Part shown: one piece after another, positions 1-64,000 of the stretch
Position numbering within the stretch: position 1 is the stretch's first letter
Layout of the letters: each line of letters begins with the position of its first letter
NCBI GenBank assembly: GCA_019455285.1
Contig: JACFMS010000018.1
Span: 1-64,000 of the forward strand
From: Sphingomonadales bacterium
GTDB lineage: Bacteria; Pseudomonadota; Alphaproteobacteria; Sphingomonadales; Govanellaceae
Direction: 5' to 3'
Length of the DNA stretch: 64,000 nt
The notes under the pieces: model-generated
Seen by the model: only the letters and a program-made list of their open reading frames with translations
Told to the model about the DNA's origin: nothing
Databases searched by the model: none
Made by a program: the position numbers and the translations under genes

Positions 1-1096
1 GGTGCTGGGTGATGAGCGCGGCGGTGCGTCCCGGCTCCTCCATCGGCTCGCGGATGGCCAGCGCGATGGCGCCGGCGACCTCGCGCGGACTTGCCGCCTC
101 GACGAGATGAAGGCCGGACAGCGCCGGCGCAAGATCGATTTTATGATCGCGCCAGGCATCGGTGGCAGCCGGCGGGAGAAGCGCCAGCGAGATGAGCCGG
201 CGGCGCGCCTGCCGCGCCGGGCTCGGCGGCTCCGCGAGCCACGGCCGCACCTCCTCGCGCGCGGCCTGGATATCCTCAAGAAGGCGCTTCATGGTCGCCT
301 GCGGGTGGGTCGGGCCGAGCGCCGCCCAACTCGTCTGGTCTAGCTCAAGATCAAGACCGGGCAGCACCACCGCCCCCTGGGGCAGACGGGCGACGACCTT
401 AAGAAGCGCCGCGGTCGATGGAATGCTGCCGGTGGAGCCGGCGGCGATGACCGGACCTTGCGGCGGCTGTTGCCGCCACAGCGTCGTCAACTGACGCAGC
501 AGCCGATCGCGCCGCGCCGCGGCGGCCATGAAGCCGGCGCTTTTTAGAATCTTCGGCCAGTGCTCGGAGATGATGCGCAGGAAGTCGAGTGTGCGTTGCC
601 AGTGCTCGGCGTAATCTTCCGGCGCCAGATGTTGCAGTTTTTTTAAATCAAGACCCTCGGTCTCCACCTGATCGAGGAAGCGCGCCAGCTCGGCCGCCAG
701 CGCCGCTGCTTGCGCCGGCGACGGCGGCGCGCCGCACAATCGTCGCTCCCAGGCAATCACCAGTTCACTTAACTGCGCCTGCCGCCACAACGGCGGCGCC
801 GCCGGCGGCAGGTCGAGATCAAGCCCCGCCGCCGCGCCGAGAATCAACAACGCTTCCTCGTCCACATCGCCGATCGGATGCATCGCCGGCAACAGCGTCG
901 CCCGTCCGCCGGCGCGGCGCAAAAACGCCTCGCCGAGCGTCTTGGCGGCGCGGCGCGTCGGCACCAGCACGGTGACGCGGGCCAATGCCGCCGCCGTGTC
1001 ATCGCCGTAGCGAGCCAGCAGCCCGTCCGCCAGCACGTCGACGAAGGGCAGGCCCGCGGCAATGGAGTAGACGGCGGGCGCGACGCGGCGGATCAT
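1..1096 (-). CDS. addB: Double-strand break repair protein AddB, N-terminal part (cut by window edge)
   Basis: The reading frame is open from an ATG at 1096 to the left edge, giving about 365 residues of the N-terminus. The product begins MIRRVAPAVYSIAAGLPFVD and soon has VTVLVPTRRAAKTL, the pattern of the alphaproteobacterial AddB family. AddB pairs with AddA in a helicase-nuclease that processes double-strand ends for RecA-dependent repair; the nuclease and iron-sulfur region would lie beyond the window. The start is 3 bases after the stop of amgK-murU, so it is probably the next gene of the tsaE-amgK/murU-addB operon seen in many alphaproteobacteria. No frame break is visible. Confidence 0.85.
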   Translation of the reverse strand, partial: MIRRVAPAVYSIAAGLPFVDVLADGLLARYGDDTAAALARVTVLVPTRRAAKTLGEAFLRRAGGRATLLPAMHPIGDVDEEALLILGAAAGLDLDLPPAAPPLWRQAQLSELVIAWERRLCGAPPSPAQAAALAAELARFLDQVETEGLDLKKLQHLAPEDYAEHWQRTLDFLRIISEHWPKILKSAGFMAAAARRDRLLRQLTTLWRQQPPQGPVIAAGSTGSIPSTAALLKVVARLPQGAVVLPGLDLELDQTSWAALGPTHPQATMKRLLEDIQAAREEVRPWLAEPPSPARQARRRLISLALLPPAATDAWRDHKIDLAPALSGLHLVEAASPREVAGAIALAIREPMEEPGRTAALITQH

Positions 1097-1099
1097 TGC

Positions 1100-2866
1100 T
1101 TACCTGCCGGCGATGGCGGCCGCCGCCGCGGCGATGGCGTCGGGCGTGCCGACATGGGCCCACACGCCGTCATGAACGAGGCCGTAAAGACGGCCATGCG
1201 CCAGCGCCTGGTCAAAGATGCGATTTAAGGAAAACGGTTCGACGCGGCAGTCGTCGAACAGCTTCGGATGAAGAATTTGTATCCCGGTGAAAACATAAGG
1301 CGCGGTCTTTTGCCCGCCGCGCCGCGTCAAACGGCCATCGCTTTCCAGGAAAAAATCGCCGGCGCCCTCATAGCCGATGGCGTCCGCCGTCGGCATCACC
1401 AGCAACAGCGCGTCCATGCGCGCCGGATCGAAGGCGGAACTGAGGCGCACCAGCGTCGACGCGCCGCCGTCGCACCACACCATGTCGCCGTTCAAGACAA
1501 AAAACGGCAATGCACCGAGATAGGGTAGAGCATTGGCCACGCCACCGCCGGAATCAAGGAGTTGCGCCGTTTCATCGCAAATCACGATCTCGGGCAAGCG
1601 ATCGCAGCGGCGCGCCAGATGGCGGCGTGTCATGTCGGCCAGATGGTGCACGTTGACCACCGCGCCATCAACGCCGGCAGCAGCCAAATGATCGAGCGCG
1701 CGATCAAGCATGGTCTCGCCGGCCACTTCAATGAGCGGCTTTGGGCAATGCTCGGTCAGCGGCCGCATGCGTAAGCCCAGGCCCGCCGCCAGGACCATGG
1801 CGCGCTTCGGCAGCCGGCGAATGTCATCCGCTTTGGGCGCAGCGCGACGCATGGCCGGCGGCGCTTTGTCGTCAATCCATTTTTGCAGCGCGCGCAATGC
1901 CGGATGCTCAAGATCGCGCTCCAATAAGCCCCAGACACGGGGGATGAGATCAAGATAGATGGCCTTGCCGTCGCGGGCGTAAAGTCTGGTGAAGATGCCG
2001 ATGATCTTGGCGTTGCGCTGCGCGCCGAGCACCGCATAAGCGCGACGGAAGGACGCTTCCTCAACGCCGCTGGCGGCGATATAGCGCTTCATCATCGCTT
2101 CAGCGAGCTGCGGCGACACATCGCGCCGCGCGTCTTCCAGGAGCGACACCAGATCATAGGCGAGGTGGCCGATCACCGCGTCCTGATAATCGAGAAGGCC
2201 GACCCGCGCCACGCCGGCGCGCGCGGGCAACCACATCAGATTGTCGGCGTGATAATCGCGTAACGTCAGCACCGGCTCGGCGGCATAGAGCGGCGCTAAC
2301 GCCGCGCGCCACAAATCGGCGAAAGCGCGCCGCTCGGAAGCCGGCAGCGGACCGCCGAAGAGCGTCGGCAGATACCAGTCGGTAAAGAGAAACGCTTCAC
2401 GCAAATAAAGCTCTTCGTCATAGGCGGGCAGCGCATAGGACACTCCCGGCGCGACGTCAAGGCGCGGCGATAGGGACCAGCGATGAAGCGCGACCAGCGC
2501 ATCCACCGCCGCCTCATAAAGCGGCGTCTCCAGCGCCGGATCGGCGGCCGCCACCCGGCCGTAGCGGTCATCGCCCAAGTCTTCCAGCAGCAAAAAGCCG
2601 TGATCCAAATCGGCGGCGAGAAGACGCGGCGCGGAAAATCCGGCGTCGGTGAGCGCCCGGGTGATCGCCACGAAGGGCCGCACGTCTTCGCGCGGCGGCG
2701 CGGCGTCCATCAGCACGGCGCGGCGCGCGCCGTCCGCCAGCCGCTTATACTTGCGGAACGAGGCGTCGCCGGCGAGCAGGACGCGCGACGCCTGGCCCCA
2801 GCCATGGGCGGTAACAAACGCCTCTTCCAACGCGGCGCGGGGAGTCATGTGGATATCCGACTTCAT
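1100..2866 (-). CDS. Fused anomeric sugar kinase / MurNAc-1-phosphate uridylyltransferase (AmgK-MurU)
   Basis: About 588 residues carrying two enzymes. Residues 1-340 are an aminoglycoside-phosphotransferase-like kinase (LLLEDLGDDRYGRV, then RDYHADNLMW and LLDYQDAVIGH, the catalytic and metal motifs) matching AmgK, which phosphorylates the anomeric carbon of MurNAc/GlcNAc. Residues from about 355 are a nucleotidyltransferase (MVLAAGLGLRMRPLTEHCPKPLI, in two parts GLGLRMRP and PKPLI) matching MurU, which makes UDP-MurNAc. The pair forms the peptidoglycan recycling bypass that gives intrinsic fosfomycin tolerance. I know these as separate adjacent genes; here one uninterrupted frame joins them. 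The ATG at 2866 overlaps the tsaE stop by 4 bases; another in-frame ATG lies at 2872. Function is inferred from motifs and context. Confidence 0.85.
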   Translation of the reverse strand: MKSDIHMTPRAALEEAFVTAHGWGQASRVLLAGDASFRKYKRLADGARRAVLMDAAPPREDVRPFVAITRALTDAGFSAPRLLAADLDHGFLLLEDLGDDRYGRVAAADPALETPLYEAAVDALVALHRWSLSPRLDVAPGVSYALPAYDEELYLREAFLFTDWYLPTLFGGPLPASERRAFADLWRAALAPLYAAEPVLTLRDYHADNLMWLPARAGVARVGLLDYQDAVIGHLAYDLVSLLEDARRDVSPQLAEAMMKRYIAASGVEEASFRRAYAVLGAQRNAKIIGIFTRLYARDGKAIYLDLIPRVWGLLERDLEHPALRALQKWIDDKAPPAMRRAAPKADDIRRLPKRAMVLAAGLGLRMRPLTEHCPKPLIEVAGETMLDRALDHLAAAGVDGAVVNVHHLADMTRRHLARRCDRLPEIVICDETAQLLDSGGGVANALPYLGALPFFVLNGDMVWCDGGASTLVRLSSAFDPARMDALLLVMPTADAIGYEGAGDFFLESDGRLTRRGGQKTAPYVFTGIQILHPKLFDDCRVEPFSLNRIFDQALAHGRLYGLVHDGVWAHVGTPDAIAAAAAAIAGR

Positions 2867-3342
2867 GTCCATAGTTCGGTCTTGGCGAGCGGCGCCAAGC
2901 GGTCGGCCCAATCGCCCGCGGCGGCAATGGCGACGCGGCGGCCCGGCTCGGCGTGACTGAAGGTAAGGCGTAACGCCCGCGCCGGCAACAGGCCGCGCAA
3001 GCGTTCCGGCCACTCGATCAGGCTGAGCCCTTCGGCAAAGGCGTCCTCCAGCCCCAGCTCCAACGCTTCTTCCGGCTCCTCCAGGCGATAAAGATCGAAA
3101 TGCCAGATGGTGGGCGCGGTCTCGTCCTCAGGCTCATAGGTCAGCACCAGATTGAAGGTCGGGCTTGGCGCTTCGGTGGGACCCAATCGCGCATTGATGA
3201 AGGCGCGGGCGAAGGCCGTCTTGCCGCTGCCCAGATCGCCCATCAGCGCAATGACATCCCGCGCCCGGGCCAGCGGCGCCAACGCCCTTGCCAAGCGAAC
3301 GGTAGCAGCGAGGTCAGGAAGCACCACGGTCCAGATCATCAT
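2863..3342 (-). CDS. tsaE: tRNA threonylcarbamoyladenosine biosynthesis ATPase TsaE
   Basis: 159 residues, the usual TsaE size. It has a Walker A loop GDLGSGKTAF, then SPTFNLV and the WHFDLYRLEEPEE stretch typical of the family, and SLIEWPERL near the C-terminus. TsaE is the ATPase that works with TsaB and TsaD to make t6A37 in tRNAs reading ANN codons. It follows divL by 13 bases and overlaps the next gene by ATGA, so it sits in a translationally coupled operon. Two consecutive ATG codons (3342, 3339) could start it. Confidence 0.93.
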   Translation of the reverse strand: MMIWTVVLPDLAATVRLARALAPLARARDVIALMGDLGSGKTAFARAFINARLGPTEAPSPTFNLVLTYEPEDETAPTIWHFDLYRLEEPEEALELGLEDAFAEGLSLIEWPERLRGLLPARALRLTFSHAEPGRRVAIAAAGDWADRLAPLAKTELWT

Positions 3343-3355
3343 TCCTCGCTAAAAC

Positions 3356-5842
3356 CTAGAAACCTGCGGCGGGACGGCTTTCTGCCGCAGCCGCAGCGCC
3401 GCTTCGCGCCTGCCGGCGCGGCAACGTGACCTCGACCCGGGGGCCCTTGTCCGGCTCGGAGGCGAGCGACACCGTGCCGCCATGCAGATCGACGAAGCTT
3501 CTGACCAGCGACAGGCCGAGACCCGCGCCCTTGCCTTGTGGGGCGGCGCGGCCGCGCTGGAAGCGGTCGAAGACCAGCGCCTGTTCGTCCTTGTCAATGC
3601 CGATGCCGGTATCGGCGACAAAGATGCGCACCGCGTCATCATCGCCGGCGGCGCCGAAGCTGATGCGGCCGGTGGTCGGCGTGAACTTCATGGCGTTCGA
3701 CAACAGATTATAGAGCACCTGACGGATGCGCTTTTCATCGGCCTCGATGATGCCGATGCCGTCCGGCACGGCAATTTCCAGCCGCAAGCCGCGATTGCGG
3801 ATCTCCCCGCGGACCATGGCGGCGACATTGGCGATGGCGCGCGCCACATCGACGCTGCCCAGCTCCAGCTGCATGCCGCCGGCCTCGATCACCGCCAGAT
3901 CGAGAATATCGTTGATCAGCACCATCAACTGGTTGGATGATTCGATGATGTTGTGGGTGTAGGTGTGCTGCTGCGCGTTCAAGGGGCCGTAATATTCCTT
4001 GTCGAGGAGTTCGGCAAAGCCGATGACGTTGTTCAACGGCGTGCGCAGTTCATAGGACATGTGGGCGACAAATTCAGTCTTCAGACGGTCGGCGGTCTCC
4101 AACGCCTCGTTGCGCTCGCGCAGCGCCCGCTCGATGCGCAAGCTGTCAGTGACATCGAGGAACGTGACCAGCGTCGCGCCATCGGGAAGCGGCACCGCCG
4201 AGCCGTCGATGACGGTGCCGTCGGCGCGCGCCAGGCGTTCGCTTCTGACCACCCGCTCCACTTCATCGGCAAACACCAGGGTGCGGAATTTCTCGTACTC
4301 CTCCGGCCGGCCGAACAGCGATTGAGCGCGGCCGACGATATCAGACAAGTGCATGACCTGATCGAGCGCCGCCCCATCCAGACGCCAGATGTCGGCGAAC
4401 GCCGGGTTCGACAATTTCAGGCCGCCGTCGCTGCCGAACACCGCCACCCCTTCATGCAGATTGTTCAGCGTCGCGCGCTGCACGGCGATGAGGGTGTTGT
4501 AGGAACGCTCCAGCGCCAGGCGATCGGTGACGTCCTCGTAGAAAATCAGCAGCCCGCCCAACGGGTGCGGCTGGGTCACTACGCGCAAGGTGGAGGCGTT
4601 GGGCAGATGCCACATCTCCTCCACCGGCTCGATGAGATCGGTGTAGCGGGCCAACTGCAAGCGCTTCCAGGCGGGAAAATCCGCCTGCTCGGGCAAGCGC
4701 CGGTGCTCGCGCATGGCTTCCAGAAGTTCGCCATGGTGGGGATGAGAGGAAAGCCATTCTTCCGGCAACTGCCACAACCGGACGAAGGCGTCATTGTAGA
4801 ATTCCAGGGTTTTATCGGCGGCGAAGATCGCCACCGCCGTCGACAGCTTGTTCAAGGTCTCCGAATGGGACTCGGTATGACGGGCGATGTCGGCGGCCAG
4901 CTCCTCTTGCGTGGTGACATCCCGCGCATAGCCGATCACGATGGCGCCGTCGATGTCGGCGCGCGGTATATCCGTCACCCGCAAGGCGCGGCGTTGTCCG
5001 TCAATCACCACATAATGATGGGTCTCAACCGGCTTGCCGTCAGCCAGGGCGCGCGCCGCATCCTCGCGCCCGGTGCCGGTCAGCGCGTTGGCGATGAGCT
5101 CGGCGCCGCTCGCGACGGCGTCGTTGCCGCTGGCCGCCTCCACCGCCCGGGCATAGGCATCGTTGACCCAGCGTAGACGCAGTTCGCGATCGCGCATCCA
5201 TACCGGCATGTCAAGGGCGTTCAGCGTTTCCTCAAAGACGGCGGCGCGAGCTTTTAGGCCGCCGATGTCGCGGTCGCGGGCGGCGATTGCTTGATGCTGA
5301 TCGGTGATGTCTTGAAACCACAGCACGCCAAGCGTGGCGCGGCCGCTGGAAAAACGGCTCGCCGAGACCAGAAAACGGCATCGCGCCGCGCCGATCTCGG
5401 CGGTGGGCGGCAGCGTCTCGACGCCGCGCACCGCCGCCGCCATTTCCTCCAGCCTGGCGTACGCCGCCGGGGGAAATCCGGCGGCGCCGGCGGCATCGAA
5501 AAAATCGGCGAAGGTTGCGGCCGGCCGGGGCAGCCCCAGGCGTTCGATGAGCCAGGGGCTGACCAACATAGCGCCGTCCTTCAGCCAAGCGATGTAGCCC
5601 AGCGGCGCCTGGCGCAACAGCGAGCGCGCCTCCTCGATTGCGCGGCGCGATGAGCGCCGACGCCGCCACAGGACACGGCCGGCGACATAGGCCCACAGGA
5701 GCGCCGCCAAGGCGGCGACGAGGAGCGCACCGCCAACGGCGAAGGCGGCGGGATGCGCCGCCGTCTGCGGCGCCGCCAGGGCGTCCTTGGCGACGCCAAC
5801 GGCAGCCCCTAGCGCCGCCCACGATGCCCTGCTGCCGACCAT
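3356..5842 (-). CDS. divL: DivL-type PAS sensor pseudo-histidine kinase with Tyr at the phospho-acceptor site
   Basis: 828 residues from the ATG at 5842, which has a GGGGAG motif just upstream; an in-frame ATG at 5884 would add 14. A membrane segment lies near residues 37-58, followed by several PAS-like segments and coiled linkers, a dimerisation helix and a HATPase domain (VLYNLLSNAMKFTP, ADTGIGI, GAGLGLSL). The H-box reads AHMSYELRTPLNNV: the codon at 4054-4052 is TAT, so residue 597 is Tyr where kinases carry the phosphorylated His. This is the hallmark of DivL of Caulobacter, which controls the CckA-CtrA cell-cycle pathway. The place between tsaE and ahcY, which I recall as usual for divL orthologues, agrees. 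Kinase activity may be absent or reversed, as in DivL. Confidence 0.85.
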   Translation of the reverse strand: MVGSRASWAALGAAVGVAKDALAAPQTAAHPAAFAVGGALLVAALAALLWAYVAGRVLWRRRRSSRRAIEEARSLLRQAPLGYIAWLKDGAMLVSPWLIERLGLPRPAATFADFFDAAGAAGFPPAAYARLEEMAAAVRGVETLPPTAEIGAARCRFLVSASRFSSGRATLGVLWFQDITDQHQAIAARDRDIGGLKARAAVFEETLNALDMPVWMRDRELRLRWVNDAYARAVEAASGNDAVASGAELIANALTGTGREDAARALADGKPVETHHYVVIDGQRRALRVTDIPRADIDGAIVIGYARDVTTQEELAADIARHTESHSETLNKLSTAVAIFAADKTLEFYNDAFVRLWQLPEEWLSSHPHHGELLEAMREHRRLPEQADFPAWKRLQLARYTDLIEPVEEMWHLPNASTLRVVTQPHPLGGLLIFYEDVTDRLALERSYNTLIAVQRATLNNLHEGVAVFGSDGGLKLSNPAFADIWRLDGAALDQVMHLSDIVGRAQSLFGRPEEYEKFRTLVFADEVERVVRSERLARADGTVIDGSAVPLPDGATLVTFLDVTDSLRIERALRERNEALETADRLKTEFVAHMSYELRTPLNNVIGFAELLDKEYYGPLNAQQHTYTHNIIESSNQLMVLINDILDLAVIEAGGMQLELGSVDVARAIANVAAMVRGEIRNRGLRLEIAVPDGIGIIEADEKRIRQVLYNLLSNAMKFTPTTGRISFGAAGDDDAVRIFVADTGIGIDKDEQALVFDRFQRGRAAPQGKGAGLGLSLVRSFVDLHGGTVSLASEPDKGPRVEVTLPRRQARSGAAAAAESRPAAGF

Positions 5843-5917
5843 CTCTCTCCCCAAATGGAGACCAAGAGTAATGCGGCGCTCCATCCCCTGACAAGCGTCA
5901 AGAAATGTGATTTAGGA

Positions 5918-7207
5918 TCAGTACCGATAGTGATCGGACTTGAAGGGACCGTTGCGGCTCAACCCCAGGTACTCGGCCTGCTTATCCGAAAGCTTGGTCA
6001 GCTTGGCGCCCAGCCGCACCAGATGCAGCGACGCCACTTTCTCGTCCAGGTGCTTGGGCAGCACGTAGACCTTTTTGTCATAGTTGGCGTAGTTGTGCCA
6101 CAGTTCGATCTGCGCCAGCACCTGATTGCTGAACGAGGCGCTCATCACAAAGCTAGGATGACCGGTGGCGCAGCCCAAATTGACCAGCCGCCCCTTAGCG
6201 AGCACGATCAGGCGCTTGCCGTCGGGAAACACCACCTCGTCGACCTGCGGCTTGACCTCTTCCCAAGTATAGTTCTTCAAGGTCGCGATCTGAATTTCGG
6301 AATCAAAGTGGCCGATGTTGCAGACGATGGCGCGGTCCTTCATCTGCCGCATGTGGTCCAAGGTGATGACATCGACGTTGCCGGTGGCGGTGACGAAGAT
6401 ATCGCCTTCCGCCGCAGCGTCGTCCATGGTGGTCACTTCATAGCCTTCCATCGCCGCCTGCAGGGCGCAGATGGGGTCGATCTCGGTGATCTTGACCCGC
6501 GCCCCCTGGTTGCGCAGCGACGCCGCCGAGCCCTTGCCGACGTCGCCATAGCCGCACACCACCGCCACCTTGCCGGCCAGCATGACGTCGGTGGCGCGCT
6601 TGATGCCGTCGACCAGGCTTTCCCGGCAGCCATAAAGATTATCGAATTTCGACTTGGTGACCGAGTCGTTGACGTTGATCGCCGGCACCTTGAGCGTGCC
6701 GTTCTTCTGCATCTGGTAAAGCCGCAGCACGCCGGTGGTGGTTTCCTCCGACAGACCGCGCACGCCGTCCATCAGCTCAGGATAGTCCTTGTGCATCATG
6801 ATGGTCAGATCGCCGCCGTCATCGAGGATCATGTTGGGAACCCAGCCGTTGGGGCCCTTGATGGTCTGATGGATGCACCAGTCGAATTCCTCCTCCGTCT
6901 CGCCCTTCCAGGCGAAAACCGGCACGCCGCGGGCGGCGACGGCGGCGGCCGCGTGATCCTGGGTGGAGAAGATGTTGCATGACGACCAGCGCACCTCGGC
7001 CCCCAACGCCAGGAGCGTCTCGATCAGCACCGCGGTCTGAATGGTCATATGCAGGCAGCCGGCGATGCGCGCCCCCTTCAAGGGCTGCTTGCCGGCAAAC
7101 TCCGCCCTGAGCGCCATCAGCCCCGGCATTTCGGTCTCGGCGATGGCAATCTCCTTGCGCCCCCACTCGGCGAGCTTGATGTCGGCAACCTTATAATCGG
7201 TGGTCAA
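5918..7207 (-). CDS. ahcY: Adenosylhomocysteinase (S-adenosylhomocysteine hydrolase)
   Basis: 429 residues starting at a TTG at 7207 with AAGGAG seven bases upstream; an upstream extension of the frame to 7294 has no family similarity. The enzyme reversibly splits SAH into adenosine and homocysteine, relieving inhibition of methyltransferases. Seen are the substrate segment [13 protein letters not shown], the NAD loop [12 protein letters not shown] and the conserved C-terminus KSDHYRY. The length matches the shorter form without the roughly 40-residue insert that I recall in many bacterial enzymes. It lies between ptsP and divL on the same strand with about 100 bases upstream, enough for its own promoter. 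A palindrome at 7296-7313 is a candidate operator. Confidence 0.95.
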
Positions 7208-7295
7208 GGGCGGTCTCCTTCGAAAAAAAATGCAGCCATGCCGCAGGGCAGCGGCTCTGCGGCGGTTATATCGCAGCGGATCATAGGGAGACAAG

Positions 7296-7313
7296 TATAA
7301 AGAAATCTTTATA
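7296..7313. promoter_or_regulatory. 18-base palindrome upstream of ahcY, candidate SahR operator
   Basis: TATAAAGAAATCTTTATA is a perfect inverted repeat (8-base arms, AA centre). It starts about 90 bases upstream of the ahcY start and overlaps the ptsP stop codon. The form resembles, as I recall it, the alphaproteobacterial binding motif of SahR, an ArsR-family repressor released by SAH. That match is from memory and no sahR gene is in the window. Confidence 0.55.
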
Positions 7314-9126
7314 TGTGTATATGTTGCGTCCGGGACCGTCGCTTGTCCTGGCCGGCGGCGAAAATCCGCTGGCCGACCGCGTCGTTGAAGGTCTCCACCA
7401 GGCGGGCGATGCGGCTGCGGTCGACGGTGGTCATGACGGCCTCGGCCAGGGCGCGCGCCGCCGCCGCCTCCAGGTTGCGCAAGCGCCGCTTGACCCGCGG
7501 CAGGGCTAAGGGCGACATCGACATTTCGCGCAAGCCCAGCCCGACAAGGAGGCCGGTAAAGCGCTCGTCGCCGGCCATCTCGCCGCAGATATTGACCGGA
7601 ATGCCGGCCCGGCGCGCCGCCTCGGTGGTGAATTGCACCAGCCGCAGCACCGCCGGGTTCATCGGGTCGTAGAGGTGCGCCACCTGCTCATTGCCGCGGT
7701 CGATGGCCAGGGTATACATGGTCAGGTCATTGGTGCCGATGGAGAAGAAATCGGCGACCCTGGCCAGGCTATCGGCGGCCAGCGCCGCCGCCGGCACCTC
7801 GATCATCACGCCCACCGGCGGCAGCACCTCGGGCAGGTCGGCGCCGCGCCGCCGCAGGCGCGGCGCCAGATCGGCCATCACGGCGCGCACTTCGCTCACC
7901 TCATCGACGGTGCTGATCATCGGCAACAGGATGCGCAACGGACCGTGCGCGGCGGCGCGCAGCATGGCCGCAAGCTGCGCCTCCAGCACTTGGCGATTCT
8001 TCAAGGCATAGCGGATGGCGCGCAATCCCAGCGCCGGATTGCCGCCGTCGCCGGAGGACGCGTTCAAGGCGTCGGCCAGCTTGTCGCCGCCGACATCGAG
8101 CGTGCGCACGGTGAGCGGCCGGCCGGCCATGCCGGCGACCAGGGTGCGCAGGATTTCGTACTGCTCCTCCTCATCCGGCAGGTCGGGCCGGTTCATGAAC
8201 ATGAACTCGCTGCGCAACAACCCGACGCCGCTGGCCCCGACGCGGGCCGCCGCCGCCAGCTCCTGGGGCAGCTCCATGTTGATGTGTAGACGAATCTCCT
8301 CGCCGTCGAGGGTGGTGGCCGGCAGATGGGTGAGCGCCGCCAGCTTCGCCCGATCCGCCGCCGCCGCGGCGCGGCGCGCCTCATAGACGCGCAGCGTGGC
8401 GGCGCTGGGATTGACGATGACCACGCCCTCGCCGCCATCCACCACCAGACGCGCCCCGGCGTGGATCTCGTTGGCGATGCCGGCGAGCCCCAGCACTGCG
8501 GGCAGCCCGAGGCTGCGCGCCATGATGGCGGTATGACCCTCGGCGCCGCCCGTCGCGGTGACAAAGCCTTCGATCCGGCCCTTGTCCATCAGCGCGGTAT
8601 CGGCGGGCGTGATTTCGTCGGCGACGATGATGGAGCCTTCGGGCACATGTTCAAAGCCTGCCACCGGCCGGCTCATCAAGGTGCGCAAGAGGCGCATGCC
8701 GACCTCGCGCACATCCTGCAGGCGCGCCGCCATGTAGGGATCGTCGAGGGCGCGAAAATCACCCTCGATCTGCTCGACGCTGCGCGCCACCGCCGCTTCG
8801 CAGTTCACCAGTTCCTTGGCGATGATGGCGTTGACGCTGCGCACCAGCCGCGATCCCGCCAGCATGTGGAGGTGCGCGTCTAGAAGATAGCCGAACTCCT
8901 CGGCGGCGGCGCCGCGTAAAGAACTGGCCTTGGCCTGCAACGCCTGCAACTGCTCGCGCGCGGCGGCAACGGCGGCGGTAAAGCGCGCTTCCTCCGCTGC
9001 AACTTCGCTTTTGTCGATGCGATACTCCGGCGCGCGCAATGCGCCGCGATCAGCGACATAAGCCGTGCCGACGGCGATGCCGGGCGAAACGCCGACGCCC
9101 TTGAACCGCCGTTCCTTCGCGCGCAT
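7309..9126 (-). CDS. ptsP: PTS enzyme I, phosphoenolpyruvate-protein phosphotransferase
   Basis: About 605 residues from the ATG at 9126 (GAGGA six bases upstream); a TTG at 9138 overlapping the ptsH stop would add four. It takes phosphate from PEP and passes it to HPr. The phospho-His lies in [12 protein letters not shown] (His 198 from this start), and the PEP-binding barrel shows [28 protein letters not shown] and NICGEMAGD. There is no N-terminal GAF domain, unlike PtsP of enterobacteria. It is the last gene of hprK-rapZ-EIIA-HPr-EI. No sugar permease is nearby, so a regulatory phosphorelay is likely. Confidence 0.92.
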
Positions 9127-9134
9127 CGCGATCC

Positions 9135-9431
9135 TCAATCCTCGCCGAACTTATCGGCGACCAACTCTTCCAGCGCCTGCATCGCCGCGGCGGCTTGCGC
9201 GCCATCGGCGCGCACCACGATGACGTCGCCCGGCGCCGCCGCCAGCATCATCAGGCCCATGATCGAGGTGCCGCATACCTCCATGCCATCCTTGGCGACC
9301 TTGATGTCCGCCTGAAAACGATTAGCCGTGGTGACGAATTTGGCCGAGGCGCGGGCGTGCAGGCCGCGCTTGTTCTTGATGGTCAGCGCCCGTTCCACGG
9401 GCAGCTTACTCGCATCCATCACCATCGTCAC
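9135..9431 (-). CDS. ptsH: Phosphocarrier protein HPr
   Basis: 98 residues from a GTG that overlaps the EIIA stop (GTGA); an ATG at 9425 is an alternative. The phospho-His is in KRGLHARASAKF (His25) and the regulatory Ser in CGTSIMGLMML (Ser56, the counterpart of Ser46 of Gram-positive HPr). Both sites are present, so this HPr can take phosphate from enzyme I on His and from the adjacent HPr kinase on Ser. Confidence 0.93.
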   Translation of the reverse strand: MTMVMDASKLPVERALTIKNKRGLHARASAKFVTTANRFQADIKVAKDGMEVCGTSIMGLMMLAAAPGDVIVVRADGAQAAAAMQALEELVADKFGED

Positions 9432-9850
9432 TTCTTGCTTCCCGTCAGTACCTGAGAAGCGACATTGATGTATTTGACGCCGGCATCCTGCGCCGCCAGC
9501 ACCGCGTCATGCAGTTTCATGGCGCCGCGTACGCTGGCGAGCTTGACCAGCATCGGCAGATTGATGCCGGCGATGACTTCGATTTTATCTTTTTCCATCA
9601 CCGAGATCGCCAGATTGGATGGCGTGCCGCCGAACATGTCGGTGAGCAAGATGACGCCTTTGCCCTGATTGACCGCCTTGACCGCTTCCAGAATATCCTT
9701 GCGGCGCTTCTCCATATCATCGTCGGGTCCGATGCAAATGGCGCGCACCGCCTTTTGCGGTCCCACCACATGCTCGATCGCCGACACGAACTCTTCAGCC
9801 AGCCGGCCGTGCGTAACCAATACCATACCGATCATAGCCGTACCGATCAT
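9428..9850 (-). CDS. PTS EIIA component, mannose family (regulatory)
   Basis: 140 residues of the EIIA-Man fold. The start MIGTAMIGMVLVTHGRLAEE carries the phospho-His (His14), and LTDMFGGTPSNLA is the family signature. In alphaproteobacteria this protein receives phosphate from HPr but has no partner permease and acts as a regulator; in relatives it influences the ChvG/ChvI system and (p)ppGpp. The start overlaps rapZ by ATGA and the end overlaps ptsH by GTGA, so the genes are translationally coupled. The two short Met-Ile-Gly repeats at the N-terminus leave the exact start (9850 or 9835) open. Confidence 0.88.
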   Translation of the reverse strand: MIGTAMIGMVLVTHGRLAEEFVSAIEHVVGPQKAVRAICIGPDDDMEKRRKDILEAVKAVNQGKGVILLTDMFGGTPSNLAISVMEKDKIEVIAGINLPMLVKLASVRGAMKLHDAVLAAQDAGVKYINVASQVLTGSKK

Positions 9851-10833
9851 AAATTATCTCCCGGTGCGACGCGTCCAGGCTCGCGCAATCTGTCGAGTTC
9901 GCGATGCAGGACATTGACCCGCATTCCCTGGGCGCGCAACAATTCTCCTATCCGCTCGGCCACCATTACCGAGCGATGCCGTCCCCCGGTGCAACCGAAG
10001 GCGATTGTCAGATAAGCTTTACCCTCCCGCTGATAGAGGGGCAACAACGAGGTAAGAAGATCTTCCAACTTCTGGAGGAAGAGATGATAGGCGGGATCGG
10101 CCTCGATATAGAGGGCAACCTCGGCGTTCTTGCCGGTCAGCGGGCTCAAATGCGCAACATAATGCGGATTTTTGAGAAACCGCACATCGAACACCAGATC
10201 CGCATCGCGCGGCAAGCCTTGCGGAAAGGCGAAGGAGGAAACGGAGACCGTCATACGGCCGTCCTCGGGGGCAGCGAAGGTGCGCGCTACGATGCGTTTC
10301 AAATCACGGGCGGTCAGATCGGTGGAATCGAAGACATAATCGGCATGCGCCCGCACCGTTTCCATGGCGGTGCGCTCGCGGGCGATGCCGTCGATCACCG
10401 GCCGATCCACCGCCAGCGGATGGCGGCGGCGGGTTTCGGTGAAGCGGCGCGCCAGCACGTCGCTGGAACAGTCGAGAAAAACCAGGGTCAGGTTAAGATC
10501 GCGCCGCTTGCGCAAGCGCGCCAATTCGGCGTCGAAGCGATCGGGGCGAAAGGCTCTCGTGCGGGTGTCGATGCCCACCGCGACGGCGTGCGCCGGCACA
10601 TGTTCGGGGTTATCGTCGGCAATTCCCACCAGATTGGGCAGCAGCGCCAGCGGCAGGTTGTCCACCGCCTCATAACCCATGTCCTCGAAGGCGCGCAGCA
10701 CCGTCGACTTGCCGGCCCCAGAGAGCCCGGTGACCAGCACCACGTGGGTTCTAACAGGCGCCGCGGGAGGAGGACCACCCCGCGGTTTTTTCTGTGATTT
10801 TCGTGCTGCGTCCATACCGTCCATCACTGTCAA
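9847..10833 (-). CDS. rapZ: RNase adapter / nucleotide-binding protein RapZ
   Basis: About 328 residues from a TTG overlapping the hprK stop (TTGA); an ATG at 10824 is equally possible. A P-loop VTGLSGAGKS lies near residue 36, LTLVFLDCSSDVLARRF follows, and the C-terminal domain has AFGCTGGRHRSVMVAERI, the RapZ signature. In E. coli RapZ binds the small RNA GlmZ and directs RNase E to it, adjusting GlmS. In alphaproteobacteria it sits between HPr kinase and the regulatory PTS, as here, and its RNA targets there are largely unknown. Confidence 0.92.
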   Translation of the reverse strand: MTVMDGMDAARKSQKKPRGGPPPAAPVRTHVVLVTGLSGAGKSTVLRAFEDMGYEAVDNLPLALLPNLVGIADDNPEHVPAHAVAVGIDTRTRAFRPDRFDAELARLRKRRDLNLTLVFLDCSSDVLARRFTETRRRHPLAVDRPVIDGIARERTAMETVRAHADYVFDSTDLTARDLKRIVARTFAAPEDGRMTVSVSSFAFPQGLPRDADLVFDVRFLKNPHYVAHLSPLTGKNAEVALYIEADPAYHLFLQKLEDLLTSLLPLYQREGKAYLTIAFGCTGGRHRSVMVAERIGELLRAQGMRVNVLHRELDRLREPGRVAPGDNL

Positions 10834-11264
10834 GTGCGACCCGGATTGTCGCAGAGCGCCAGCGCCGCCGCAACTTTGGCGGCAGCCGAGGGCTCAAAGG
10901 GATAGAGGGTGAAGACCGGCAAGGCAACCCCCGCCAACTCAAGCCGCGCCGGCTCGGGCAGGCGCTCCACCGCATCTCGTGCGGGCGCCAGGGAAATCAG
11001 GCAGCGCACCTCGGCCCGCTCGACGCTGGGCGCATCGATGATCCCCACGCCGCGCACCTCGATCTTGCCGCGAATCGCCGCCGGCGCGCTGGCCATCAGA
11101 CGGCCTCCAACCAACTCCAGGTGCACGTAATCATCCCCCACCAGCCGCCCGCCCTCATGAATGAGCCGCAACGCGAGATCGGATTTGCCGGCCCCCGAAG
11201 GTCCGGCCAAGAGCACGGCGCCGCCTTCAAGCTGCACGCAACTGGCATGGTAAAGCATTGTCAT
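10830..11264 (-). CDS. hprK: Short HPr kinase/phosphorylase
   Basis: 144 residues, only the kinase domain; Gram-positive HprK is about 310 residues. It has the P-loop LLAGPSGAGKSDLALRLI, LVGDDYVHLEL, and the capsule-like stretch IRGKIEVRGVGIID, the HprK signature. It should phosphorylate Ser56 of the neighbouring HPr with ATP. The gene starts 11 bases after chvG and overlaps rapZ, so sensor kinase, HPr kinase and PTS are one transcription unit. This short form is normal for alphaproteobacteria. Confidence 0.92.
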   Translation of the reverse strand: MTMLYHASCVQLEGGAVLLAGPSGAGKSDLALRLIHEGGRLVGDDYVHLELVGGRLMASAPAAIRGKIEVRGVGIIDAPSVERAEVRCLISLAPARDAVERLPEPARLELAGVALPVFTLYPFEPSAAAKVAAALALCDNPGRT

Positions 11265-11275
11265 GACAGCACCTT

Positions 11276-12910
11276 TCAGGCCAGCGGCAGGCGCACCACG
11301 AAACGGGCGCCGACCACGTTGCCCGCCCCATCGTGGCGGTTTTCGGCAAAGATCTCGCCATCATGCGCCTCGATGATGCGCTTGGAAATATGCAGGCCGA
11401 GGCCGGAATGCTGGCCGAACGCCTCGCCCGCCGGGCGTTCGGAGTAGAAGCGTTTGAAGATCTCCTCCAGCTTGTCGGGCGGCACCCCCGGCCCGTCGTC
11501 TTCCACCGCCAGTTCGACGGCGCTGTCGAGCCGGCGCAGGCGGAGGGTGACCGGCTTGCCGGGCGGCGTGAAGGAAATGGCGTTATCGATCAGATTGCGC
11601 AACACCTGTCCCAAGGGACCGTGGAGGCCGTTGACCAGCAAGGGCTGCCGGTCGGCGAAGGCCGGCAGGTCGATCTTGATCTCCGGCGCGCCGCGCTTGG
11701 CGGTGGCGGCGTAGGCCTCGGCAAGGTTGGCCGCCAGCTTGCCTAAATCCACCGCCACCATCTGCGCCCGTGACATCTGCGCTTCCAGGCGGCTGGCTGC
11801 TGAGATTTCGGTGACCAGACGATTGAGCCGCGCCACGTCCGCTTCGACGATGGCGATGAGCTGGCGCTGCTTGGCCGGATCAGTGGTCCGGCTTAAGGTT
11901 TCGATGGCGCTCCGGATGGACGTGATGGGGTTTTTCAATTCGTGACTGACGTCGGCGGCAAATGATTCCACAGCGTCGATCTGATCAAACAGCGCCTGCG
12001 TCATCTCCTTTAGTGAGCGTGATAAGTCGCCGATCTCATCCTTGCGCCGGCGAAATTCGGGAATCCGCACCTGCCGGCCCAGTCCGGGACGCACCCGGTC
12101 GGCGGCCTCGGCAAGAAGCGTGATCGGCCGCGCCACGGTGCGGGCAAGAAACAAAGATAAGAGCAGCGTCACGCTCAAAGCGACGCCGAAAATCTTCAAG
12201 ATCGACACCCGCTCGCGGCGCACCAGGCGGTCAATATCGGCCGTATCCTTGGACAAGAGGAGAACGCCCAACACCCGGTGCAGGCGCTGCACCGGCACCG
12301 CCACGGTGACCATGGCGCTGGCGTTCTCGGTGGCCCTGAGCAAGGTCGTCGTCTCGCCCTCCAGCGCCGCCAGAACTTCCGGATAGTCGGCGGAGGTCTG
12401 ATCGAGATCCTCGGTATAGGGTTGCAATTTTTCTTTTGACGCCAGCGCATCGACGGCATCATGAAACGTGGCGGCGGCGGCTTTGAGAAAGGTTTCCAGG
12501 CTGCCGGCGGGCGTGATCTTCTTGACTACGATGAGATTGCCCACCGCTAGATCGCGGCTATCGACAAGCAGGTCGCCGTCAAGATCAAACAATCGGGCGC
12601 GGATCTCCGCCGGCACCACCAAGCGGGCAAGTATCTGCTTGGCCGGATCGACTTCCACCTGCACCGCTTCCGGTCCGATGCTGGCCGCCTCGGCCAAGGC
12701 GCCAGCGATGATTTCGCCCTCTACCGTCAATTCCGCCACCCGGGATTCGATCAACCCTTTGCGGAACTGGTCGAGGTAGAGAACGCCGCCCACCAGGATG
12801 GCCAGGGCAATGACGTTGATCGCCAGAATGCGGCGCGTCAGCTTGGAGAAGCGCCGGTGACGCCGGCGTTTTCTCCTGAGCAGCAGGAAACGGTTGCGGC
12901 CGACTGGCAT
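11276..12910 (-). CDS. chvG: Sensor histidine kinase ChvG/ExoS
   Basis: 544 residues. A basic N-terminus, membrane segments at about 28-47 and 238-256, and a periplasmic domain of about 190 residues between them. A HAMP segment follows, then the H-box VSHELKNPITSIRSA (His323) and HATPase motifs NLIDNAISFTPP, VEDDGPGVPP and HSGLGLHISK. ChvG orthologues sense acid or cell-envelope stress and phosphorylate ChvI; in rhizobia the periplasmic ExoR protein inhibits them. The start overlaps the chvI stop (ATGA) and hprK follows by 11 bases. Confidence 0.92.
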   Translation of the reverse strand: MPVGRNRFLLLRRKRRRHRRFSKLTRRILAINVIALAILVGGVLYLDQFRKGLIESRVAELTVEGEIIAGALAEAASIGPEAVQVEVDPAKQILARLVVPAEIRARLFDLDGDLLVDSRDLAVGNLIVVKKITPAGSLETFLKAAAATFHDAVDALASKEKLQPYTEDLDQTSADYPEVLAALEGETTTLLRATENASAMVTVAVPVQRLHRVLGVLLLSKDTADIDRLVRRERVSILKIFGVALSVTLLLSLFLARTVARPITLLAEAADRVRPGLGRQVRIPEFRRRKDEIGDLSRSLKEMTQALFDQIDAVESFAADVSHELKNPITSIRSAIETLSRTTDPAKQRQLIAIVEADVARLNRLVTEISAASRLEAQMSRAQMVAVDLGKLAANLAEAYAATAKRGAPEIKIDLPAFADRQPLLVNGLHGPLGQVLRNLIDNAISFTPPGKPVTLRLRRLDSAVELAVEDDGPGVPPDKLEEIFKRFYSERPAGEAFGQHSGLGLHISKRIIEAHDGEIFAENRHDGAGNVVGARFVVRLPLA

Positions 12911-13608
12911 CAGTTCTCGCGAAAGCGGTAGCCGACGCCATAAAGGGTTTCGATGCCGTTGAAATCGTCGTCGACGACGCGAAACTTCTTGCGCAGGCGC
13001 TTGATGTGGCTGTCGATGGTGCGATCGTCCACATAAACGTCGTCCGAGTAGGCCATGTCCATCAACTGCTCGCGGCTTTTAACGTGCCCGGGGCGCTGCG
13101 CCAGCGCCTGCAGGATGAGAAACTCGGTCACCGTCAGGTTGATCGGCTTGCCGTCCCATTCGCATAAATGACGCACCGAGTCGAGCCGCAGCCGGCCGCG
13201 AGTCATTACCTCGCTCGCGTTGGCTGTGCCGGGGGGCTGCCGGTTGGCGTCGGCGCGGCGCAGCACCGCCCGCACCCGTTCGATGAGGAGGCGCTGGGAG
13301 AACGGCTTGGTGATGTAGTCGTCGGCCCCCATCTTAAGACCCAAGACCTCGTCGATCTCGTCATCCTTGGAGGTCAGGAAGATCACCGGGAACCCCTGAT
13401 CCTGGCGCAAGCGGCGCAGCAGCTCCATGCCGTCCATGCGCGGCATCTTGATATCGAACACCCCAAGATCGACGGGTTTTTTCGACAAGGCGGCAAGGGC
13501 GCTGGCGCCGTCGGTGTATTTTTCCACCGTGAACCCCTCGCTCTCCAGCGCCATGGTCACCGAGGTCAAAATGTTCTGGTCGTCATCCACAAGGGCAATG
13601 GTGGGCAT
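12910..13608 (-). CDS. chvI: Response regulator ChvI (OmpR family)
   Basis: 232 residues: a receiver domain with VDDDQN, the phospho-Asp in [11 protein letters not shown] (Asp52), the TSK and KPF motifs, then an OmpR-type winged helix with [29 protein letters not shown] and YGVGYRF. It is the partner of ChvG and first gene of the long minus-strand operon into the regulatory PTS. A purine-rich AGGAGA stretch lies upstream of the ATG at 13608. Confidence 0.94.
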
Positions 13609-13957
13609 GGGGTTACGCCTTTTCTCCTGTCAGAACCCGTGGCGATTACTATAGGCGCGGATCGGCCAGGCGCAAATCCCTCCGGGAGGTCGACTCGGGG
13701 GGAACTTGCCCCCTCCTTTCCGGGGCGGCTAGCCTTGGCGGCTTAACAGTGCGGGCGGGGGATGGGCAAGAAACCAGGTTATACGCGGCGTCCAGTGGTT
13801 AATTATTGCTCTTGGATCAACAGGCGGCCGCAAAGCCAGTAGACAAATTGCCCTCGAAATTTTAGTGATACCCCGGCCAGACAAACAATAAGAACGGCCA
13901 TCGCCACCCTGTGGCGGGCGATTAACGTATCAAATCAAGAACACAAGGATCAGTGCA
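13609..13957. other. Divergent intergenic region between chvI and pckA
   Basis: This 349-base stretch holds the promoters of two diverging units. No gene, RNA or convincing operator palindrome was seen. An AAGGAT sequence near 13944 serves the pckA GTG start. In rhizobia I recall pckA being controlled by ChvI, so a ChvI site here is plausible, but I could not identify one. Confidence 0.5.
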
Positions 13958-15565
<1,608 letters not shown>

Positions 15566-15583
15566 CCATCATTTTATAGACGA

Positions 15584-15615
15584 CAAAAGTCCCGGCCACG
15601 TCCGGGGCTTTTTTC
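15584..15615 (+). terminator. Rho-independent terminator of pckA
   Basis: AAAAGTCCCGG, a 5-base loop, then CCGGGGCTTTTTT form a GC-rich stem (one G-U pair) ending in a T run, 18 bases after the pckA stop. It separates pckA from the J-domain gene. Confidence 0.85.
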
Positions 15616-15687
15616 ATGGCGCATTCACCGCGCCGGTACCATATTATAGGCGGCTTGTGGTTCTGTTTTTTTAGTGCACGTCACGTC

Positions 15688-16191
15688 ATGCCGAAGTCGA
15701 GAAGCTGGGGATTTCCGCGTTGGGGCGGCTATGGGTCGGAGACGCGGCCCAAGACGCAGCGCCTATGCGACCGTGAGGGCTGCACTGCGCCCGGCATCCA
15801 TCCCGCGCCCAAGGCGCGCCAATCGGACGACAAATGGTGGTTCTGCCGCGAGCATGCCGCAGAATACAACCGCTCCTGGGATTATTTCGCCGGCATGTCG
15901 TATGAGGATATGCGCCGCGAGGCGGAGGAAGCGGCGGCGGACTACGCCGCCACCAGCGCCTATGCCTACGCCGCGCCGACGTTAAGCCGGGAAGAGCGCC
16001 GCGCCTACGCCATCCTCGATCTGGAAACCACCGCCACCGTGGCGGAAATCAAGTCGCGCTACCGTCAGTTGGCCAAGCGTTATCACCCCGACGCCAACCG
16101 CGGCGACGCGACGGCGGCGGATAAATTCCATGAATTGCAGCACGCCTATGAAGTGCTGACGCAGAAGATGGACGCCGCTCGCCGTGCGTAG
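15688..16191 (+). CDS. J-domain protein with N-terminal cysteine cluster
   Basis: 167 residues from the ATG at 15688; the frame is open back to 15616 but that part looks non-coding. The C-terminal 65 residues are a J domain (AYAILDLETTATVAEIKSRY, and YRQLAKRYHPDANRGD with the HPD tripeptide) able to stimulate a DnaK ATPase. The N-terminal half has CDREGC and WWFCREHAAEYN, Cys and His spaced like a small metal site, as in a J-protein family common in alphaproteobacteria. It lacks the G/F and zinc-finger regions of DnaJ. Its end overlaps the next gene by 8 bases. Confidence 0.85.
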   Translation: MPKSRSWGFPRWGGYGSETRPKTQRLCDREGCTAPGIHPAPKARQSDDKWWFCREHAAEYNRSWDYFAGMSYEDMRREAEEAAADYAATSAYAYAAPTLSREERRAYAILDLETTATVAEIKSRYRQLAKRYHPDANRGDATAADKFHELQHAYEVLTQKMDAARRA

Positions 16192-17131
16192 GCTGGTGTG
16201 GGCGGCGCTGTTGTTCCTGGCCGGCTGCACATCGTCACCGCCGCCCCCGTCAGCCGCCTCGTCCCATCCCCTGACCGAGCGCATCTGGCTTGTCGCGGAG
16301 CAACGCTTCGTCACGCCGGATGAGCTCGCCCGCCGCATGGCCAAGGCCCGCTTCGTGCTTTTGGGCGAAGCCCACGACAACCCGCGCCACCATGAGATCG
16401 AGGCCTGGGCGGTCACGGCGCTGGCCACGACCAACCGCCGGCCGGCGCTGGTTGCCGAAATGATCGCCGCCGACCAGGCCCCCGGCCTGGAGCTGTTTTT
16501 CAAAGAACCGCGGCGCAGCGCCGATGGTTTGGACTTGTTCTTGAAATGGAACGAATCCGGCTGGCCCGCGTGGTCGCTTTATCAGCCGGTTTTTGAGGCG
16601 GCAGCGCGATTCGGCTGGCCGATCCGGGCCGGCAATCTCGACCGCACGCGGCTGCCGGCCATGCACCGCGATGGCTGGGCGGCGCTGCCCTCTGAAGAAC
16701 GCCAGCGGTTGGCCCTGCCCGAGGCCCTGGACGATGCCGATATGCAGCGCCTCGCCCCCGCCATCATCGCCGGCCATTGCGGCCATCTGCCCGAGCGCTT
16801 GCTCTCTCCGTTCGTGGAAATTCAGTATGCCCGCGACGCCGCGCTGGCTCGCGCCCTGGCGGATGGCGCGGCGGACGCCGATGGTGCGGTGCTGATCGCC
16901 GGCAGCGAACATGTCCGCTTAACGTCGGCGGCGCCGGCGCAACTGACGCGACTAGGCATCCCTGGCGCCGTGTTCTCGCTGGCGATGGCGGAAGTCAAGC
17001 CGGGACAGGACGACCCGCAGGCTTACGCCGCCGACTTTGACAGCCCAACCCTGCCCTTTACCGCCGTGTGGTTCACCGCCGGCGCGCCGCGCGGCGATCC
17101 GTGCGCCGCACTGAAGGGTAAATTTAAGTAA
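16184..17131 (+). CDS. ChaN-like iron-regulated lipoprotein (DUF399)
   Basis: 315 residues from a GTG overlapping the J-domain gene. The signal peptide ends in a lipobox LFLAGC (Cys15), so the product is a membrane-anchored lipoprotein. The body has the ChaN signature FVLLGEAHDNPRHHEIE, then VAEMI and GHCGHLP; ChaN of Campylobacter binds haem with such residues. The C-terminus has the family stretch VLIAGSEHVR. Role is inferred: haem or iron handling at the envelope. No Fur-like site was recognised. Confidence 0.78.
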   Translation: MRRLVWAALLFLAGCTSSPPPPSAASSHPLTERIWLVAEQRFVTPDELARRMAKARFVLLGEAHDNPRHHEIEAWAVTALATTNRRPALVAEMIAADQAPGLELFFKEPRRSADGLDLFLKWNESGWPAWSLYQPVFEAAARFGWPIRAGNLDRTRLPAMHRDGWAALPSEERQRLALPEALDDADMQRLAPAIIAGHCGHLPERLLSPFVEIQYARDAALARALADGAADADGAVLIAGSEHVRLTSAAPAQLTRLGIPGAVFSLAMAEVKPGQDDPQAYAADFDSPTLPFTAVWFTAGAPRGDPCAALKGKFK

Positions 17132-17171
17132 TCCCCACCTTGACACCTCGCCTGCGATCTGCGACCAATCG

Positions 17172-17272
17172 CCCCGTTCCACTGGGGTGTCCCGCCTTTT
17201 GTTGCCGGCGGGACTGAGATTACACCCACTGAACCTGATCTGGTTAGCACCAGCGAAGGGAGGCGGACGCGA
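17172..17272 (+). promoter_or_regulatory. TPP riboswitch (THI element)
   Basis: The conserved core is easy to read: GGGGTGTCCC near 17184, GGGACTGAGAT at 17210-17220, ACACCC, TGAACCTGATCTGG near 17230-17243, then GCACCAGCGAAGGGA. These are the helices and TPP-binding loops of the THI box. It lies about 95 bases upstream of a TonB receptor and tenA and should switch them off when thiamine pyrophosphate is plentiful. Confidence 0.95.
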
Positions 17273-17363
17273 TGACACGATCGACATCCCATCCAACTTC
17301 AATTCTTCCGGTGCCAATGCGGGTAAGACGCGTGGTCGATCATAAATACCGGAGTCTATAACA

Positions 17364-19511
17364 ATGACTGACAAGGAAACGTCCCTTTTCGCCGTCGCTC
17401 TCCTCTCGATGCTGCCAAGCGCCAGCCTTGCCGTCGAGCTTTCGGAAGAAATTCTGGTCACCGCGCGCGGCCGGGCCGAGGACGTACGCCTCGTACCCGA
17501 CACCATCACCACCTTCGCCGCGCAAAGTTTACGCGAGCGCGAGGCGCGCACCATTGACGATCTGATCGCGCTCACCCCCGGCGTTTATATGATCAACGAC
17601 CAGGACCCCGGCACCAACCTCATTTCCGTGCGCGGCGTCTCCACCGACCGCCTGCAAGCTCCCTCGGTCGCCTACGTAATCGACGGCGTGCCGCTGGCCG
17701 ATACCGAATTTTTCACCGCCCGCTACTTCGATCTGGAGCGGGTGGAAGTGCTGAAAGGGCCGCAAGGCGCACTTTATGGCAAGAACGCCATCGGCGGCGT
17801 GTTCAACGTCATCACAAGGCGACCGAGCGACAGCTTGACCGGCAACATCGACGTCGGCTACGGCAACGGCGACAGCGTTCTCGTCGAAGGCGGCGTCGGC
17901 GGACCCCTGGGCAGTGATAAATTGTTGTTCCGCGCCGCCGGTTCCTACGCCACCACCGATGGCTTCATCGACAACACCTATTTAAACAAGCGCGTTGATT
18001 ACTACACCAGTCGCAATCTGCGCTTAACCCTTCTTGGCAAGCTGAGCGAGGACGTGACGGCGGAGCTGCGCGTCGGCTACATGAACGAGGAAGGCGGCGC
18101 GGCTTACGTCTCCTCCAACGATGTTACCGGCTTGAACAACGGCAAATTATCGGGTGCGGTGTTGACCAATCCCTTCGGCGATTTTGAAGGTCAGGCCGAT
18201 CGACAGTGGACCAACGTTGCCGCGAAAATCAACTGGACGCCAACATTCGGCGGCGTGGCGCAACTGATCGGCGCTTATGACGATTACTCCAAAGATTTCG
18301 TCGAGGAACTGGATTTCAGGCACGACAAGCCGATCACCTTTTTGGGAGACCCTTATTTTCCCGACGGCATTCAGCCGATCTATCAACCGAAGGATTTCAA
18401 GGTCTGGACCGGCGAGGCGCGCTACACCTCGCCTGATGACACCCGCGTGCGCTGGATCGTTGGCGCCTTCATTCAGGACGTGACCAACATCCGCGTCGAT
18501 GATTTCGGACCGCTCTTGTTCGGCGCGGAAGCCGCGCGCTTCCGCACGCTGTCGACGCAAACCGCTGTTTTCGGTCAGATCAGCGTTGATCTTAGCGACG
18601 CCCTGGAGCTGACCGGCGCCTTGCGTTACGATCGCGACAACCGCCGGGTGACGGTGCGCGGCGTCGATACCGGCGCTCTGGTGGAGGCGCGGGAGAAAGT
18701 GTTCGACAAGGTGACGCCGAAGATATCGCTGGCCTATCGGATAACGGCTGACCATCTGCTCTACGCCACCTATGGGCAAGGCTTCAAGACCGGCGGCTTT
18801 AATCCGCCGCCCGGCCCCGGCGACATTCACCAGTCGGTGTTCCGGCCAGAAAAAACCAAGGCGCTGGAAGCCGGCGTCAAGACCGGCTGGTTGGATGGCC
18901 GCCTCCTTTTCGACCTTGCCGCCTTCAAGACCAACTACCAGGACTATCAGTATTTCGCCTTCATCAACGGCCTTGATCTCGCCTTCAACATCGACAAAGT
19001 CAACGTCTGGGGGCTGGAGGCCGCCGCGACGGCGACGTTGAGCGGGGCGCTTTCCATCGATATCGGTTACGCTTACACCCACGCCGAGATCGACGCCTTC
19101 ACCGCGCCCAATCCGGTAACCCTGATTGCCACCGACTACGCCGGCAACCGCACGCCCAATACGCCGCGCTCCACGCTCAACATCGGCGGAACGTTTCGTC
19201 AGCCGCTGGCGAACGAGGCAATGCTGGTGGCGCGCGTCGACTATGCACGGGTGGGACGCATCAATTATGAGATCGACAACGTGCTCTACTCACCGGGCCG
19301 CGACAGCGTGGATGCCCGCGTCGCCTATGAAACCGATCATTGGTCGCTGGCGCTGTGGGGCAAGAATTTGACCGACAACCGCTGGGCGATTTCCGCCTTC
19401 GGCCAGCGTCAGGTCGGTCTTCTCGCCTTTCTCGGCCCCAACGGCCCCTTTGACAGCTTTTCCATCAACAAAGGCCGGCAATACGGCGCTACGCTCTCGG
19501 CGCGATTCTGA
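17364..19511 (+). CDS. TonB-dependent outer membrane receptor, predicted thiamine/precursor uptake
   Basis: 715 residues. A signal peptide ends near ASLA, a TonB-box-like EEILVTARG follows, then a plug domain (IDDLIALTPGVYM, VISVRG-like NLISVRGVSTD, ERVEVLKGPQGALYG) and a 22-strand barrel ending in the aromatic ATLSARF. The architecture is a classic TonB receptor. Substrate is inferred from regulation: it is the first gene behind a TPP riboswitch and is followed 11 bases later by tenA, the arrangement reported for the omr1-type thiamine-related receptors. Thiamine, HMP or a degradation product could be the ligand. No inner-membrane thiamine transporter is adjacent. Confidence 0.88.
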   Translation: MTDKETSLFAVALLSMLPSASLAVELSEEILVTARGRAEDVRLVPDTITTFAAQSLREREARTIDDLIALTPGVYMINDQDPGTNLISVRGVSTDRLQAPSVAYVIDGVPLADTEFFTARYFDLERVEVLKGPQGALYGKNAIGGVFNVITRRPSDSLTGNIDVGYGNGDSVLVEGGVGGPLGSDKLLFRAAGSYATTDGFIDNTYLNKRVDYYTSRNLRLTLLGKLSEDVTAELRVGYMNEEGGAAYVSSNDVTGLNNGKLSGAVLTNPFGDFEGQADRQWTNVAAKINWTPTFGGVAQLIGAYDDYSKDFVEELDFRHDKPITFLGDPYFPDGIQPIYQPKDFKVWTGEARYTSPDDTRVRWIVGAFIQDVTNIRVDDFGPLLFGAEAARFRTLSTQTAVFGQISVDLSDALELTGALRYDRDNRRVTVRGVDTGALVEAREKVFDKVTPKISLAYRITADHLLYATYGQGFKTGGFNPPPGPGDIHQSVFRPEKTKALEAGVKTGWLDGRLLFDLAAFKTNYQDYQYFAFINGLDLAFNIDKVNVWGLEAAATATLSGALSIDIGYAYTHAEIDAFTAPNPVTLIATDYAGNRTPNTPRSTLNIGGTFRQPLANEAMLVARVDYARVGRINYEIDNVLYSPGRDSVDARVAYETDHWSLALWGKNLTDNRWAISAFGQRQVGLLAFLGPNGPFDSFSINKGRQYGATLSARF

Positions 19512-19522
19512 AAGGTTAGGAT

Positions 19523-20194
19523 ATGACGTCATTTACTGATACCCTGTGGCAGGACATCGCCGAGTTGAACAAAAAGAACTTGGCGCTGCCGTTTATTCGC
19601 GAATTGACGGCAGGCACCCTGGATCATGAGCGCTTCAAGTTCTACGTCATGCAGGATTCGCTCTACTTGAACAGCTATTCCCGGGCGCTATCGCTCACCG
19701 CCGCCAAGGCGCCCCATGCCGACGCCATGCTGCGCTTCGCCAAAAGCGCTCAGGAAGCGATCACCGTGGAGCGGGCGCTGCACGCCGGTTTCTTGCGCCA
19801 GTTCGGGGTTTCCGACGCCGAGTTGAAAAAGGCGGAAAAATCGCCCACCTGCGCCGCCTACACCAATTTCTTGCTCGCCACCGCCGCCGTCGACTCTTAC
19901 GAAGAATTGGCGGCCGCCATTCTGCCGTGCTTCTGGATTTACTGGCACGTCGGCCATGAGATCGCCAAGGTGGCCAAGCCTGATAATCCCTACATCAACT
20001 GGATCAACACCTATACCGATCCCGGATTTGAAGCGGCGGTCAAGGCGGTGATCGCGCTGGTTGACGAAGCAGCGCAAAACGCCACCCTGGAGACTCGCGC
20101 CGCGATGCGCAAAACGTTCGTGCTGTCCAGCGTTTATGAATGGATGTTCTGGGACAGCGCCTATCGGCAAGAAGCTTGGCCGGTGGGTGTGTAA
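19523..20194 (+). CDS. tenA: Aminopyrimidine aminohydrolase / thiaminase II (TenA)
   Basis: 223 residues, the TenA length. TenA hydrolyses amino-HMP, a thiamine breakdown product, to HMP for salvage, and can cleave thiamine itself. The catalytic Cys is in AAILPCFWIYWHVG (Cys136, matching Cys135 of B. subtilis), the Asp in YVMQDSLYL (Asp45), and VYEWMFWDSAY carries the conserved Glu. It is co-transcribed with the upstream receptor under the TPP riboswitch, giving an import-and-salvage unit. Confidence 0.95.
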   Translation: MTSFTDTLWQDIAELNKKNLALPFIRELTAGTLDHERFKFYVMQDSLYLNSYSRALSLTAAKAPHADAMLRFAKSAQEAITVERALHAGFLRQFGVSDAELKKAEKSPTCAAYTNFLLATAAVDSYEELAAAILPCFWIYWHVGHEIAKVAKPDNPYINWINTYTDPGFEAAVKAVIALVDEAAQNATLETRAAMRKTFVLSSVYEWMFWDSAYRQEAWPVGV

Positions 20195-20218
20195 TGGTTC
20201 GTGGGTCCGCTACGCTTG

Positions 20219-20250
20219 ACCCACGCTACGTATTTGTCTGTAGCGTGGGT
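20219..20250. repeat. Perfect inverted repeat between convergent tenA and znuD-like gene
   Basis: ACCCACGCTAC (20219-20229) and GTAGCGTGGGT (20240-20250) form an 11-base perfect stem with a 10-base loop. More copies of the half-site (GTGGGT at 20201, AACCCACG at 20261) flank it. It looks like the widespread GTAGCGTGGGT-type repeat and may act as a bidirectional terminator. Confidence 0.7.
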
Positions 20251-20282
20251 TAGCGTCAGCAAACCCACGTCATTCCTAATCC

Positions 20283-22280
20283 TTAAAACCGATAGGTCGC
20301 GCTTAAGCGCACATCACGGCCGGGTAGCGGCGCATAATCCTTGAGAAACGAGGTATGAGCGCGCGCTTCCGCGTTGGTCAGATTTCGCGCCCGCAGGCTG
20401 AGCGTCACATCGTTGCGCGCGAAGGGGTGCACATTGACATTCATGTTGAGAAGCGCGTAACCATTGGTGGGCAATTCGTAAGCCGTAACGCGGCTCTGCT
20501 TATCCGCCATCTCCACTTCGATGCGCGCGTCATACCATGCCCCTTGCGCGGCGATGCCCACGGTCAGGCTTTTGGGCGGGATGCGCGGCAGCGGCCCGCC
20601 ATTGTTGGTAAGCGAGGCGCGCACCACATCGGCCGCCACGTCGAAAGTAAGCGTGAATGATCCTTTTTCATAAGCGAGATAATTCAACTCCGCCTCACCG
20701 CCCTGAAACGTCGCATCAGCTTGGCTGAAGGCGAACACCGGCAAACCGTCTACTTCCGTGCCGGTCGCCGCTTCGTACACAAAATCGCTAAAACGAGTGT
20801 AGTAAAGCGACAGCGCGCCGGTCAATCGACCGTTTTTCTTGCGCAAGCTAAGTTCGATGTGTTGCGCCGTCTCTTTTTTCAGATCGGGATTGCCGACCTC
20901 GAACGTGCCGGTGGCTTCGTGAGGACCATTGTAATAAAGTTCCTCGGCGCTGGGGGCGCGCTCGGCGCGGGTCGCGGTGAGGCCGATCTGATAGCGCGCG
21001 CCAAGGTTTCGCGACACGCCGGCGGAGATGCTGAAGGTATTAAACGCGCGATCGGGGGCAAGAGGCTCGACCTTGGTGCTCTGACGCTCCAAACGCACGC
21101 CGCCCTCTATCGTCCAATCGCCGGCCGTCACCTGCTCCACCGCGAACACGCCCCAGGAATTGGTAATGCTCGGCGGCAGCACCGATTCCTCGCCGACGGC
21201 GGAAAAATCTCGGCGCGCCAATTGCACGCCGATGGCGCCTTTGGTGCGCTCGCCGGATTGTTGCACCAGTTCCAGCCGGCCTTCCCACGACTTGTTGAAA
21301 AAGGTCATGGCGGCGACGCCGTCTTCCCGTTCGCTGTGGTCATAGTCGCCATAACCGAAGCGAATCTTTGCTTTCTCGAAAACCAGGAAATCTTTTTGCA
21401 ACTCCCCCATAAGGTCGAAGCGATCCTGATTAAGGTCGATGTCGACCCCGTCCTCGCCCGGCACGCCGTAGGTCATGTCGTTGCGGCTATAGGAGACGCC
21501 AAGGTAGCCGTCATCGGCGATGTAGGATAAGCCGAGCGCGCCGCTTGAACTTTTCGCGGCGCTGTTGCGCAAGCGGCCGCGCGTTGCCGAATCAGGAATG
21601 ATCTCTTCCTCCTCTTGCAGGCGTTTGGACTCGGCAAAGCCCGGAATATTCAGGTCGTCGGTGTTGCGGTAACTGCCGTCGATATGGAACACCCACCGTC
21701 CGGCGCCCAGCGTCGCGCCGCCATCCGCCGCGCGCTCGTCGGCTGCCGTACCGTAAGCGGCGCGAACCGCGCCTTCCGCCCCATTGTCGGGCAGGCGGGT
21801 CGGGATGCGGCCGTCAAACACATTGATGACGCCGCCCACCGCCGCCCCGCCATAAAGCAGCGTGCCCGGGCCGCGCACGATCTCGATGCGCTCCGCCGTC
21901 AACGGGTCCAACGCCACGGCATGGTCGGGGCTGACGGATGCGGCGTCGAAGCTGCCGATGCCGCCACTGAGCACCCGCACCCGATCGCCGCTAAGCCCTC
22001 GAATCACCGGCCGGCTGGCCGCCGGGCCGAAATAGCTGGAACTGACCCCCGGCAGGCCGTTCAAGGTTTCCCCCAACGTGCCTTCCAAGCGCCGCGCCAG
22101 CTCTTCGCCCGATACCACGCTGCCGGCCTGCAACGCCCGATCGGCATCCTGTTCATAGGGGCGCGAGGTGACGAGAACCTCCTCCACCGCGCCGTGGCGG
22201 TCCTGCTCCGCTGCCATCACCGCCAAGGGAAACAGCGCCGTTGTGGAGAGGAGAAGGCATAAGCAGACACGCATAGGCAC
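20283..22280 (-). CDS. ZnuD-like TonB-dependent zinc receptor
   Basis: About 665 residues from a GTG at 22280 (ATG at 22274 is the alternative). A signal peptide ends at VMAA, then EEVLVTSRP, a plug (GETLNGLPGVSS, RPVIRGLSGDRVRVL, ERIEIVRGPGTLLYGG) and a barrel ending in LSATYRF. The segment ARAHTSFLKDYAPLPGRD close to the C-terminus matches the end of ZnuD-type receptors, which import zinc and sometimes haem. A perfect Zur-type box lies about 40 bases upstream of the start, which supports zinc. A haem or other metal substrate is not excluded by the sequence alone. Confidence 0.85.
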   Translation of the reverse strand: MPMRVCLCLLLSTTALFPLAVMAAEQDRHGAVEEVLVTSRPYEQDADRALQAGSVVSGEELARRLEGTLGETLNGLPGVSSSYFGPAASRPVIRGLSGDRVRVLSGGIGSFDAASVSPDHAVALDPLTAERIEIVRGPGTLLYGGAAVGGVINVFDGRIPTRLPDNGAEGAVRAAYGTAADERAADGGATLGAGRWVFHIDGSYRNTDDLNIPGFAESKRLQEEEEIIPDSATRGRLRNSAAKSSSGALGLSYIADDGYLGVSYSRNDMTYGVPGEDGVDIDLNQDRFDLMGELQKDFLVFEKAKIRFGYGDYDHSEREDGVAAMTFFNKSWEGRLELVQQSGERTKGAIGVQLARRDFSAVGEESVLPPSITNSWGVFAVEQVTAGDWTIEGGVRLERQSTKVEPLAPDRAFNTFSISAGVSRNLGARYQIGLTATRAERAPSAEELYYNGPHEATGTFEVGNPDLKKETAQHIELSLRKKNGRLTGALSLYYTRFSDFVYEAATGTEVDGLPVFAFSQADATFQGGEAELNYLAYEKGSFTLTFDVAADVVRASLTNNGGPLPRIPPKSLTVGIAAQGAWYDARIEVEMADKQSRVTAYELPTNGYALLNMNVNVHPFARNDVTLSLRARNLTNAEARAHTSFLKDYAPLPGRDVRLSATYRF

Positions 22281-22320
22281 ATGGCCCCTTTTACTGATAT
22301 TTATTTTGGTGCGTGCGTTA

Positions 22321-22335
22321 TGTTATATTATAACA
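22321..22335. promoter_or_regulatory. Zur box upstream of the ZnuD-like receptor
   Basis: TGTTATATTATAACA is a perfect 15-base palindrome matching the alphaproteobacterial Zur consensus (TGTTATA-N-TATAACA). It sits between the sufE stop and the receptor start, where a bound repressor would block transcription under zinc sufficiency. Confidence 0.82.
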
Positions 22336-22341
22336 AATCTG

Positions 22342-22767
22342 TCAAGCGTTGGCGGCGATGGCGCGGATGCGCTCGACCATGGAATAAAGGCCATTGGTGC
22401 GCATGGGCGACAGGTGGGCCTCCAGTCCCAGCTTGGCCAAGGCCGTCTTGGCGTCGACTTTAAGAATTTCCGCCGCCGTCTTGCCGGAATAAAGGCTGAA
22501 CAGGATGGCGATCAGGCCCTTGACGATATGGGCGTCGCTGTCGCCCTGAAACTCGATCACCGGCGGCTCGCCCGTCACCCGGCTGATAAACCACACCTTG
22601 GAGGTGCAGCCCCGGACCCGATTGGCCTCGGTGCGCTCAGTCTCGGGAAACGGCGGCAGCTTGCGGCCCAAGTCGATGACGAAGCGGTAGCGCTCTTCCC
22701 AATCATCGAGGAGGCTGAAGGTCTCCTCGATGTCGGCCATGCTTAAGAGATTGGCGGTTGCGTCCAT
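22342..22767 (-). CDS. sufE: SufE family sulfur-acceptor protein
   Basis: 141 residues. The sulfur-accepting Cys is in NRVRGCTSKVWF, and LLDDWEERYRFVIDLGR, GDSDAHIVKGLIAIL and GLEAHLSPMRTNGL are family stretches. SufE takes persulfide sulfur from SufS and stimulates iron-sulfur cluster assembly. No suf genes adjoin it; in many alphaproteobacteria a lone sufE is normal. The Zur box lies between its end and the receptor. Confidence 0.93.
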   Translation of the reverse strand: MDATANLLSMADIEETFSLLDDWEERYRFVIDLGRKLPPFPETERTEANRVRGCTSKVWFISRVTGEPPVIEFQGDSDAHIVKGLIAILFSLYSGKTAAEILKVDAKTALAKLGLEAHLSPMRTNGLYSMVERIRAIAANA

Positions 22768-22804
22768 GGCCCTGATATAAGATCGCTTGCCCTTGCTGTC
22801 GACC

Positions 22805-23059
22805 CTAATCCGCGCCTTTGGCCGAGGCCGCCGGCCGGCCTTCGCCCCGCCGGATGCGGAACACCAGGGTCTCGCCGTCGCGCTTTACGGAGAGTAAATG
22901 GTGCCCCGCCTCGGCGCAGAAATGTGCCATGTCGATCTCCGCCATGGGATCGCTGGCGATGACGGTAAGCTCCGCGCCTTTCGCCATGCCGCGCAACGCC
23001 TTAGCCGTCTTCAAGACGGGCAGCGGGCACTTCAAGCCCGACAGATCAAGTGTCGTCAT
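22805..23059 (-). CDS. TusA/SirA-like sulfurtransferase
   Basis: 84 residues with the TusA signature LDLSGLKCPLPVLKTAKAL; Cys11 is the sulfur carrier. TusA proteins move persulfide sulfur between a cysteine desulfurase and acceptors, for tRNA thiolation or molybdenum cofactor and FdhD-linked sulfuration. Being next to sufE and divergent from a formate dehydrogenase operon is suggestive, though the link is inferred. Confidence 0.9.
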   Translation of the reverse strand: MTTLDLSGLKCPLPVLKTAKALRGMAKGAELTVIASDPMAEIDMAHFCAEAGHHLLSVKRDGETLVFRIRRGEGRPAASAKGAD

Positions 23060-23147
23060 CGTCGCCTTTTCGCTCCTAAGTCCTTAGTATAGACTGCCGC
23101 CGCCGTTAACCCATCAACGGTCATTGGTGTAGGGGAGTATCTGTGCG

Positions 23148-24839
23148 TTGAAAATAGGAAAAGAAAATGCCAAAAAACCCCGCATTCGCCCCCGCGGCCG
23201 CGCCGTCAGCAATGAAGCCCGCGCCGCCGTCGACGCCGCGCTTCGGGGCGAACGCCCCCGCCGCGACCGGCTGATCGAATATCTGCATCGCTTGCAAGAC
23301 CATCATGGGCATCTGGCCGCCGCCCACCTCGCCGCCCTGGCCGAGCGCCTGCGGCTGGCGGAAACCGAAGTTTATGAGGTCGCCACCTTCTACGCCCATT
23401 TCGATGTGGTCAAGGAAGATGATGTTCCGCCTGCCGCCGTCACCGTGCGGGTGTGCGAGAACTTGTCCTGCGCCCTGGCCGGCGCGCAAAAGCTGTTGCA
23501 CGATCTGGAAGCCACCCCACTAAAAAATGTGCGCGTCAAGCGCGCGCCGTGCATGGGCCGTTGCGCCGACGCCCCCGCCGCCATGGTCGGCAAGCGGGCA
23601 GCGGACCGCGCCACGTCGGCAAGGGTGAAACAGATCATCGCCGGCGGCGATTTTACGCCGGAGATTCCCGCCTACCACGATTTAGCCCGCTACCGCGCCG
23701 AGGGCGGCTATGGTCTTTTGCATGATCTGCGCGCCGGCAAGGTCAAGGCCGATGCCGTCATCACAGCGCTGGAGGAGTCAGGGTTGCGGGGCATGGGCGG
23801 CGCAGGGTTCCCCACGGGGCGCAAGTGGCGCTTGGTGGCGGCGCAAGCCGCGCCAAAATACCTGGTGGTCAACGGCGACGAAGGCGAGCCCGGCACGTTC
23901 AAGGATCGTTATTACTTGGAATCCGATCCTCACCGTATGCTGGAAGGCCTGCTGATCGCCGCCCATGTCATCCAGGCCGAGCGCGCCTATATATACTTGC
24001 GCGACGAATATCCGGCGGCGCACGAAATTCTAACCTGTGAAATCGCCGCGCTGGAGCAAGCGGACTTAAGCGCGCCCGGTTTTATTGAACTGAGGCGCGG
24101 CGCTGGCGCTTACATCTGCGGCGAGGAATCGGCGATGCTGGAAAGCATCGAGGGCAAGCGCGGACTGCCCCGCCACAAGCCGCCCTACGCCGCCGAGGTA
24201 GGTCTGTTCGGCCACCCGACGCTGATCAACAACATCGAAACGCTCCACTGGGTGCGCGACATCGTGGAGCGCGGCGCGGCGTGGTTTGCCGACCAAGGCC
24301 GGCGCGACCGCAAAGGCTTGCGCAGTTTTTCAGTGTCAGGTCGCGTGAAGGAGCCCGGCGTCAAGCTCGCTCCCGCCGGCATCACGTTGCGCGAGCTCGT
24401 GGGCGAATATTGCGGCGGCATGGCCGACGGCCATATCTTGAAAGGCTATCTGCCGGGCGGCGCGTCGGGCGGCATTTTGCCAGCCTCGCTGGCCGACGAG
24501 CCCTTGGATTTCGGCACCCTGGAAAAACATGGCTCGTTCATCGGTTCGGCCGCCGTGGTGGTGCTGTCGGAGCAGGACGACATCGCCGACGCCGCCTTGA
24601 ACCTCTTACGCTTTTTCGAGGACGAAAGCTGCGGCCAGTGCACGCCGTGCCGGGTCGGCACCGAAAAAGCGGTGGCGTGCTTAAGTGCGGCGCGCTGGGA
24701 TGAGACGCTCCTGAAAGACTTGGCGCAGGTGATGACCGATGCCTCGATCTGCGGTTTGGGCCAAGCGGCGGCCAACCCGTATTTAAGCGCGCTGCGCTAT
24801 TTTCGCGATGACCTGAAGCTGGCGGAGACAGCGCGATGA
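23148..24839 (+). CDS. NAD-dependent formate dehydrogenase beta subunit, NuoE-NuoF fusion
   Basis: 563 residues from a TTG at 23148 (AGGGGAG ten bases upstream; no in-frame ATG fits). Residues 15-170 are NuoE-like with a [2Fe-2S] site (VCENLSCALAG, APCMGRCADAP). Residues 185-560 are NuoF-like: FMN loop RGMGGAGFPTGRKW, NAD segment GAGAYICGEESAMLES, and 4Fe-4S motif SCGQCTPCRVG. This fused form matches the beta subunit of Methylobacterium FDH1 (about 570 residues) and carries electrons from the catalytic subunit to NAD. The end overlaps fdhA by ATGA. Confidence 0.9.
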   Translation: MKIGKENAKKPRIRPRGRAVSNEARAAVDAALRGERPRRDRLIEYLHRLQDHHGHLAAAHLAALAERLRLAETEVYEVATFYAHFDVVKEDDVPPAAVTVRVCENLSCALAGAQKLLHDLEATPLKNVRVKRAPCMGRCADAPAAMVGKRAADRATSARVKQIIAGGDFTPEIPAYHDLARYRAEGGYGLLHDLRAGKVKADAVITALEESGLRGMGGAGFPTGRKWRLVAAQAAPKYLVVNGDEGEPGTFKDRYYLESDPHRMLEGLLIAAHVIQAERAYIYLRDEYPAAHEILTCEIAALEQADLSAPGFIELRRGAGAYICGEESAMLESIEGKRGLPRHKPPYAAEVGLFGHPTLINNIETLHWVRDIVERGAAWFADQGRRDRKGLRSFSVSGRVKEPGVKLAPAGITLRELVGEYCGGMADGHILKGYLPGGASGGILPASLADEPLDFGTLEKHGSFIGSAAVVVLSEQDDIADAALNLLRFFEDESCGQCTPCRVGTEKAVACLSAARWDETLLKDLAQVMTDASICGLGQAAANPYLSALRYFRDDLKLAETAR

Positions 24840-27595
24840 CCGGCCCCGTTCGTTTTCTTCTCGATGACAGGGAAGTCGAAGCCCGCGCCGGCGAGAGCAT
24901 CTGGCAGGTAGCCAAGCGCCTGGGAAATCATCTGCCGCATTTGTGTCATGCCGACAAGCTCGACTATCGCACCGACGGCAACTGCCGCGCCTGCATGGTG
25001 GAGATCGAGGGCGAGCGCACGCTAGCGGCGTCCTGCATCCGCAAGCCATCGCCGGGCATGAAGGTGCAGACCAAGAGCGCGCGGGCGGAAGAAACGCGGC
25101 GATCAGTCATTGAATTATTGCTCACCGACCAGCCGGCGCGCGCGGTGGCGCACGACCCTGATAGCAAGCTTTGGCAATGGGCCGATAAGGTGGGGGTGAG
25201 CGCCAGCCGCTTCCCGCGCGGCCATAAGCCCTTGAGTGATCTGAGCCATCCGGCGATGGCCGTCAACCTGGATGCCTGCATCAACTGCACGCTGTGCGTG
25301 CGCGCCTGCCGCGAGGTGCAAGTCAACGACGTGATCGGCATGGCTTATCGCGGGTCTGACGCCAAGATCGTGTTTGATTTCGACGACGCCATGGGGGCGA
25401 GCACCTGCGTCGCCTGCGGCGAGTGCGTCGAGGCCTGCCCCACCGGCGCGCTGATGCCGGCAAGCATCGTCGATGAGAAGGGCCGCGGCTCCAAGCGCGC
25501 CGATAATGTGGTGCGCACGGTGTGTCCGTTCTGCGGCGTCGGTTGCCAGCTCAACATGCACGTGCGCGACAACCGCATCGCTTTTGTCGAAGGCGCCGAC
25601 GGCCCCGCCAATCGCAACCGCCTGTGCGTCAAGGGCCGCTTCGGCTTTGACTACGTGCATCACCCACATCGTCTGACCATGCCGCTCATTCGCCGCGCCG
25701 GCGTAGCGAAAGACCCGCGCCTGCCGCTCGATCCCGGCAATCCGTTGGCGGCGTTTCGCGAAGCGAGCTGGGAAGAAGCGCTGGAGGCGGCGGCCGCAGG
25801 TTTAAGACAGATCCGCGATGCCCATGGCGGTAAGGGTTTGGCCGGCTTCGGTTCCGCCAAATGCTCCAACGAGGAAGCTTATCTCTTCCAAAAACTGGCG
25901 CGCACCGGCTTTGGCAGCAACAACGTCGATCATTGCACGCGGCTGTGTCATGCCTCCTCGGTGGCGGCGCTCTTAGAAGGCGTCGGCTCGGGCGCGGTGA
26001 CCGCTTCCTTCAATCAGGCGGAGAACGCCGACGTCATCATCGTCATTGGCGCCAACCCGACCGAAAACCATCCCGTCGCCGCCACCTTCTTCAAGGCGGC
26101 GGCCAAGCGCGGCGCCCAGCTCATCGTCATGGACCCGCGCGGGCAGGCGCTCAAGCGTCACGCCGCGCACATGCTGCAATTTTCGCCGGGCGGCGACGTG
26201 GCGCTTCTCAATTCCATCATGCACGTCATCGTCGAGGAAAACCTGTTCAAGCCCGACTACATCGCCGAACACACCGAGGGCTTTGCGGCGATGCGCGATC
26301 ACTTGCGCCAATTCACGCCCGAGGCGATGGCCGCCGTCACCGGCATCGCGCCCGACGTGGTGCGTGCCGTGGCGCGCGCCTACGCCACCGCCGATGCCGC
26401 CATGATCTTCTGGGGCATGGGCGTCAGCCAGCACGTGCACGGCACCGATAACGCGCGCTGCTTGATTTCGCTCGCCTTGATGTGCGGCCAGGTGGGAAGG
26501 CCAGGCACTGGCCTCCATCCGCTGCGCGGCCAGAACAACGTGCAAGGCGCGTCGGACGCCGGGCTCATTCCGATGATGTTTCCCGATTATCACCGCACCG
26601 GCGACGACGCTTACCGCGCCCTGCTGTCCGAGCTGTGGCAAACGCCGCTGGCCGCCGAGCCGGGGCTCACCGTGGTTGAAATCATGGACGCCATCCACGC
26701 CGATGTCATCCGCGGCATGTACATCCTGGGTGAAAATCCGGCAATGTCGGACCCTGACGCGGGCCATGCGCGAGAAGCGCTTGCCAAGCTTGAGCATCTG
26801 GTGGTGCAAGATATTTTCTTAACCGAGACCGCTTTTTATGCCGACGTGGTGTTGCCCGCCGCCGCCTGGCCGGAAAAAACCGGCACCGTGACCAACACCA
26901 ACCGCCAGGTGCAGATGGGCCGCGCCGCGCTGCGCCCGCCGGGCGGTGCGCGACCAGATTGGGAGATCGTGCAGGAAATCGCCCGCCGCCTCGGCCTGCC
27001 GTGGTCTTACGCGCATATTCGCGACGTTTACGCCGAGATGCAGCAGGCGATGCCGTCCTTGAACAACATCTCCTGGAAGCGGCTGGAGCGCGAGCATGCC
27101 GTGACCTACCCTTGCGACACGCCCGATCAAGCCGGTCATGACGTGGTATTCGGCGAGCGCTTCCCCACCGCGACGGGCCGCGCCCGCTTCGTGACCGCCG
27201 ATCTGGTGCCGCCCGATGAGCGGCCGGACACCCATTATCCCTTGGTGCTGATCACCGGCCGGCAGTTGGAGCATTGGCATACCGGCGCGATGACGCGCCG
27301 CGCCACCGTGCTCGATGCCCTGGAGCCCGCGCCCACCGTGGCGATCGCGCCCGAGGAATGCGCGCGGCTCGGCGTTAACGCCGGCGATCGCGTGCGCGTC
27401 GAAAGCCGACGCGGCGCGGTGGAGCTCCTGGTGCGCGCCGATCCGGCGGTGCCGAAGGGCGCCGTGTTCATTCCCTTCGCCTATCACGAGGCGGCGGCGA
27501 ACTTGCTGACCAACCCGGCGCTCGATCCGTTCGGCAAGATCCCTGAGTTTAAATATTGCGCGGTGCGCATCGGCGCCATTGAGGCGGCATCATGA
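24836..27595 (+). CDS. Formate dehydrogenase catalytic alpha subunit (Mo/W-bisMGD)
   Basis: 919 residues. In order: a plant-type [2Fe-2S] domain (HLCHADKLDYRTDGNCRAC, residues 36-53, plus Cys67), two 4Fe-4S motifs (CINCTLCVRAC, CVACGECVEACP), a further cluster (CPFCGVGC with NRLCVKG) and the molybdopterin domain. The metal ligand is Cys371 in CTRLCHASS, so it is a cysteine rather than selenocysteine enzyme. It oxidises formate to CO2 in the cytoplasm; there is no twin-arginine signal. Domain order equals the alpha subunit of the soluble NAD-dependent enzymes. The tupABC genes downstream point to tungsten as the metal. It overlaps neighbours by ATGA. Confidence 0.95.
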   Translation: MTGPVRFLLDDREVEARAGESIWQVAKRLGNHLPHLCHADKLDYRTDGNCRACMVEIEGERTLAASCIRKPSPGMKVQTKSARAEETRRSVIELLLTDQPARAVAHDPDSKLWQWADKVGVSASRFPRGHKPLSDLSHPAMAVNLDACINCTLCVRACREVQVNDVIGMAYRGSDAKIVFDFDDAMGASTCVACGECVEACPTGALMPASIVDEKGRGSKRADNVVRTVCPFCGVGCQLNMHVRDNRIAFVEGADGPANRNRLCVKGRFGFDYVHHPHRLTMPLIRRAGVAKDPRLPLDPGNPLAAFREASWEEALEAAAAGLRQIRDAHGGKGLAGFGSAKCSNEEAYLFQKLARTGFGSNNVDHCTRLCHASSVAALLEGVGSGAVTASFNQAENADVIIVIGANPTENHPVAATFFKAAAKRGAQLIVMDPRGQALKRHAAHMLQFSPGGDVALLNSIMHVIVEENLFKPDYIAEHTEGFAAMRDHLRQFTPEAMAAVTGIAPDVVRAVARAYATADAAMIFWGMGVSQHVHGTDNARCLISLALMCGQVGRPGTGLHPLRGQNNVQGASDAGLIPMMFPDYHRTGDDAYRALLSELWQTPLAAEPGLTVVEIMDAIHADVIRGMYILGENPAMSDPDAGHAREALAKLEHLVVQDIFLTETAFYADVVLPAAAWPEKTGTVTNTNRQVQMGRAALRPPGGARPDWEIVQEIARRLGLPWSYAHIRDVYAEMQQAMPSLNNISWKRLEREHAVTYPCDTPDQAGHDVVFGERFPTATGRARFVTADLVPPDERPDTHYPLVLITGRQLEHWHTGAMTRRATVLDALEPAPTVAIAPEECARLGVNAGDRVRVESRRGAVELLVRADPAVPKGAVFIPFAYHEAAANLLTNPALDPFGKIPEFKYCAVRIGAIEAAS

Positions 27596-28464
27596 GCGAC
27601 TATCTGGCAAAGCCCGATCCCGACGATCCGAAGTTGACGCGCACGGTGGCGGGCATCGACCACGCCGGCGCCGCCGTCAGCGTGCCGGTGGTGGAGGAGC
27701 GCACGCTGACGCTGTTCTTGAATGCCCAGGAAATCGTCACCCTGATGACCATCGGCGATCATCCGGCGGAATTGGCAGTGGGCTATTTGCTCAACCAGAA
27801 CATGATCGCGTCCGCCGCCGAGGTATCAGCCGTCGACGTCGATGTGGATTTGGGCGTGGTGGTGGTGCGCACCGCCCACGAGACTGATTTTGAAGCCAAG
27901 ACCAGAAAAAAAATCCGCACCTCGGGCTGCGCCATGGGCACCATGTTCGGCGACGTCATGGAGCGTTTCGAGGAAATCCGCCTGCCCAATGCGGAAGTGC
28001 GCACCTCCTGGCTTTACGCGCTGACCAAGACCATCAACACCACGCCGAGCCTTTATCTGAAGGCCGGGGCCATTCATGGCTCGGTGTTGTGCCAGCGCGA
28101 CCGCGCGCTCCTATACATGGAGGACGTCGGTCGCCACAACGCGGTGGATAAAGTGGCCGGCTACATGGCGCTTCATGGGCTCAGCGGCGACGACAAGATT
28201 TTCTACACCACCGGACGCCTGACCTCCGAGATGGTGATCAAGACCGTGCTGATGGGCATTCCGATTTTAATTTCACGCTCGGGCTTTACCGCATCCGGCG
28301 TCGAGTTGGCCACGCGCGCCAACCTGACCCTGATCGGCCGGGCGCGCGGCCGACGTTTTACCGCGCTTGCCGGCATCGAGCGCATCGTCTTCGACATCGC
28401 GCCCGATGAGGCGGCGGAAGAACCGCCGGGCTTGCGCCGCAAGGCGGCGGGAGACGATTGGTGA
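27592..28464 (+). CDS. fdhD: FdhD, formate dehydrogenase sulfurtransferase/maturation protein
   Basis: 290 residues. FdhD passes sulfur from a cysteine desulfurase to the bis-MGD cofactor before insertion into FDH. Family stretches include MTIGDHPAELAVGYLL, GAIHGSVLCQRDRALLYMEDVGRHNAVDK (in parts GAIHGS and EDVGRHNAVDK), and FYTTGRLTSEMV. The cysteine loop reads TSGCAMGTMFG: Cys113 is present but the second Cys of the CxxC pair known from E. coli FdhD is Gly. It overlaps fdhA by ATGA. Confidence 0.93.
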   Translation: MSDYLAKPDPDDPKLTRTVAGIDHAGAAVSVPVVEERTLTLFLNAQEIVTLMTIGDHPAELAVGYLLNQNMIASAAEVSAVDVDVDLGVVVVRTAHETDFEAKTRKKIRTSGCAMGTMFGDVMERFEEIRLPNAEVRTSWLYALTKTINTTPSLYLKAGAIHGSVLCQRDRALLYMEDVGRHNAVDKVAGYMALHGLSGDDKIFYTTGRLTSEMVIKTVLMGIPILISRSGFTASGVELATRANLTLIGRARGRRFTALAGIERIVFDIAPDEAAEEPPGLRRKAAGDDW

Positions 28465-29087
28465 GCGAAGGGGTCGACATCGTTGGCGTCATCATCGCCG
28501 GTGGAAAAGCGCGGCGCATGGGCGGCGGTGATAAGTGCCTGCTGCCGTTGGGTCGGGGCGTGCTCCTTGATCACATCATCGCCCGCTTACGGCCGCAGGT
28601 GGCGGCGCTGGCCTTGAACGCCAACGGCGCGGCCGGGCGCTTCGCCAGTTTCGGAGTGCCGGTGTTCGCCGATTCATTGGGCGACGATATCGGGCCGCTG
28701 TCGGGCATTCTGGCGGCGCTGGAATGGGCGGCGGCGACCTATCCCCGCTGCCGCTATGTATTGACAGTGGCCGGCGATACGCCGTTCTTCCCGCTCGATC
28801 TTGGCGCGCGGCTGAGTGCTACGGCTGCGGCTAGCCGCGCCGATATTGTCGTTGCCACCGCCGACGGCCATGACGAACCGCTGTTTGCGCTGTGGTCGAC
28901 GGCTCTGGCCGAGGATTTGCGCGCCGCCATCGCCGCCGGCGACCGCAAGATCATGCAGTGGGCGGGACGTCACCGCTTGGCGCGGGTGGCGTTTGACGAC
29001 GGCGAAGCGGCGTTCTTCAACATCAACACGCCGGATGATCTGGCGGCGGCCGCGGCGCGGCTTGGCGGCAACGAGCACGGGCGATGA
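28461..29087 (+). CDS. mobA: Molybdenum cofactor guanylyltransferase MobA
   Basis: About 208 residues from a GTG overlapping the fdhD stop; a TTG at 28458 is possible. The nucleotide loop VGVIIAGGKARRMGGGDKC is split here as IIAGGKARRMGG and GDKCLLPLG; VAGDTPFFPLDL and FFNINTPDDL are further MobA signatures. It adds GMP to molybdopterin to make the MGD cofactor that FDH needs. Confidence 0.93.
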   Translation: MSEGVDIVGVIIAGGKARRMGGGDKCLLPLGRGVLLDHIIARLRPQVAALALNANGAAGRFASFGVPVFADSLGDDIGPLSGILAALEWAAATYPRCRYVLTVAGDTPFFPLDLGARLSATAAASRADIVVATADGHDEPLFALWSTALAEDLRAAIAAGDRKIMQWAGRHRLARVAFDDGEAAFFNINTPDDLAAAAARLGGNEHGR

Positions 29088-29794
29088 ACGATTTCAGCGA
29101 TGCCTTCGCCACCGCCCTTGATCTGATGCGGTCGTTTGATCCTGCGTTTATTGAAATCGTCGCGTTGTCGCTGAAAGTCAGCGTTACCGCCGTGTTCTTC
29201 GCCGCGCTCCTCGGATTGCCGCTGGGCGCGCTCTTGGCGTTGAAGAAATTTCCCGGCCGCGGCATCGCAGTGGTGTTCCTTAATGCGCTGATGGGCCTGC
29301 CGCCGGTGGTGGTGGGTCTGGTGATATACCTGATGCTGTCGCGCGCCGGTCCGTTCGGCGTGTTCGGGCTCCTCTATACGCCAACCGCGATGATCGTTGC
29401 GCAAACCGTGCTGGTGCTGCCGATCATCGCCGCCATCGCCCGCCAGACCATCGCCGATCTGCATACGGAATATGCCGATCAGTTGAAGTCCTTGGGCGCG
29501 CGCGAGGGACAGATGATCCTCACCCTGCTGGCGGAGGGACGATCGAGCCTGTTGACCGCACTTCTCGCTGGTTTCGGCCGCGCCATCGCCGAGGTCGGCG
29601 CGGTGATGGTCGTCGGCGGCAACATCGACCATTACACCCGCACCATGACCACCGCCATCGCGCTCGAAACCAGCAAGGGCAACTTGAGTCTCGCCATGGC
29701 CTTAGGCATGTTGCTCATTCTCTTGACCATTGCCGTCAACGCCGCCGCCTTCGGCTTGCGCCGGCGCTTCTCGTTGTTGGGCGGCGCGTCATGA
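29084..29794 (+). CDS. tupB: Tungstate ABC transporter permease TupB
   Basis: 236 residues with about five membrane helices (for example ALSLKVSVTAVFFAALLG, LMGLPPVVVGLVIYLML, LILLTIAVNAAAFGL) and the ABC permease loop near SLGAREGQMIL, followed by GRAIAEVGAVMVVGGNI, the TupB/ModB-like EAA segment. It is followed by the ATPase and the binding protein, each overlapping by four bases. Assignment to tungstate rests on the partner TupA. Confidence 0.88.
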   Translation: MNDFSDAFATALDLMRSFDPAFIEIVALSLKVSVTAVFFAALLGLPLGALLALKKFPGRGIAVVFLNALMGLPPVVVGLVIYLMLSRAGPFGVFGLLYTPTAMIVAQTVLVLPIIAAIARQTIADLHTEYADQLKSLGAREGQMILTLLAEGRSSLLTALLAGFGRAIAEVGAVMVVGGNIDHYTRTMTTAIALETSKGNLSLAMALGMLLILLTIAVNAAAFGLRRRFSLLGGAS

Positions 29795-30519
29795 GCGGCG
29801 CGCTCTTGCCGTTGCGGCTGGAGGGCCTGTCGTTCGTCGCCGGCGATCGCCTTGTGGTGGATCACATCACCGCTGACATTGCGCCGGATCGCATCACCGT
29901 GGTCTTGGGTCACAATGGCGCCGGCAAAAGCATGTTGATGCGGCTCTGTCATGGCTTGATGTCGCCCACCGCCGGCGCCATCCGCTGGCAAGGCCGCGAG
30001 GCGGCGTCGCTGACGGCGGAGGATATCGCGCGTCGGCAGTCCATGGTCTTTCACCTGCCGGTGCTGTTGCGCCGCACGGTGCGGCAGAATCTGAGCTTTC
30101 CCTTGCAGTTGCGCGGCGTGACCGTAGCGCAGAGGCGCAAGCGCGTCGACGAGGTGATCGCCGAAACCGGCCTTGGGCCTTTGGCCGATCGTCCGGCGCG
30201 GGCGTTATCGGCGGGCGAGCAGCAGTTGGCGGCCATCGCCCGCGCCTGGGTGACCAGGCCCGACATTCTGTTTCTTGACGAACCGACTACCCACCTTGAT
30301 CCCGGCGCGGTGGCCCGCGCCGAAAAAATTCTGCTCGGCATTCGCCGCGCCGGCGCTACCATCATGTTGGCCACCCACGATCTTGCCCAGGCGCGCCGCA
30401 TCGCCGATCAGGTGCTGTTTCTCGCTGGCGGACGATTGTTGGAAGACCGCCCGGCGAAAGATTTCTTCACCGCGCCCTTGACCGAAGAAGCGCGGCGTTT
30501 TCTGGAAGGCCGATTGTGA
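29791..30519 (+). CDS. tupC: Tungstate ABC transporter ATP-binding protein TupC
   Basis: 242 residues: Walker A GHNGAGKSMLM, Q-loop MVFHLPVLLRRTV, signature ALSAGEQQLAAIARAW, Walker B DILFLDEPTTHLDP and switch His in MLATHDLAQ. The C-terminal regulatory domain of ModC is absent, as in TupC. It energises TupB uptake. The start overlaps tupB and the end overlaps tupA. Confidence 0.9.
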   Translation: MSGALLPLRLEGLSFVAGDRLVVDHITADIAPDRITVVLGHNGAGKSMLMRLCHGLMSPTAGAIRWQGREAASLTAEDIARRQSMVFHLPVLLRRTVRQNLSFPLQLRGVTVAQRRKRVDEVIAETGLGPLADRPARALSAGEQQLAAIARAWVTRPDILFLDEPTTHLDPGAVARAEKILLGIRRAGATIMLATHDLAQARRIADQVLFLAGGRLLEDRPAKDFFTAPLTEEARRFLEGRL

Positions 30520-31358
30520 GGGAAAAACCGATCATGCGCAGATGGAATTTTATCGCCGTGCTTATTGCCGCGCTGATCTTCTTGCCGTTGCGCGTCGCGG
30601 CGGCGGATTTGCTGTTGGTGAGCACCACCTCCACGGAAAACTCCGGCCTGTTTTCCTATCTCTTGCCGAAGTTCACCGCCGCCACGGGTATCAAGGTTCA
30701 TGTGGTCGCCGTCGGCACCGGCCAAGCCTTAAAGATCGGCGAGCGCGGCGATGCCGACGTGCTCCTGGTGCATGACAAGCCGTCGGAGCTCGCCTTCGTC
30801 GCCGCGGGCTACGGCATCGACCGGCGGCAGGTGATGTACAACGATTTCGTCATCGTCGGCCCCGCCGCCGACCCGGCTGGCGTCGCCAAGGCGGCATCGG
30901 CGACGGCCGCTTTTGCCCGCATCCGCGCCGCGAAAGCCCCCTTCATTTCCCGCGGCGATGAGTCCGGCACCCATAAGCTGGAAGGGCGGTTGTGGGCGGC
31001 CCTTGACCTTCGTCCGCAAAGTGGCGGCGATGGTTGGTACCGGTCCATCGGCGCCGGCATGGGCGCCGCCTTGAACATGGCGGCGGCGAGCGATGCCTAT
31101 ACCCTGTCCGACCGCGGCACCTGGCTCAGTTTTCAAAACCGCCGCAACCTTACCGTACTCTATGACGGCGATCCGGCGCTGTTTAATCAATACGCCCTGA
31201 TCTTGGTCAATCCGGCGCGCCATCCCCACGTGCATGTTACGGAGGCTCGCAGGCTGATGGACTGGCTGATCTCGGCCGAGGGGCAGGCCGCCATCGCCAG
31301 TTTCAAGATCGGCGGACAAAGTCTTTTCATCCCCAACTACGGCAAGGAGACGCCATGA
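30516..31358 (+). CDS. tupA: Tungstate-binding periplasmic protein TupA
   Basis: 280 residues from a GTG overlapping tupC; an ATG at 30534 gives a cleaner signal peptide (FIAVLIAALIFLPLRVAAA). The mature N-terminus has LLLVSTTSTENSGL, the TupA ligand motif (TTST-x-x-SGL), unlike ModA. Further family stretches are GDADVLLVHD, FVIVGPAADPAG, ISRGDESGTHKLE and YTLSDRGTW. TupA binds tungstate far more tightly than molybdate in known cases; WtpA would lack this motif. Binding selectivity here is inferred. Confidence 0.9.
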   Translation: MREKPIMRRWNFIAVLIAALIFLPLRVAAADLLLVSTTSTENSGLFSYLLPKFTAATGIKVHVVAVGTGQALKIGERGDADVLLVHDKPSELAFVAAGYGIDRRQVMYNDFVIVGPAADPAGVAKAASATAAFARIRAAKAPFISRGDESGTHKLEGRLWAALDLRPQSGGDGWYRSIGAGMGAALNMAAASDAYTLSDRGTWLSFQNRRNLTVLYDGDPALFNQYALILVNPARHPHVHVTEARRLMDWLISAEGQAAIASFKIGGQSLFIPNYGKETP

Positions 31359-32614
31359 CCGAGACCTGCGGCGACTGCTTTTCCGGCCCCGGCCAACAGA
31401 TCACCGCTGGCGCGGCCCTGGCCCGCTTGAAGGCGCAAGCGCAGCCGGTGACGGCGGCGGAAACCGTGCCGTTGACCGCTGCCGCCAGGCGCATCCTGGC
31501 GGAAGCGCCGGCGGCAGTGCGGCCCATTCCGGCCTATGACAATTCGGCGGTGGACGGCTACGCCTTTCGCCATGATCCCCGCCTTACCCGCTTTAAAGTC
31601 ATCGGCCGGGCGGCGGCGGGCCACCCCTTCGCTGGCGCGCTCGGACCGGGCGAGGCGGTGCGCATTTTCACCGGTGCGGCGATGCCGGAGGGCGCCGATA
31701 CCGTCGCCATGCAGGAAGTGGCCACAACGGACGGCTCTTGGGTGACCCTGCCTGCCGGTCTTGCCGCCGGCGACAACCGCCGCTTCGCCGGCGAGGACGT
31801 GCGGGCGGGCGACCGGCCGCTGGCGGCGAGAACCCGGCTGCGGCCCCAGGAGGTCGCCCTTCTTGCCGCCATGGGCGTGCCGGAAGTATCAGTCCACCGC
31901 CGGCTGTCGGTCGCGGTTTTTTCCTCGGGCGATGAAATTCGCGAGCCGGGATCGCCCTTGCCGCCGGGCGGGGTTTATGACGCCAACCGTTATTTTCTGC
32001 GCGCTTGTTTGACCACTTGGGGCCATGAGGTGCATGACCTCGGCATTCTCGCCGATGACCGCGCCGTGGTTGCCAAGGCACTCCTTGAGGCGGCCGAGGC
32101 TTATGACGTGGTGCTGACCTCCGCCGGCGCGTCGCAAGGCGATGAAGACCACATCGTGCGCACGGTGGAAAGCCACGGCAAGCTGCACTTCTGGCGGCTC
32201 GCCATCAAGCCGGGCCGACCTCTGGCGCTGGGCAATCTGGGCCGCGCCGCCTTCATCGGTCTGCCCGGCAACCCGGTGGCGGTGGCGCTATGCCTGCTGC
32301 GCTTTGCCCGCCCGGTGCTGGAGGTGATGGCTGGCGCGAAATGGCCGGAACCGATGCCGAGCCTCATCCCCGCCGCCTTCGCCATGACCAAAAAGGCGGG
32401 ACGGCGCGAATTCCTGCGCGGCCGCCGCCGCGTAACCGATCGTGGCGTAGTGGTCGACCGCTTCGCGCTCGACGGCTCGGGGATCATCTCGTCCCTCATC
32501 GCCGCCGACGGGTTTATCGAGCTGGACGAGGATCTCACCGAAATCAAGGTCGGCGATGCGGTCAGCTTTTTGCCGTTCAGCGAATTTGGTCTGCCCTTCG
32601 GCACGCCGGCCTAG
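31355..32614 (+). CDS. moeA: Molybdopterin molybdenumtransferase MoeA
   Basis: 419 residues with the MoeA motifs PAYDNSAVDGYAF, GHPFAGALGPGEAVRIFTGA (as FTGAAMPEGAD), SSGDEI, LTSAGASQGDEDH, and FIGLPGNPVAVALC. It inserts molybdate or tungstate into adenylated molybdopterin. As last gene of fdhBA-fdhD-mobA-tupBCA-moeA it completes metal uptake, metal insertion and MGD formation. It overlaps tupA by ATGA. A Cys-containing N-terminal tail (TETCGDCFSGPG) is unusual and not explained. Confidence 0.95.
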   Translation: MTETCGDCFSGPGQQITAGAALARLKAQAQPVTAAETVPLTAAARRILAEAPAAVRPIPAYDNSAVDGYAFRHDPRLTRFKVIGRAAAGHPFAGALGPGEAVRIFTGAAMPEGADTVAMQEVATTDGSWVTLPAGLAAGDNRRFAGEDVRAGDRPLAARTRLRPQEVALLAAMGVPEVSVHRRLSVAVFSSGDEIREPGSPLPPGGVYDANRYFLRACLTTWGHEVHDLGILADDRAVVAKALLEAAEAYDVVLTSAGASQGDEDHIVRTVESHGKLHFWRLAIKPGRPLALGNLGRAAFIGLPGNPVAVALCLLRFARPVLEVMAGAKWPEPMPSLIPAAFAMTKKAGRREFLRGRRRVTDRGVVVDRFALDGSGIISSLIAADGFIELDEDLTEIKVGDAVSFLPFSEFGLPFGTPA

Positions 32615-32739
32615 GGCCTGTTGAGGTTCATCGCCGGCGGTTTGACTCTTTCTGTCGCAATTTGTTTCCGCAGCTCGTTAGGCGCAATCCCATAGCGTGT
32701 GGTAATCTAGTGCTTTCCTCATAATATGGAGGCGTGATC

Positions 32740-33372
32740 ATGCGCACCCAATGGCTGATGGCGGCAATTCTCATGCCCGCCCTGTTGTTCTCCCCTGCGG
32801 TCATGGCGAAAGCGGCGGCGCCCATACTCGATCTTTTAGGAAATGCATCGGACAGCGCCCTTGATAAGCTGTCGAAGCCCGGCGCATTTTCCGCCGACAA
32901 AGCAATCCGCATCACCTTACCGGGCGCAAAGAAGCTCGGCGGGGTGATGAAATACACCGATAAATTGGGCGTCACCGATAAATTAAACGAGAACTTGAAC
33001 CGCGCGGCGGAAAGCGCGGCGGCGGCGGCAAAGCCAATCTTCCGCTCGGCGATCAACAAGATCACGTTGAAAGACGCGGCCGCCATCGTCACCGGCGGCG
33101 ATACCGCCGGCACGGAATATTTGCAGCGCAGTTCGGGCAGCGAGATCGAAGCGCAAATTCGTCCCTTGGTGTCATCGGCGCTGACCAAAAGCGGCGCCTT
33201 CAAGCAATTAAAATCCTTGCAGCAGCTGGGCATCAGCGAAGCGACATTGACCGATCATGTCACCCGCGGCGCGGCGAAGGGCATCTTCAAATACATGGGC
33301 GTGGAAGAAACCAAGCTGCGCGCCGATCCCTTGAAAGGCGTAAAATCGCTGTTGAAGGATTTCAAGCCTTAG
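32740..33372 (+). CDS. DUF4197 family exported protein
   Basis: 210 residues from the ATG at 32740, which has GGAGG eight bases upstream. A signal peptide (LMAAILMPALLFSPAVMA) leads into a mostly helical protein. The stretches NRAAESAAAAAKPIFRSAI, ITLKDAAAIVTGGDTAGTEY and KYMGVEETKLRADP match DUF4197, a periplasmic family of unknown function. It has its own promoter region of 125 bases and ends 15 bases from the convergent asparaginase gene. Confidence 0.85.
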   Translation: MRTQWLMAAILMPALLFSPAVMAKAAAPILDLLGNASDSALDKLSKPGAFSADKAIRITLPGAKKLGGVMKYTDKLGVTDKLNENLNRAAESAAAAAKPIFRSAINKITLKDAAAIVTGGDTAGTEYLQRSSGSEIEAQIRPLVSSALTKSGAFKQLKSLQQLGISEATLTDHVTRGAAKGIFKYMGVEETKLRADPLKGVKSLLKDFKP

Positions 33373-33387
33373 CAGTCGCTGCGACGC

Positions 33388-34362
33388 TTACTGAAATTGG
33401 GAAAAACGTTGCGCGATCGCAGCGCGATCGTCGCCGGCCATCAGGCCGACCATCAGCAAGAGACGCGCTTTAAGGCCGGACAGAAATCCCGCCGAAACGA
33501 ACCCGGCGGCGAGCAAGTCGCGCTCCGATCCGGGATAGCCATAGGTTGAGCGCAACACCGCACCTGCGCCGGTGCGCGAGGCGTAGACCACCGGCAGGCG
33601 CGACGCCAGCGCCGCCAGACGCGCTACCCATTCGGCGCGCACATGGCCGCCGCCCATGGCCTCGATAACCAGACCCTGATAGCCAAGATCCGCCACCTGG
33701 TCCAACAGACGGCCATCGTCGCCAAGCGTTGCCTTGATCAGCGCCACCGGTGGAAACTTTCCCTTGATGTCGATCGGCCCCCCGGTGCGCTGCGGCGGCC
33801 GAGAGCGCAGCCGCACCTCGCCTTCCGCCACCACCGCCACCGGGCCGAGCCCCGGCGAGGCGAACGCACCCAGACTGGAGGTGTGGGTTTTCGCCACATG
33901 AACCGCCGCGTGCGCTTCCTCGTTCATCACAACCAGCACGCCGAACCCGCGCGATTCAGCGGCAACTGCAACCCGCACCGCATTCAGGATATTGCTGGCA
34001 AAATCGCTGCCGGGCTGAACCGGCGCGCGCATCGCGCCGGTGACGACCACCGGCCTGTCCTGAGGGAGCAGAAGATCAAGCCCGAACGCCACTTCCTCCA
34101 AGGCGTCGGTGCCCATGGTGATGACCACGCCGTCGGCGTCATGGACCGCGCCAATACGGTCGCGCAAGGTCAAGAGAATATCGAGGTCAAGGCTGGAGCT
34201 GGCCAGGAGCGAGAGGTTTTCCACCCGGATGTCGGCGAGGTCGGCGAGGCCGGGCGCCATGGCCAGCAGCGCCTCGCCGCCGGCCGCCGGCACCAATCCG
34301 GCGGCCGAGGACATGGTGGAAATGGTGCCGCCTAATGTTAGAAATAAAACACGCGGTTTCAT
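33388..34362 (-). CDS. L-asparaginase family protein
   Basis: 324 residues from the ATG at 34362; the frame continues upstream only by reading through the tRNA gene, which is an artefact. It has FLTLGGTISTMSS with the first catalytic Thr, VITMGTDALEEVAF with the second Thr-Asp pair, TGAMRAPVQPGSDFASN, and KTHTSSLGAFASPG. There is no clear signal peptide, so a cytoplasmic type I-like enzyme is likely. It lies directly downstream of tRNA-Thr and may share its transcript. Confidence 0.88.
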   Translation of the reverse strand: MKPRVLFLTLGGTISTMSSAAGLVPAAGGEALLAMAPGLADLADIRVENLSLLASSSLDLDILLTLRDRIGAVHDADGVVITMGTDALEEVAFGLDLLLPQDRPVVVTGAMRAPVQPGSDFASNILNAVRVAVAAESRGFGVLVVMNEEAHAAVHVAKTHTSSLGAFASPGLGPVAVVAEGEVRLRSRPPQRTGGPIDIKGKFPPVALIKATLGDDGRLLDQVADLGYQGLVIEAMGGGHVRAEWVARLAALASRLPVVYASRTGAGAVLRSTYGYPGSERDLLAAGFVSAGFLSGLKARLLLMVGLMAGDDRAAIAQRFSQFQ

Positions 34363-34382
34363 GATCTTGGATATTTTGGAAA

Positions 34383-34457
34383 TGGTGCTGCTGAGTGGAA
34401 TCGAACCACCGACCCCGTCCTTACCAAGGACGTGCTCTACCCCTGAGCTACAGCAGC
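34383..34457 (-). tRNA. tRNA-Thr (anticodon GGT)
   Basis: On the minus strand the gene starts GCTGCTGTAGCTCAGG. It has a 7-base acceptor stem (GCTGCTG with CAGCAGC), the anticodon stem-loop CGTCC-TTGGTAA-GGACG with anticodon GGT, the T loop GGTTCGATTCC and an encoded CCA end. It is 75 bases long. Confidence 0.97.
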
Positions 34458-34617
34458 GTAGCCGGCCACGAAAGTGCGCCCGGCGGGGCGGCGAAAAACG
34501 CGGTGAACCTGCCACAGACCCCCGCCAAGCGCAAGGTTTTTTGCCGCCCCGGCAGCACCGCGACGGCGGCCGTCGTTTCATGCTATAAAGAGCCGGCAAT
34601 AGGGATGCCGCCTGATC

Positions 34618-34794
34618 ATGAGTGAGCCTAAAACACCCAAATCCGCCAAGTCGTTGCCGGGAAATCCGCCGCCGCCATCCGAGCGCGCGGAACGCCTCAA
34701 GGCGGCGTTGCGGGAGAACTTGCAGCGCCGCAAGGCGCAAGACCGCGCCCGCCGCCAGCCGGATCAGACCGAAACCGGGCCAAACAGGCCCTAG
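34618..34794 (+). CDS. Small conserved basic protein (58 residues)
   Basis: ATG at 34618 to TAG at 34792-34794. The sequence starts MSEPKTPKSAKSLPGNPPPP and continues SERAERLKAALRENLQRRKAQ, a Pro-rich head and a basic amphipathic helix. I recall short proteins with this RAERLxAALRxNLxRRKAQ helix upstream of murA or dcd in many alphaproteobacteria. Coding in this frame runs without a stop through a region without other genes. Function unknown; the Arg-rich helix could bind RNA or DNA. Confidence 0.72.
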   Translation: MSEPKTPKSAKSLPGNPPPPSERAERLKAALRENLQRRKAQDRARRQPDQTETGPNRP

Positions 34795-34857
34795 CGCTGC
34801 CCGCCCCCATCAAGTAAAAGGCGAAGCCGGAACACTGGAAGAGCGGGCGGGGTGATC

Positions 34858-35412
34858 ATGGCCATCATGTCGGACAAGTGGATTAGGGCGCAGGCGCAGG
34901 AAAACGGCATGATCGAGCCCTTCGTCGATCGCCAGCGCCGGGAAGGGACCATCTCCTTTGGCCTGTCGTCCTACGGCTATGACGCCCGGGTGGCCAACGA
35001 GTTCAAAATCTTCACCAATGTCAATTCGGCGGTGGTCGACCCCAAGGACTTCTCCCGCGACAGCTTCGTCGACCGGGTGGCGGAGGTGTGCATCATCCCG
35101 CCCAATTCCTTCGCGCTGGCGCGCACCGTGGAGTATTTCCGCATCCCCCGCGACGTGCTGGTGATCTGCCTGGGCAAATCGACCTACGCGCGGTGCGGCA
35201 TCATCGTCAACGTCACGCCTTTGGAGCCCGGCTGGGAGGGCCATGTGACCCTGGAATTTTCCAACACCACGCCGCTGCCGGCCAAGATCTACGCCAATGA
35301 AGGTGCCTGCCAGTTCCTGTTCCTGCAGGGCAACGAGCCGTGCGAGGTCTCCTACGCCGACCGTGCCGGCAAATACATGGGCCAGCAGGGCGTCACCCTG
35401 CCCAAGCTCTAG
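34858..35412 (+). CDS. dcd: dCTP deaminase
   Basis: 184 residues from ATG 34858 (GGGCGGGG upstream); a GTG at 34852 is also in frame. Signature stretches are [39 protein letters not shown], and [20 protein letters not shown] (as PLEPGWEGH and [11 protein letters not shown]), with the catalytic Glu in the last. It deaminates dCTP to dUTP, feeding dTMP synthesis. murA follows after 7 bases. Confidence 0.96.
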
Positions 35413-35419
35413 GATAGCC

Positions 35420-36697
<1,278 letters not shown>

Positions 36698-36699
36698 CC

Positions 36700-37182
36700 A
36701 TGAGCGAGGCGGCAACCAAAGTTAAGCCCACCACCGGATACGGCCTGAAGCTGCGGGCCGAGACGGCCGAGGACATCACCGTCTTCGCCGCCGTGCTGCA
36801 GGATGCCGTCACCGTGGTCGGCGACATGACGTTCCGCCCCGGCGAACGGCGCTTCGTGGTCATGCTCAACCGCTACCTGTGGGAGCAGGAGCCGGTGGAC
36901 GCCGCGCTTGATCGCTGCATGCGCATCCGCACCGGGCTTCACTTCGACGGCGTATTGAAGGTCGCCGTGCTCGGCATCCCGCAAACCGTGCCCTCCAAGG
37001 TGCTGGAGCTGTTGACCATCGAATGCGAGGAGCGGCCGGACGCCAGCGCCACCCTTTATCTGTTCTTCGCCGGCGGCGGCATCATCCGCCTGGACGCCGA
37101 ATGCATCGACGCCTACCTGACCGACATCGGCGAGCCGTGGCCGGCGCGTTGCCGCCCTTGCCATGCGGTGGATACCGAATAA
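36700..37182 (+). CDS. DUF2948 family protein
   Basis: 160 residues, ATG two bases after murA. The pattern LKLRAETAEDITVFAAVLQDA, FRPGERRFVVMLNRYLWE, LLTIECEERPDASATLYLFFAGGG and IRLDAECIDAYLTDIG (seen in parts) is that of DUF2948, found between murA and hisD in alphaproteobacteria. Predicted soluble, alpha/beta. Function unknown. Confidence 0.85.
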   Translation: MSEAATKVKPTTGYGLKLRAETAEDITVFAAVLQDAVTVVGDMTFRPGERRFVVMLNRYLWEQEPVDAALDRCMRIRTGLHFDGVLKVAVLGIPQTVPSKVLELLTIECEERPDASATLYLFFAGGGIIRLDAECIDAYLTDIGEPWPARCRPCHAVDTE

Positions 37183-37276
37183 CCGCCGTTGGCACTGGCT
37201 TCTTAGCGAAACTTTCCGTAAATAGAGCGTACCTTTTGCCGGGCAATGTCGTGCCTGGAGCTATGGAGTATTGGGG

Positions 37277-37939
37277 GTGAACGCAACAGACCCCATGGTG
37301 ATCGCCCTGCCCAAGGGGCGGATTTTGAAGGAAGTCATGCCGATCCTGAAGCGGGCCGGCATTGTGCCGGAGGCTGCCTTTGACGACCCCGATAGCCGAC
37401 AGCTCTCCTTCGCCACCAATCATCCGGGGCTAAAGATCATCCGGGTCAGAAGCTTTGATGTGGCGACCTTCGTCGCCTTCGGCGCGGCCCAGCTGGGGGT
37501 AGCCGGCAACGATGTGCTGATGGAATTCGACTATCGGGAAATCTATGCTCCCCTCGACCTCAAGATCGGCCATTGCCGCCTGGCGGTGGCCGAGCCCAAG
37601 GAATTGTCCGAGCATGACGATCCGAAAAAGTGGAGCCACGTACGGGTCGCCACCAAATATCCCAACGTCACCCGCCGCCACTTCGCGGCGCGCGGCGTTC
37701 AGGCCGAATGCATCAAGTTGAACGGCGCCATGGAGCTGGCGCCGACGCTGGGCTTGTGCAAGCGCATCGTCGATCTGGTCAGCACCGGCGCCACCTTGAA
37801 GGCCAACGGGTTGGTGGAAGTGGAGACCATCGCCGACATCACCTCGCGCCTTATCATCAACCGCACCGCGTTCAAGACCCGCTCGCGGGAGGTGTCTTAT
37901 TGGTTGAAGAAATTTCAAGGGGCGCTCGATGGCGCGTAA
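37277..37939 (+). CDS. hisG: ATP phosphoribosyltransferase, short form (HisG-S)
   Basis: 220 residues from GTG 37277 (GGAG about eight bases upstream; TTG 37271 also possible). It makes phosphoribosyl-ATP, the first histidine step. Seen are [36 protein letters not shown], and [16 protein letters not shown] with [14 protein letters not shown], the PRPP loop. The C-terminal regulatory domain is missing, so it needs HisZ, which is not in this window. It overlaps hisD by 11 bases. Confidence 0.95.
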
Positions 37940-39221
37940 CTTCGACGCCCGCCGGCCGGGATTTGATCAGGAGTTTCGCGCCTTCCTGGCGGAGAAGCGC
38001 GAGCAAGCAGCGGCGGTGGGCGATGCTGTGCGCGCCATCATCGCTGACGTGCGGGCGCAGGGCGATGCGGCGCTCGCCGACTACACGGCGCGATTTGATC
38101 GCGTCGATATCGCCAAGCTGGGATTGCAGATCGCGCCAAGCGAGATCAAATCCGCTCGCCAATCCGTGGACGCCGAAACGTTGCGCGCCTTGCAGATGGC
38201 GGCAGAGCGTATTGCCGATTTTCACCGCCGGCAACTGCCCGCTGATCTGCGGTATGTCGATGACGCCGGTGTCACGCTCGGTTATCGCTGGACGCCGATT
38301 GCCGCGGTTGGCATCTACGTGCCGGGCGGCAAGGCAAGTTATCCAAGCTCGGTGTTGATGAACGCCATTCCGGCCAAGGTCGCCGGCGTGTCGCGCCTGG
38401 TGATGGTGGCGCCGACGCCCGATGGTCATCTTAACCCTTATGTGCTGGCCGCCGCCGAGATCGCCGGCGTTGACGAGATTTACCGCGTCGGCGGCGCGCA
38501 GGCCGTCTCCGCGCTCGCCTTCGGTACCAAGACCATTGCCGCCGTCGACAAGATCACCGGCCCCGGCAATGCGTACGTCGCCGAAGCCAAGCGCCAGGTG
38601 TTCGGCGTCGTCGGCATCGACATGATCGCCGGACCGTCGGAGATCGTGGTGGTGGCCGACGGCCGGAACAACCCGGCGTGGATCGCCGCCGATCTGTTGT
38701 CGCAGGCCGAGCACGACGAAGACGCGCAAGCCATTTTGATCACCGACGACGCCGCATTCGCCACGGCGGTGGCGGCGGCGGTGGAATCGCAGCTGGCAAC
38801 GCTTGATCGCGCCGCCATCGCGCGAACGAGCTGGCAGCGTCACGGCGCGGTGATCATTGTCCCGTCGCTTGACGCCGCAGCAACGATCGTCGACGCCATC
38901 GCGCCCGAGCATTTGGAGCTGGCGGTGGCCGATGCAGAAGCGCTGCTGTTAAAAATTAAAAACGCCGGCGCGGTGTTCCTCGGCCGCCATGCGCCGGAGG
39001 CCATCGGCGATTATGTGGCCGGACCCAATCACGTGCTGCCCACCTCGGGCAGCGCGCGCTTTTCCTCGGGCCTGTCCGTCACTGACTTTATGAAGCGCAC
39101 CACCATCGTCGGCGGCGACGGCCAAAGCCTGGCCGCCATCGGGCCTGCCGCCGCGCGGCTCGCCGATGCCGAAGGATTGGGCGCGCATGCGCTGTCCGTG
39201 ACCTTGCGCTTGAAGACGTGA
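37929..39221 (+). CDS. hisD: Histidinol dehydrogenase
   Basis: 430 residues. Seen are [61 protein letters not shown], the zinc ligands in [12 protein letters not shown], the catalytic IAPEHLEL pair and [14 protein letters not shown]. It oxidises histidinol to histidine with two NAD. Overlap with hisG suggests coupled translation. Confidence 0.96.
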
Positions 39222-39224
39222 GCC

Positions 39225-39728
39225 ATGAGCGGCGGCGACGGCAGACGCGCGGTGAAGCGCATCACCGACTTGAAGCTGGATGAGAGGTCCATCATCCGCC
39301 GCAACGCCGATATCGAACACGAACGCCGGGTCGCCATCTTCGATCTTTTGGAAGATAATTTCTTCGCGCCGAAAACGTCCTATGCTGACAACTACGAGGG
39401 ACCGTTTCGCGTCATCCTGCGCATCGAGGACAATCGTCTGGCGCTTGACATTAAGAATCACGAGGATGCGATCCTGGAGACGGTGGTGCTGCCGCTCACG
39501 CCGTTCCGCCGCATCATTAAGGAATATTTCCTGATCTGCGACAGCTATTTCAAGGCCATCAAGACCGCGAGCCCGCGCCAGATCGAGGCCATCGACATGG
39601 GCCGCCGCGGTCTTCATAACGAGGGCTCGGAACTGTTGCGCGAACGGCTGGCCGAGAAGGTGGAGATCGATCACGACACCTCGCGGCGACTTTTTACCCT
39701 GCTGTGCGTCCTGCAAATTCGTGCGTGA
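39225..39728 (+). CDS. UPF0262 family protein
   Basis: 167 residues starting three bases after hisD. It matches UPF0262, a family restricted to alphaproteobacteria and usually next to hisD: IIRRNADIEHERRVAIFDL, YEGPFRVILRIEDNRLALDI, LTPFRRIIKEYFLICDSY (quoted in parts) and a C-terminal GSELLRERLAEKVEID-DTSRRLFTLL. Highly charged and soluble. Function unknown. Confidence 0.88.
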   Translation: MSGGDGRRAVKRITDLKLDERSIIRRNADIEHERRVAIFDLLEDNFFAPKTSYADNYEGPFRVILRIEDNRLALDIKNHEDAILETVVLPLTPFRRIIKEYFLICDSYFKAIKTASPRQIEAIDMGRRGLHNEGSELLRERLAEKVEIDHDTSRRLFTLLCVLQIRA

Positions 39729-40204
39729 GGGAAGGATTGAGCGAGCCGGTGCCGGCATCAGGCGAACCGAAGCGGGTGCTGTTTGCCTGCACCTTGAACC
39801 GCGTCCGCTCGCCCATGGCCGAGGCGTTGGCCCGGCACTTCGCCGGACAACGGCTGACCATCGACTCGGTGGGGGTGCGAATCGAGGATGACGAGCCGGA
39901 CCCCTTCTGCCTCGCCGTCCTGGACGAAATCGGTCTCGACCTTGGCCGCTACAAGCCCAAGACCTTCGAGGACCTGGAAAGCCCCGCCTTCGACCTGGTG
40001 ATCTCGTTAAGTCCCGAGGCCCACCATAAGGCCATGGAGCTGACCCGCACCGTGCCTTGCGAGGTGGAATACTGGCCAAGCCCCGACCCCACCGCCGTCG
40101 AGGGTAACCGCGAGATGCGGCTCGCCGCCTATCGCGAGTTGCGCGATCTTTTGGCCAAACGGATCCGCGAGCGCTTCGCCGCCGCCCCGCCGGCCAACCT
40201 GTGA
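39725..40204 (+). CDS. Low-molecular-weight phosphatase family protein
   Basis: About 159 residues from a GTG overlapping the UPF0262 stop (GTGA); GTG 39704 is an outer limit. The phosphatase loop is FACTLNRVRSPMAEAL (C-x5-R-S), the general-acid Asp is in WPSPDPTAVEG. The family covers protein tyrosine phosphatases and arsenate reductases; there is nothing here that favours arsenate. In alphaproteobacteria it commonly lies between UPF0262 and infA. Confidence 0.85.
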   Translation: MREGLSEPVPASGEPKRVLFACTLNRVRSPMAEALARHFAGQRLTIDSVGVRIEDDEPDPFCLAVLDEIGLDLGRYKPKTFEDLESPAFDLVISLSPEAHHKAMELTRTVPCEVEYWPSPDPTAVEGNREMRLAAYRELRDLLAKRIRERFAAAPPANL

Positions 40205-40276
40205 AGGCACGGAAAACCTTGCTTTTTGCCGATGAGTGAGTATCTATCTAGCGGACTTGACCCTTAAGGAGCGTTG

Positions 40277-40495
40277 ATGGCGAAAGAGCAGACTTTGGAG
40301 ATGGAAGGCACGGTAACCGAGTTGTTGCCCAATGCCATGTTCCGTGTCCAGCTTGAGAACGGCCATAATATTCTGGGCTTTACCTCGGGCAAAATGCGCA
40401 AAAACCGCATCCGCGTTCTGGCCGGCGACAAAGTGACGGTAGAACTGACCCCCTACGACCTCACCAGAGGGCGCATCACCTTCCGGCAAAAGTAA
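40277..40495 (+). CDS. infA: Translation initiation factor IF-1
   Basis: 72 residues from the ATG at 40277 (AAGGAG upstream). A single S1-like OB fold: [53 protein letters not shown] (quoted in parts), a near-invariant sequence. It binds the 30S A site during initiation. Confidence 0.97.
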
Positions 40496-40508
40496 CGTCG
40501 CGGCGGGA

Positions 40509-41108
40509 ATGTCGCAGATGGCGAGCGCCCCGCCCCTGATCCTGGCCTCGGCTTCACCGCGCCGGCTCGATCTCTTAAAACAAATCGGCATTATCCCCGA
40601 CCGAGTGATCCCGGCCGAGGTCGATGAAACTCCCCTCAAGGGCGAGTTGCCGCGCGACCACGCGCTCAGGCTGACCATCGAAAAAGCGCAGAAAGTAGCG
40701 CCGCAAGCCCCCGACGCCGCCATCCTCGCCGCCGATACCGTGGTCGCCTGCGGCCGCCGCATCCTGCCCAAGGCCGAAATCGAGGAGGACGCTCGCCAGT
40801 GTCTGGCGCTGCTGTCCGGTCGCCGCCACAAGGTATATGGCGGCATCGCCCTCCGCCTGCCCAACGGCCGCATTTTAAGCCGGGTGGCGCAAACCACGGT
40901 CGCCTTCAAGCGCTTAAGCGCGCAGGAAATCGAAAGTTACATGAGAAGTGACGAATGGCAGGGCAAAGCCGGCGGCTACGCCATCCAGGGCCGCGCCGAC
41001 GCCTTCGTGCGCGCCCTCATGGGCTCTTATTCCAACGTCGTCGGCCTGGCGCTCCATGATACCGCGAACCTCCTCCGTGCTGCCGGGATCTATCCGCCCC
41101 ATGGCTGA
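40509..41108 (+). CDS. maf: Maf family nucleotide pyrophosphatase
   Basis: 199 residues (ATG 40509, or ATG 40518). Maf motifs: LILASASPRRLDLLKQIG, AILAADTVVACG, LSGRRHKVYGG and WQGKAGGYAIQG. Maf proteins hydrolyse non-canonical or modified nucleoside triphosphates and affect septation. Its stop overlaps the start of the RNase E/G gene by 8 bases (ATGGCTGA). Confidence 0.94.
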   Translation: MSQMASAPPLILASASPRRLDLLKQIGIIPDRVIPAEVDETPLKGELPRDHALRLTIEKAQKVAPQAPDAAILAADTVVACGRRILPKAEIEEDARQCLALLSGRRHKVYGGIALRLPNGRILSRVAQTTVAFKRLSAQEIESYMRSDEWQGKAGGYAIQGRADAFVRALMGSYSNVVGLALHDTANLLRAAGIYPPHG

Positions 41109-42213
41109 GACGATGGTTATCGACGGCGGCTTTGGCGAGCTGCGCCTTGCCGTACTGGACGACGGCCGCCTCCGGGACCTTTATTATTTCCGCGACGATC
41201 GACCGTCGCTGATGGGCGCGGTGTTTCTGGCTCGGGTGATCCGCGCCGCCCCTGCCCATGACGGCGCCTTTCTCGATCTCGACGGGGCGCGCCAGGGATT
41301 CTTGAAGGTGCGGCGTGGGAGCATGCCGGCAGAAGGCTCCAGCCTGCTCGTCGAGGTGCGCGCCGACAGTGCCGGCGATAAGCTCGCCATTTGCATCGCC
41401 AAGTCGGGGGCCGTCCCGGAGCTGCGCGCACCGGCCTTGGTGTCAGCCCCGACGCCGCCCTGGTCGGCGATCCTGAACGACCATCCGGCGGCGGCGATCA
41501 TCGCCGATGGGGCGGACCTGGCGGCGCTCATCCGTCGCCATGCGCCGGGCTGCGACATCGCCATTCACCGCAGCGCCGCCGGCGCGTTCGAGGATTTCGC
41601 CATCGAAAGTGCCATCGCCGCGCTGACCGCCCCCGCCTTGGCCTTGCCGGGCGGCGGTGCCTTACGCCTCGCCGAAACCCCGGCCCTGACCGCCATCGAC
41701 GTCGACCTCGGCGCGGCGGAAGGCCGGGGACGCCACGCCGCCCTCGGCCTCAACCGCGCGGCGGCTGGAGAAATCGCCCGTCAGCTGCGGCTGCGCCGCA
41801 TCGCCGGGCTGATCGTGATTGATTTTTTGAAGATGGACCGCGCCGGACAGGAGGAGATCACGGGCATCCTGAAGAACGCGCTCAAAGCCGACCCCACCCC
41901 CACCGAAATCGGCCGCTTTTCCCGCTTCGGGCTGCTGGAGCTGCGCCGGCCGCGCGGCCGCCGGCCGTTGCTGGAAGAACTGACGACAAGCGCCGCCCCG
42001 CATTTTTCAGCCGAAACCGTGGGCTACGCCGCTCTGCGCGCCGCCCGGCGGGTGGCCGACCGGGATCACGGCGCGGTGGTGGTGCGCGCCCATCCCGCCG
42101 TCATCGCCTGGCTCGACGCTGGCCCGGCGGCGCGCTTTACCCGGCTGCTGACGCTGGCGGCGGAAGAGTCCTGGGCGACTGACCGGTTGGAGGTTTATAC
42201 TGCCCGGCCATGA
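41101..42213 (+). CDS. Ribonuclease E/G family protein, short form
   Basis: 370 residues from the ATG at 41101 inside the maf end. It has an S1-like region (LDLDGARQGFLKVRR) and the DNase I-like catalytic part with both metal Asp residues: LTAIDVDLGAAEGRG and IAGLIVIDFLKMD. After it RFSRFGLLELRRPRGR matches RNase G. The zinc link and small domain of RNase E and any C-terminal scaffold are missing. Such short proteins are usual between maf and yacG in this group; rRNA processing is a guess. Confidence 0.88.
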   Translation: MAETMVIDGGFGELRLAVLDDGRLRDLYYFRDDRPSLMGAVFLARVIRAAPAHDGAFLDLDGARQGFLKVRRGSMPAEGSSLLVEVRADSAGDKLAICIAKSGAVPELRAPALVSAPTPPWSAILNDHPAAAIIADGADLAALIRRHAPGCDIAIHRSAAGAFEDFAIESAIAALTAPALALPGGGALRLAETPALTAIDVDLGAAEGRGRHAALGLNRAAAGEIARQLRLRRIAGLIVIDFLKMDRAGQEEITGILKNALKADPTPTEIGRFSRFGLLELRRPRGRRPLLEELTTSAAPHFSAETVGYAALRAARRVADRDHGAVVVRAHPAVIAWLDAGPAARFTRLLTLAAEESWATDRLEVYTARP

Positions 42214-42389
42214 TGGATAAGACCCCCGCCACAGCCAAATGTCCGATCTGCAGCGCCCCCGCCGTGGAGCGCTATCGCCCGTTCTGCTCCGAGCGCTGCG
42301 CCGATCTCGACCTCGGCCGCTGGCTCAAGGAACGCTACGTCCTGCCCGGCGACGAGCGGTTGCCGGAACCCACCGACGAGGAAGGGTAG
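42210..42389 (+). CDS. yacG: Zinc-ribbon DNA gyrase inhibitor YacG
   Basis: 59 residues, ATG 42210 overlapping the previous stop (ATGA), TAG at 42387-42389. The zinc site is KCPICSAPA and FCSERCADLDLGRWL, the YacG signature. In E. coli YacG binds GyrB and blocks gyrase. It closes the infA-maf-RNase-yacG run. Confidence 0.92.
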   Translation: MMDKTPATAKCPICSAPAVERYRPFCSERCADLDLGRWLKERYVLPGDERLPEPTDEEG

Positions 42390-42415
42390 GAGTTCTTTAC
42401 CCTACATCACCTTAT

Positions 42416-42488
42416 CGTCATCCCCTTGATAAGCGGGGATCCAGTTCTTTGATTTTACTATGGATTCCCGCTTATCAAGGGGATGACG
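42416..42488. repeat. Dispersed palindromic repeat, copy 1
   Basis: CGTCATCCCCTTGATAAGCG starts the element and its inverse ends it at 42488. Outer arms are CGTCATCCCC and GGGGATGACG, and each half contains its own hairpin (CCCCTTGATAAGCGGGG; CCCGCTTATCAAGGGG). Related copies lie at 48992, 56310 and 63948. Placed 26 bases after yacG, it could also end that transcript. Confidence 0.85.
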
Positions 42489-42555
42489 TCTTTTTGTTGA
42501 TGGGGCAATCCGAACAGCTACTCCGTCATATAATTTTGTGCGCTCGCGAAGAAGC

Positions 42556-42576
42556 ATGAGAAAGAAACTTTCTCAT
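42556..42576. promoter_or_regulatory. Perfect inverted repeat A in the leader of the 2-oxoacid dehydrogenase genes
   Basis: ATGAGAAAG (42556-42564), AAA, CTTTCTCAT (42568-42576). Nine-base perfect arms with a three-base centre. Its TGAGAAA arm also occurs in repeat B at 42663-42688. Confidence 0.6.
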
Positions 42577-42662
42577 AAATAGACGATGTAACTTTTTTCT
42601 TCCCAATAGCCTGATATTACAAGCAAACTAACAAGGACATGCCCTGGCTGTCGGCGCTATCC

Positions 42663-42688
42663 TTTCTCAATCGGTTTCGATTGAGAAA
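42663..42688. promoter_or_regulatory. Perfect inverted repeat B just upstream of the E1 gene
   Basis: TTTCTCAATCG (42663-42673), loop GTTT, CGATTGAGAAA (42678-42688): an 11-base perfect stem 40 bases upstream of the E1 start. The arms can also pair with those of repeat A, so alternative RNA folds are possible. The rest of the 42489-42728 stretch shows no gene; a GAGG motif at about 42721 serves the E1 start. Confidence 0.65.
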
Positions 42689-42728
42689 TCCCATGCCCCG
42701 CGGGCTGGGCAAAAAGTAGTGAGGCAGC

Positions 42729-44816
42729 ATGGCATCCAAGGCGGCACTTCGGCTCCAAGAACGCGCAGCCGCGCCCCATCCGGCGTTCGACTGGCGGCGT
42801 ATCGCCTACCTGGTGCATCTCTCCCGCGCCCTGGACGAGATCGAGGAAACCCGGCTGGTGCCGGAAAAGAAGGTGCTCTACCAATTCTCCGCGCGCGGCC
42901 ATGACGTGGCGCAGGTGATGCTGGCCAGCCGGCTTGACGGCCAGCGCGACGCGGTGGCGGGCTATTACCGCTCCCGCCCCACCATGCTGACGCTGGGCCT
43001 GGACCCGGTGGACGCCGCCGCCGCCCCCATGGCCCGCAGCGGCGGCTACAGCGACGGCCGAGACGTCGGCGTGACCTCCAACCTGCCCAATCTCGACGGC
43101 CCCTGCGCGCTTCCCATGTGTGGCGGCGTCGGCACCCAGTACACCCCCATCGCCGGCTGGGCCCAGGCCATCACCTATTACCGCGACGTACTGAAGGATG
43201 AACGTTACCAGGGCTCCATCGGCGTGGTGCTGGGCGGCGACGGCTCGGTGGCGTCCAACGGCTTTTGGGCGGCGCTCGCCATCGCCACCACCGCCAAGCT
43301 GCCGATGCTGTTTTACATCGAGGATAACGGCTACGGCATTTCCGTCACCGCCGACAAGCAAACGCCGGGCGCCAACATCGCCGCCAACTTGGCGTCGTTT
43401 GAAAATCTCTTCATCCGCGACGGCGACGGCACCGATCCGGCAACTGCCGCCGCGCTGATCGAGGAAACGCTGCACCACGTGCGCGCCGGCAAAGGACCCG
43501 CCTTGTTGCGCCTGACCGTGCCGAGATTGTGCGGCCATTCGTTCCAGGATACTCAGGCTTACAAGAGCGCCGAGGTGATCGCCGCCGAGCGGGCGCGCGA
43601 TCCGCTGCCCAAACTAAAGGCCCATCTGGTACCGGAGATTTTCGACGAGGCGGCGTGGGATGCCGTGGCCGAGAGCGCCCGCGCCGACGCCGAGGCGGCG
43701 GTCCAAACGGCGATGGCGCGGCCCCAACCTGATCCCTCCGAGATCACCCGCTTTGTGTTCGCGGAAAGTAGCGAGGTGCAGCGACAAGGCGGGCTTTTGC
43801 CGCACGGCCACAGCTTTCCCGCCGTCACCGAAACGGCGACGCCGGAACCCACCCGCATCAACATGGTCACCGCCATCCGCCGCACGCTGGATCATGAGCT
43901 TGCCACCAACCCCAAGGTGGTGGTGTTCGGCGAAGATGTGGGGGCCAAGGGCGGCGTTCACGCCGTCACCATGGGTCTGATGGCGAAATACGGCGACCGG
44001 CGCGTCGCCGACACCAGCTTGTCGGAAGAAGGCATCATCGGCCGCGCCGTCGGCATGGCGCTGGCCGGTCTGATGCCAGTGCCGGAAATTCAGTTCCGCA
44101 AGTACGCCGATCCGGCGGAAGAGCAGTTGAACGACTGCGGCACCATGCGCTGGCGCACCCGCAACCGCTTCGCCGCGCCGATGGTGGTGCGCATTCCCGG
44201 CGGCTTCTTCAAGTGCGGCGATCCCTGGCACAGCCAAATGGCGGAGGTCAAATGGGCGCACGCCATCGGCTGGCAGTTGGCCATCCCGTCCAACGCCGAG
44301 GATGCCGTCGGCTTGCTGCGCACCGCCTTGCGCGCCAACAACCCGACGATCTTTTTTGAGCACCGCGCCATGCTCGACGATCCCTGGGCGCGCCGGCCCT
44401 ATCCCGGCGATGACTACGCCATCCCCTTCGGCAAAGCGCGGCATCTGCGTCACGGCAACGCCATCACCATCGTCACCTGGGGCGCCATGGCGGCGCGCTG
44501 CGACGAGGCAGCGGCTGATTTCGACGCCGATGTTATCGACCTGCGCACGCTGAGCCCATGGGACAAGCACGCGGTGATCGCCTCGGTCAAGCGCACCAAC
44601 CGCTGCCTCATCGTGCACGAGGACACGCTGACCGCCGGCTTCGGTGCGGAGATCGCCGCCACGCTGATGAGCGAGGCGTTTCTCGATCTCGACGCGCCGG
44701 TGGAGCGTATCGCCATGCCCGATGTGCCGAGCCCGCATAATCTGGCGCTGATGGAAGCGGTGGTGCCGAGCGTGGAAAAGATCGCCTCGCGCATCGACGC
44801 GCTGCTGCGGTTCTAA
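42729..44816 (+). CDS. 2-oxoacid dehydrogenase E1, alpha and beta fused
   Basis: 695 residues. Residues 20-340 are an E1-alpha domain with the TPP motif GGDGSVASNGFW to EDNGYGIS; residues 365-695 are an E1-beta domain (VVVFGEDVGAKGGVH, DTSLSEEGIIGRAVGMAL, PTIFFEHRAM). The overall pattern resembles branched-chain 2-oxoisovalerate dehydrogenase more than the homodimeric AceE type. It decarboxylates a 2-oxoacid and reductively acylates the lipoyl group of the E2 encoded next, 5 bases on. No E3 gene is in the window. The exact substrate cannot be read from sequence. Confidence 0.9.
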   Translation: MASKAALRLQERAAAPHPAFDWRRIAYLVHLSRALDEIEETRLVPEKKVLYQFSARGHDVAQVMLASRLDGQRDAVAGYYRSRPTMLTLGLDPVDAAAAPMARSGGYSDGRDVGVTSNLPNLDGPCALPMCGGVGTQYTPIAGWAQAITYYRDVLKDERYQGSIGVVLGGDGSVASNGFWAALAIATTAKLPMLFYIEDNGYGISVTADKQTPGANIAANLASFENLFIRDGDGTDPATAAALIEETLHHVRAGKGPALLRLTVPRLCGHSFQDTQAYKSAEVIAAERARDPLPKLKAHLVPEIFDEAAWDAVAESARADAEAAVQTAMARPQPDPSEITRFVFAESSEVQRQGGLLPHGHSFPAVTETATPEPTRINMVTAIRRTLDHELATNPKVVVFGEDVGAKGGVHAVTMGLMAKYGDRRVADTSLSEEGIIGRAVGMALAGLMPVPEIQFRKYADPAEEQLNDCGTMRWRTRNRFAAPMVVRIPGGFFKCGDPWHSQMAEVKWAHAIGWQLAIPSNAEDAVGLLRTALRANNPTIFFEHRAMLDDPWARRPYPGDDYAIPFGKARHLRHGNAITIVTWGAMAARCDEAAADFDADVIDLRTLSPWDKHAVIASVKRTNRCLIVHEDTLTAGFGAEIAATLMSEAFLDLDAPVERIAMPDVPSPHNLALMEAVVPSVEKIASRIDALLRF

Positions 44817-44821
44817 GGTCC

Positions 44822-46042
44822 ATGTTGATGAACACCCAGACCAAGACCAATTTCGTCGATCTGACGGCGCCCGCCGAACAAAGCGAAGGCACCAAGGCGC
44901 GGCTTGCGCGCTGGCTGAAAAAAGTCGGCGACGCGGTCAAGGAACACGAACCGGTGGCCGAATTGGAAACCGACAAGGTGGCCATGGAAGTCACCGCGCC
45001 GGCCGACGGCGTACTCGCCGAAACATTGGTGGCGGAAGGCGTCGATGTAACGCCGGGCATGGTGCTGGGCCGCATCGCGCTGGGCGTGGCGATGGCCGCG
45101 CCCCCGTCCGCCGTCGCGCAACCATCCGAACCGCCAAAGACCGTGACGGATGAGCGCGCGCCGCGCCTAAGCCCCTTGGTCAAAAGATTATTGAAACTCC
45201 ATCACGTGGAGGCCGCCGCCATCACCGGCACCGGGCTGGGCGGCCGCATCCGCCGTGATGATGTGATCGCCTATGTGCAGGCGCGCGATACGGCAAAGCC
45301 CGCCCCGGCCGCCGTGCCGCTGCCGCGTAGCGAAGGCACGACCTGGGTGGCGCATGACACCATGCGCCGGCGCATCGCCGAGCATATGGTGGAAAGCCTG
45401 CTCCACACTGCGCCCCATGTGACAAGCATCTTCGAGGCGGATTTGTCGCGCATCATGGCCCACCGCGAGGCGCACAAGGCAGCATTCGCGAAAAAAGGCG
45501 TCAAACTGACGCTCACCGCCTATTTCGTCGCCGCCAGCGTTAAGGCCATCGCCGCCGTGCCGCAGGTCAACAGCCGCTTTCACCAGGACGGGCTGGAAAT
45601 ATTCCACGATGCCAATATCGGCATCGGCACCGCCTTGGGCGATAAGGGCCTCATCGTGCCGGTGATCAAAGGTGCGCAAGGCTTGAACCTCTATGGCATC
45701 GCCGAGCGGCTGCACGCCCTGACCGAGAAGGCGCGGACCGGCAAATTGACGCCCGAGGACGTGCGCGGCGGCACCTTTACCATCTCGAACCACGGCGTCT
45801 CGGGCAGCCTGGTGGCGACCCCCATCATCATCAACCAGCCGCAATCGGCGATCCTCGGCGTCGGCAAGGTGGAAAAGCGGGTCTGCGTCGTCAACGTGGG
45901 CGGCCATGATTCGATCCAGATCAGGCCCAAGGCGTTTGTCACCTTGACCATCGACCACCGGGTCTTGGACGGCTTCCAGACCAACGCTTTCCTGACCAAA
46001 CTCATCGAGGTGATCGAAAACTGGCCGCAAGACGGCAACTGA
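44822..46042 (+). CDS. 2-oxoacid dehydrogenase E2, dihydrolipoyl acyltransferase
   Basis: 406 residues: one lipoyl domain with the Lys in ELETDKVAMEVTAP (about residue 55), an Ala/Pro linker, a peripheral subunit-binding domain (SPLVKRLLKLHHVEAAAITG, quoted as LSPLVKRLL and GTGLGGRI), a second linker and the catalytic domain with HDTMRRRIAEHMVES, VNSRFHQDG, FTISNHGVSGS and LTIDHRVLDG. Single lipoyl domain and the partner E1 suggest a branched-chain-type complex. ATG 44822 or 44828. Confidence 0.92.
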   Translation: MLMNTQTKTNFVDLTAPAEQSEGTKARLARWLKKVGDAVKEHEPVAELETDKVAMEVTAPADGVLAETLVAEGVDVTPGMVLGRIALGVAMAAPPSAVAQPSEPPKTVTDERAPRLSPLVKRLLKLHHVEAAAITGTGLGGRIRRDDVIAYVQARDTAKPAPAAVPLPRSEGTTWVAHDTMRRRIAEHMVESLLHTAPHVTSIFEADLSRIMAHREAHKAAFAKKGVKLTLTAYFVAASVKAIAAVPQVNSRFHQDGLEIFHDANIGIGTALGDKGLIVPVIKGAQGLNLYGIAERLHALTEKARTGKLTPEDVRGGTFTISNHGVSGSLVATPIIINQPQSAILGVGKVEKRVCVVNVGGHDSIQIRPKAFVTLTIDHRVLDGFQTNAFLTKLIEVIENWPQDGN

Positions 46043-46086
46043 CCAGTTGATCGCTGGCCGGGGCCGTGACACCATGCGCCCACGCC

Positions 46087-46596
46087 ATGACTGAATTTAT
46101 CGCCATCGACTTCGAGACCGCCAACAACCGCCGCGACAGCGCCTGCGCCATCGGGCTGGCGCGGGTATCCAAGGGCCGGATCGTCGCCGAGGCGCACCAC
46201 CTGATCCGCCCGCCGTCCAAGGAGTTCTGGTATACCCACATCCACGGACTGACCTGGAAGGATGTCGCCGAGGCGCCGGATTTCGCCGGCATCTGGCCGC
46301 AGATCGCCGACCTCTTCGATGGCGTCGATTTCATCTCCGCCCACAATGCCGGCTTTGACCGCGGCGTGCTTTACGGCTGCTGCGAGACGTACGGCATCAG
46401 ACCGCCGCGCTTGCCGTTCTTATGCACCGTCGAACTGGCGCGCAGCTTGTGGCAGGTGCGGCCCACCAAGCTGCCGGATGTGTGCCGCTATTTATCGATC
46501 CCCCTGGATCACCACAAGGCGGATTCCGACAGCCGCGCCTGCGCCGAGATCGTCATCGCCGCCCTGGCCGACGGCTGGCGCTATGGCCGGCGCTGA
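46087..46596 (+). CDS. 3'-5' exonuclease, DnaQ/epsilon-like (DEDDh)
   Basis: 169 residues from the ATG at 46087. ExoI FIAIDFETANNRRDSACAIG, ExoII FISAHNAGFDRGVL and ExoIII IPLDHHKADSDSRACAE give all five DEDDh residues. It resembles the stand-alone epsilon-like exonucleases rather than DnaQ of the core polymerase, which carries a polymerase-binding tail. It overlaps the next gene by 14 bases. Confidence 0.88.
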   Translation: MTEFIAIDFETANNRRDSACAIGLARVSKGRIVAEAHHLIRPPSKEFWYTHIHGLTWKDVAEAPDFAGIWPQIADLFDGVDFISAHNAGFDRGVLYGCCETYGIRPPRLPFLCTVELARSLWQVRPTKLPDVCRYLSIPLDHHKADSDSRACAEIVIAALADGWRYGRR

Positions 46597-48127
46597 TTTT
46601 TCCGAGACGGAAGAAGCGCAGCGCGGCGTTATCGCGTTTCTGTCCGATCCTAATACCCATGGCGGCCATCCTGTCGCCGTGCGCTCAACGCCGACCTCCC
46701 ATGTCTTTCTGGCGGGCGCCAATGCCTACAAATTAAAACGCGCCCGCAAAATGCCGTTCCTTGACTATTCAACGCTGGAGTTACGTCATGCGCTCTGCCG
46801 GCGCGAGTTGGAACTCAATCGCCGCACCGCACCCGATATTTATCTCGATGTGTTGCCGGTGACGGAAAAAGACGGCCGCCTGCATTTGGGCGGGCCGGGC
46901 GCACCGGTGGAGTGGGTGCTGCATATGCGCCGCTTCGCGGATGAAGACCTTGCAGATTACGCCGCCGCAACCCGTCGCTTCCGTCTGTCGCACGCTTTGG
47001 AACTGGCCGATACCCTGGCGGCGTTTCATAAAACCCTGCCGCCCTGTCATGATAAAGGCGGCGCGGCGGCTTTTCACGCATCGCTCCTTAATGTCCGCGC
47101 CGCCTTCGCCATGGCGAGCGATGCGGACTTTACCGCCGCCGCCTGTGAGCTTGCCGACGTCTTGATCGCCATCGCCAGCGCTAAGGCGAGGGCAATCGAT
47201 ACCCGCAAAGATCAGGGCTTCGTGCGCCTGTGCCACGGCGATATGCATCTTGGCAACATTGCCCTGATCAACGACCATCCGGTGCCGTTCGACGCCATCG
47301 AATTCAGCGAGGACATTGCTTGCGTCGATACGCTCCACGACATGGCGTTCCCGCTGATGGATATGGTGGCCCACGACTTGCCGCTGGAAGCCAACGGATT
47401 TCTCAACCGCTATCTGATGGCCACCCGTGACATGGACGGCCTGTCCTTGCTGCCGTTATACCTCGGCTACCGGGCGCTGGTGCGCGCCATGGCCACCGGC
47501 CTTGTGGGTAAACTTGACCGTGGTCGGCATTATCTGGCCACGGCCAGACAACTCATGGCGCCGCGCATGCCTTGGGTGGTGGCTGTCGGCGGGTTGTCGG
47601 GTAGCGGCAAGTCGACGGTGGCGCGCGCGCTTGCGCTCGATCTTACGCCGATGCCGGGCGCACTCATGATCCGCAGCGATGAAGTGCGCAAGCGTCTCTT
47701 CGGCCAGCGTCCCGAGGAGCGCCTGGGTAAAGACGCTTACGCGCCGGCGGTCTCCGAACAAGTGTTCACCATCATGCGACAGGACGCTACGCGGGCGCTT
47801 GGCGCGGGATGGCCGGTGATCCTCGACGCCACCCACATGGACCCGGCAGCGCGACAAGCGGCCGAAGCGGTGGCGAAAGCGGCGGGCACGCCGTTTTGCG
47901 GCTTATGGCTGGAGGCGCCGGCGGATGTGTTGCGCCGGCGCGTCGGCGGCAGAGATAAGGACATCTCCGACGCCGATCTGGCGGTTCTGGAAAGACAACT
48001 TGCGGTCGATGTGGGCGATATCGGCTGGCCGAAGATCGCCGCCAATGGCCCTCCTGAGCGCGTCATCGCCGACGCCGAAGCGGCCGTGCGTTTCCGGCTT
48101 GGCATGCTTCAAGATTCCCCCTTATAA
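46583..48127 (+). CDS. APH-like phosphotransferase fused to AAA_33-type ATP-binding kinase domain
   Basis: 514 residues from the ATG at 46583. The N-terminal half is an aminoglycoside-phosphotransferase fold (AYKLKRARKMPFLDYST, catalytic LCHGDMHLGNIALI, and DAIEFSED in place of the DFG-like metal motif). From residue 330 there is a P-loop kinase domain (VAVGGLSGSGKSTVARALA, IRSDEVRKRLFG, VILDATHMD). The family is annotated as bifunctional APH/ATP-binding protein in many bacteria; no resistance role is shown. Substrate unknown. Confidence 0.85.
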   Translation: MAGADFSETEEAQRGVIAFLSDPNTHGGHPVAVRSTPTSHVFLAGANAYKLKRARKMPFLDYSTLELRHALCRRELELNRRTAPDIYLDVLPVTEKDGRLHLGGPGAPVEWVLHMRRFADEDLADYAAATRRFRLSHALELADTLAAFHKTLPPCHDKGGAAAFHASLLNVRAAFAMASDADFTAAACELADVLIAIASAKARAIDTRKDQGFVRLCHGDMHLGNIALINDHPVPFDAIEFSEDIACVDTLHDMAFPLMDMVAHDLPLEANGFLNRYLMATRDMDGLSLLPLYLGYRALVRAMATGLVGKLDRGRHYLATARQLMAPRMPWVVAVGGLSGSGKSTVARALALDLTPMPGALMIRSDEVRKRLFGQRPEERLGKDAYAPAVSEQVFTIMRQDATRALGAGWPVILDATHMDPAARQAAEAVAKAAGTPFCGLWLEAPADVLRRRVGGRDKDISDADLAVLERQLAVDVGDIGWPKIAANGPPERVIADAEAAVRFRLGMLQDSPL

Positions 48128-48134
48128 GGTGTCC

Positions 48135-48941
48135 ATGATCAAGGTCGCCGTCATCCAGATGAACGCGCAAGCCGACAAGGCCGATAATGTGCGCCGCGCC
48201 TTGGCGCTGATGGCGCGCGCGGTGGCCGAAGGCGCGCCTGATCTCATCGTGCTGCCGGAGAATTTTACCTGCTATTCCACCGACGCCGCGCTCATGGCAA
48301 GACACGCCGAGGACATGCCGGGCGGCGCGGTCTATCGGGCGCTCAGCGACTTTGCCCGCCGCCATGGCGTTACCCTGCACGCCGGCAGCATGAGCGAGAC
48401 GAGCGCCGACAAGCCTTATAACACCAGCGTGGTGTTTGATCGCGACGGCCGCGAAATCGCCCGCTACCGCAAGATACACCGCTTCGACATCACCTCGCCC
48501 GATGGCGCGAGCTATTTAGAGTCCGCCGTAGTCGGACGCGGCGAGAACATCGTCACCTATCCCCTCGGCGATTTGACCGTGGGCTGCGCCATTTGCTTTG
48601 ATCTGCGCTTCGGCGAGCTTTTTCGCGCGCTTCAAGACAAAGGCGCGGACGTGATCGTGATCCCCAGCGCGTTTACCTACGCCACTGGCCAGGCGCACTG
48701 GAAGACGCTCATTCAATCCCGCGCCATCGAGTTTCAATCATACGTGGTGGCGCCCGATCAAACCGGAACCTTCGATCAGGGGGCGAAACGCACCTGGGGC
48801 CATTCGCTGATCGTCGACCCCTGGGGCGAGGTTATCGCCGAAGCGGGCGAGGAGGAAACCATTCTTTACGCCACATTGGACAAGGCCAAGGTCGACGCCG
48901 TGCGCGGGCGCATCCCGGTGCAAAAGTTGCGGGTATTGTAA
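48135..48941 (+). CDS. Nitrilase-family carbon-nitrogen hydrolase
   Basis: 268 residues from the ATG at 48135. The Glu-Lys-Cys triad is LIVLPENFT, RYRKIHRFD and VGCAICFDLRF. The pattern resembles Nit1/Nit2-type enzymes (omega-amidase or deaminated glutathione amidase). It ends 1 base before a 165-base inverted-repeat element and converges on the ferredoxin gene. Confidence 0.92.
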   Translation: MIKVAVIQMNAQADKADNVRRALALMARAVAEGAPDLIVLPENFTCYSTDAALMARHAEDMPGGAVYRALSDFARRHGVTLHAGSMSETSADKPYNTSVVFDRDGREIARYRKIHRFDITSPDGASYLESAVVGRGENIVTYPLGDLTVGCAICFDLRFGELFRALQDKGADVIVIPSAFTYATGQAHWKTLIQSRAIEFQSYVVAPDQTGTFDQGAKRTWGHSLIVDPWGEVIAEAGEEETILYATLDKAKVDAVRGRIPVQKLRVL

Positions 48942-48942
48942 G

Positions 48943-49107
48943 TTAGAGCAACGTGAGTATAAACAGAATCACAAGCATTTGCGCCATATCCCGTCATCCC
49001 CGCGAAGGCGGGGATCCAGTCCCTTATCAAAGAATCTGGATTCCCGCTTGCGCGGGAATGACGATTACCTATTGAGCGTGACTGTACTGAAACGCACGTT
49101 GCTCTAA
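48943..49107. mobile_element. MITE-like element with terminal inverted repeats, contains palindromic repeat copy 2
   Basis: TTAGAGCAACGTGAGT at the left end matches the inverse of ACGCACGTTGCTCTAA at the right end in 15 of 16 positions. Inside, 48992-49063 is the dispersed palindrome (CGTCATCCCCGCG to CGCGGGAATGACG). It has no open frame and fills the whole space between the stops of two convergent genes. The right part (TGAGCGTGACTGTACTGAAACG region) recurs, inverted, beside copy 4 at 63910-63947, so the unit is larger than the palindrome. No target duplication is certain. Confidence 0.7.
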
Positions 49108-49425
49108 TTATTCTTCCGGCGCGACGGTGAGCGCCAGGCCGTCGAGTTCCTCGGTAAATTCGATCTGGCAGCTTAAGCGTGAGGCCGACGGATCGTAGCT
49201 TTCCAGTTCCTTCAACAAATCGGTCTCTTCTTCGCTGCGCGGCGGCAGCTTCTTTCCCCATTCGCCATTGATGTAGACATGGCAGGTGGCGCATGAACAT
49301 ACGCCGCCGCAAATCGCCGCAACGCCCATGTCGGCGTCGCGTAAAATTTCCATCAGCGAGCTGCCGCTTTCGCCCTTCAGTTCGCGGGTTTTGCCCTTTT
49401 GCGTGGTGACAATAATCTTCGACAT
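49108..49425 (-). CDS. [2Fe-2S] ferredoxin, adrenodoxin/putidaredoxin type
   Basis: 105 residues. The cluster cysteines are in AAICGGVCSCATCHVYI and the later RLSCQIEF. The loop spacing is that of vertebrate-type ferredoxins that serve P450s and Fe-S biogenesis. It lies 45 bases downstream of a matching FAD-dependent ferredoxin reductase, so the two likely form an electron transfer pair. Its oxygenase partner is not in the window. Confidence 0.93.
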   Translation of the reverse strand: MSKIIVTTQKGKTRELKGESGSSLMEILRDADMGVAAICGGVCSCATCHVYINGEWGKKLPPRSEEETDLLKELESYDPSASRLSCQIEFTEELDGLALTVAPEE

Positions 49426-49470
49426 CCGTTATCCTCAATCTGCCGGCTTAGAGTTTATGACTGCTTATTG

Positions 49471-50682
49471 TTATAGTTCCTTCAAAGACACATTGGGGTC
49501 AGCCAATTTTGTCTTGTCCACCACTCGTTTTTCCGCGATGAGTTTTTTCGCGGGAAGAAAATCCTTGAGCATGTTGATGGTGTTGATGGCGACGAAAACG
49601 CCGTCGCGCAAATACGCCACCGAGAATTTGCGCGTCGCCGGATCACCGCGCACAATGGCCTCGTCCGTTGGTTCCGACAAACCGGCGATCTGCAACTTTA
49701 GATCATACTGATCCGACCAGAACCACGGCACCTCGTTATAGGGTTCCGGCTTGCCCAACATGGCGAGCGCCGCGGCGCGGCCTTGGCTGACCGCGTTTTG
49801 CACCGATTCCAAGCGGATGTTGCGGCCCATGAGCGCGCTGGGATGATTGGTGACATCGCCGGCGGCGAAAATATCAGGATCGCTGGTGCGGCAGCAGTCA
49901 TCGACCACGATGCCGTTGTCCACCGCCAAGCCGGCGTCCTTGGCCAGCTCCACATTGGGCACCACGCCGATGCCGACGATGACCATGTCGGCCGCAACCC
50001 TATCGCCCTTGTCGGTGACCACCGCGGTGACCCGGCCATCGCCCTCGAACGCCACCACGCCGGTTTGCAGGCGAATATCCACCCCGGCGGCGCGATGCAC
50101 CTGATCGTAGAACGCCGATACCGCCGGCGCCACCACCCGCGCCATGACGCGATCCATCATTTCCAAGACCGTGACTTGCGTGCCGAGCTTATTGGCCACC
50201 GCCGCCACTTCCAGGCCGATGTAGCCCGCGCCCACCAGCACCAGCCGCTTGCCGGGCGCCAGTTCGGCGCGGATGCCCAGCACGTCATCGATGCCGCGCA
50301 GGTAATGAACGCCGGACAGATCGGCGCCCGGAATGGAAATGCGGCGGACCCGCGCGCCGGTGGCGAGCAGCAATTGGTCGTAGGCCAGGGTCGAGCCGTC
50401 ATCCAGCTTTAACCGCTTGGCTGCCCGCTCGATCCGCGTCACGCTGGTCTTCAAACGTAGATCGATGCCCTTTTCGGCAAAATAGGCCGGCTTCTTGAAG
50501 AACAGCTTTTCCAGTTCGATCTCGCCGGCCAGCAGCCCCTTGGATAACGGGGGTCGTTCGTAAGGCACGTAGGCCTCGTCGCCGATGAGCGCGATCTTGC
50601 CGTCAAATTCGTTGGCTTGCAGCGTCTGGATGGCCTGCGCCGCCGCCTGCCCCGCGCCTACGATCACGATGGTCCTGGTCAT
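49471..50682 (-). CDS. FAD/NADH-dependent ferredoxin reductase
   Basis: 403 residues: FAD motif TIVIVGAGQAAAQAIQTL, VPYERPPLSKG (a putidaredoxin reductase hallmark), LLLATGARVRRI, NAD motif LVLVGAGYIGLEVAAVAN, and FAAGDVTNHPSALMGR. It carries electrons from NAD(P)H to the adjacent [2Fe-2S] ferredoxin. The C-terminal domain (PWFWSDQYDLKLQIAGL) is complete. Confidence 0.93.
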   Translation of the reverse strand: MTRTIVIVGAGQAAAQAIQTLQANEFDGKIALIGDEAYVPYERPPLSKGLLAGEIELEKLFFKKPAYFAEKGIDLRLKTSVTRIERAAKRLKLDDGSTLAYDQLLLATGARVRRISIPGADLSGVHYLRGIDDVLGIRAELAPGKRLVLVGAGYIGLEVAAVANKLGTQVTVLEMMDRVMARVVAPAVSAFYDQVHRAAGVDIRLQTGVVAFEGDGRVTAVVTDKGDRVAADMVIVGIGVVPNVELAKDAGLAVDNGIVVDDCCRTSDPDIFAAGDVTNHPSALMGRNIRLESVQNAVSQGRAAALAMLGKPEPYNEVPWFWSDQYDLKLQIAGLSEPTDEAIVRGDPATRKFSVAYLRDGVFVAINTINMLKDFLPAKKLIAEKRVVDKTKLADPNVSLKEL

Positions 50683-50876
50683 GCTTCCCTGCCCGAGCTT
50701 TTGCTCCGTTCGCCGCCCGCGGCCTGGTTTTTTTTGCTCATCGCCGGGCGCGACCGCCCCCTATTACTTACCGAATCGCCGCTATTCAATAGAATTCTTC
50801 ACTGGCTCCGGCTTGCCTAAAACCCGTCGCGGTGAGACCATGGTCTTCCTGCCGTCTCCATTCAAGGGAGGATCCC

Positions 50877-51365
50877 ATGTTAAAGAGAGTGATTGCCGGC
50901 GCTACCGCCGCAGTATTCGCTTCTGTAACGGTATCTCCAGCGTTTGCGTTCGAGCGGTTCGAAGGTCTGGCCGCCGATAAGGAAGTCACCGCAGGCGTCC
51001 GCTTGACCCTGCCCTTCGGCCCGCGCACCGCAGCGGAAAAGCCGGCCTGGATCGGCCTCGGTCTGACCGCCACCCGCAACTTTGATGGCACCGTCGGGTA
51101 TCGCGATAATACCTACTACAAGGTCAATCTGGCCGAGGTGCGGCTGTCCCAGGACCAGTTGACCAGTTTCCGCCTCGGCAATCTGACGGCCTTGACTTTG
51201 GATGCCGAGGGCAAGGCGATCGGCCAAGAAAAGTCCTTGAATTTCCTGGGTAATACCGGCAACGGCAATGGCTGGCTGTGGCTGGGCGTGGCGGTGGCCG
51301 CCGGCGTCGGCCTCTATCTCATTCTTGATGACGATGACGACAGCAGCGAAGAGTCGCCGGGCTAA
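50877..51365 (+). CDS. Exported protein of unknown function with acidic C-terminal tail
   Basis: 162 residues from the ATG at 50877 (GGGAGG upstream). A signal peptide (MLKRVIAGATAAVFASVTVSPAFA, quoted as its two halves GATAAVFASV and SPAFA) is followed by a beta-rich region with Gly-rich turns (RLTLPFGPRTAAEKP, RLGNLTALTLDAEG), a C-terminal hydrophobic helix WLWLGVAVAAGVGLYLIL and then a run of five Asp with Ser/Glu. I do not recognise the family. It could be a small membrane-anchored envelope protein. Confidence 0.75.
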   Translation: MLKRVIAGATAAVFASVTVSPAFAFERFEGLAADKEVTAGVRLTLPFGPRTAAEKPAWIGLGLTATRNFDGTVGYRDNTYYKVNLAEVRLSQDQLTSFRLGNLTALTLDAEGKAIGQEKSLNFLGNTGNGNGWLWLGVAVAAGVGLYLILDDDDDSSEESPG

Positions 51366-51393
51366 TAGCTAGCCGCAAAGGCCTTTATCCAAC

Positions 51394-52053
51394 TCATTCG
51401 CCGGCTGGCGGCGCGCTCTTCGCGGGCCGCCAGCCGTGTCGCCAGTCATCAAGCGGCATGATTTCTGCCGGCTGGCCGTTGACGTGAAACCAGGAATCGA
51501 CGGCGAATTCTTGGCCGGCGACGATGTCTTGCAGGGTGGCGGCGTTGTGCGGTCCTAGTCCATCAATCAGCCGGCCGCGGTAGGCGATGGCGCCGACGGC
51601 ATGAAAGCGCAACAACCCTTGCGCCGCGAACAGGCGCAAGTAGCGGGTGGTATTGGTGGATTCATCCAGACAGTCCATCTGGCCGCGGGCGTCGAAGGTA
51701 AAGACCGCCGAGCGCGCCTGGTCGCCGGCGGTGCCGGTTTTTACGCCTATGAATGTTTCCATGCGTCCGATGGCCGCCGCCACGCGCGCTCGCTCATCAG
51801 CGGCGGTTTCCGCCGGCGGCGTGAACAGCGCGACGACGTCCCGCCATTCTTCGGCGCTTAAGGATACTTCCTGCCGGTCATCGCAGCCGTAGCCGTGACA
51901 GACCAGGATGCGCGCCGGATCATCGTTGACGCCGGCATAGCGGCGATCGAGATCGCGGCCGGTGATGACGCAGCCCGCCGCCGAAGCGGCGCAGAGCGCG
52001 ACGACGACTGTTCGCCTAGCGCTCGATGCCGCCGTTTTTCTCAAGATCGACAT
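51394..52053 (-). CDS. Conserved alphaproteobacterial lipoprotein of unknown function
   Basis: 219 residues with a lipobox AASAAGC (Cys28). The body has VCHGYGCDDRQEVSL, WRDVVALFTPP, AAIGRMETFIGVKTGT, GQMDCLDESTNTTRYLRL, and FAVDSWFHVNGQPAEIMPL, a pattern I recall from uncharacterised alphaproteobacterial proteins. The paired Cys residues suggest a disulfide outside the cytoplasm. It overlaps the DUF3126 gene by 38 bases. Confidence 0.78.
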   Translation of the reverse strand: MSILRKTAASSARRTVVVALCAASAAGCVITGRDLDRRYAGVNDDPARILVCHGYGCDDRQEVSLSAEEWRDVVALFTPPAETAADERARVAAAIGRMETFIGVKTGTAGDQARSAVFTFDARGQMDCLDESTNTTRYLRLFAAQGLLRFHAVGAIAYRGRLIDGLGPHNAATLQDIVAGQEFAVDSWFHVNGQPAEIMPLDDWRHGWRPAKSAPPAGE

Positions 52054-52282
52054 CGAGGATCACCATGGTGAAGGTGTAGGACACCTCGCCTTCCTCATCG
52101 TCGCGATAGATGGTGCCGACGAACTCTTCGTCGACTTCCACTTCCGCCGCTTCTTTTTGCGGACCCCGTTTGACGCGCACGGCATGGGAGCCGAACAGGG
52201 TATTGAGGTAGCGCTGTAACTTCAGGATCTCACGATCATCCACGGCATCGTCTCCATCGGGCGGGTCTGGCGGTTTTAGCAT
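52016..52282 (-). CDS. DUF3126 family protein
   Basis: 88 residues. ILKLQRYLNTLFGSHAVRVK, AEVEVDEEFVGTIYRDDEEGE and YTFTMVILDVDL match DUF3126, an alphaproteobacterial family. Acidic, soluble. Function unknown; it is translationally linked to the lipoprotein gene by overlap. Confidence 0.85.
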   Translation of the reverse strand: MLKPPDPPDGDDAVDDREILKLQRYLNTLFGSHAVRVKRGPQKEAAEVEVDEEFVGTIYRDDEEGEVSYTFTMVILDVDLEKNGGIER

Positions 52283-52367
52283 TGCTTCACCGTGGCAGCC
52301 AGTTTCTTTACAGCGCCGGACGCGCTATGGTCCCAGACGGCTTTTTCTTGCAAGGAGATATTCGATA

Positions 52368-53240
52368 ATGGCCCTCACGCTGGCGTTCCTGGGACTTGGC
52401 GTCATGGGATATCCGATGGCCGGCCACTTGGCCCGCGCCGGCCATCGCGTCACCGTCTACAATCGCACGCTGGCCACTGCCGACCGCTGGGCCGTCGAGC
52501 ACAAGGGCCACGCCAGGCGCACGCCGGCCGAGGCGGCGCGCGACGCCGACATCGTCTTTGCCTGCGTCGGCAACGACGATCACCTGCGGCAGGTCACGCT
52601 GGGTCCCGGCGGCACCTTCGACGTCATGAAAAAAGGCGCGATCTTCGTTGATCACACCACCGCCTCGGCCGCCATCGCCCGCGAACTTTACGCAGAAGCG
52701 GCGCGACGCGGCCTCCACTTCCTCGATGCGCCGGTGTCCGGCGGCCAGGCCGGGGCCGAGAAGGGCGTGCTGACCGTCATGGTGGGCGGCGACGGTGCCG
52801 CCTTTGAGCGGGCGCGGCCGGCGATTGACACCTACGCCCGCTTCGTCAAGCTTTTAGGGTCGGCGGGATCGGGGCAGCTCGCCAAGATGGTCAACCAGAT
52901 CTGCATCGCCGGCGTGGTGCAAGGATTGGCCGAGGGCCTCCATTTCGCCAAGGCGGCGGGGCTTGATGCGGCGGCGGTGATAGAGACCATCTCCAAGGGC
53001 GCCGCCGGATCGTGGCAGATGGACAACCGCGCCGCCACCATGATCGACGGCAAGTTTAATTTCGGCTTTGCGGTGGATTGGATGAGGAAAGACCTTGCCA
53101 TCGCCCTGGACGAGGCGCGCCGCAACCACGCCCGCCTGCCGTTGACCGCGCTGGTCGATCAGTTCTACGCCGAGGTGCAGGCCATGGGCGGCGGGCGGTG
53201 GGACACCTCCAGCTTGATGGCGCGGTTGGAAAAATCTTAA
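52368..53240 (+). CDS. NAD(P)-dependent beta-hydroxyacid dehydrogenase (3-hydroxyisobutyrate dehydrogenase family)
   Basis: 290 residues: dinucleotide loop LAFLGLGVMGYPMAGHLA, substrate motif FLDAPVSGGQAGAEKG, catalytic Lys in GSGQLAKMVNQIC, and DWMRKDLAIALDEA near the C-terminus. Candidates are 3-hydroxyisobutyrate dehydrogenase, tartronate semialdehyde reductase or glyoxylate/succinic semialdehyde reductase; the exact substrate is unclear. Its stop overlaps that of the convergent thioesterase by 4 bases. Confidence 0.9.
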   Translation: MALTLAFLGLGVMGYPMAGHLARAGHRVTVYNRTLATADRWAVEHKGHARRTPAEAARDADIVFACVGNDDHLRQVTLGPGGTFDVMKKGAIFVDHTTASAAIARELYAEAARRGLHFLDAPVSGGQAGAEKGVLTVMVGGDGAAFERARPAIDTYARFVKLLGSAGSGQLAKMVNQICIAGVVQGLAEGLHFAKAAGLDAAAVIETISKGAAGSWQMDNRAATMIDGKFNFGFAVDWMRKDLAIALDEARRNHARLPLTALVDQFYAEVQAMGGGRWDTSSLMARLEKS

Positions 53241-53680
53241 CCCATTACCAGCTTGTCGCCCTCGGTGGCGCGGATGCGCGCCACCAAGTCGGCATCGAAT
53301 GGCACCGCCTTGCGCGCCTTCTGGTCGGTATTGACCCAGATGACTTCGCCGAAATTGACCGCCCTGTCTTCGCCCTTGCGGTGAATTTCGCCGGTAAACG
53401 TCATGCTGGAGCGGCCGATGCGGGACACCCGGATGCAGACGTCCACCTCTTCATCCACCAGGATCGGTGCTTTCCACTCCACCGTCGCCTTGACGGTGTG
53501 GACATCGACGCCGCTTTTCACCTTCTCAAGATCGGAGAGATGGCCGAAGCGGCGCATGTATTCGGTGATGGCGATATCGTAATAAGTCAAGTAATGGGAC
53601 GTATAAACCACGCCTTGGGCGTCCACTTCCGAATATCGCGTCCGTAACGGCACAAAAAAGCTGAAGTCTGATCGAGACAC
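53237..53680 (-). CDS. Acyl-CoA thioesterase, hotdog (4HBT) family
   Basis: 147 residues. The 4HBT catalytic segment is TRYSEVDAQGVVYTSHYLTY, with the Asp of the 4-hydroxybenzoyl-CoA thioesterase family, then MRRFGHL and the central strand MTFTGEIHR. Probably cleaves acyl-CoA in the cytoplasm; chain length unknown. Confidence 0.88.
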   Translation of the reverse strand: MSRSDFSFFVPLRTRYSEVDAQGVVYTSHYLTYYDIAITEYMRRFGHLSDLEKVKSGVDVHTVKATVEWKAPILVDEEVDVCIRVSRIGRSSMTFTGEIHRKGEDRAVNFGEVIWVNTDQKARKAVPFDADLVARIRATEGDKLVMG

Positions 53681-53782
53681 CGGCGGCGCCTTTCTTAAGA
53701 GGTGGCAATTTGGTCGACGGAGGGTTTATATGCTACACGCTTCCGCTACGCAAAAAATACAAAACACAGAGAGAGCCCTTTG

Positions 53783-54178
53783 ATGACTGACCGCCCCACT
53801 CGCTTGAGCTTTACCCAGCGCCCGATCTGGTGGCGCGCCTTGGGCCGCGGCTTGCGCCGCCGCTGCCCGCACTGCGGGCAAGGCAACGCCTTTGCCGGTT
53901 ATTTGAAGCTTCGCCCCGCCTGCGCGTCGTGCGGCGCGGCTTTGGGCGAGATCCGGGCTGACGATGCGCCGCCTTATTTTACCATCCTGACGGTGGGCCA
54001 CATCGTGGTGCCGGCGATGCTTCTGACCGAGCAGCTCGCCCACCCGCCGGTGGCGCTGCACATGGCGCTATGGCCGGCGCTGACGGCGGCCCTGACCCTG
54101 GCCTTCCTGCCCTGCATCAAGGGCGCGGTGGTGGGCGTCATGTGGGCGACCGGCATCACCGGCGACGAGCGCCGATAG
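53783..54178 (+). CDS. DUF983 family membrane protein with zinc-ribbon-like head
   Basis: 131 residues from the ATG at 53783. A Cys head GLRRRCPHCGQGNAF and CASCGAALGEIRADDAPPYF is followed by two membrane helices (FTILTVGHIVVPAMLLTEQL and LWPALTAALTLAFLPCIKGA). This is the DUF983 pattern of alphaproteobacteria, often near cytochrome oxidase assembly genes. Function unknown. Confidence 0.85.
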   Translation: MTDRPTRLSFTQRPIWWRALGRGLRRRCPHCGQGNAFAGYLKLRPACASCGAALGEIRADDAPPYFTILTVGHIVVPAMLLTEQLAHPPVALHMALWPALTAALTLAFLPCIKGAVVGVMWATGITGDERR

Positions 54179-54179
54179 A

Positions 54180-54998
54180 TCACTCCGCCGGCTTGACGAA
54201 TTTCAAGGTCATGCGGTCGCTTTCGCCGATGGCCTGATAGCGCGCGCGATCTTGCTCACCCATGGCCAGATTGGGCGGCAGCGTCCACACCCCTTTCGGA
54301 TGATCCTTGGTGTCCTTGGGGTTGGCGTTGATCTCCGAGCGCGCGGCCAGACGAAAGCCTGCCCGTTCCGCCAGGGCGATGGCGTATGCCTCGGTGACAT
54401 AGCCTGATTTCGCCGCCGGATCCTGGGGCTTGGCGGGATCGCCGCGGTGCTCCACCAGCCCCAGCACGCCGCCGGGCTTCAAGGCCAGATAGGCGGCGGC
54501 CAGGACCGCTTCCGCCTGACCCTGGCCCATCCAGTTATGGAGGTTGCGGAAGGTCAGCACCATGTCCGCCGAACCAGCGGGGGCGATCTCCACCTTATGG
54601 GGCGGCGCCAGCTCGCTCACCGTCACCCGGTCATAAAGATCGGGTCGCGCCGCCAGCTTGGCGGCCAAGGCCGCGCTGCCGCGGGCGTAATAGCCTTCCT
54701 TGACGTCCTGATCGAAGCCGGCGGCGATGAATCGCCCTTTATCCCGCAGGTAGGGGGCGAGAATTTCCGTATACCACCCTCCACCCGGCCATATTTCGAC
54801 CACGGTCATATCGTCTTTAAGACCAAAAAATTCCAGTGTTTCAACTGGGTGCCGGTAATCGTTGCGGGCGCGGTTTTCGGCTGATCGGTGGTCGCCGTTG
54901 GCGATCTCCTGCAAACGGGCATCGGTTTGGGCCAAGGCGGCGGCGGGAAGGAAGAAGCCAATGATCAAAGCGTGCAGCCAACCCACTGGTAATTGCAT
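54180..54998 (-). CDS. Exported SAM-dependent methyltransferase-like protein (COG4798 type)
   Basis: 272 residues. The N-terminus WLHALIIGFFLPAAALAQTD is a clear signal peptide. The rest has DYRHPVETLEFFGLKDDMTVVEIWPGGGWYTEIL (in parts, motif I VVEIWPGGGWYTE), SADMVLTFRNLHNW and LKPGGVLGLVEHRG, typical of class I methyltransferases. A periplasmic place is odd for a SAM enzyme, as SAM is made in the cytoplasm. Reaction unknown. It ends 1 base from the convergent DUF983 gene. The 252 bases upstream hold a small stem (AAGGAA/TTCCTT, 55015-55030) and the SleB promoter. Confidence 0.85.
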   Translation of the reverse strand: MQLPVGWLHALIIGFFLPAAALAQTDARLQEIANGDHRSAENRARNDYRHPVETLEFFGLKDDMTVVEIWPGGGWYTEILAPYLRDKGRFIAAGFDQDVKEGYYARGSAALAAKLAARPDLYDRVTVSELAPPHKVEIAPAGSADMVLTFRNLHNWMGQGQAEAVLAAAYLALKPGGVLGLVEHRGDPAKPQDPAAKSGYVTEAYAIALAERAGFRLAARSEINANPKDTKDHPKGVWTLPPNLAMGEQDRARYQAIGESDRMTLKFVKPAE

Positions 54999-55250
54999 GG
55001 CGTATCTCCGAAAAAAGGAAGTAATTCCTTCATGTTACAGCAAATCTTTTTGCCGCCGCGTGAATTCATCAAGTCTCACGGAGTTGTGATGGCGCATTTT
55101 TTACTTGTTTTTTACCGCGTTCTCGACGATTTTCCTGGCGATTTCTCCGCGAGACGTCTCGCTGAAGGGGATGGCACGTCATTTGCTTACAATTTTATGA
55201 AAGCTTGATGCTTATTTGATTGAGTTGACGTGCTGATTAGGAGAATGACC

Positions 55251-55895
55251 GTGGCGAAACGTATCTCAGCGATCGCTGGAGCCCTCATAACCCTGACCAC
55301 TCTTGGGTCGTTAACCCCTTCATTTGCTAGCCAAATTTCAGCCAAGCCGGCGATCGAGGCCGACTCCGCCGTAAACCAGATCTCGACCACCGTCGCCGGC
55401 CTGTCGCGGCTGACGAGCTATCTGGGCGCGGTCGCCGCCGAGGTCGGAACTGTCTCAAAACGGGAAATCGCTGTCGGCCAGCAATACAGATGCCTGGCCC
55501 AGGCGGTCTACTTCGAGGCCCGGGGCGAAAGCGATGCCGGCCAGCGCGCCGTCGCCCATGTGGTGCTCAACCGCGTCAAGGATCGCCGCTATCCGCAGAC
55601 CGTGTGTGGCGTGGTGTTCCAAAACGAACACTTAAAGAACCGCTGCCAGTTTTCCTTCGCCTGCGACGGCCGTTCGGACCGGCCCCATGATATCGCCGCC
55701 TGGCGGCGCTCCCTGGAAGTGGCGTTGCAGACCCTGGCCGGGGTTGGCGAGGACGTAACCAACGCCTCGACCCATTATCATGCCCGTTATGTCGCCCCTA
55801 CCTGGGCTCCGGCCCTGGTGGAAACGGCGCGGGTCGGCCAGCACATTTTCTATCGCGAGAATGGCCGGGCAGCGGCGGTTCGCAACCCCAACTAA
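55251..55895 (+). CDS. Cell wall hydrolase, SleB-type (Hydrolase_2)
   Basis: 214 residues from GTG 55251 with AGGAG seven bases before it; ATG 55245 is too near that site and GTG 55230 is the outer limit. A signal peptide (GALITLTTLGSLTPSFA) precedes a linker and the SleB catalytic domain: LAQAVYFEARGESDAGQRAV (in parts YFEARGES), HVVLNRVKDRRYPQTVCGVVFQ, CQFSFACDG. It probably cleaves peptidoglycan in the periplasm during growth; many alphaproteobacteria carry several copies. Confidence 0.88.
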   Translation: MAKRISAIAGALITLTTLGSLTPSFASQISAKPAIEADSAVNQISTTVAGLSRLTSYLGAVAAEVGTVSKREIAVGQQYRCLAQAVYFEARGESDAGQRAVAHVVLNRVKDRRYPQTVCGVVFQNEHLKNRCQFSFACDGRSDRPHDIAAWRRSLEVALQTLAGVGEDVTNASTHYHARYVAPTWAPALVETARVGQHIFYRENGRAAAVRNPN

Positions 55896-55922
55896 TAAAA
55901 AATGAGATTTTTTCCCTGGCTC

Positions 55923-55936
55923 TTGATCTAAGTCAA
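55923..55936. promoter_or_regulatory. FNR/FixK-type box (anaerobox)
   Basis: TTGATCTAAGTCAA fits the TTGAY-N4-RTCAA consensus of FNR/FixK/Dnr regulators of alphaproteobacteria. Its centre is 41.5 bases upstream of 55971, the class II activator distance from the proposed RNA start, and TAGGTT at 55959-55964 would be the -10 element. Confidence 0.7.
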
Positions 55937-55970
55937 GTCAGGCGAGGGGACGATTCGCTAGGTTTGGGGT

Positions 55971-56191
55971 GTCGCGGCAACGTGACCGGCCTGGTTGGAT
56001 GGGCTCTGCTCTGAAAATTAGCCGCAGTGTTTGATGTCGCACCGTGGGTTTCTGTCACTGGTGGGGCGAGATGGGGCTCAGTTGGGCGTACGCAAGTGCG
56101 CAAGCGACATTAACACTGAAGTTTTCTTCCTTCCCTCTTAATCTCTCTGTGCACCAATTGCCCTGCCGCTTTAGCGGCAGGGCATTTTTTT
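55971..56191 (+). ncRNA. Candidate FNR-controlled structured small RNA
   Basis: No protein gene occupies this stretch, yet it folds well. GTCGCG-GCAA-CGTGAC (55971-55986) is a GNRA-capped hairpin at the predicted 5' end. AGTGTT/AACACT (56026-56031 with 56112-56117) and ATGTCGC/GCGACAT (56034-56040 with 56104-56110) close a long-range helix. Inside it GCGTAC-GCAA-GTGCGC (56086-56101) is a second GNRA hairpin. A pyrimidine-rich unpaired tract TTTTCTTCCTTCCCTCTTAA (56121-56140) comes just before a strong terminator (56159-56191). This is how many base-pairing small RNAs look. The start is inferred from the FNR box and -10 position. It may instead be a known family I do not recognise. Confidence 0.62.
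56159..56191 (+). terminator. Strong Rho-independent terminator
   Basis: TGCCCTGCCGC, loop TTTA, GCGGCAGGGCA and seven T: an 11-base perfect stem. No gene ends near it; the closest plus-strand stop is at 55895, 264 bases upstream. This supports a separate transcript. From 56192 to 56309 I see nothing else. Confidence 0.92.
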
Positions 56192-56309
56192 CGCGCCTGG
56201 CGGGCCGTAGCCGTCATCAAGCGATCGGAAACCATTTCAGTTTTATATTACCCCCTGAAATCCGGCTGGAGTAAAATGTGTCTAGACACGGTTATAACCA
56301 ACCTATAGT

Positions 56310-56380
56310 CGTCATTCCCGCGCAAGCGGGAATCCATAGTAAAATTAAAGAGCTGGATCCCCGCTTCCGCGGGGATGACA
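56310..56380. repeat. Dispersed palindromic repeat, copy 3
   Basis: CGTCATTCCCGCGCAAGCGG to CCGCGGGGATGACA, with a central AAAATTAAAGAGCTGGATCC-like spacer. Same design as the copies at 42416, 48992 and 63948; the flanks differ from those of copies 2 and 4. Confidence 0.85.
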
Positions 56381-56441
56381 GAACATAATTTGTTTGCTTG
56401 CGATTCTATTTAAACACGTACTGGTATAGTATCGCCTCATC

Positions 56442-57272
56442 ATGTCCAATCGCAAACGCCCCCGCCCCTCGCAGCCGCCGATCAAAGCCTATACCGACGA
56501 GCTCTTTATCCACAGCCCGGCGGCGCGCCCGGTGCGCATCCTGTCCGAGTATTTCGCCCCCAAGGAGCGGTTCGAGCGCCACCGCATCCAGGACACCATC
56601 GTGTTCTTCGGCTCGGCGCGGCTGCAATCGCGGGAGACGGCGGAGGCGGCGCTGGCGCTGGCCCGCGCCGAGGGCGGGGATATCGCCGCCGCCGAGCGGC
56701 TGCTGGACATGTCGGTCTATTACGAGGCGACCCGCGAATTGGCCCGCCGGCTGACCGAATGGTCGCTATCCCTGGAGGAGACAGTGCGCCGTTTCGTGGT
56801 CTGCTCGGGCGGCGGCCCCGGCATCATGGAGGCGACCAACCGCGGCGCGGCGGAAGCCGGCGGCGAAAGCGTCGGGCTCGGCATCTCGCTGCCCATGGAG
56901 GATACCGGCAATCCCTATATATCCGGCGACTTGAGCTTCCAATTTCATTACTTTTTCATGCGTAAGTTCTGGTTCGCCTATCTTGCCAAGGCGTTTATCG
57001 CCATGCCCGGCGGCTATGGCACATTGGACGAAATCCTGGAAATCCTGACCTTGCTGCAAACCCGCAAAATGACCAAGAAGGTGCCGATCGTCTTGTTCGG
57101 CAGCAAATTCTGGGATGAGGTGCTGAATTTCCCGGCGCTGGTGCGCTATGGCACGGTCAGCCCCGGCGATCTTGACCTGTTCTTCAAGACCGACTCTTTG
57201 GACGATACCTTTGACTACATCACCGACGGCCTGATGCGCTACGCCTGGGCCAGCCCCGGCGGCGGCATGTAG
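56442..57272 (+). CDS. LOG family (TIGR00730) Rossmann-fold protein, probable cytokinin riboside phosphate phosphoribohydrolase
   Basis: 276 residues. It has FVVCSGGGPGIMEATNRGA and the LOG motif MPGGYGTLDEILEIL, with FFMRKFWFAYLAKAFIA between. LOG enzymes remove ribose 5-phosphate from nucleoside monophosphates. The protein is longer than plant LOG (about 215) by an N-terminal extension, as in many proteobacterial versions. The physiological substrate is unknown. Confidence 0.88.
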   Translation: MSNRKRPRPSQPPIKAYTDELFIHSPAARPVRILSEYFAPKERFERHRIQDTIVFFGSARLQSRETAEAALALARAEGGDIAAAERLLDMSVYYEATRELARRLTEWSLSLEETVRRFVVCSGGGPGIMEATNRGAAEAGGESVGLGISLPMEDTGNPYISGDLSFQFHYFFMRKFWFAYLAKAFIAMPGGYGTLDEILEILTLLQTRKMTKKVPIVLFGSKFWDEVLNFPALVRYGTVSPGDLDLFFKTDSLDDTFDYITDGLMRYAWASPGGGM

Positions 57273-57288
57273 CCTAACTCTAGGTGGC

Positions 57289-59457
57289 TTACCCTTCGCC
57301 CGGCGGCACGGCGAGGCGAACGCTGTCGCGGGAGCGTTGCTCCCAAATTTCCCGCCCGCCGCGGCTATCCAGATAATGGATCAGCGCCGCCACCGGTCGC
57401 CGGTCATAGATGGCGCCGGCCTGGCTGAGGAGCAGCTGGATGGCCATTTCGATGGGCAGCGGCGCGCGGTAGGCGCGGGCGCTGATCATGGCGATGAAGG
57501 CGTTGGCCACGGCAAGCGCCCGGGCGGTGGGCAGAATGGCGTCGCCCTTCAGGCCGGCCGGCATGCCGCTGCCGTCCCAGTGGGCCTGCGCCTGCTCGAG
57601 AGTTTCCACCACCGGGCCGTCAAACGGGATGCCGCGCAACAGCTCGGCGCTTTTCAAGAGGCTGGAACGCACTTCATCGATCTCGGCCGGCTCCAAGGCC
57701 TCGGATTTTGTTAGAATATCGCGCCGCACCAGGAGCTTGCCTAGATTGAGGAGAGCCCCGGCCGCTTCCGCCGTCTCAATCTCGGCGGCGCTCAAGCCCA
57801 TCTCTTCGGCAATGGCGCGGGCCAGCTCGGCGACCCAGCGCGAATGTTGCGCCGCGAACGGATCGCGGCTGTCGACCAGGGTGACGATGGTGGCCACCAA
57901 CTGCCGCAGCGTCGCCTCGCGGCGGTCGCGCTCGCCGACCAGCGCGGTTACATCCTCGATCACCAGAAGCGTTCCCTGTTCGGGTGCGGCCTCGCCGTGA
58001 CGCGGCAAGGTTACGGCTACGTGACTGACGATGAAATCCCGTACTTTGCCGTTGCCGCCGATGCGATGGGCGGAAGAAATCAGCGTCCCCTCGGCCAGCG
58101 CGCGCCGGCTGCCGGCAGTGAGAATTTCGCCGAATTCACGGCCGAAAATGGCGGCAAGCGACTTGCCCTCCAGATCCATGGCGGTCTGGCCGGCCTCGGT
58201 TGCCGCCTGACGATTGCCGAACCGGCAGCGACCCTCGGCGTCGATGGCGAGGATCTGGGTCGGCTGGGCGTCCATCACCCCTTGCAGGAAATCCGATAGG
58301 GCGCGAAAACGGCCAGCCAGATCGGAGGCCTGCGCCGCCGCCGCCGCCGCCCGGATGGAGGCGCCGTGCCGCCACAGCATCAGCCCGGCGGCCGCCAAGA
58401 GCGCGATGATGAGGCTCAAGATCAACAGCATGGCGTTGCGCCGGGCCGTGATTTCGCCCAGCGCCGCCTTGGCGTTGACGGTGCGCACCACCGTCCACGC
58501 CGCCTCCGTCATGGGCGCACCCACCACCAGCACCTGCTTGCCGTCGTAATTGCGTTTCACGGCGAACGCGCCGGGATGCGAAGCGGCAAATCCCGCTGCT
58601 TCTTCCGGCTCGTCGGGCAAGGCGTGGGCCAGCGGCGCGGCGCCATCCGCCAGAGGCGACAGCACGTCGATGGCGGCGTCCCGGCGGCGCACCAGATAGC
58701 TCTCGCCGCCGTCCGCGTCATCGCCCGGCTGCCGCAAGCGGGTATAAAGTCCGTCACCCAACAGCCGCACGCCGATCGCCAGCCCCACCGGCGCGCCGCC
58801 GTCGGCACCCTCCACCGGCGCGATGGGCGCCACCACCGCCAGCGTCGCCTCGCCGGTCTCGCCGCGATAGGGGCCGATGATCTCCACCGCGTCCGCCTTG
58901 GGCCGCAGGACGCGGTACTGGTCGAGCAGGGGACCAATTTTTGGCATCCAGGCGGTCGACACCACAGCGCGGCCATCGAGCATCGCCACCGCCAGCCCGG
59001 CCCGCCCTGGCCGTTCGATATTGGCGGGGATATCGGCGCCGGCGGGCGGCGCGGCAAACCCCGATTGGCTGGCGGTGAAGGTCAACAGATGGCGCATGAT
59101 TTCGACGCGCGCTTCGCCGTCGGTGATTTCCTCCAGCTTGCCGGTCCAGGAAAACTCAGTAAAAAAAAATCGCACCGTGGTGTTGCCGGCGATGCCGCGC
59201 ACCACCTCGCGCTGCGCCGCCAGCCATTCGTCGGCGGCCGCCGCGCGGGCCTCGGCCACCAGCGTCAAGCGATCGCGCCAAACCTCCAGATCCCGCGCCC
59301 GGCTCGCCTCGGCGAAGCGAAACACCACCAGAAAGCCGATCGCGGCGGCCAGGAACAGGCCGCCGGCCAGCACCGCCGCCCAGCGTCGCAGCCGCCGTTC
59401 ATCGCGGGCGGAAAATACCGCGCCGTGGATTTCGCCTTGCTCGGTCATATCCCCCAT
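57289..59457 (-). CDS. Membrane sensor with PAS and degenerate HD-GYP domain
   Basis: 722 residues (ATG 59448 has a closer GGGGGA). Membrane helices at 27-47 and 343-362 enclose a periplasmic sensing domain of about 295 residues. A PAS domain (385-505) and a C-terminal HD-GYP fold (515-700) follow. The fold is clear (LVDSRDPFAAQHSRWVAELA) but the metal site is lost: HD is Asn571-Leu572 in ALLNLGKLL, the HHE motif is replaced in EQAQAHWDGSGMP, and GYP is GMP. It probably binds a ligand or partner rather than hydrolysing c-di-GMP. It is divergent from a LapG-like protease gene, with about 90 bases between. Confidence 0.85.
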   Translation of the reverse strand: MGDMTEQGEIHGAVFSARDERRLRRWAAVLAGGLFLAAAIGFLVVFRFAEASRARDLEVWRDRLTLVAEARAAAADEWLAAQREVVRGIAGNTTVRFFFTEFSWTGKLEEITDGEARVEIMRHLLTFTASQSGFAAPPAGADIPANIERPGRAGLAVAMLDGRAVVSTAWMPKIGPLLDQYRVLRPKADAVEIIGPYRGETGEATLAVVAPIAPVEGADGGAPVGLAIGVRLLGDGLYTRLRQPGDDADGGESYLVRRRDAAIDVLSPLADGAAPLAHALPDEPEEAAGFAASHPGAFAVKRNYDGKQVLVVGAPMTEAAWTVVRTVNAKAALGEITARRNAMLLILSLIIALLAAAGLMLWRHGASIRAAAAAAQASDLAGRFRALSDFLQGVMDAQPTQILAIDAEGRCRFGNRQAATEAGQTAMDLEGKSLAAIFGREFGEILTAGSRRALAEGTLISSAHRIGGNGKVRDFIVSHVAVTLPRHGEAAPEQGTLLVIEDVTALVGERDRREATLRQLVATIVTLVDSRDPFAAQHSRWVAELARAIAEEMGLSAAEIETAEAAGALLNLGKLLVRRDILTKSEALEPAEIDEVRSSLLKSAELLRGIPFDGPVVETLEQAQAHWDGSGMPAGLKGDAILPTARALAVANAFIAMISARAYRAPLPIEMAIQLLLSQAGAIYDRRPVAALIHYLDSRGGREIWEQRSRDSVRLAVPPGEG

Positions 59458-59548
59458 AGTTTTAGCGTTAACAAGGAGTTAACCCTTTTTCTGGCACGTT
59501 GCATCACGATACTGGTTTCGCCTTCCTTTGACTATAGGTGTGTTCGCT

Positions 59549-60175
59549 GTGCTTCGGTTCATCGTGGTGCTCGTCTGCAGCCTTCTTTGCACCGCGCCGG
59601 CCGCGGCGGCGGGACTGTTCGGCTCGCAGGAGATCAAGGGTTCGACCCTCGCCGCCTTCACCAAGTGGACCGATATGCTGGACCGCTACCAGTGGGAAGA
59701 GAATCGCACAGGCCGCAAGCTGCCCTGCCGCTTGAGCGCCTCCTTCAAGTGCCGGGACGACGAGTGGCGCAATCTCCTGACCGCGCTCAAGACCCTGGCG
59801 CGGAGCGAAAAGATCAATCGCATCAATGGCTTCCTGAACCAGGCGCCATATATCACCGACAACGCCAATTATGGCATGGCCGACTACTGGGCGACGGTCT
59901 ACGAGTTTTTGCGAAAGGACGGCGACTGCGAGGATTACGCCATCGCCAAGTACTTCTCGCTCAAGGCGCTGGGCTTCGATCCCGCCCGCATGCGGGTGGT
60001 GGTGGTCGAGGATTTGAACCTGAAGACGCCGCACGCCGTGCTGGCGCTTTATCTCGACGGCCAGACCCTGATCCTCGACAATCAGCTCCCCGCCCCGGTG
60101 CGGGCGGAAAGCATCGTCCATTACCGGCCGATCTATTCCATCAACGAAACCGCCTGGTGGCTGCACCGGCTGTAA
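59549..60175 (+). CDS. LapG-like periplasmic transglutaminase-type cysteine protease
   Basis: 208 residues from GTG 59549; the frame is open to a TTG at 59528. Signal peptide LRFIVVLVCSLLCTAPAAAA, then the BTLCP (DUF920) domain: WEENRTGRKLPCRLSA, FLRKDGDCEDYAIAKYFSLK with the catalytic Cys and flanking calcium-type acidic residues, the His in TPHAVLALYL and the Asp in ILDNQ. LapG cleaves large adhesins at the cell surface and is held inactive by the c-di-GMP receptor LapD. No lapA or lapD is in the window, but proteins with degenerate c-di-GMP domains sit on both sides. Confidence 0.88.
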   Translation: MLRFIVVLVCSLLCTAPAAAAGLFGSQEIKGSTLAAFTKWTDMLDRYQWEENRTGRKLPCRLSASFKCRDDEWRNLLTALKTLARSEKINRINGFLNQAPYITDNANYGMADYWATVYEFLRKDGDCEDYAIAKYFSLKALGFDPARMRVVVVEDLNLKTPHAVLALYLDGQTLILDNQLPAPVRAESIVHYRPIYSINETAWWLHRL

Positions 60176-60292
60176 CCGCCGTTCTTAACCTATTTGCAAG
60201 CTGCGCCGTGTGATCATGGCTGGCGCTGACCCGCCGGACGGGGCGGCAGTGGTCATGGGCAAGATCTGGATTTAACGTCACAAGGGTTTTGG

Positions 60293-61495
60293 GTGTTCAG
60301 AAAGCGTCGTACCGCCACGCCATCGTCGTTGCCGAGCCAGGAGGAGGTCCTGGTCGATTACGCCAAGCGGCTGCGTTTGCATCGCAAGGGGCGGCGGGCG
60401 GCGCTGGTGCATCTGTCGCGTCTCAGCCGCGCCAGCCAGCATCCCCAGGACCTGCGGCTGGCGGCGGAAGCCTTCCTGCCCCTGACGCGGCGCTATGAGG
60501 GTGAAATTTTTCGCCTGTCCAACCATGACATCGTGTTCATCGCCAAGGATGTCACTGTCGCCGCCATGGACGAGGTGGTGCTGCGCCTGCGCTACATGTT
60601 CTCCGACGATCCCTATTTCCGCCAGGTGGAGAACGCCTCTGATAGCGACCGCTTTTGCACCTATTACGACATGGAGCGAGACTACGACGCCTTTCTCGCC
60701 TGGACCGGCAGCCTGCTGCGGCCGACGGCCCCAGACGAGGAAAGCCCCAGCATCGTCGCCTTCACGGAGCTGACGCGCGCCCATGCCGAAGCGGAGCCCA
60801 AGCCGGCGCGCGCCCCCCTTCTCGATGACCTTCAGACCAGCGCGGTATTCGCCATCGATCGCGACGGCCGGCTGTCGCCGATTTTATCGGAGATCCGCTT
60901 TCACCTCAGCCTGATGCGGGCGCGCCGCGGCCTGTCCACCACCTCCGGCATGACCGACCGCTGGCTCCTCGACGTGCTCAGCGACGAAATGACCCCTGAC
61001 TTCATGGCCGCCTGTTTCGACAACAGCCGCTCGGCGCCGCGCACCCTGGTGCTGCCGCTCGATCCCATGACGGTGCTGCTGCCGGAGTTCGACCGCTTCC
61101 ATGAAACCTACAAACGGTTGTCCCGCACCCCGGCGCTGATCGAACTGAACTGGCTGGAGGCGATGCGCGAGCCGGAGACCTTTATCGCCGCCCGCGATCG
61201 CCTGGCCCGCAGCGGCCATAAGCTGTGCCTGGCCGACTGGGACATCTACGCCTTCGCCATGAGCGATCCGCGGCGCTTAAGCGCGCATTTCTACAAAATT
61301 TCCTGGAAGCCGGCGCTGTTTGAGAATTTCCGCGAGGATTGGCGCTTGAGCGTCGCCGAGACGGTGCGCGCCGCCGGCGCGGCGAAGGTGATCTTGACCG
61401 ACTGCTCGGCCGCCGCCAGCTTAAGCTTCGGCCAACGCACCGGCATCGTGCTTTATACCGGCGCCCATCCCGACCGGGAAACCAAGACAAAATAA
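60293..61495 (+). CDS. Cytoplasmic protein with degenerate GGDEF and EAL-like domains (proposed)
   Basis: 400 residues from GTG 60293 (AAGG eight bases upstream). No signal peptide or membrane helix. Residues 30-110 follow a GGDEF layout, with IFRLSNHDIVFI where active enzymes have RLGGDEFVVL, so GGDEF reads SNHDI. Residues 185-395 follow an EAL layout: LSPILSEIRFHL in place of the EAL motif, LCLADWDIYAFAMSD for LDDFG, SAHFYKISWKPAL for the VKID region, and IVLYTGAHPDRE at the end. This is my alignment by eye, without a search. If right, both domains are catalytically dead, as in LapD or FimX. It follows the LapG-like gene by 117 bases. Confidence 0.6.
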   Translation: MFRKRRTATPSSLPSQEEVLVDYAKRLRLHRKGRRAALVHLSRLSRASQHPQDLRLAAEAFLPLTRRYEGEIFRLSNHDIVFIAKDVTVAAMDEVVLRLRYMFSDDPYFRQVENASDSDRFCTYYDMERDYDAFLAWTGSLLRPTAPDEESPSIVAFTELTRAHAEAEPKPARAPLLDDLQTSAVFAIDRDGRLSPILSEIRFHLSLMRARRGLSTTSGMTDRWLLDVLSDEMTPDFMAACFDNSRSAPRTLVLPLDPMTVLLPEFDRFHETYKRLSRTPALIELNWLEAMREPETFIAARDRLARSGHKLCLADWDIYAFAMSDPRRLSAHFYKISWKPALFENFREDWRLSVAETVRAAGAAKVILTDCSAAASLSFGQRTGIVLYTGAHPDRETKTK

Positions 61496-61500
61496 GACCG

Positions 61501-62106
61501 TCAATATTCCGCGCCGGCCTCGGTCAAGAGCTTGACAATGGAGCTTTTGCGGCTGTTCTTGGCGTAATCGAGCGCGGTATGGCCGGTGTTGTCCTCCACC
61601 ATCAAATCCGCCTTGGCGTCGATGAACAGCTTGATGACGTCGGCATTGCCGCTTCTGACCGCCTTCATCAGCGCCGTCTCGCCCAGCTTGTCGCCCAAAT
61701 TGGGGTTGGCTTTAAAGTAAAGCAGCACCGCGGTGGAGAACTTGTCGCCGTTGGCGGCGGCGCGCATCAGCGCCGTCTCCTTGTTTGAGGCGCTGGCGGC
61801 GTCGACATTGGCCCCTTGTTCGATGAGAAAACGCACCACGCCCGCCTCGCCCATGCCGGCGGCAAGGACCAAGGCCGGCGTGCCGTCATCATCCCGGGCG
61901 TTGACATTGGCGCCTTTCAAGACATTGGTCTTGATGCCGTAAAAATCCTGTTTTTTCAGCGCCTGCATGAACTGGAAGGTGGGGGAAAACTGCGCCGCCG
62001 CGGGGCTAAGCCCGAGCACGGCCGCCACCAGGAAAATTACCGCCGCCGTCCACTGTCGCCGCCAGCTTATGATCGTTACACGTCCCGGACCCATCGACCC
62101 TCTCAT
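61501..62106 (-). CDS. Exported ankyrin-repeat protein
   Basis: 201 residues (ATG 62106; ATG 62094 has a better GAGAGG). A signal peptide (AAVIFLVAAVLGLSPAAAQF) and then about five ankyrin repeats: GANVNARDDDGTPALVLAAGM, GANVDAASASNKETALMRAA, NPNLGDKLGETALMKAVRSG, ADLMVEDNTGHTALDYAKNS (each quoted in part). A periplasmic binding scaffold; partner unknown. It converges on the previous gene with 5 bases between. Confidence 0.88.
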   Translation of the reverse strand: MRGSMGPGRVTIISWRRQWTAAVIFLVAAVLGLSPAAAQFSPTFQFMQALKKQDFYGIKTNVLKGANVNARDDDGTPALVLAAGMGEAGVVRFLIEQGANVDAASASNKETALMRAAANGDKFSTAVLLYFKANPNLGDKLGETALMKAVRSGNADVIKLFIDAKADLMVEDNTGHTALDYAKNSRKSSIVKLLTEAGAEY

Positions 62107-62191
62107 CCTTTGTTCCTTGATGCCTTGGTCTTATATAAGGAGTCCGCAAGCGGTTGACAAACCGCGCGCCACGGCGGACAACATCCAGCTT

Positions 62192-62806
62192 ATGGCAGAC
62201 AAACACAAAATGGCGGCGCCATTATGGCTTCTCGCGGCGGCGGCTGCCGTGGCCGCCATTGTCGCGGCCCTATGGTTCACCAAGGCCAATGGCCCGACCC
62301 GCGTGGCCGATCCCACGACCCTCATCGGCGGCCCGTTCTCGCTTATCGATCAGACCGGGAAACGGGTCACCGAAGCCGACTTTCGCGGCCGTTACATGCT
62401 TGTTTTCTTTGGCTATACTTTCTGTCCCGACGTCTGTCCGGTAGAGCTGCAATCGATGTCGACGGCGCTCGACATGATGGATCAGAAGACGGCGGCCAAG
62501 GTCACGCCGGTGTTCATCACCATCGACCCGGCGCGCGACACGGTGGCGGTGATGGCGGCCTACGTCAAAGCATTTCATCCCCGGCTCATCGGGCTGACCG
62601 GCACGGCGGAGGAGATCGCCGCCGCCGCCCGCGCCTACCGCATCTATTACCAGAAGGCCGCTGCGGAAGCGGCCGATGACGACAGCTACCTGATGGACCA
62701 TAGCGCCATCGTCTATCTGATGGGACCCGACGGCAAATATGTCGCCCATTTCTCCCCCGGCACCAAGCCCGAGGCCATGGCGGCGCGGCTGAAAGACCTC
62801 CTTTAA
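62192..62806 (+). CDS. SCO1/SenC family copper chaperone-like protein
   Basis: 204 residues from the ATG at 62192. One N-terminal membrane anchor ([20 protein letters not shown]), then a thioredoxin fold with the copper site [14 protein letters not shown] and the His in [15 protein letters not shown] proteins deliver copper to the CuA centre of cytochrome oxidase or serve redox roles; no oxidase genes are in the window. The stop overlaps the next start (TAATG). Confidence 0.93.
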
Positions 62807-63243
62807 TGCCGCTGCCGTTCTGGAAGGCCAAGCCGCTGGACCGCCTGACCCCGGCGGAATGGGAATCGCTGTGCGACGGCTGCGGCCGCTGCTGCCTCTT
62901 AAAGCTCGAGGATGAGGATACCGGCCGCATCGTCAATACCAACGTGGTCTGCCGGCTCCTCGACCTGCGCACCTGCCGCTGCCGAAAATATGCCGAGCGG
63001 CAACGCCTGGTGCCGGATTGCGTCTTGCTGACGCCGCAAAATATCGACAAGCTGCGATGGATGCCGGCGACCTGCGCCTATCGGCTGCTGGCCGAGGGTA
63101 AGGATCTGCCCTCCTGGCACCCGCTGGTCTCCGGCACACGCGACACCGTGCACGACGCCGGCGTCTCGGTGCGCGCCTGGGCCATATCGGAGCGCCGCGC
63201 CGGCCCGTTGGAGGACCATGTCATCGAGGTTCTTGGAGATTGA
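62806..63243 (+). CDS. YcgN family cysteine-cluster protein (UPF0260)
   Basis: 145 residues with [39 protein letters not shown], and [11 protein letters not shown], the cysteine pattern of YcgN/UPF0260, which probably binds a metal or iron-sulfur cluster. Function unknown. The C-terminus overlaps the next gene by 26 bases. Confidence 0.9.
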
Positions 63244-63907
63244 TGATAACTTGATCGTCCGCCGCTCGCCCCGGGCGCGGCAGCTGAGCTTGCGCCTGGA
63301 TAACCGCACCGGAGCCGCCATTCTCACCCTGCCGCGCGGGGTGTCGGTGCGGGAAGCGGCGCTGTTCGCCACCGAGCACAAGGGCTGGCTCGCCCGCCAG
63401 CGGGCGGCGCTGCCGCCGGCGATCCGCCTCGCCCCTGGCGAGGAGGTGCCGATCCTGGGCCGGCCGCATGCCATCATTCATGACCCCGACGCCGGCCGCC
63501 AGCCGGCGGTGGAGGCCGAACCAGCGGCGATTCGGGTCGGCGGCGCGCCCAGCGAGGTCGCCAACCGCGTCCGCCGTTACCTGAAAAACCGCGCCGGCGA
63601 GGAATTGACGCCCCGGGTGGCGCATTACGCCGCCGCGCTTGACGTCAGCTACAGCCGGCTGCGGCTCAATGACCCCATGGGCCGCTGGGGCAGTTGTTCG
63701 GCCACCGGCACGTTGTCGTTTTCCTGGCGGCTGGTGATGGCCCCCGGCTGGATCATCGACTACGTGGTCGCCCACGAGGTCGCCCATTTGAAGGAAATGA
63801 ACCACTCCCGCCGTTTCTGGACCCATGTCCGCCGCCTGGTGGGCGATCCCGCGCCGGCCCGCGCCTGGCTTGGCCAGCAAGGCACGGCCTTGCAACGGGT
63901 GGGGTAG
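63218..63907 (+). CDS. YgjP-like metallopeptidase (DUF45)
   Basis: 229 residues from the ATG at 63218 (GGAGG upstream). [13 protein letters not shown] at the N-terminus, [20 protein letters not shown], and the zinc motif [19 protein letters not shown] (HExxH plus downstream His) define the YgjP/DUF45 family. Predicted cytoplasmic; substrate unknown. Confidence 0.9.
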
Positions 63908-63947
63908 GGCAATGTGCGTTTAAGCACAGCCACGCTCAATCAGTAAC

Positions 63948-64000
63948 CGTCATTCCCGCGCAAGCGGGAATCCATAGTGAAATCAAAGAACTGGATCCCC
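63948..64000. repeat. Dispersed palindromic repeat, copy 4 (cut by window edge)
   Basis: CGTCATTCCCGCGCAAGCGG onward matches copy 3, and the second half is lost at the window end. The upstream 63910-63947 (GCAATGTGCGTTTAAGCACA and on) matches the inverted right end of the 48943-49107 element, so this is another copy of the larger unit. Confidence 0.82.

Follow-up and report, generated by a model that had tools for sequence, protein, structure and literature searches.

The interval between a SleB-type cell wall hydrolase gene and a LOG-type gene probably encodes an FNR-activated small RNA (sRNA) of the Hfq-dependent type that acts in trans and represses aerobic catabolism; we infer its expression, its control by oxygen, the binding of Hfq and the repression. 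In enterobacteria, sRNAs that respond to oxygen are well described. The interval lies in a 64,000-nt stretch of DNA, called the window throughout, and its features are listed in Table 1. A preliminary description had interpreted the region as an sRNA gene under FNR/FixK control. This interpretation was supported by the conserved geometry, linker and terminator, by a nearly frozen transcript and by the presence of genes for FNR-type regulators and for Hfq. The observation as a whole, namely the box, its spacing, the transcript stretch and the terminator, was confirmed as real, with the exception of the words "highly structured".

Table 1. Features of the predicted sRNA gene and its neighbours in the window.
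Feature	Position	Strand	Basis
SleB-type cell wall hydrolase (Hydrolase_2), upstream neighbour; marker of the syntenic locus	55230..55895	+	
FNR/FixK-type box TTGATCTAAGTCAA, palindromic	55923..55936	+	Sequence; same place in G001, G002, G003 and G010
-10 element TAGGTT	55959..55964	+	Exactly 22 nt past the box, class II geometry
Predicted sRNA, about 221 nt, gene-free	55971..56191	+	Start predicted from the promoter geometry, end from the terminator
Hairpin 1, six pairs, GCAA loop	55971..55986	+	Fold
Long-range helix 56025-56040/56104-56118, enclosing inner stems	56025..56118	+	Fold; not conserved in G002
Hairpin 2, six pairs, GCAA loop	56086..56101	+	Fold; comparison with the sister species
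Unpaired pyrimidine linker, presumed pairing region	56121..56155	+	Fold; complementarity; TTCCTTCCCTCTnAATCTCTCTGTGCACC kept in G002
Intrinsic terminator, 11-bp stem (56159-56184) and T7	56159..56191	+	Stem kept in G002
LOG/lysine-decarboxylase family protein, downstream neighbour; marker of the syntenic locus	56442..57272	+	

Promoter, ends and fold of the predicted RNA

The FNR/FixK box noted in the preliminary description is perfect and palindromic, and the TAGGTT hexamer that had been placed at the -10 distance lies exactly 22 nt past it, a geometry that is conserved in another genus. As a -10 element this hexamer is weak. The class II start, calculated as the box centre + 41.5, falls at 55971, which is also the first base of hairpin 1, and the earlier statement that the two coincide was correct. 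An FNR-type box thus stands at an activating distance before the promoter of a stand-alone predicted RNA.

The two six-pair hairpins capped by GCAA were found as described, and so was the long-range helix, although its pairs had been counted as 13 and there are 15, with one bulged U. The pyrimidine-rich tract, which had been called open, is mostly unpaired in the computed fold (probability 0.72-0.99) and is kept in another genus, as is the terminator. In the window the 11-bp stem of the terminator is followed by seven T. The predicted RNA therefore combines an intrinsic terminator and U tail with an accessible pairing region. The claim that it is highly structured did not stand. When the whole transcript was compared with shuffled sequences the fold z was -2.57, a value owed to the terminator, because the body without it gave a z of -0.27, a stability no better than that of shuffled sequence. 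"Highly structured" is for this reason true of the drawing and not of the statistics, and the body is swapped out in the sister genus G002.

Conservation in a sister species

The same locus was found in a sister species (G001, record QEVO01000001.1) of the window's own genome (G000). A single substitution separates the two in the 221 nt of 55971-56191, while 32 of 221 third positions changed in the SleB-type gene upstream and 34 of 276 in the LOG-type gene downstream, which amounts to 12-14% of the third codon positions in the neighbouring genes. The spacer past the terminator changed at 52 of 230 positions (23%) and carries indels as well. Conservation is sharp from the promoter to the terminator, and the transcript is almost frozen while its flanks drift. 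The sole change in the transcript, T56089C, replaces a U-G pair by C-G in the second GCAA hairpin. About 50 nt beyond the terminator (56192-56245) are still 96% identical to G001, with divergence starting later; this segment may serve the LOG-type gene as a promoter element. The spacer between the terminator and that gene also holds a REP-like pair of inverted repeats (56306-56381, TCATTCCCGCGCAAGCGGGAATCC ... GGATCCCCGCTTCCGCGGGGATGA).

Candidate targets of the linker

Target sites were compared between these two close species. Beyond the sRNA gene itself, only one site per genome (G000 and G001) came within two mismatches of the 17-nt complement of 56122-56138. It belongs to an E1-alpha dehydrogenase gene, overlies the Shine-Dalgarno region, and is perfect in G001 and has one mismatch in G000. 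The gene order there is TonB receptor, Rieske-domain protein, FAD oxidoreductase, then E1-alpha, E1-beta and E2. The paaG-paaI junction was one of the weaker sites in this search; by inspection, a stretch of 21 nt complementary to 56125-56145 was seen there, over the paaI Shine-Dalgarno sequence, with one mismatch in G001 and two in G000. PaaG and PaaI scored above the NCBIfam cut-offs, and their neighbours are 3-oxoadipyl-CoA thiolase and PaaN. The earlier suggestion that the CU-rich tract could pair with Shine-Dalgarno sequences thereby gained support, as its two best complements in the genome overlie predicted ribosome-binding sites.

The ungapped scores were 15 (G000) and 17 (G001) for E1-alpha and 17 (G000) and 19 (G001) for paaI. 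When 3000 dinucleotide-shuffled linkers were run against 388 real start regions and the result was scaled to 3300 genes, a score of 15 or more was expected for 0.011 of the 3300 genes, and 17 or more was never seen. Shuffled linkers reached duplex energies as good as those of the real one in 0 and 1 of 4000 cases for paaI and, less strongly, in 34 and 7 of 4000 for E1-alpha. Judged by complementarity, the two best complements of the linker in the genome, paaI and E1-alpha, are exceptional, and they are conserved at the ribosome-binding sites in both sister species. They are good candidate targets and not proven ones, because on duplex energy alone other start regions in the genome are equally good and would compete. 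The phenylacetate (Paa) route requires oxygen, and the Rieske/FAD-oxidase operon looks oxygen-dependent from the enzymes that it encodes. Both candidates would thus belong to oxygen-dependent catabolism, which fits induction by an anaerobic activator.

Other starts were considered and set aside. That of a flavin monooxygenase gene (L185/L194) failed the shuffled-linker test (z about -0.5). The TonB receptor gene that opens the E1-alpha operon has a good energy, but its ungapped score is 11, which is expected for about 3 genes by chance, and it is not claimed as a target for this reason. Its start (L175, about 13800-13860, minus strand) is complementary to the linker at all but 3 of 17 nt and does not differ between the two species; the match is not significant alone and would be a second site in the operon. 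A search with the 9-mer GAGGGAAGG added no convincing target.

The total number of sites with at most three mismatches did not exceed that of the reversed-pattern control, and duplexes of similar energy are to be expected at other starts. Both results agree with a reading in which the sRNA is real and FNR-activated, and its linker either has other targets or serves more generally as an anti-Shine-Dalgarno or protein-binding sequence, the matches in paaI and E1-alpha having arisen by chance from purine-rich ribosome-binding sites. We regard this as unlikely, since the shuffled-linker null expects such scores for about 0.01 gene per genome, and the two sites are independent, are each conserved in two species and both fall in aerobic-catabolism pathways.

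A possible constant promoter slot with a changing payload

In a second genus of the family (G002, record RFJA01000127.1) the gene order is the same and SleB is 61% identical. The box, TTGACCGGAATCAA, is followed after exactly 22 nt by TAGATT and then by an RNA of about 185 nt, whose body is unrelated in sequence to that of the window (no alignment) and very stable (z -4.24). The terminator stem and TTCCTTCCCTCTnAATCTCTCTGTGCACC are kept, where n is T in the window and absent in G002, and in the folds of both RNAs TTCCTTCCCTCTnAATCTCTCTGTGCACC is unpaired except for its first bases. In a third genus (G003) the box and the 22-nt spacing lead to CATGAT and an RNA of about 80 nt that lacks the linker. 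In another family (G010) the same box and spacing lead to AATAGT, and then to a 69-codon membrane-type ORF, which is preceded by a Shine-Dalgarno-like sequence, and a terminator-like hairpin. A long near-perfect palindrome (AGCTCAATATTCTTGATCGAGATCAAGGATATTGAGCT) encloses the FNR box at the G003 locus (L010, minus strand, about 1440-1285), and the short hairpin RNA and a terminator follow. The 69-codon ORF of G010 (L017, about 911-1330, downstream of SleB) has a weak COX14-like similarity (E 0.01, below the cut-off).

The 3.3-Mb genome has 30 matches to TTGAY-N4-RTCAA and 2 to the reversed control pattern. With 30 sites in 3.3 Mb, the box is yet in the same place, with exactly 22 nt of spacing, in five of five syntenic loci (G000, G001, G002, G003 and G010) from four genera and two families, and its placement is beyond chance. 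Such a box was absent from 25 other LOG-type loci and from 12 class-level SleB loci. When one genome per species was searched for the exact linker pattern, in about 85,000 species, only the G001 and G002 records matched, and a DNA search of 60 relatives found homologues only in the same two. The sequence family seems to be confined to a small group.

Every syntenic locus has a LOG-type gene downstream on the same strand, as would be the case if the RNA were a leader with a conditional terminator (attenuator) controlling that gene. This is very improbable: the strong 11-bp terminator is separated from the LOG-type gene by 250 nt, the intervening spacer is the one that diverges by 23% with indels, the body that would bear the antiterminator is swapped out in G002 while the terminator is kept, and no riboswitch family in Rfam matched. 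Slightly less probable still is a short protein gene, made up of the 35-codon frame from the ATG at 56036 to a TAA in the linker and translated from an FNR-driven mRNA. The syntenic G010 locus, where the same promoter precedes an ORF with a Shine-Dalgarno-like sequence, speaks for it. However, the only substitution in G001 would be nonsynonymous in this frame and yet preserves the RNA pair, G002 has no matching ORF and, by inspection, a one-base indel in the last codons of the frame, and no Pfam match was obtained. That there is no transcription unit, and that the box, the hairpins and the terminator came together by chance, is scarcely credible in view of the promoter geometry shared by four genera and of the conservation, which is sharp all the way from the promoter to the terminator, even though the body folds no more stably than shuffles and the -10 element is weak.

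Tentatively, the interval between the cell wall hydrolase and LOG-type genes may be a fixed FNR-controlled promoter slot in which the payload turns over: in two genera an sRNA whose linker stays constant and whose body is exchangeable, in the third a short RNA, and in another family an ORF for a small membrane protein. In the lineage of the window, the sRNA would shut off the aerobic phenylacetate pathway and the Rieske/FAD-oxidase operon without oxygen.

Regulators and comparison with known sRNAs

FNR-type regulators with the ETVSR recognition motif are encoded in the genomes. One of them (L060) also has the CX2CX7C cysteines, and FnrL is the NCBIfam model that it matches best, at 190.7 bits, which falls short of the equivalog cut-off (300). 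Crp/Fnr paralogues are many (16 HTH matches), and the exact activator is uncertain for this reason. An Hfq gene was found in five of five genomes. Three of the 30 FNR boxes lie in a cluster with genes for NosR, ApbE, cytochrome cd1 and oxidase subunit I. This cluster (G000 contig 15, 66000-78000, L174) has a cytochrome cd1 of the nitrite reductase type, which suggests denitrification in the lineage.

An Rfam covariance search had been recommended in the preliminary description; it was run, and no family reached its gathering score. The best of the weak scores was that of RsaE/RoxS (RF01820; 29.8 bits, gathering 79), and Spot 42 (RF00021) reached 22.2 bits (gathering 80). The alphaproteobacterial families scored 22.8 bits in L005 of G002 for ar14 (RF02344; gathering 58.8) and 14.7 bits in the window for mmgR/suhB (RF00519; gathering 41), and the ar14/mmgR test of the G003 locus L010 gave 17.2 bits, below both gathering scores (58.8 and 41). 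Elsewhere in the window, at 17173-17279 on the plus strand, there is a TPP riboswitch (Rfam RF00059, 61.5 bits).

FnrS is an enterobacterial sRNA that is activated by FNR and represses genes useful only with oxygen (PMC8139620). The window RNA resembles it in FNR-type activation, predicted here, in its single-stranded pairing region and intrinsic terminator, and in the predicted repression of genes for oxygen use. It differs in that there is no sequence or covariance-model match, it is longer (221 nt) and has a large 5′ body, and its genomic place and targets are others. By analogy, the best reading is that the window RNA would work like FnrS while being unrelated to it in sequence. In Rhodobacter sphaeroides, ChIP-seq sites of FnrL were found at the promoters of the sRNAs RSs0019 and RSs2461, which were functionally uncharacterized there (PMC4263372). 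These too are alphaproteobacterial sRNA promoters with an FnrL site, and the comparison of the two RNAs with the window RNA covered the Rfam matches, which are absent, and the distribution, which is narrow. RsaE/RoxS is likewise an sRNA linked to redox state, and an unpaired UCCC-type tract precedes its terminator, but it is found in Firmicutes and is controlled by ResDE (PMC8139620). The ar14 and mmgR/suhB RNAs share a pyrimidine-rich, anti-Shine-Dalgarno-like motif near the terminator.

Proposed mechanism and significance

According to the proposed mechanism, an FnrL/FNR-type regulator would bind the box in the class II position when oxygen falls. Transcription would then start near 55971 and end at the terminator near 56191, giving an RNA of about 220 nt. 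The 5′ body would be a folded module that differs between genera, and the working part would be the unpaired pyrimidine linker. Assisted by Hfq, the linker would pair over ribosome-binding sites and block the translation of mRNAs, for which paaI and E1-alpha are the best candidates. With one candidate in the aerobic phenylacetate operon and the other in the Rieske/FAD-oxidase operon, the RNA would silence oxygen-dependent catabolism at low oxygen. Besides the competing start regions, the many Crp/Fnr paralogues, the FnrL match below its cut-off and the comparison of targets in two close species, it weighs against this explanation that G003 keeps the promoter and not the linker, and that E1-alpha scores 15 in one of the two species. 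If the explanation is true, the conserved promoter, the defined pairing region and the named targets would tie an FNR switch to a post-transcriptional shutdown of aerobic catabolism. The constant promoter with its changing payload would make the locus a case for the study of how sRNAs originate and are replaced in bacteria.
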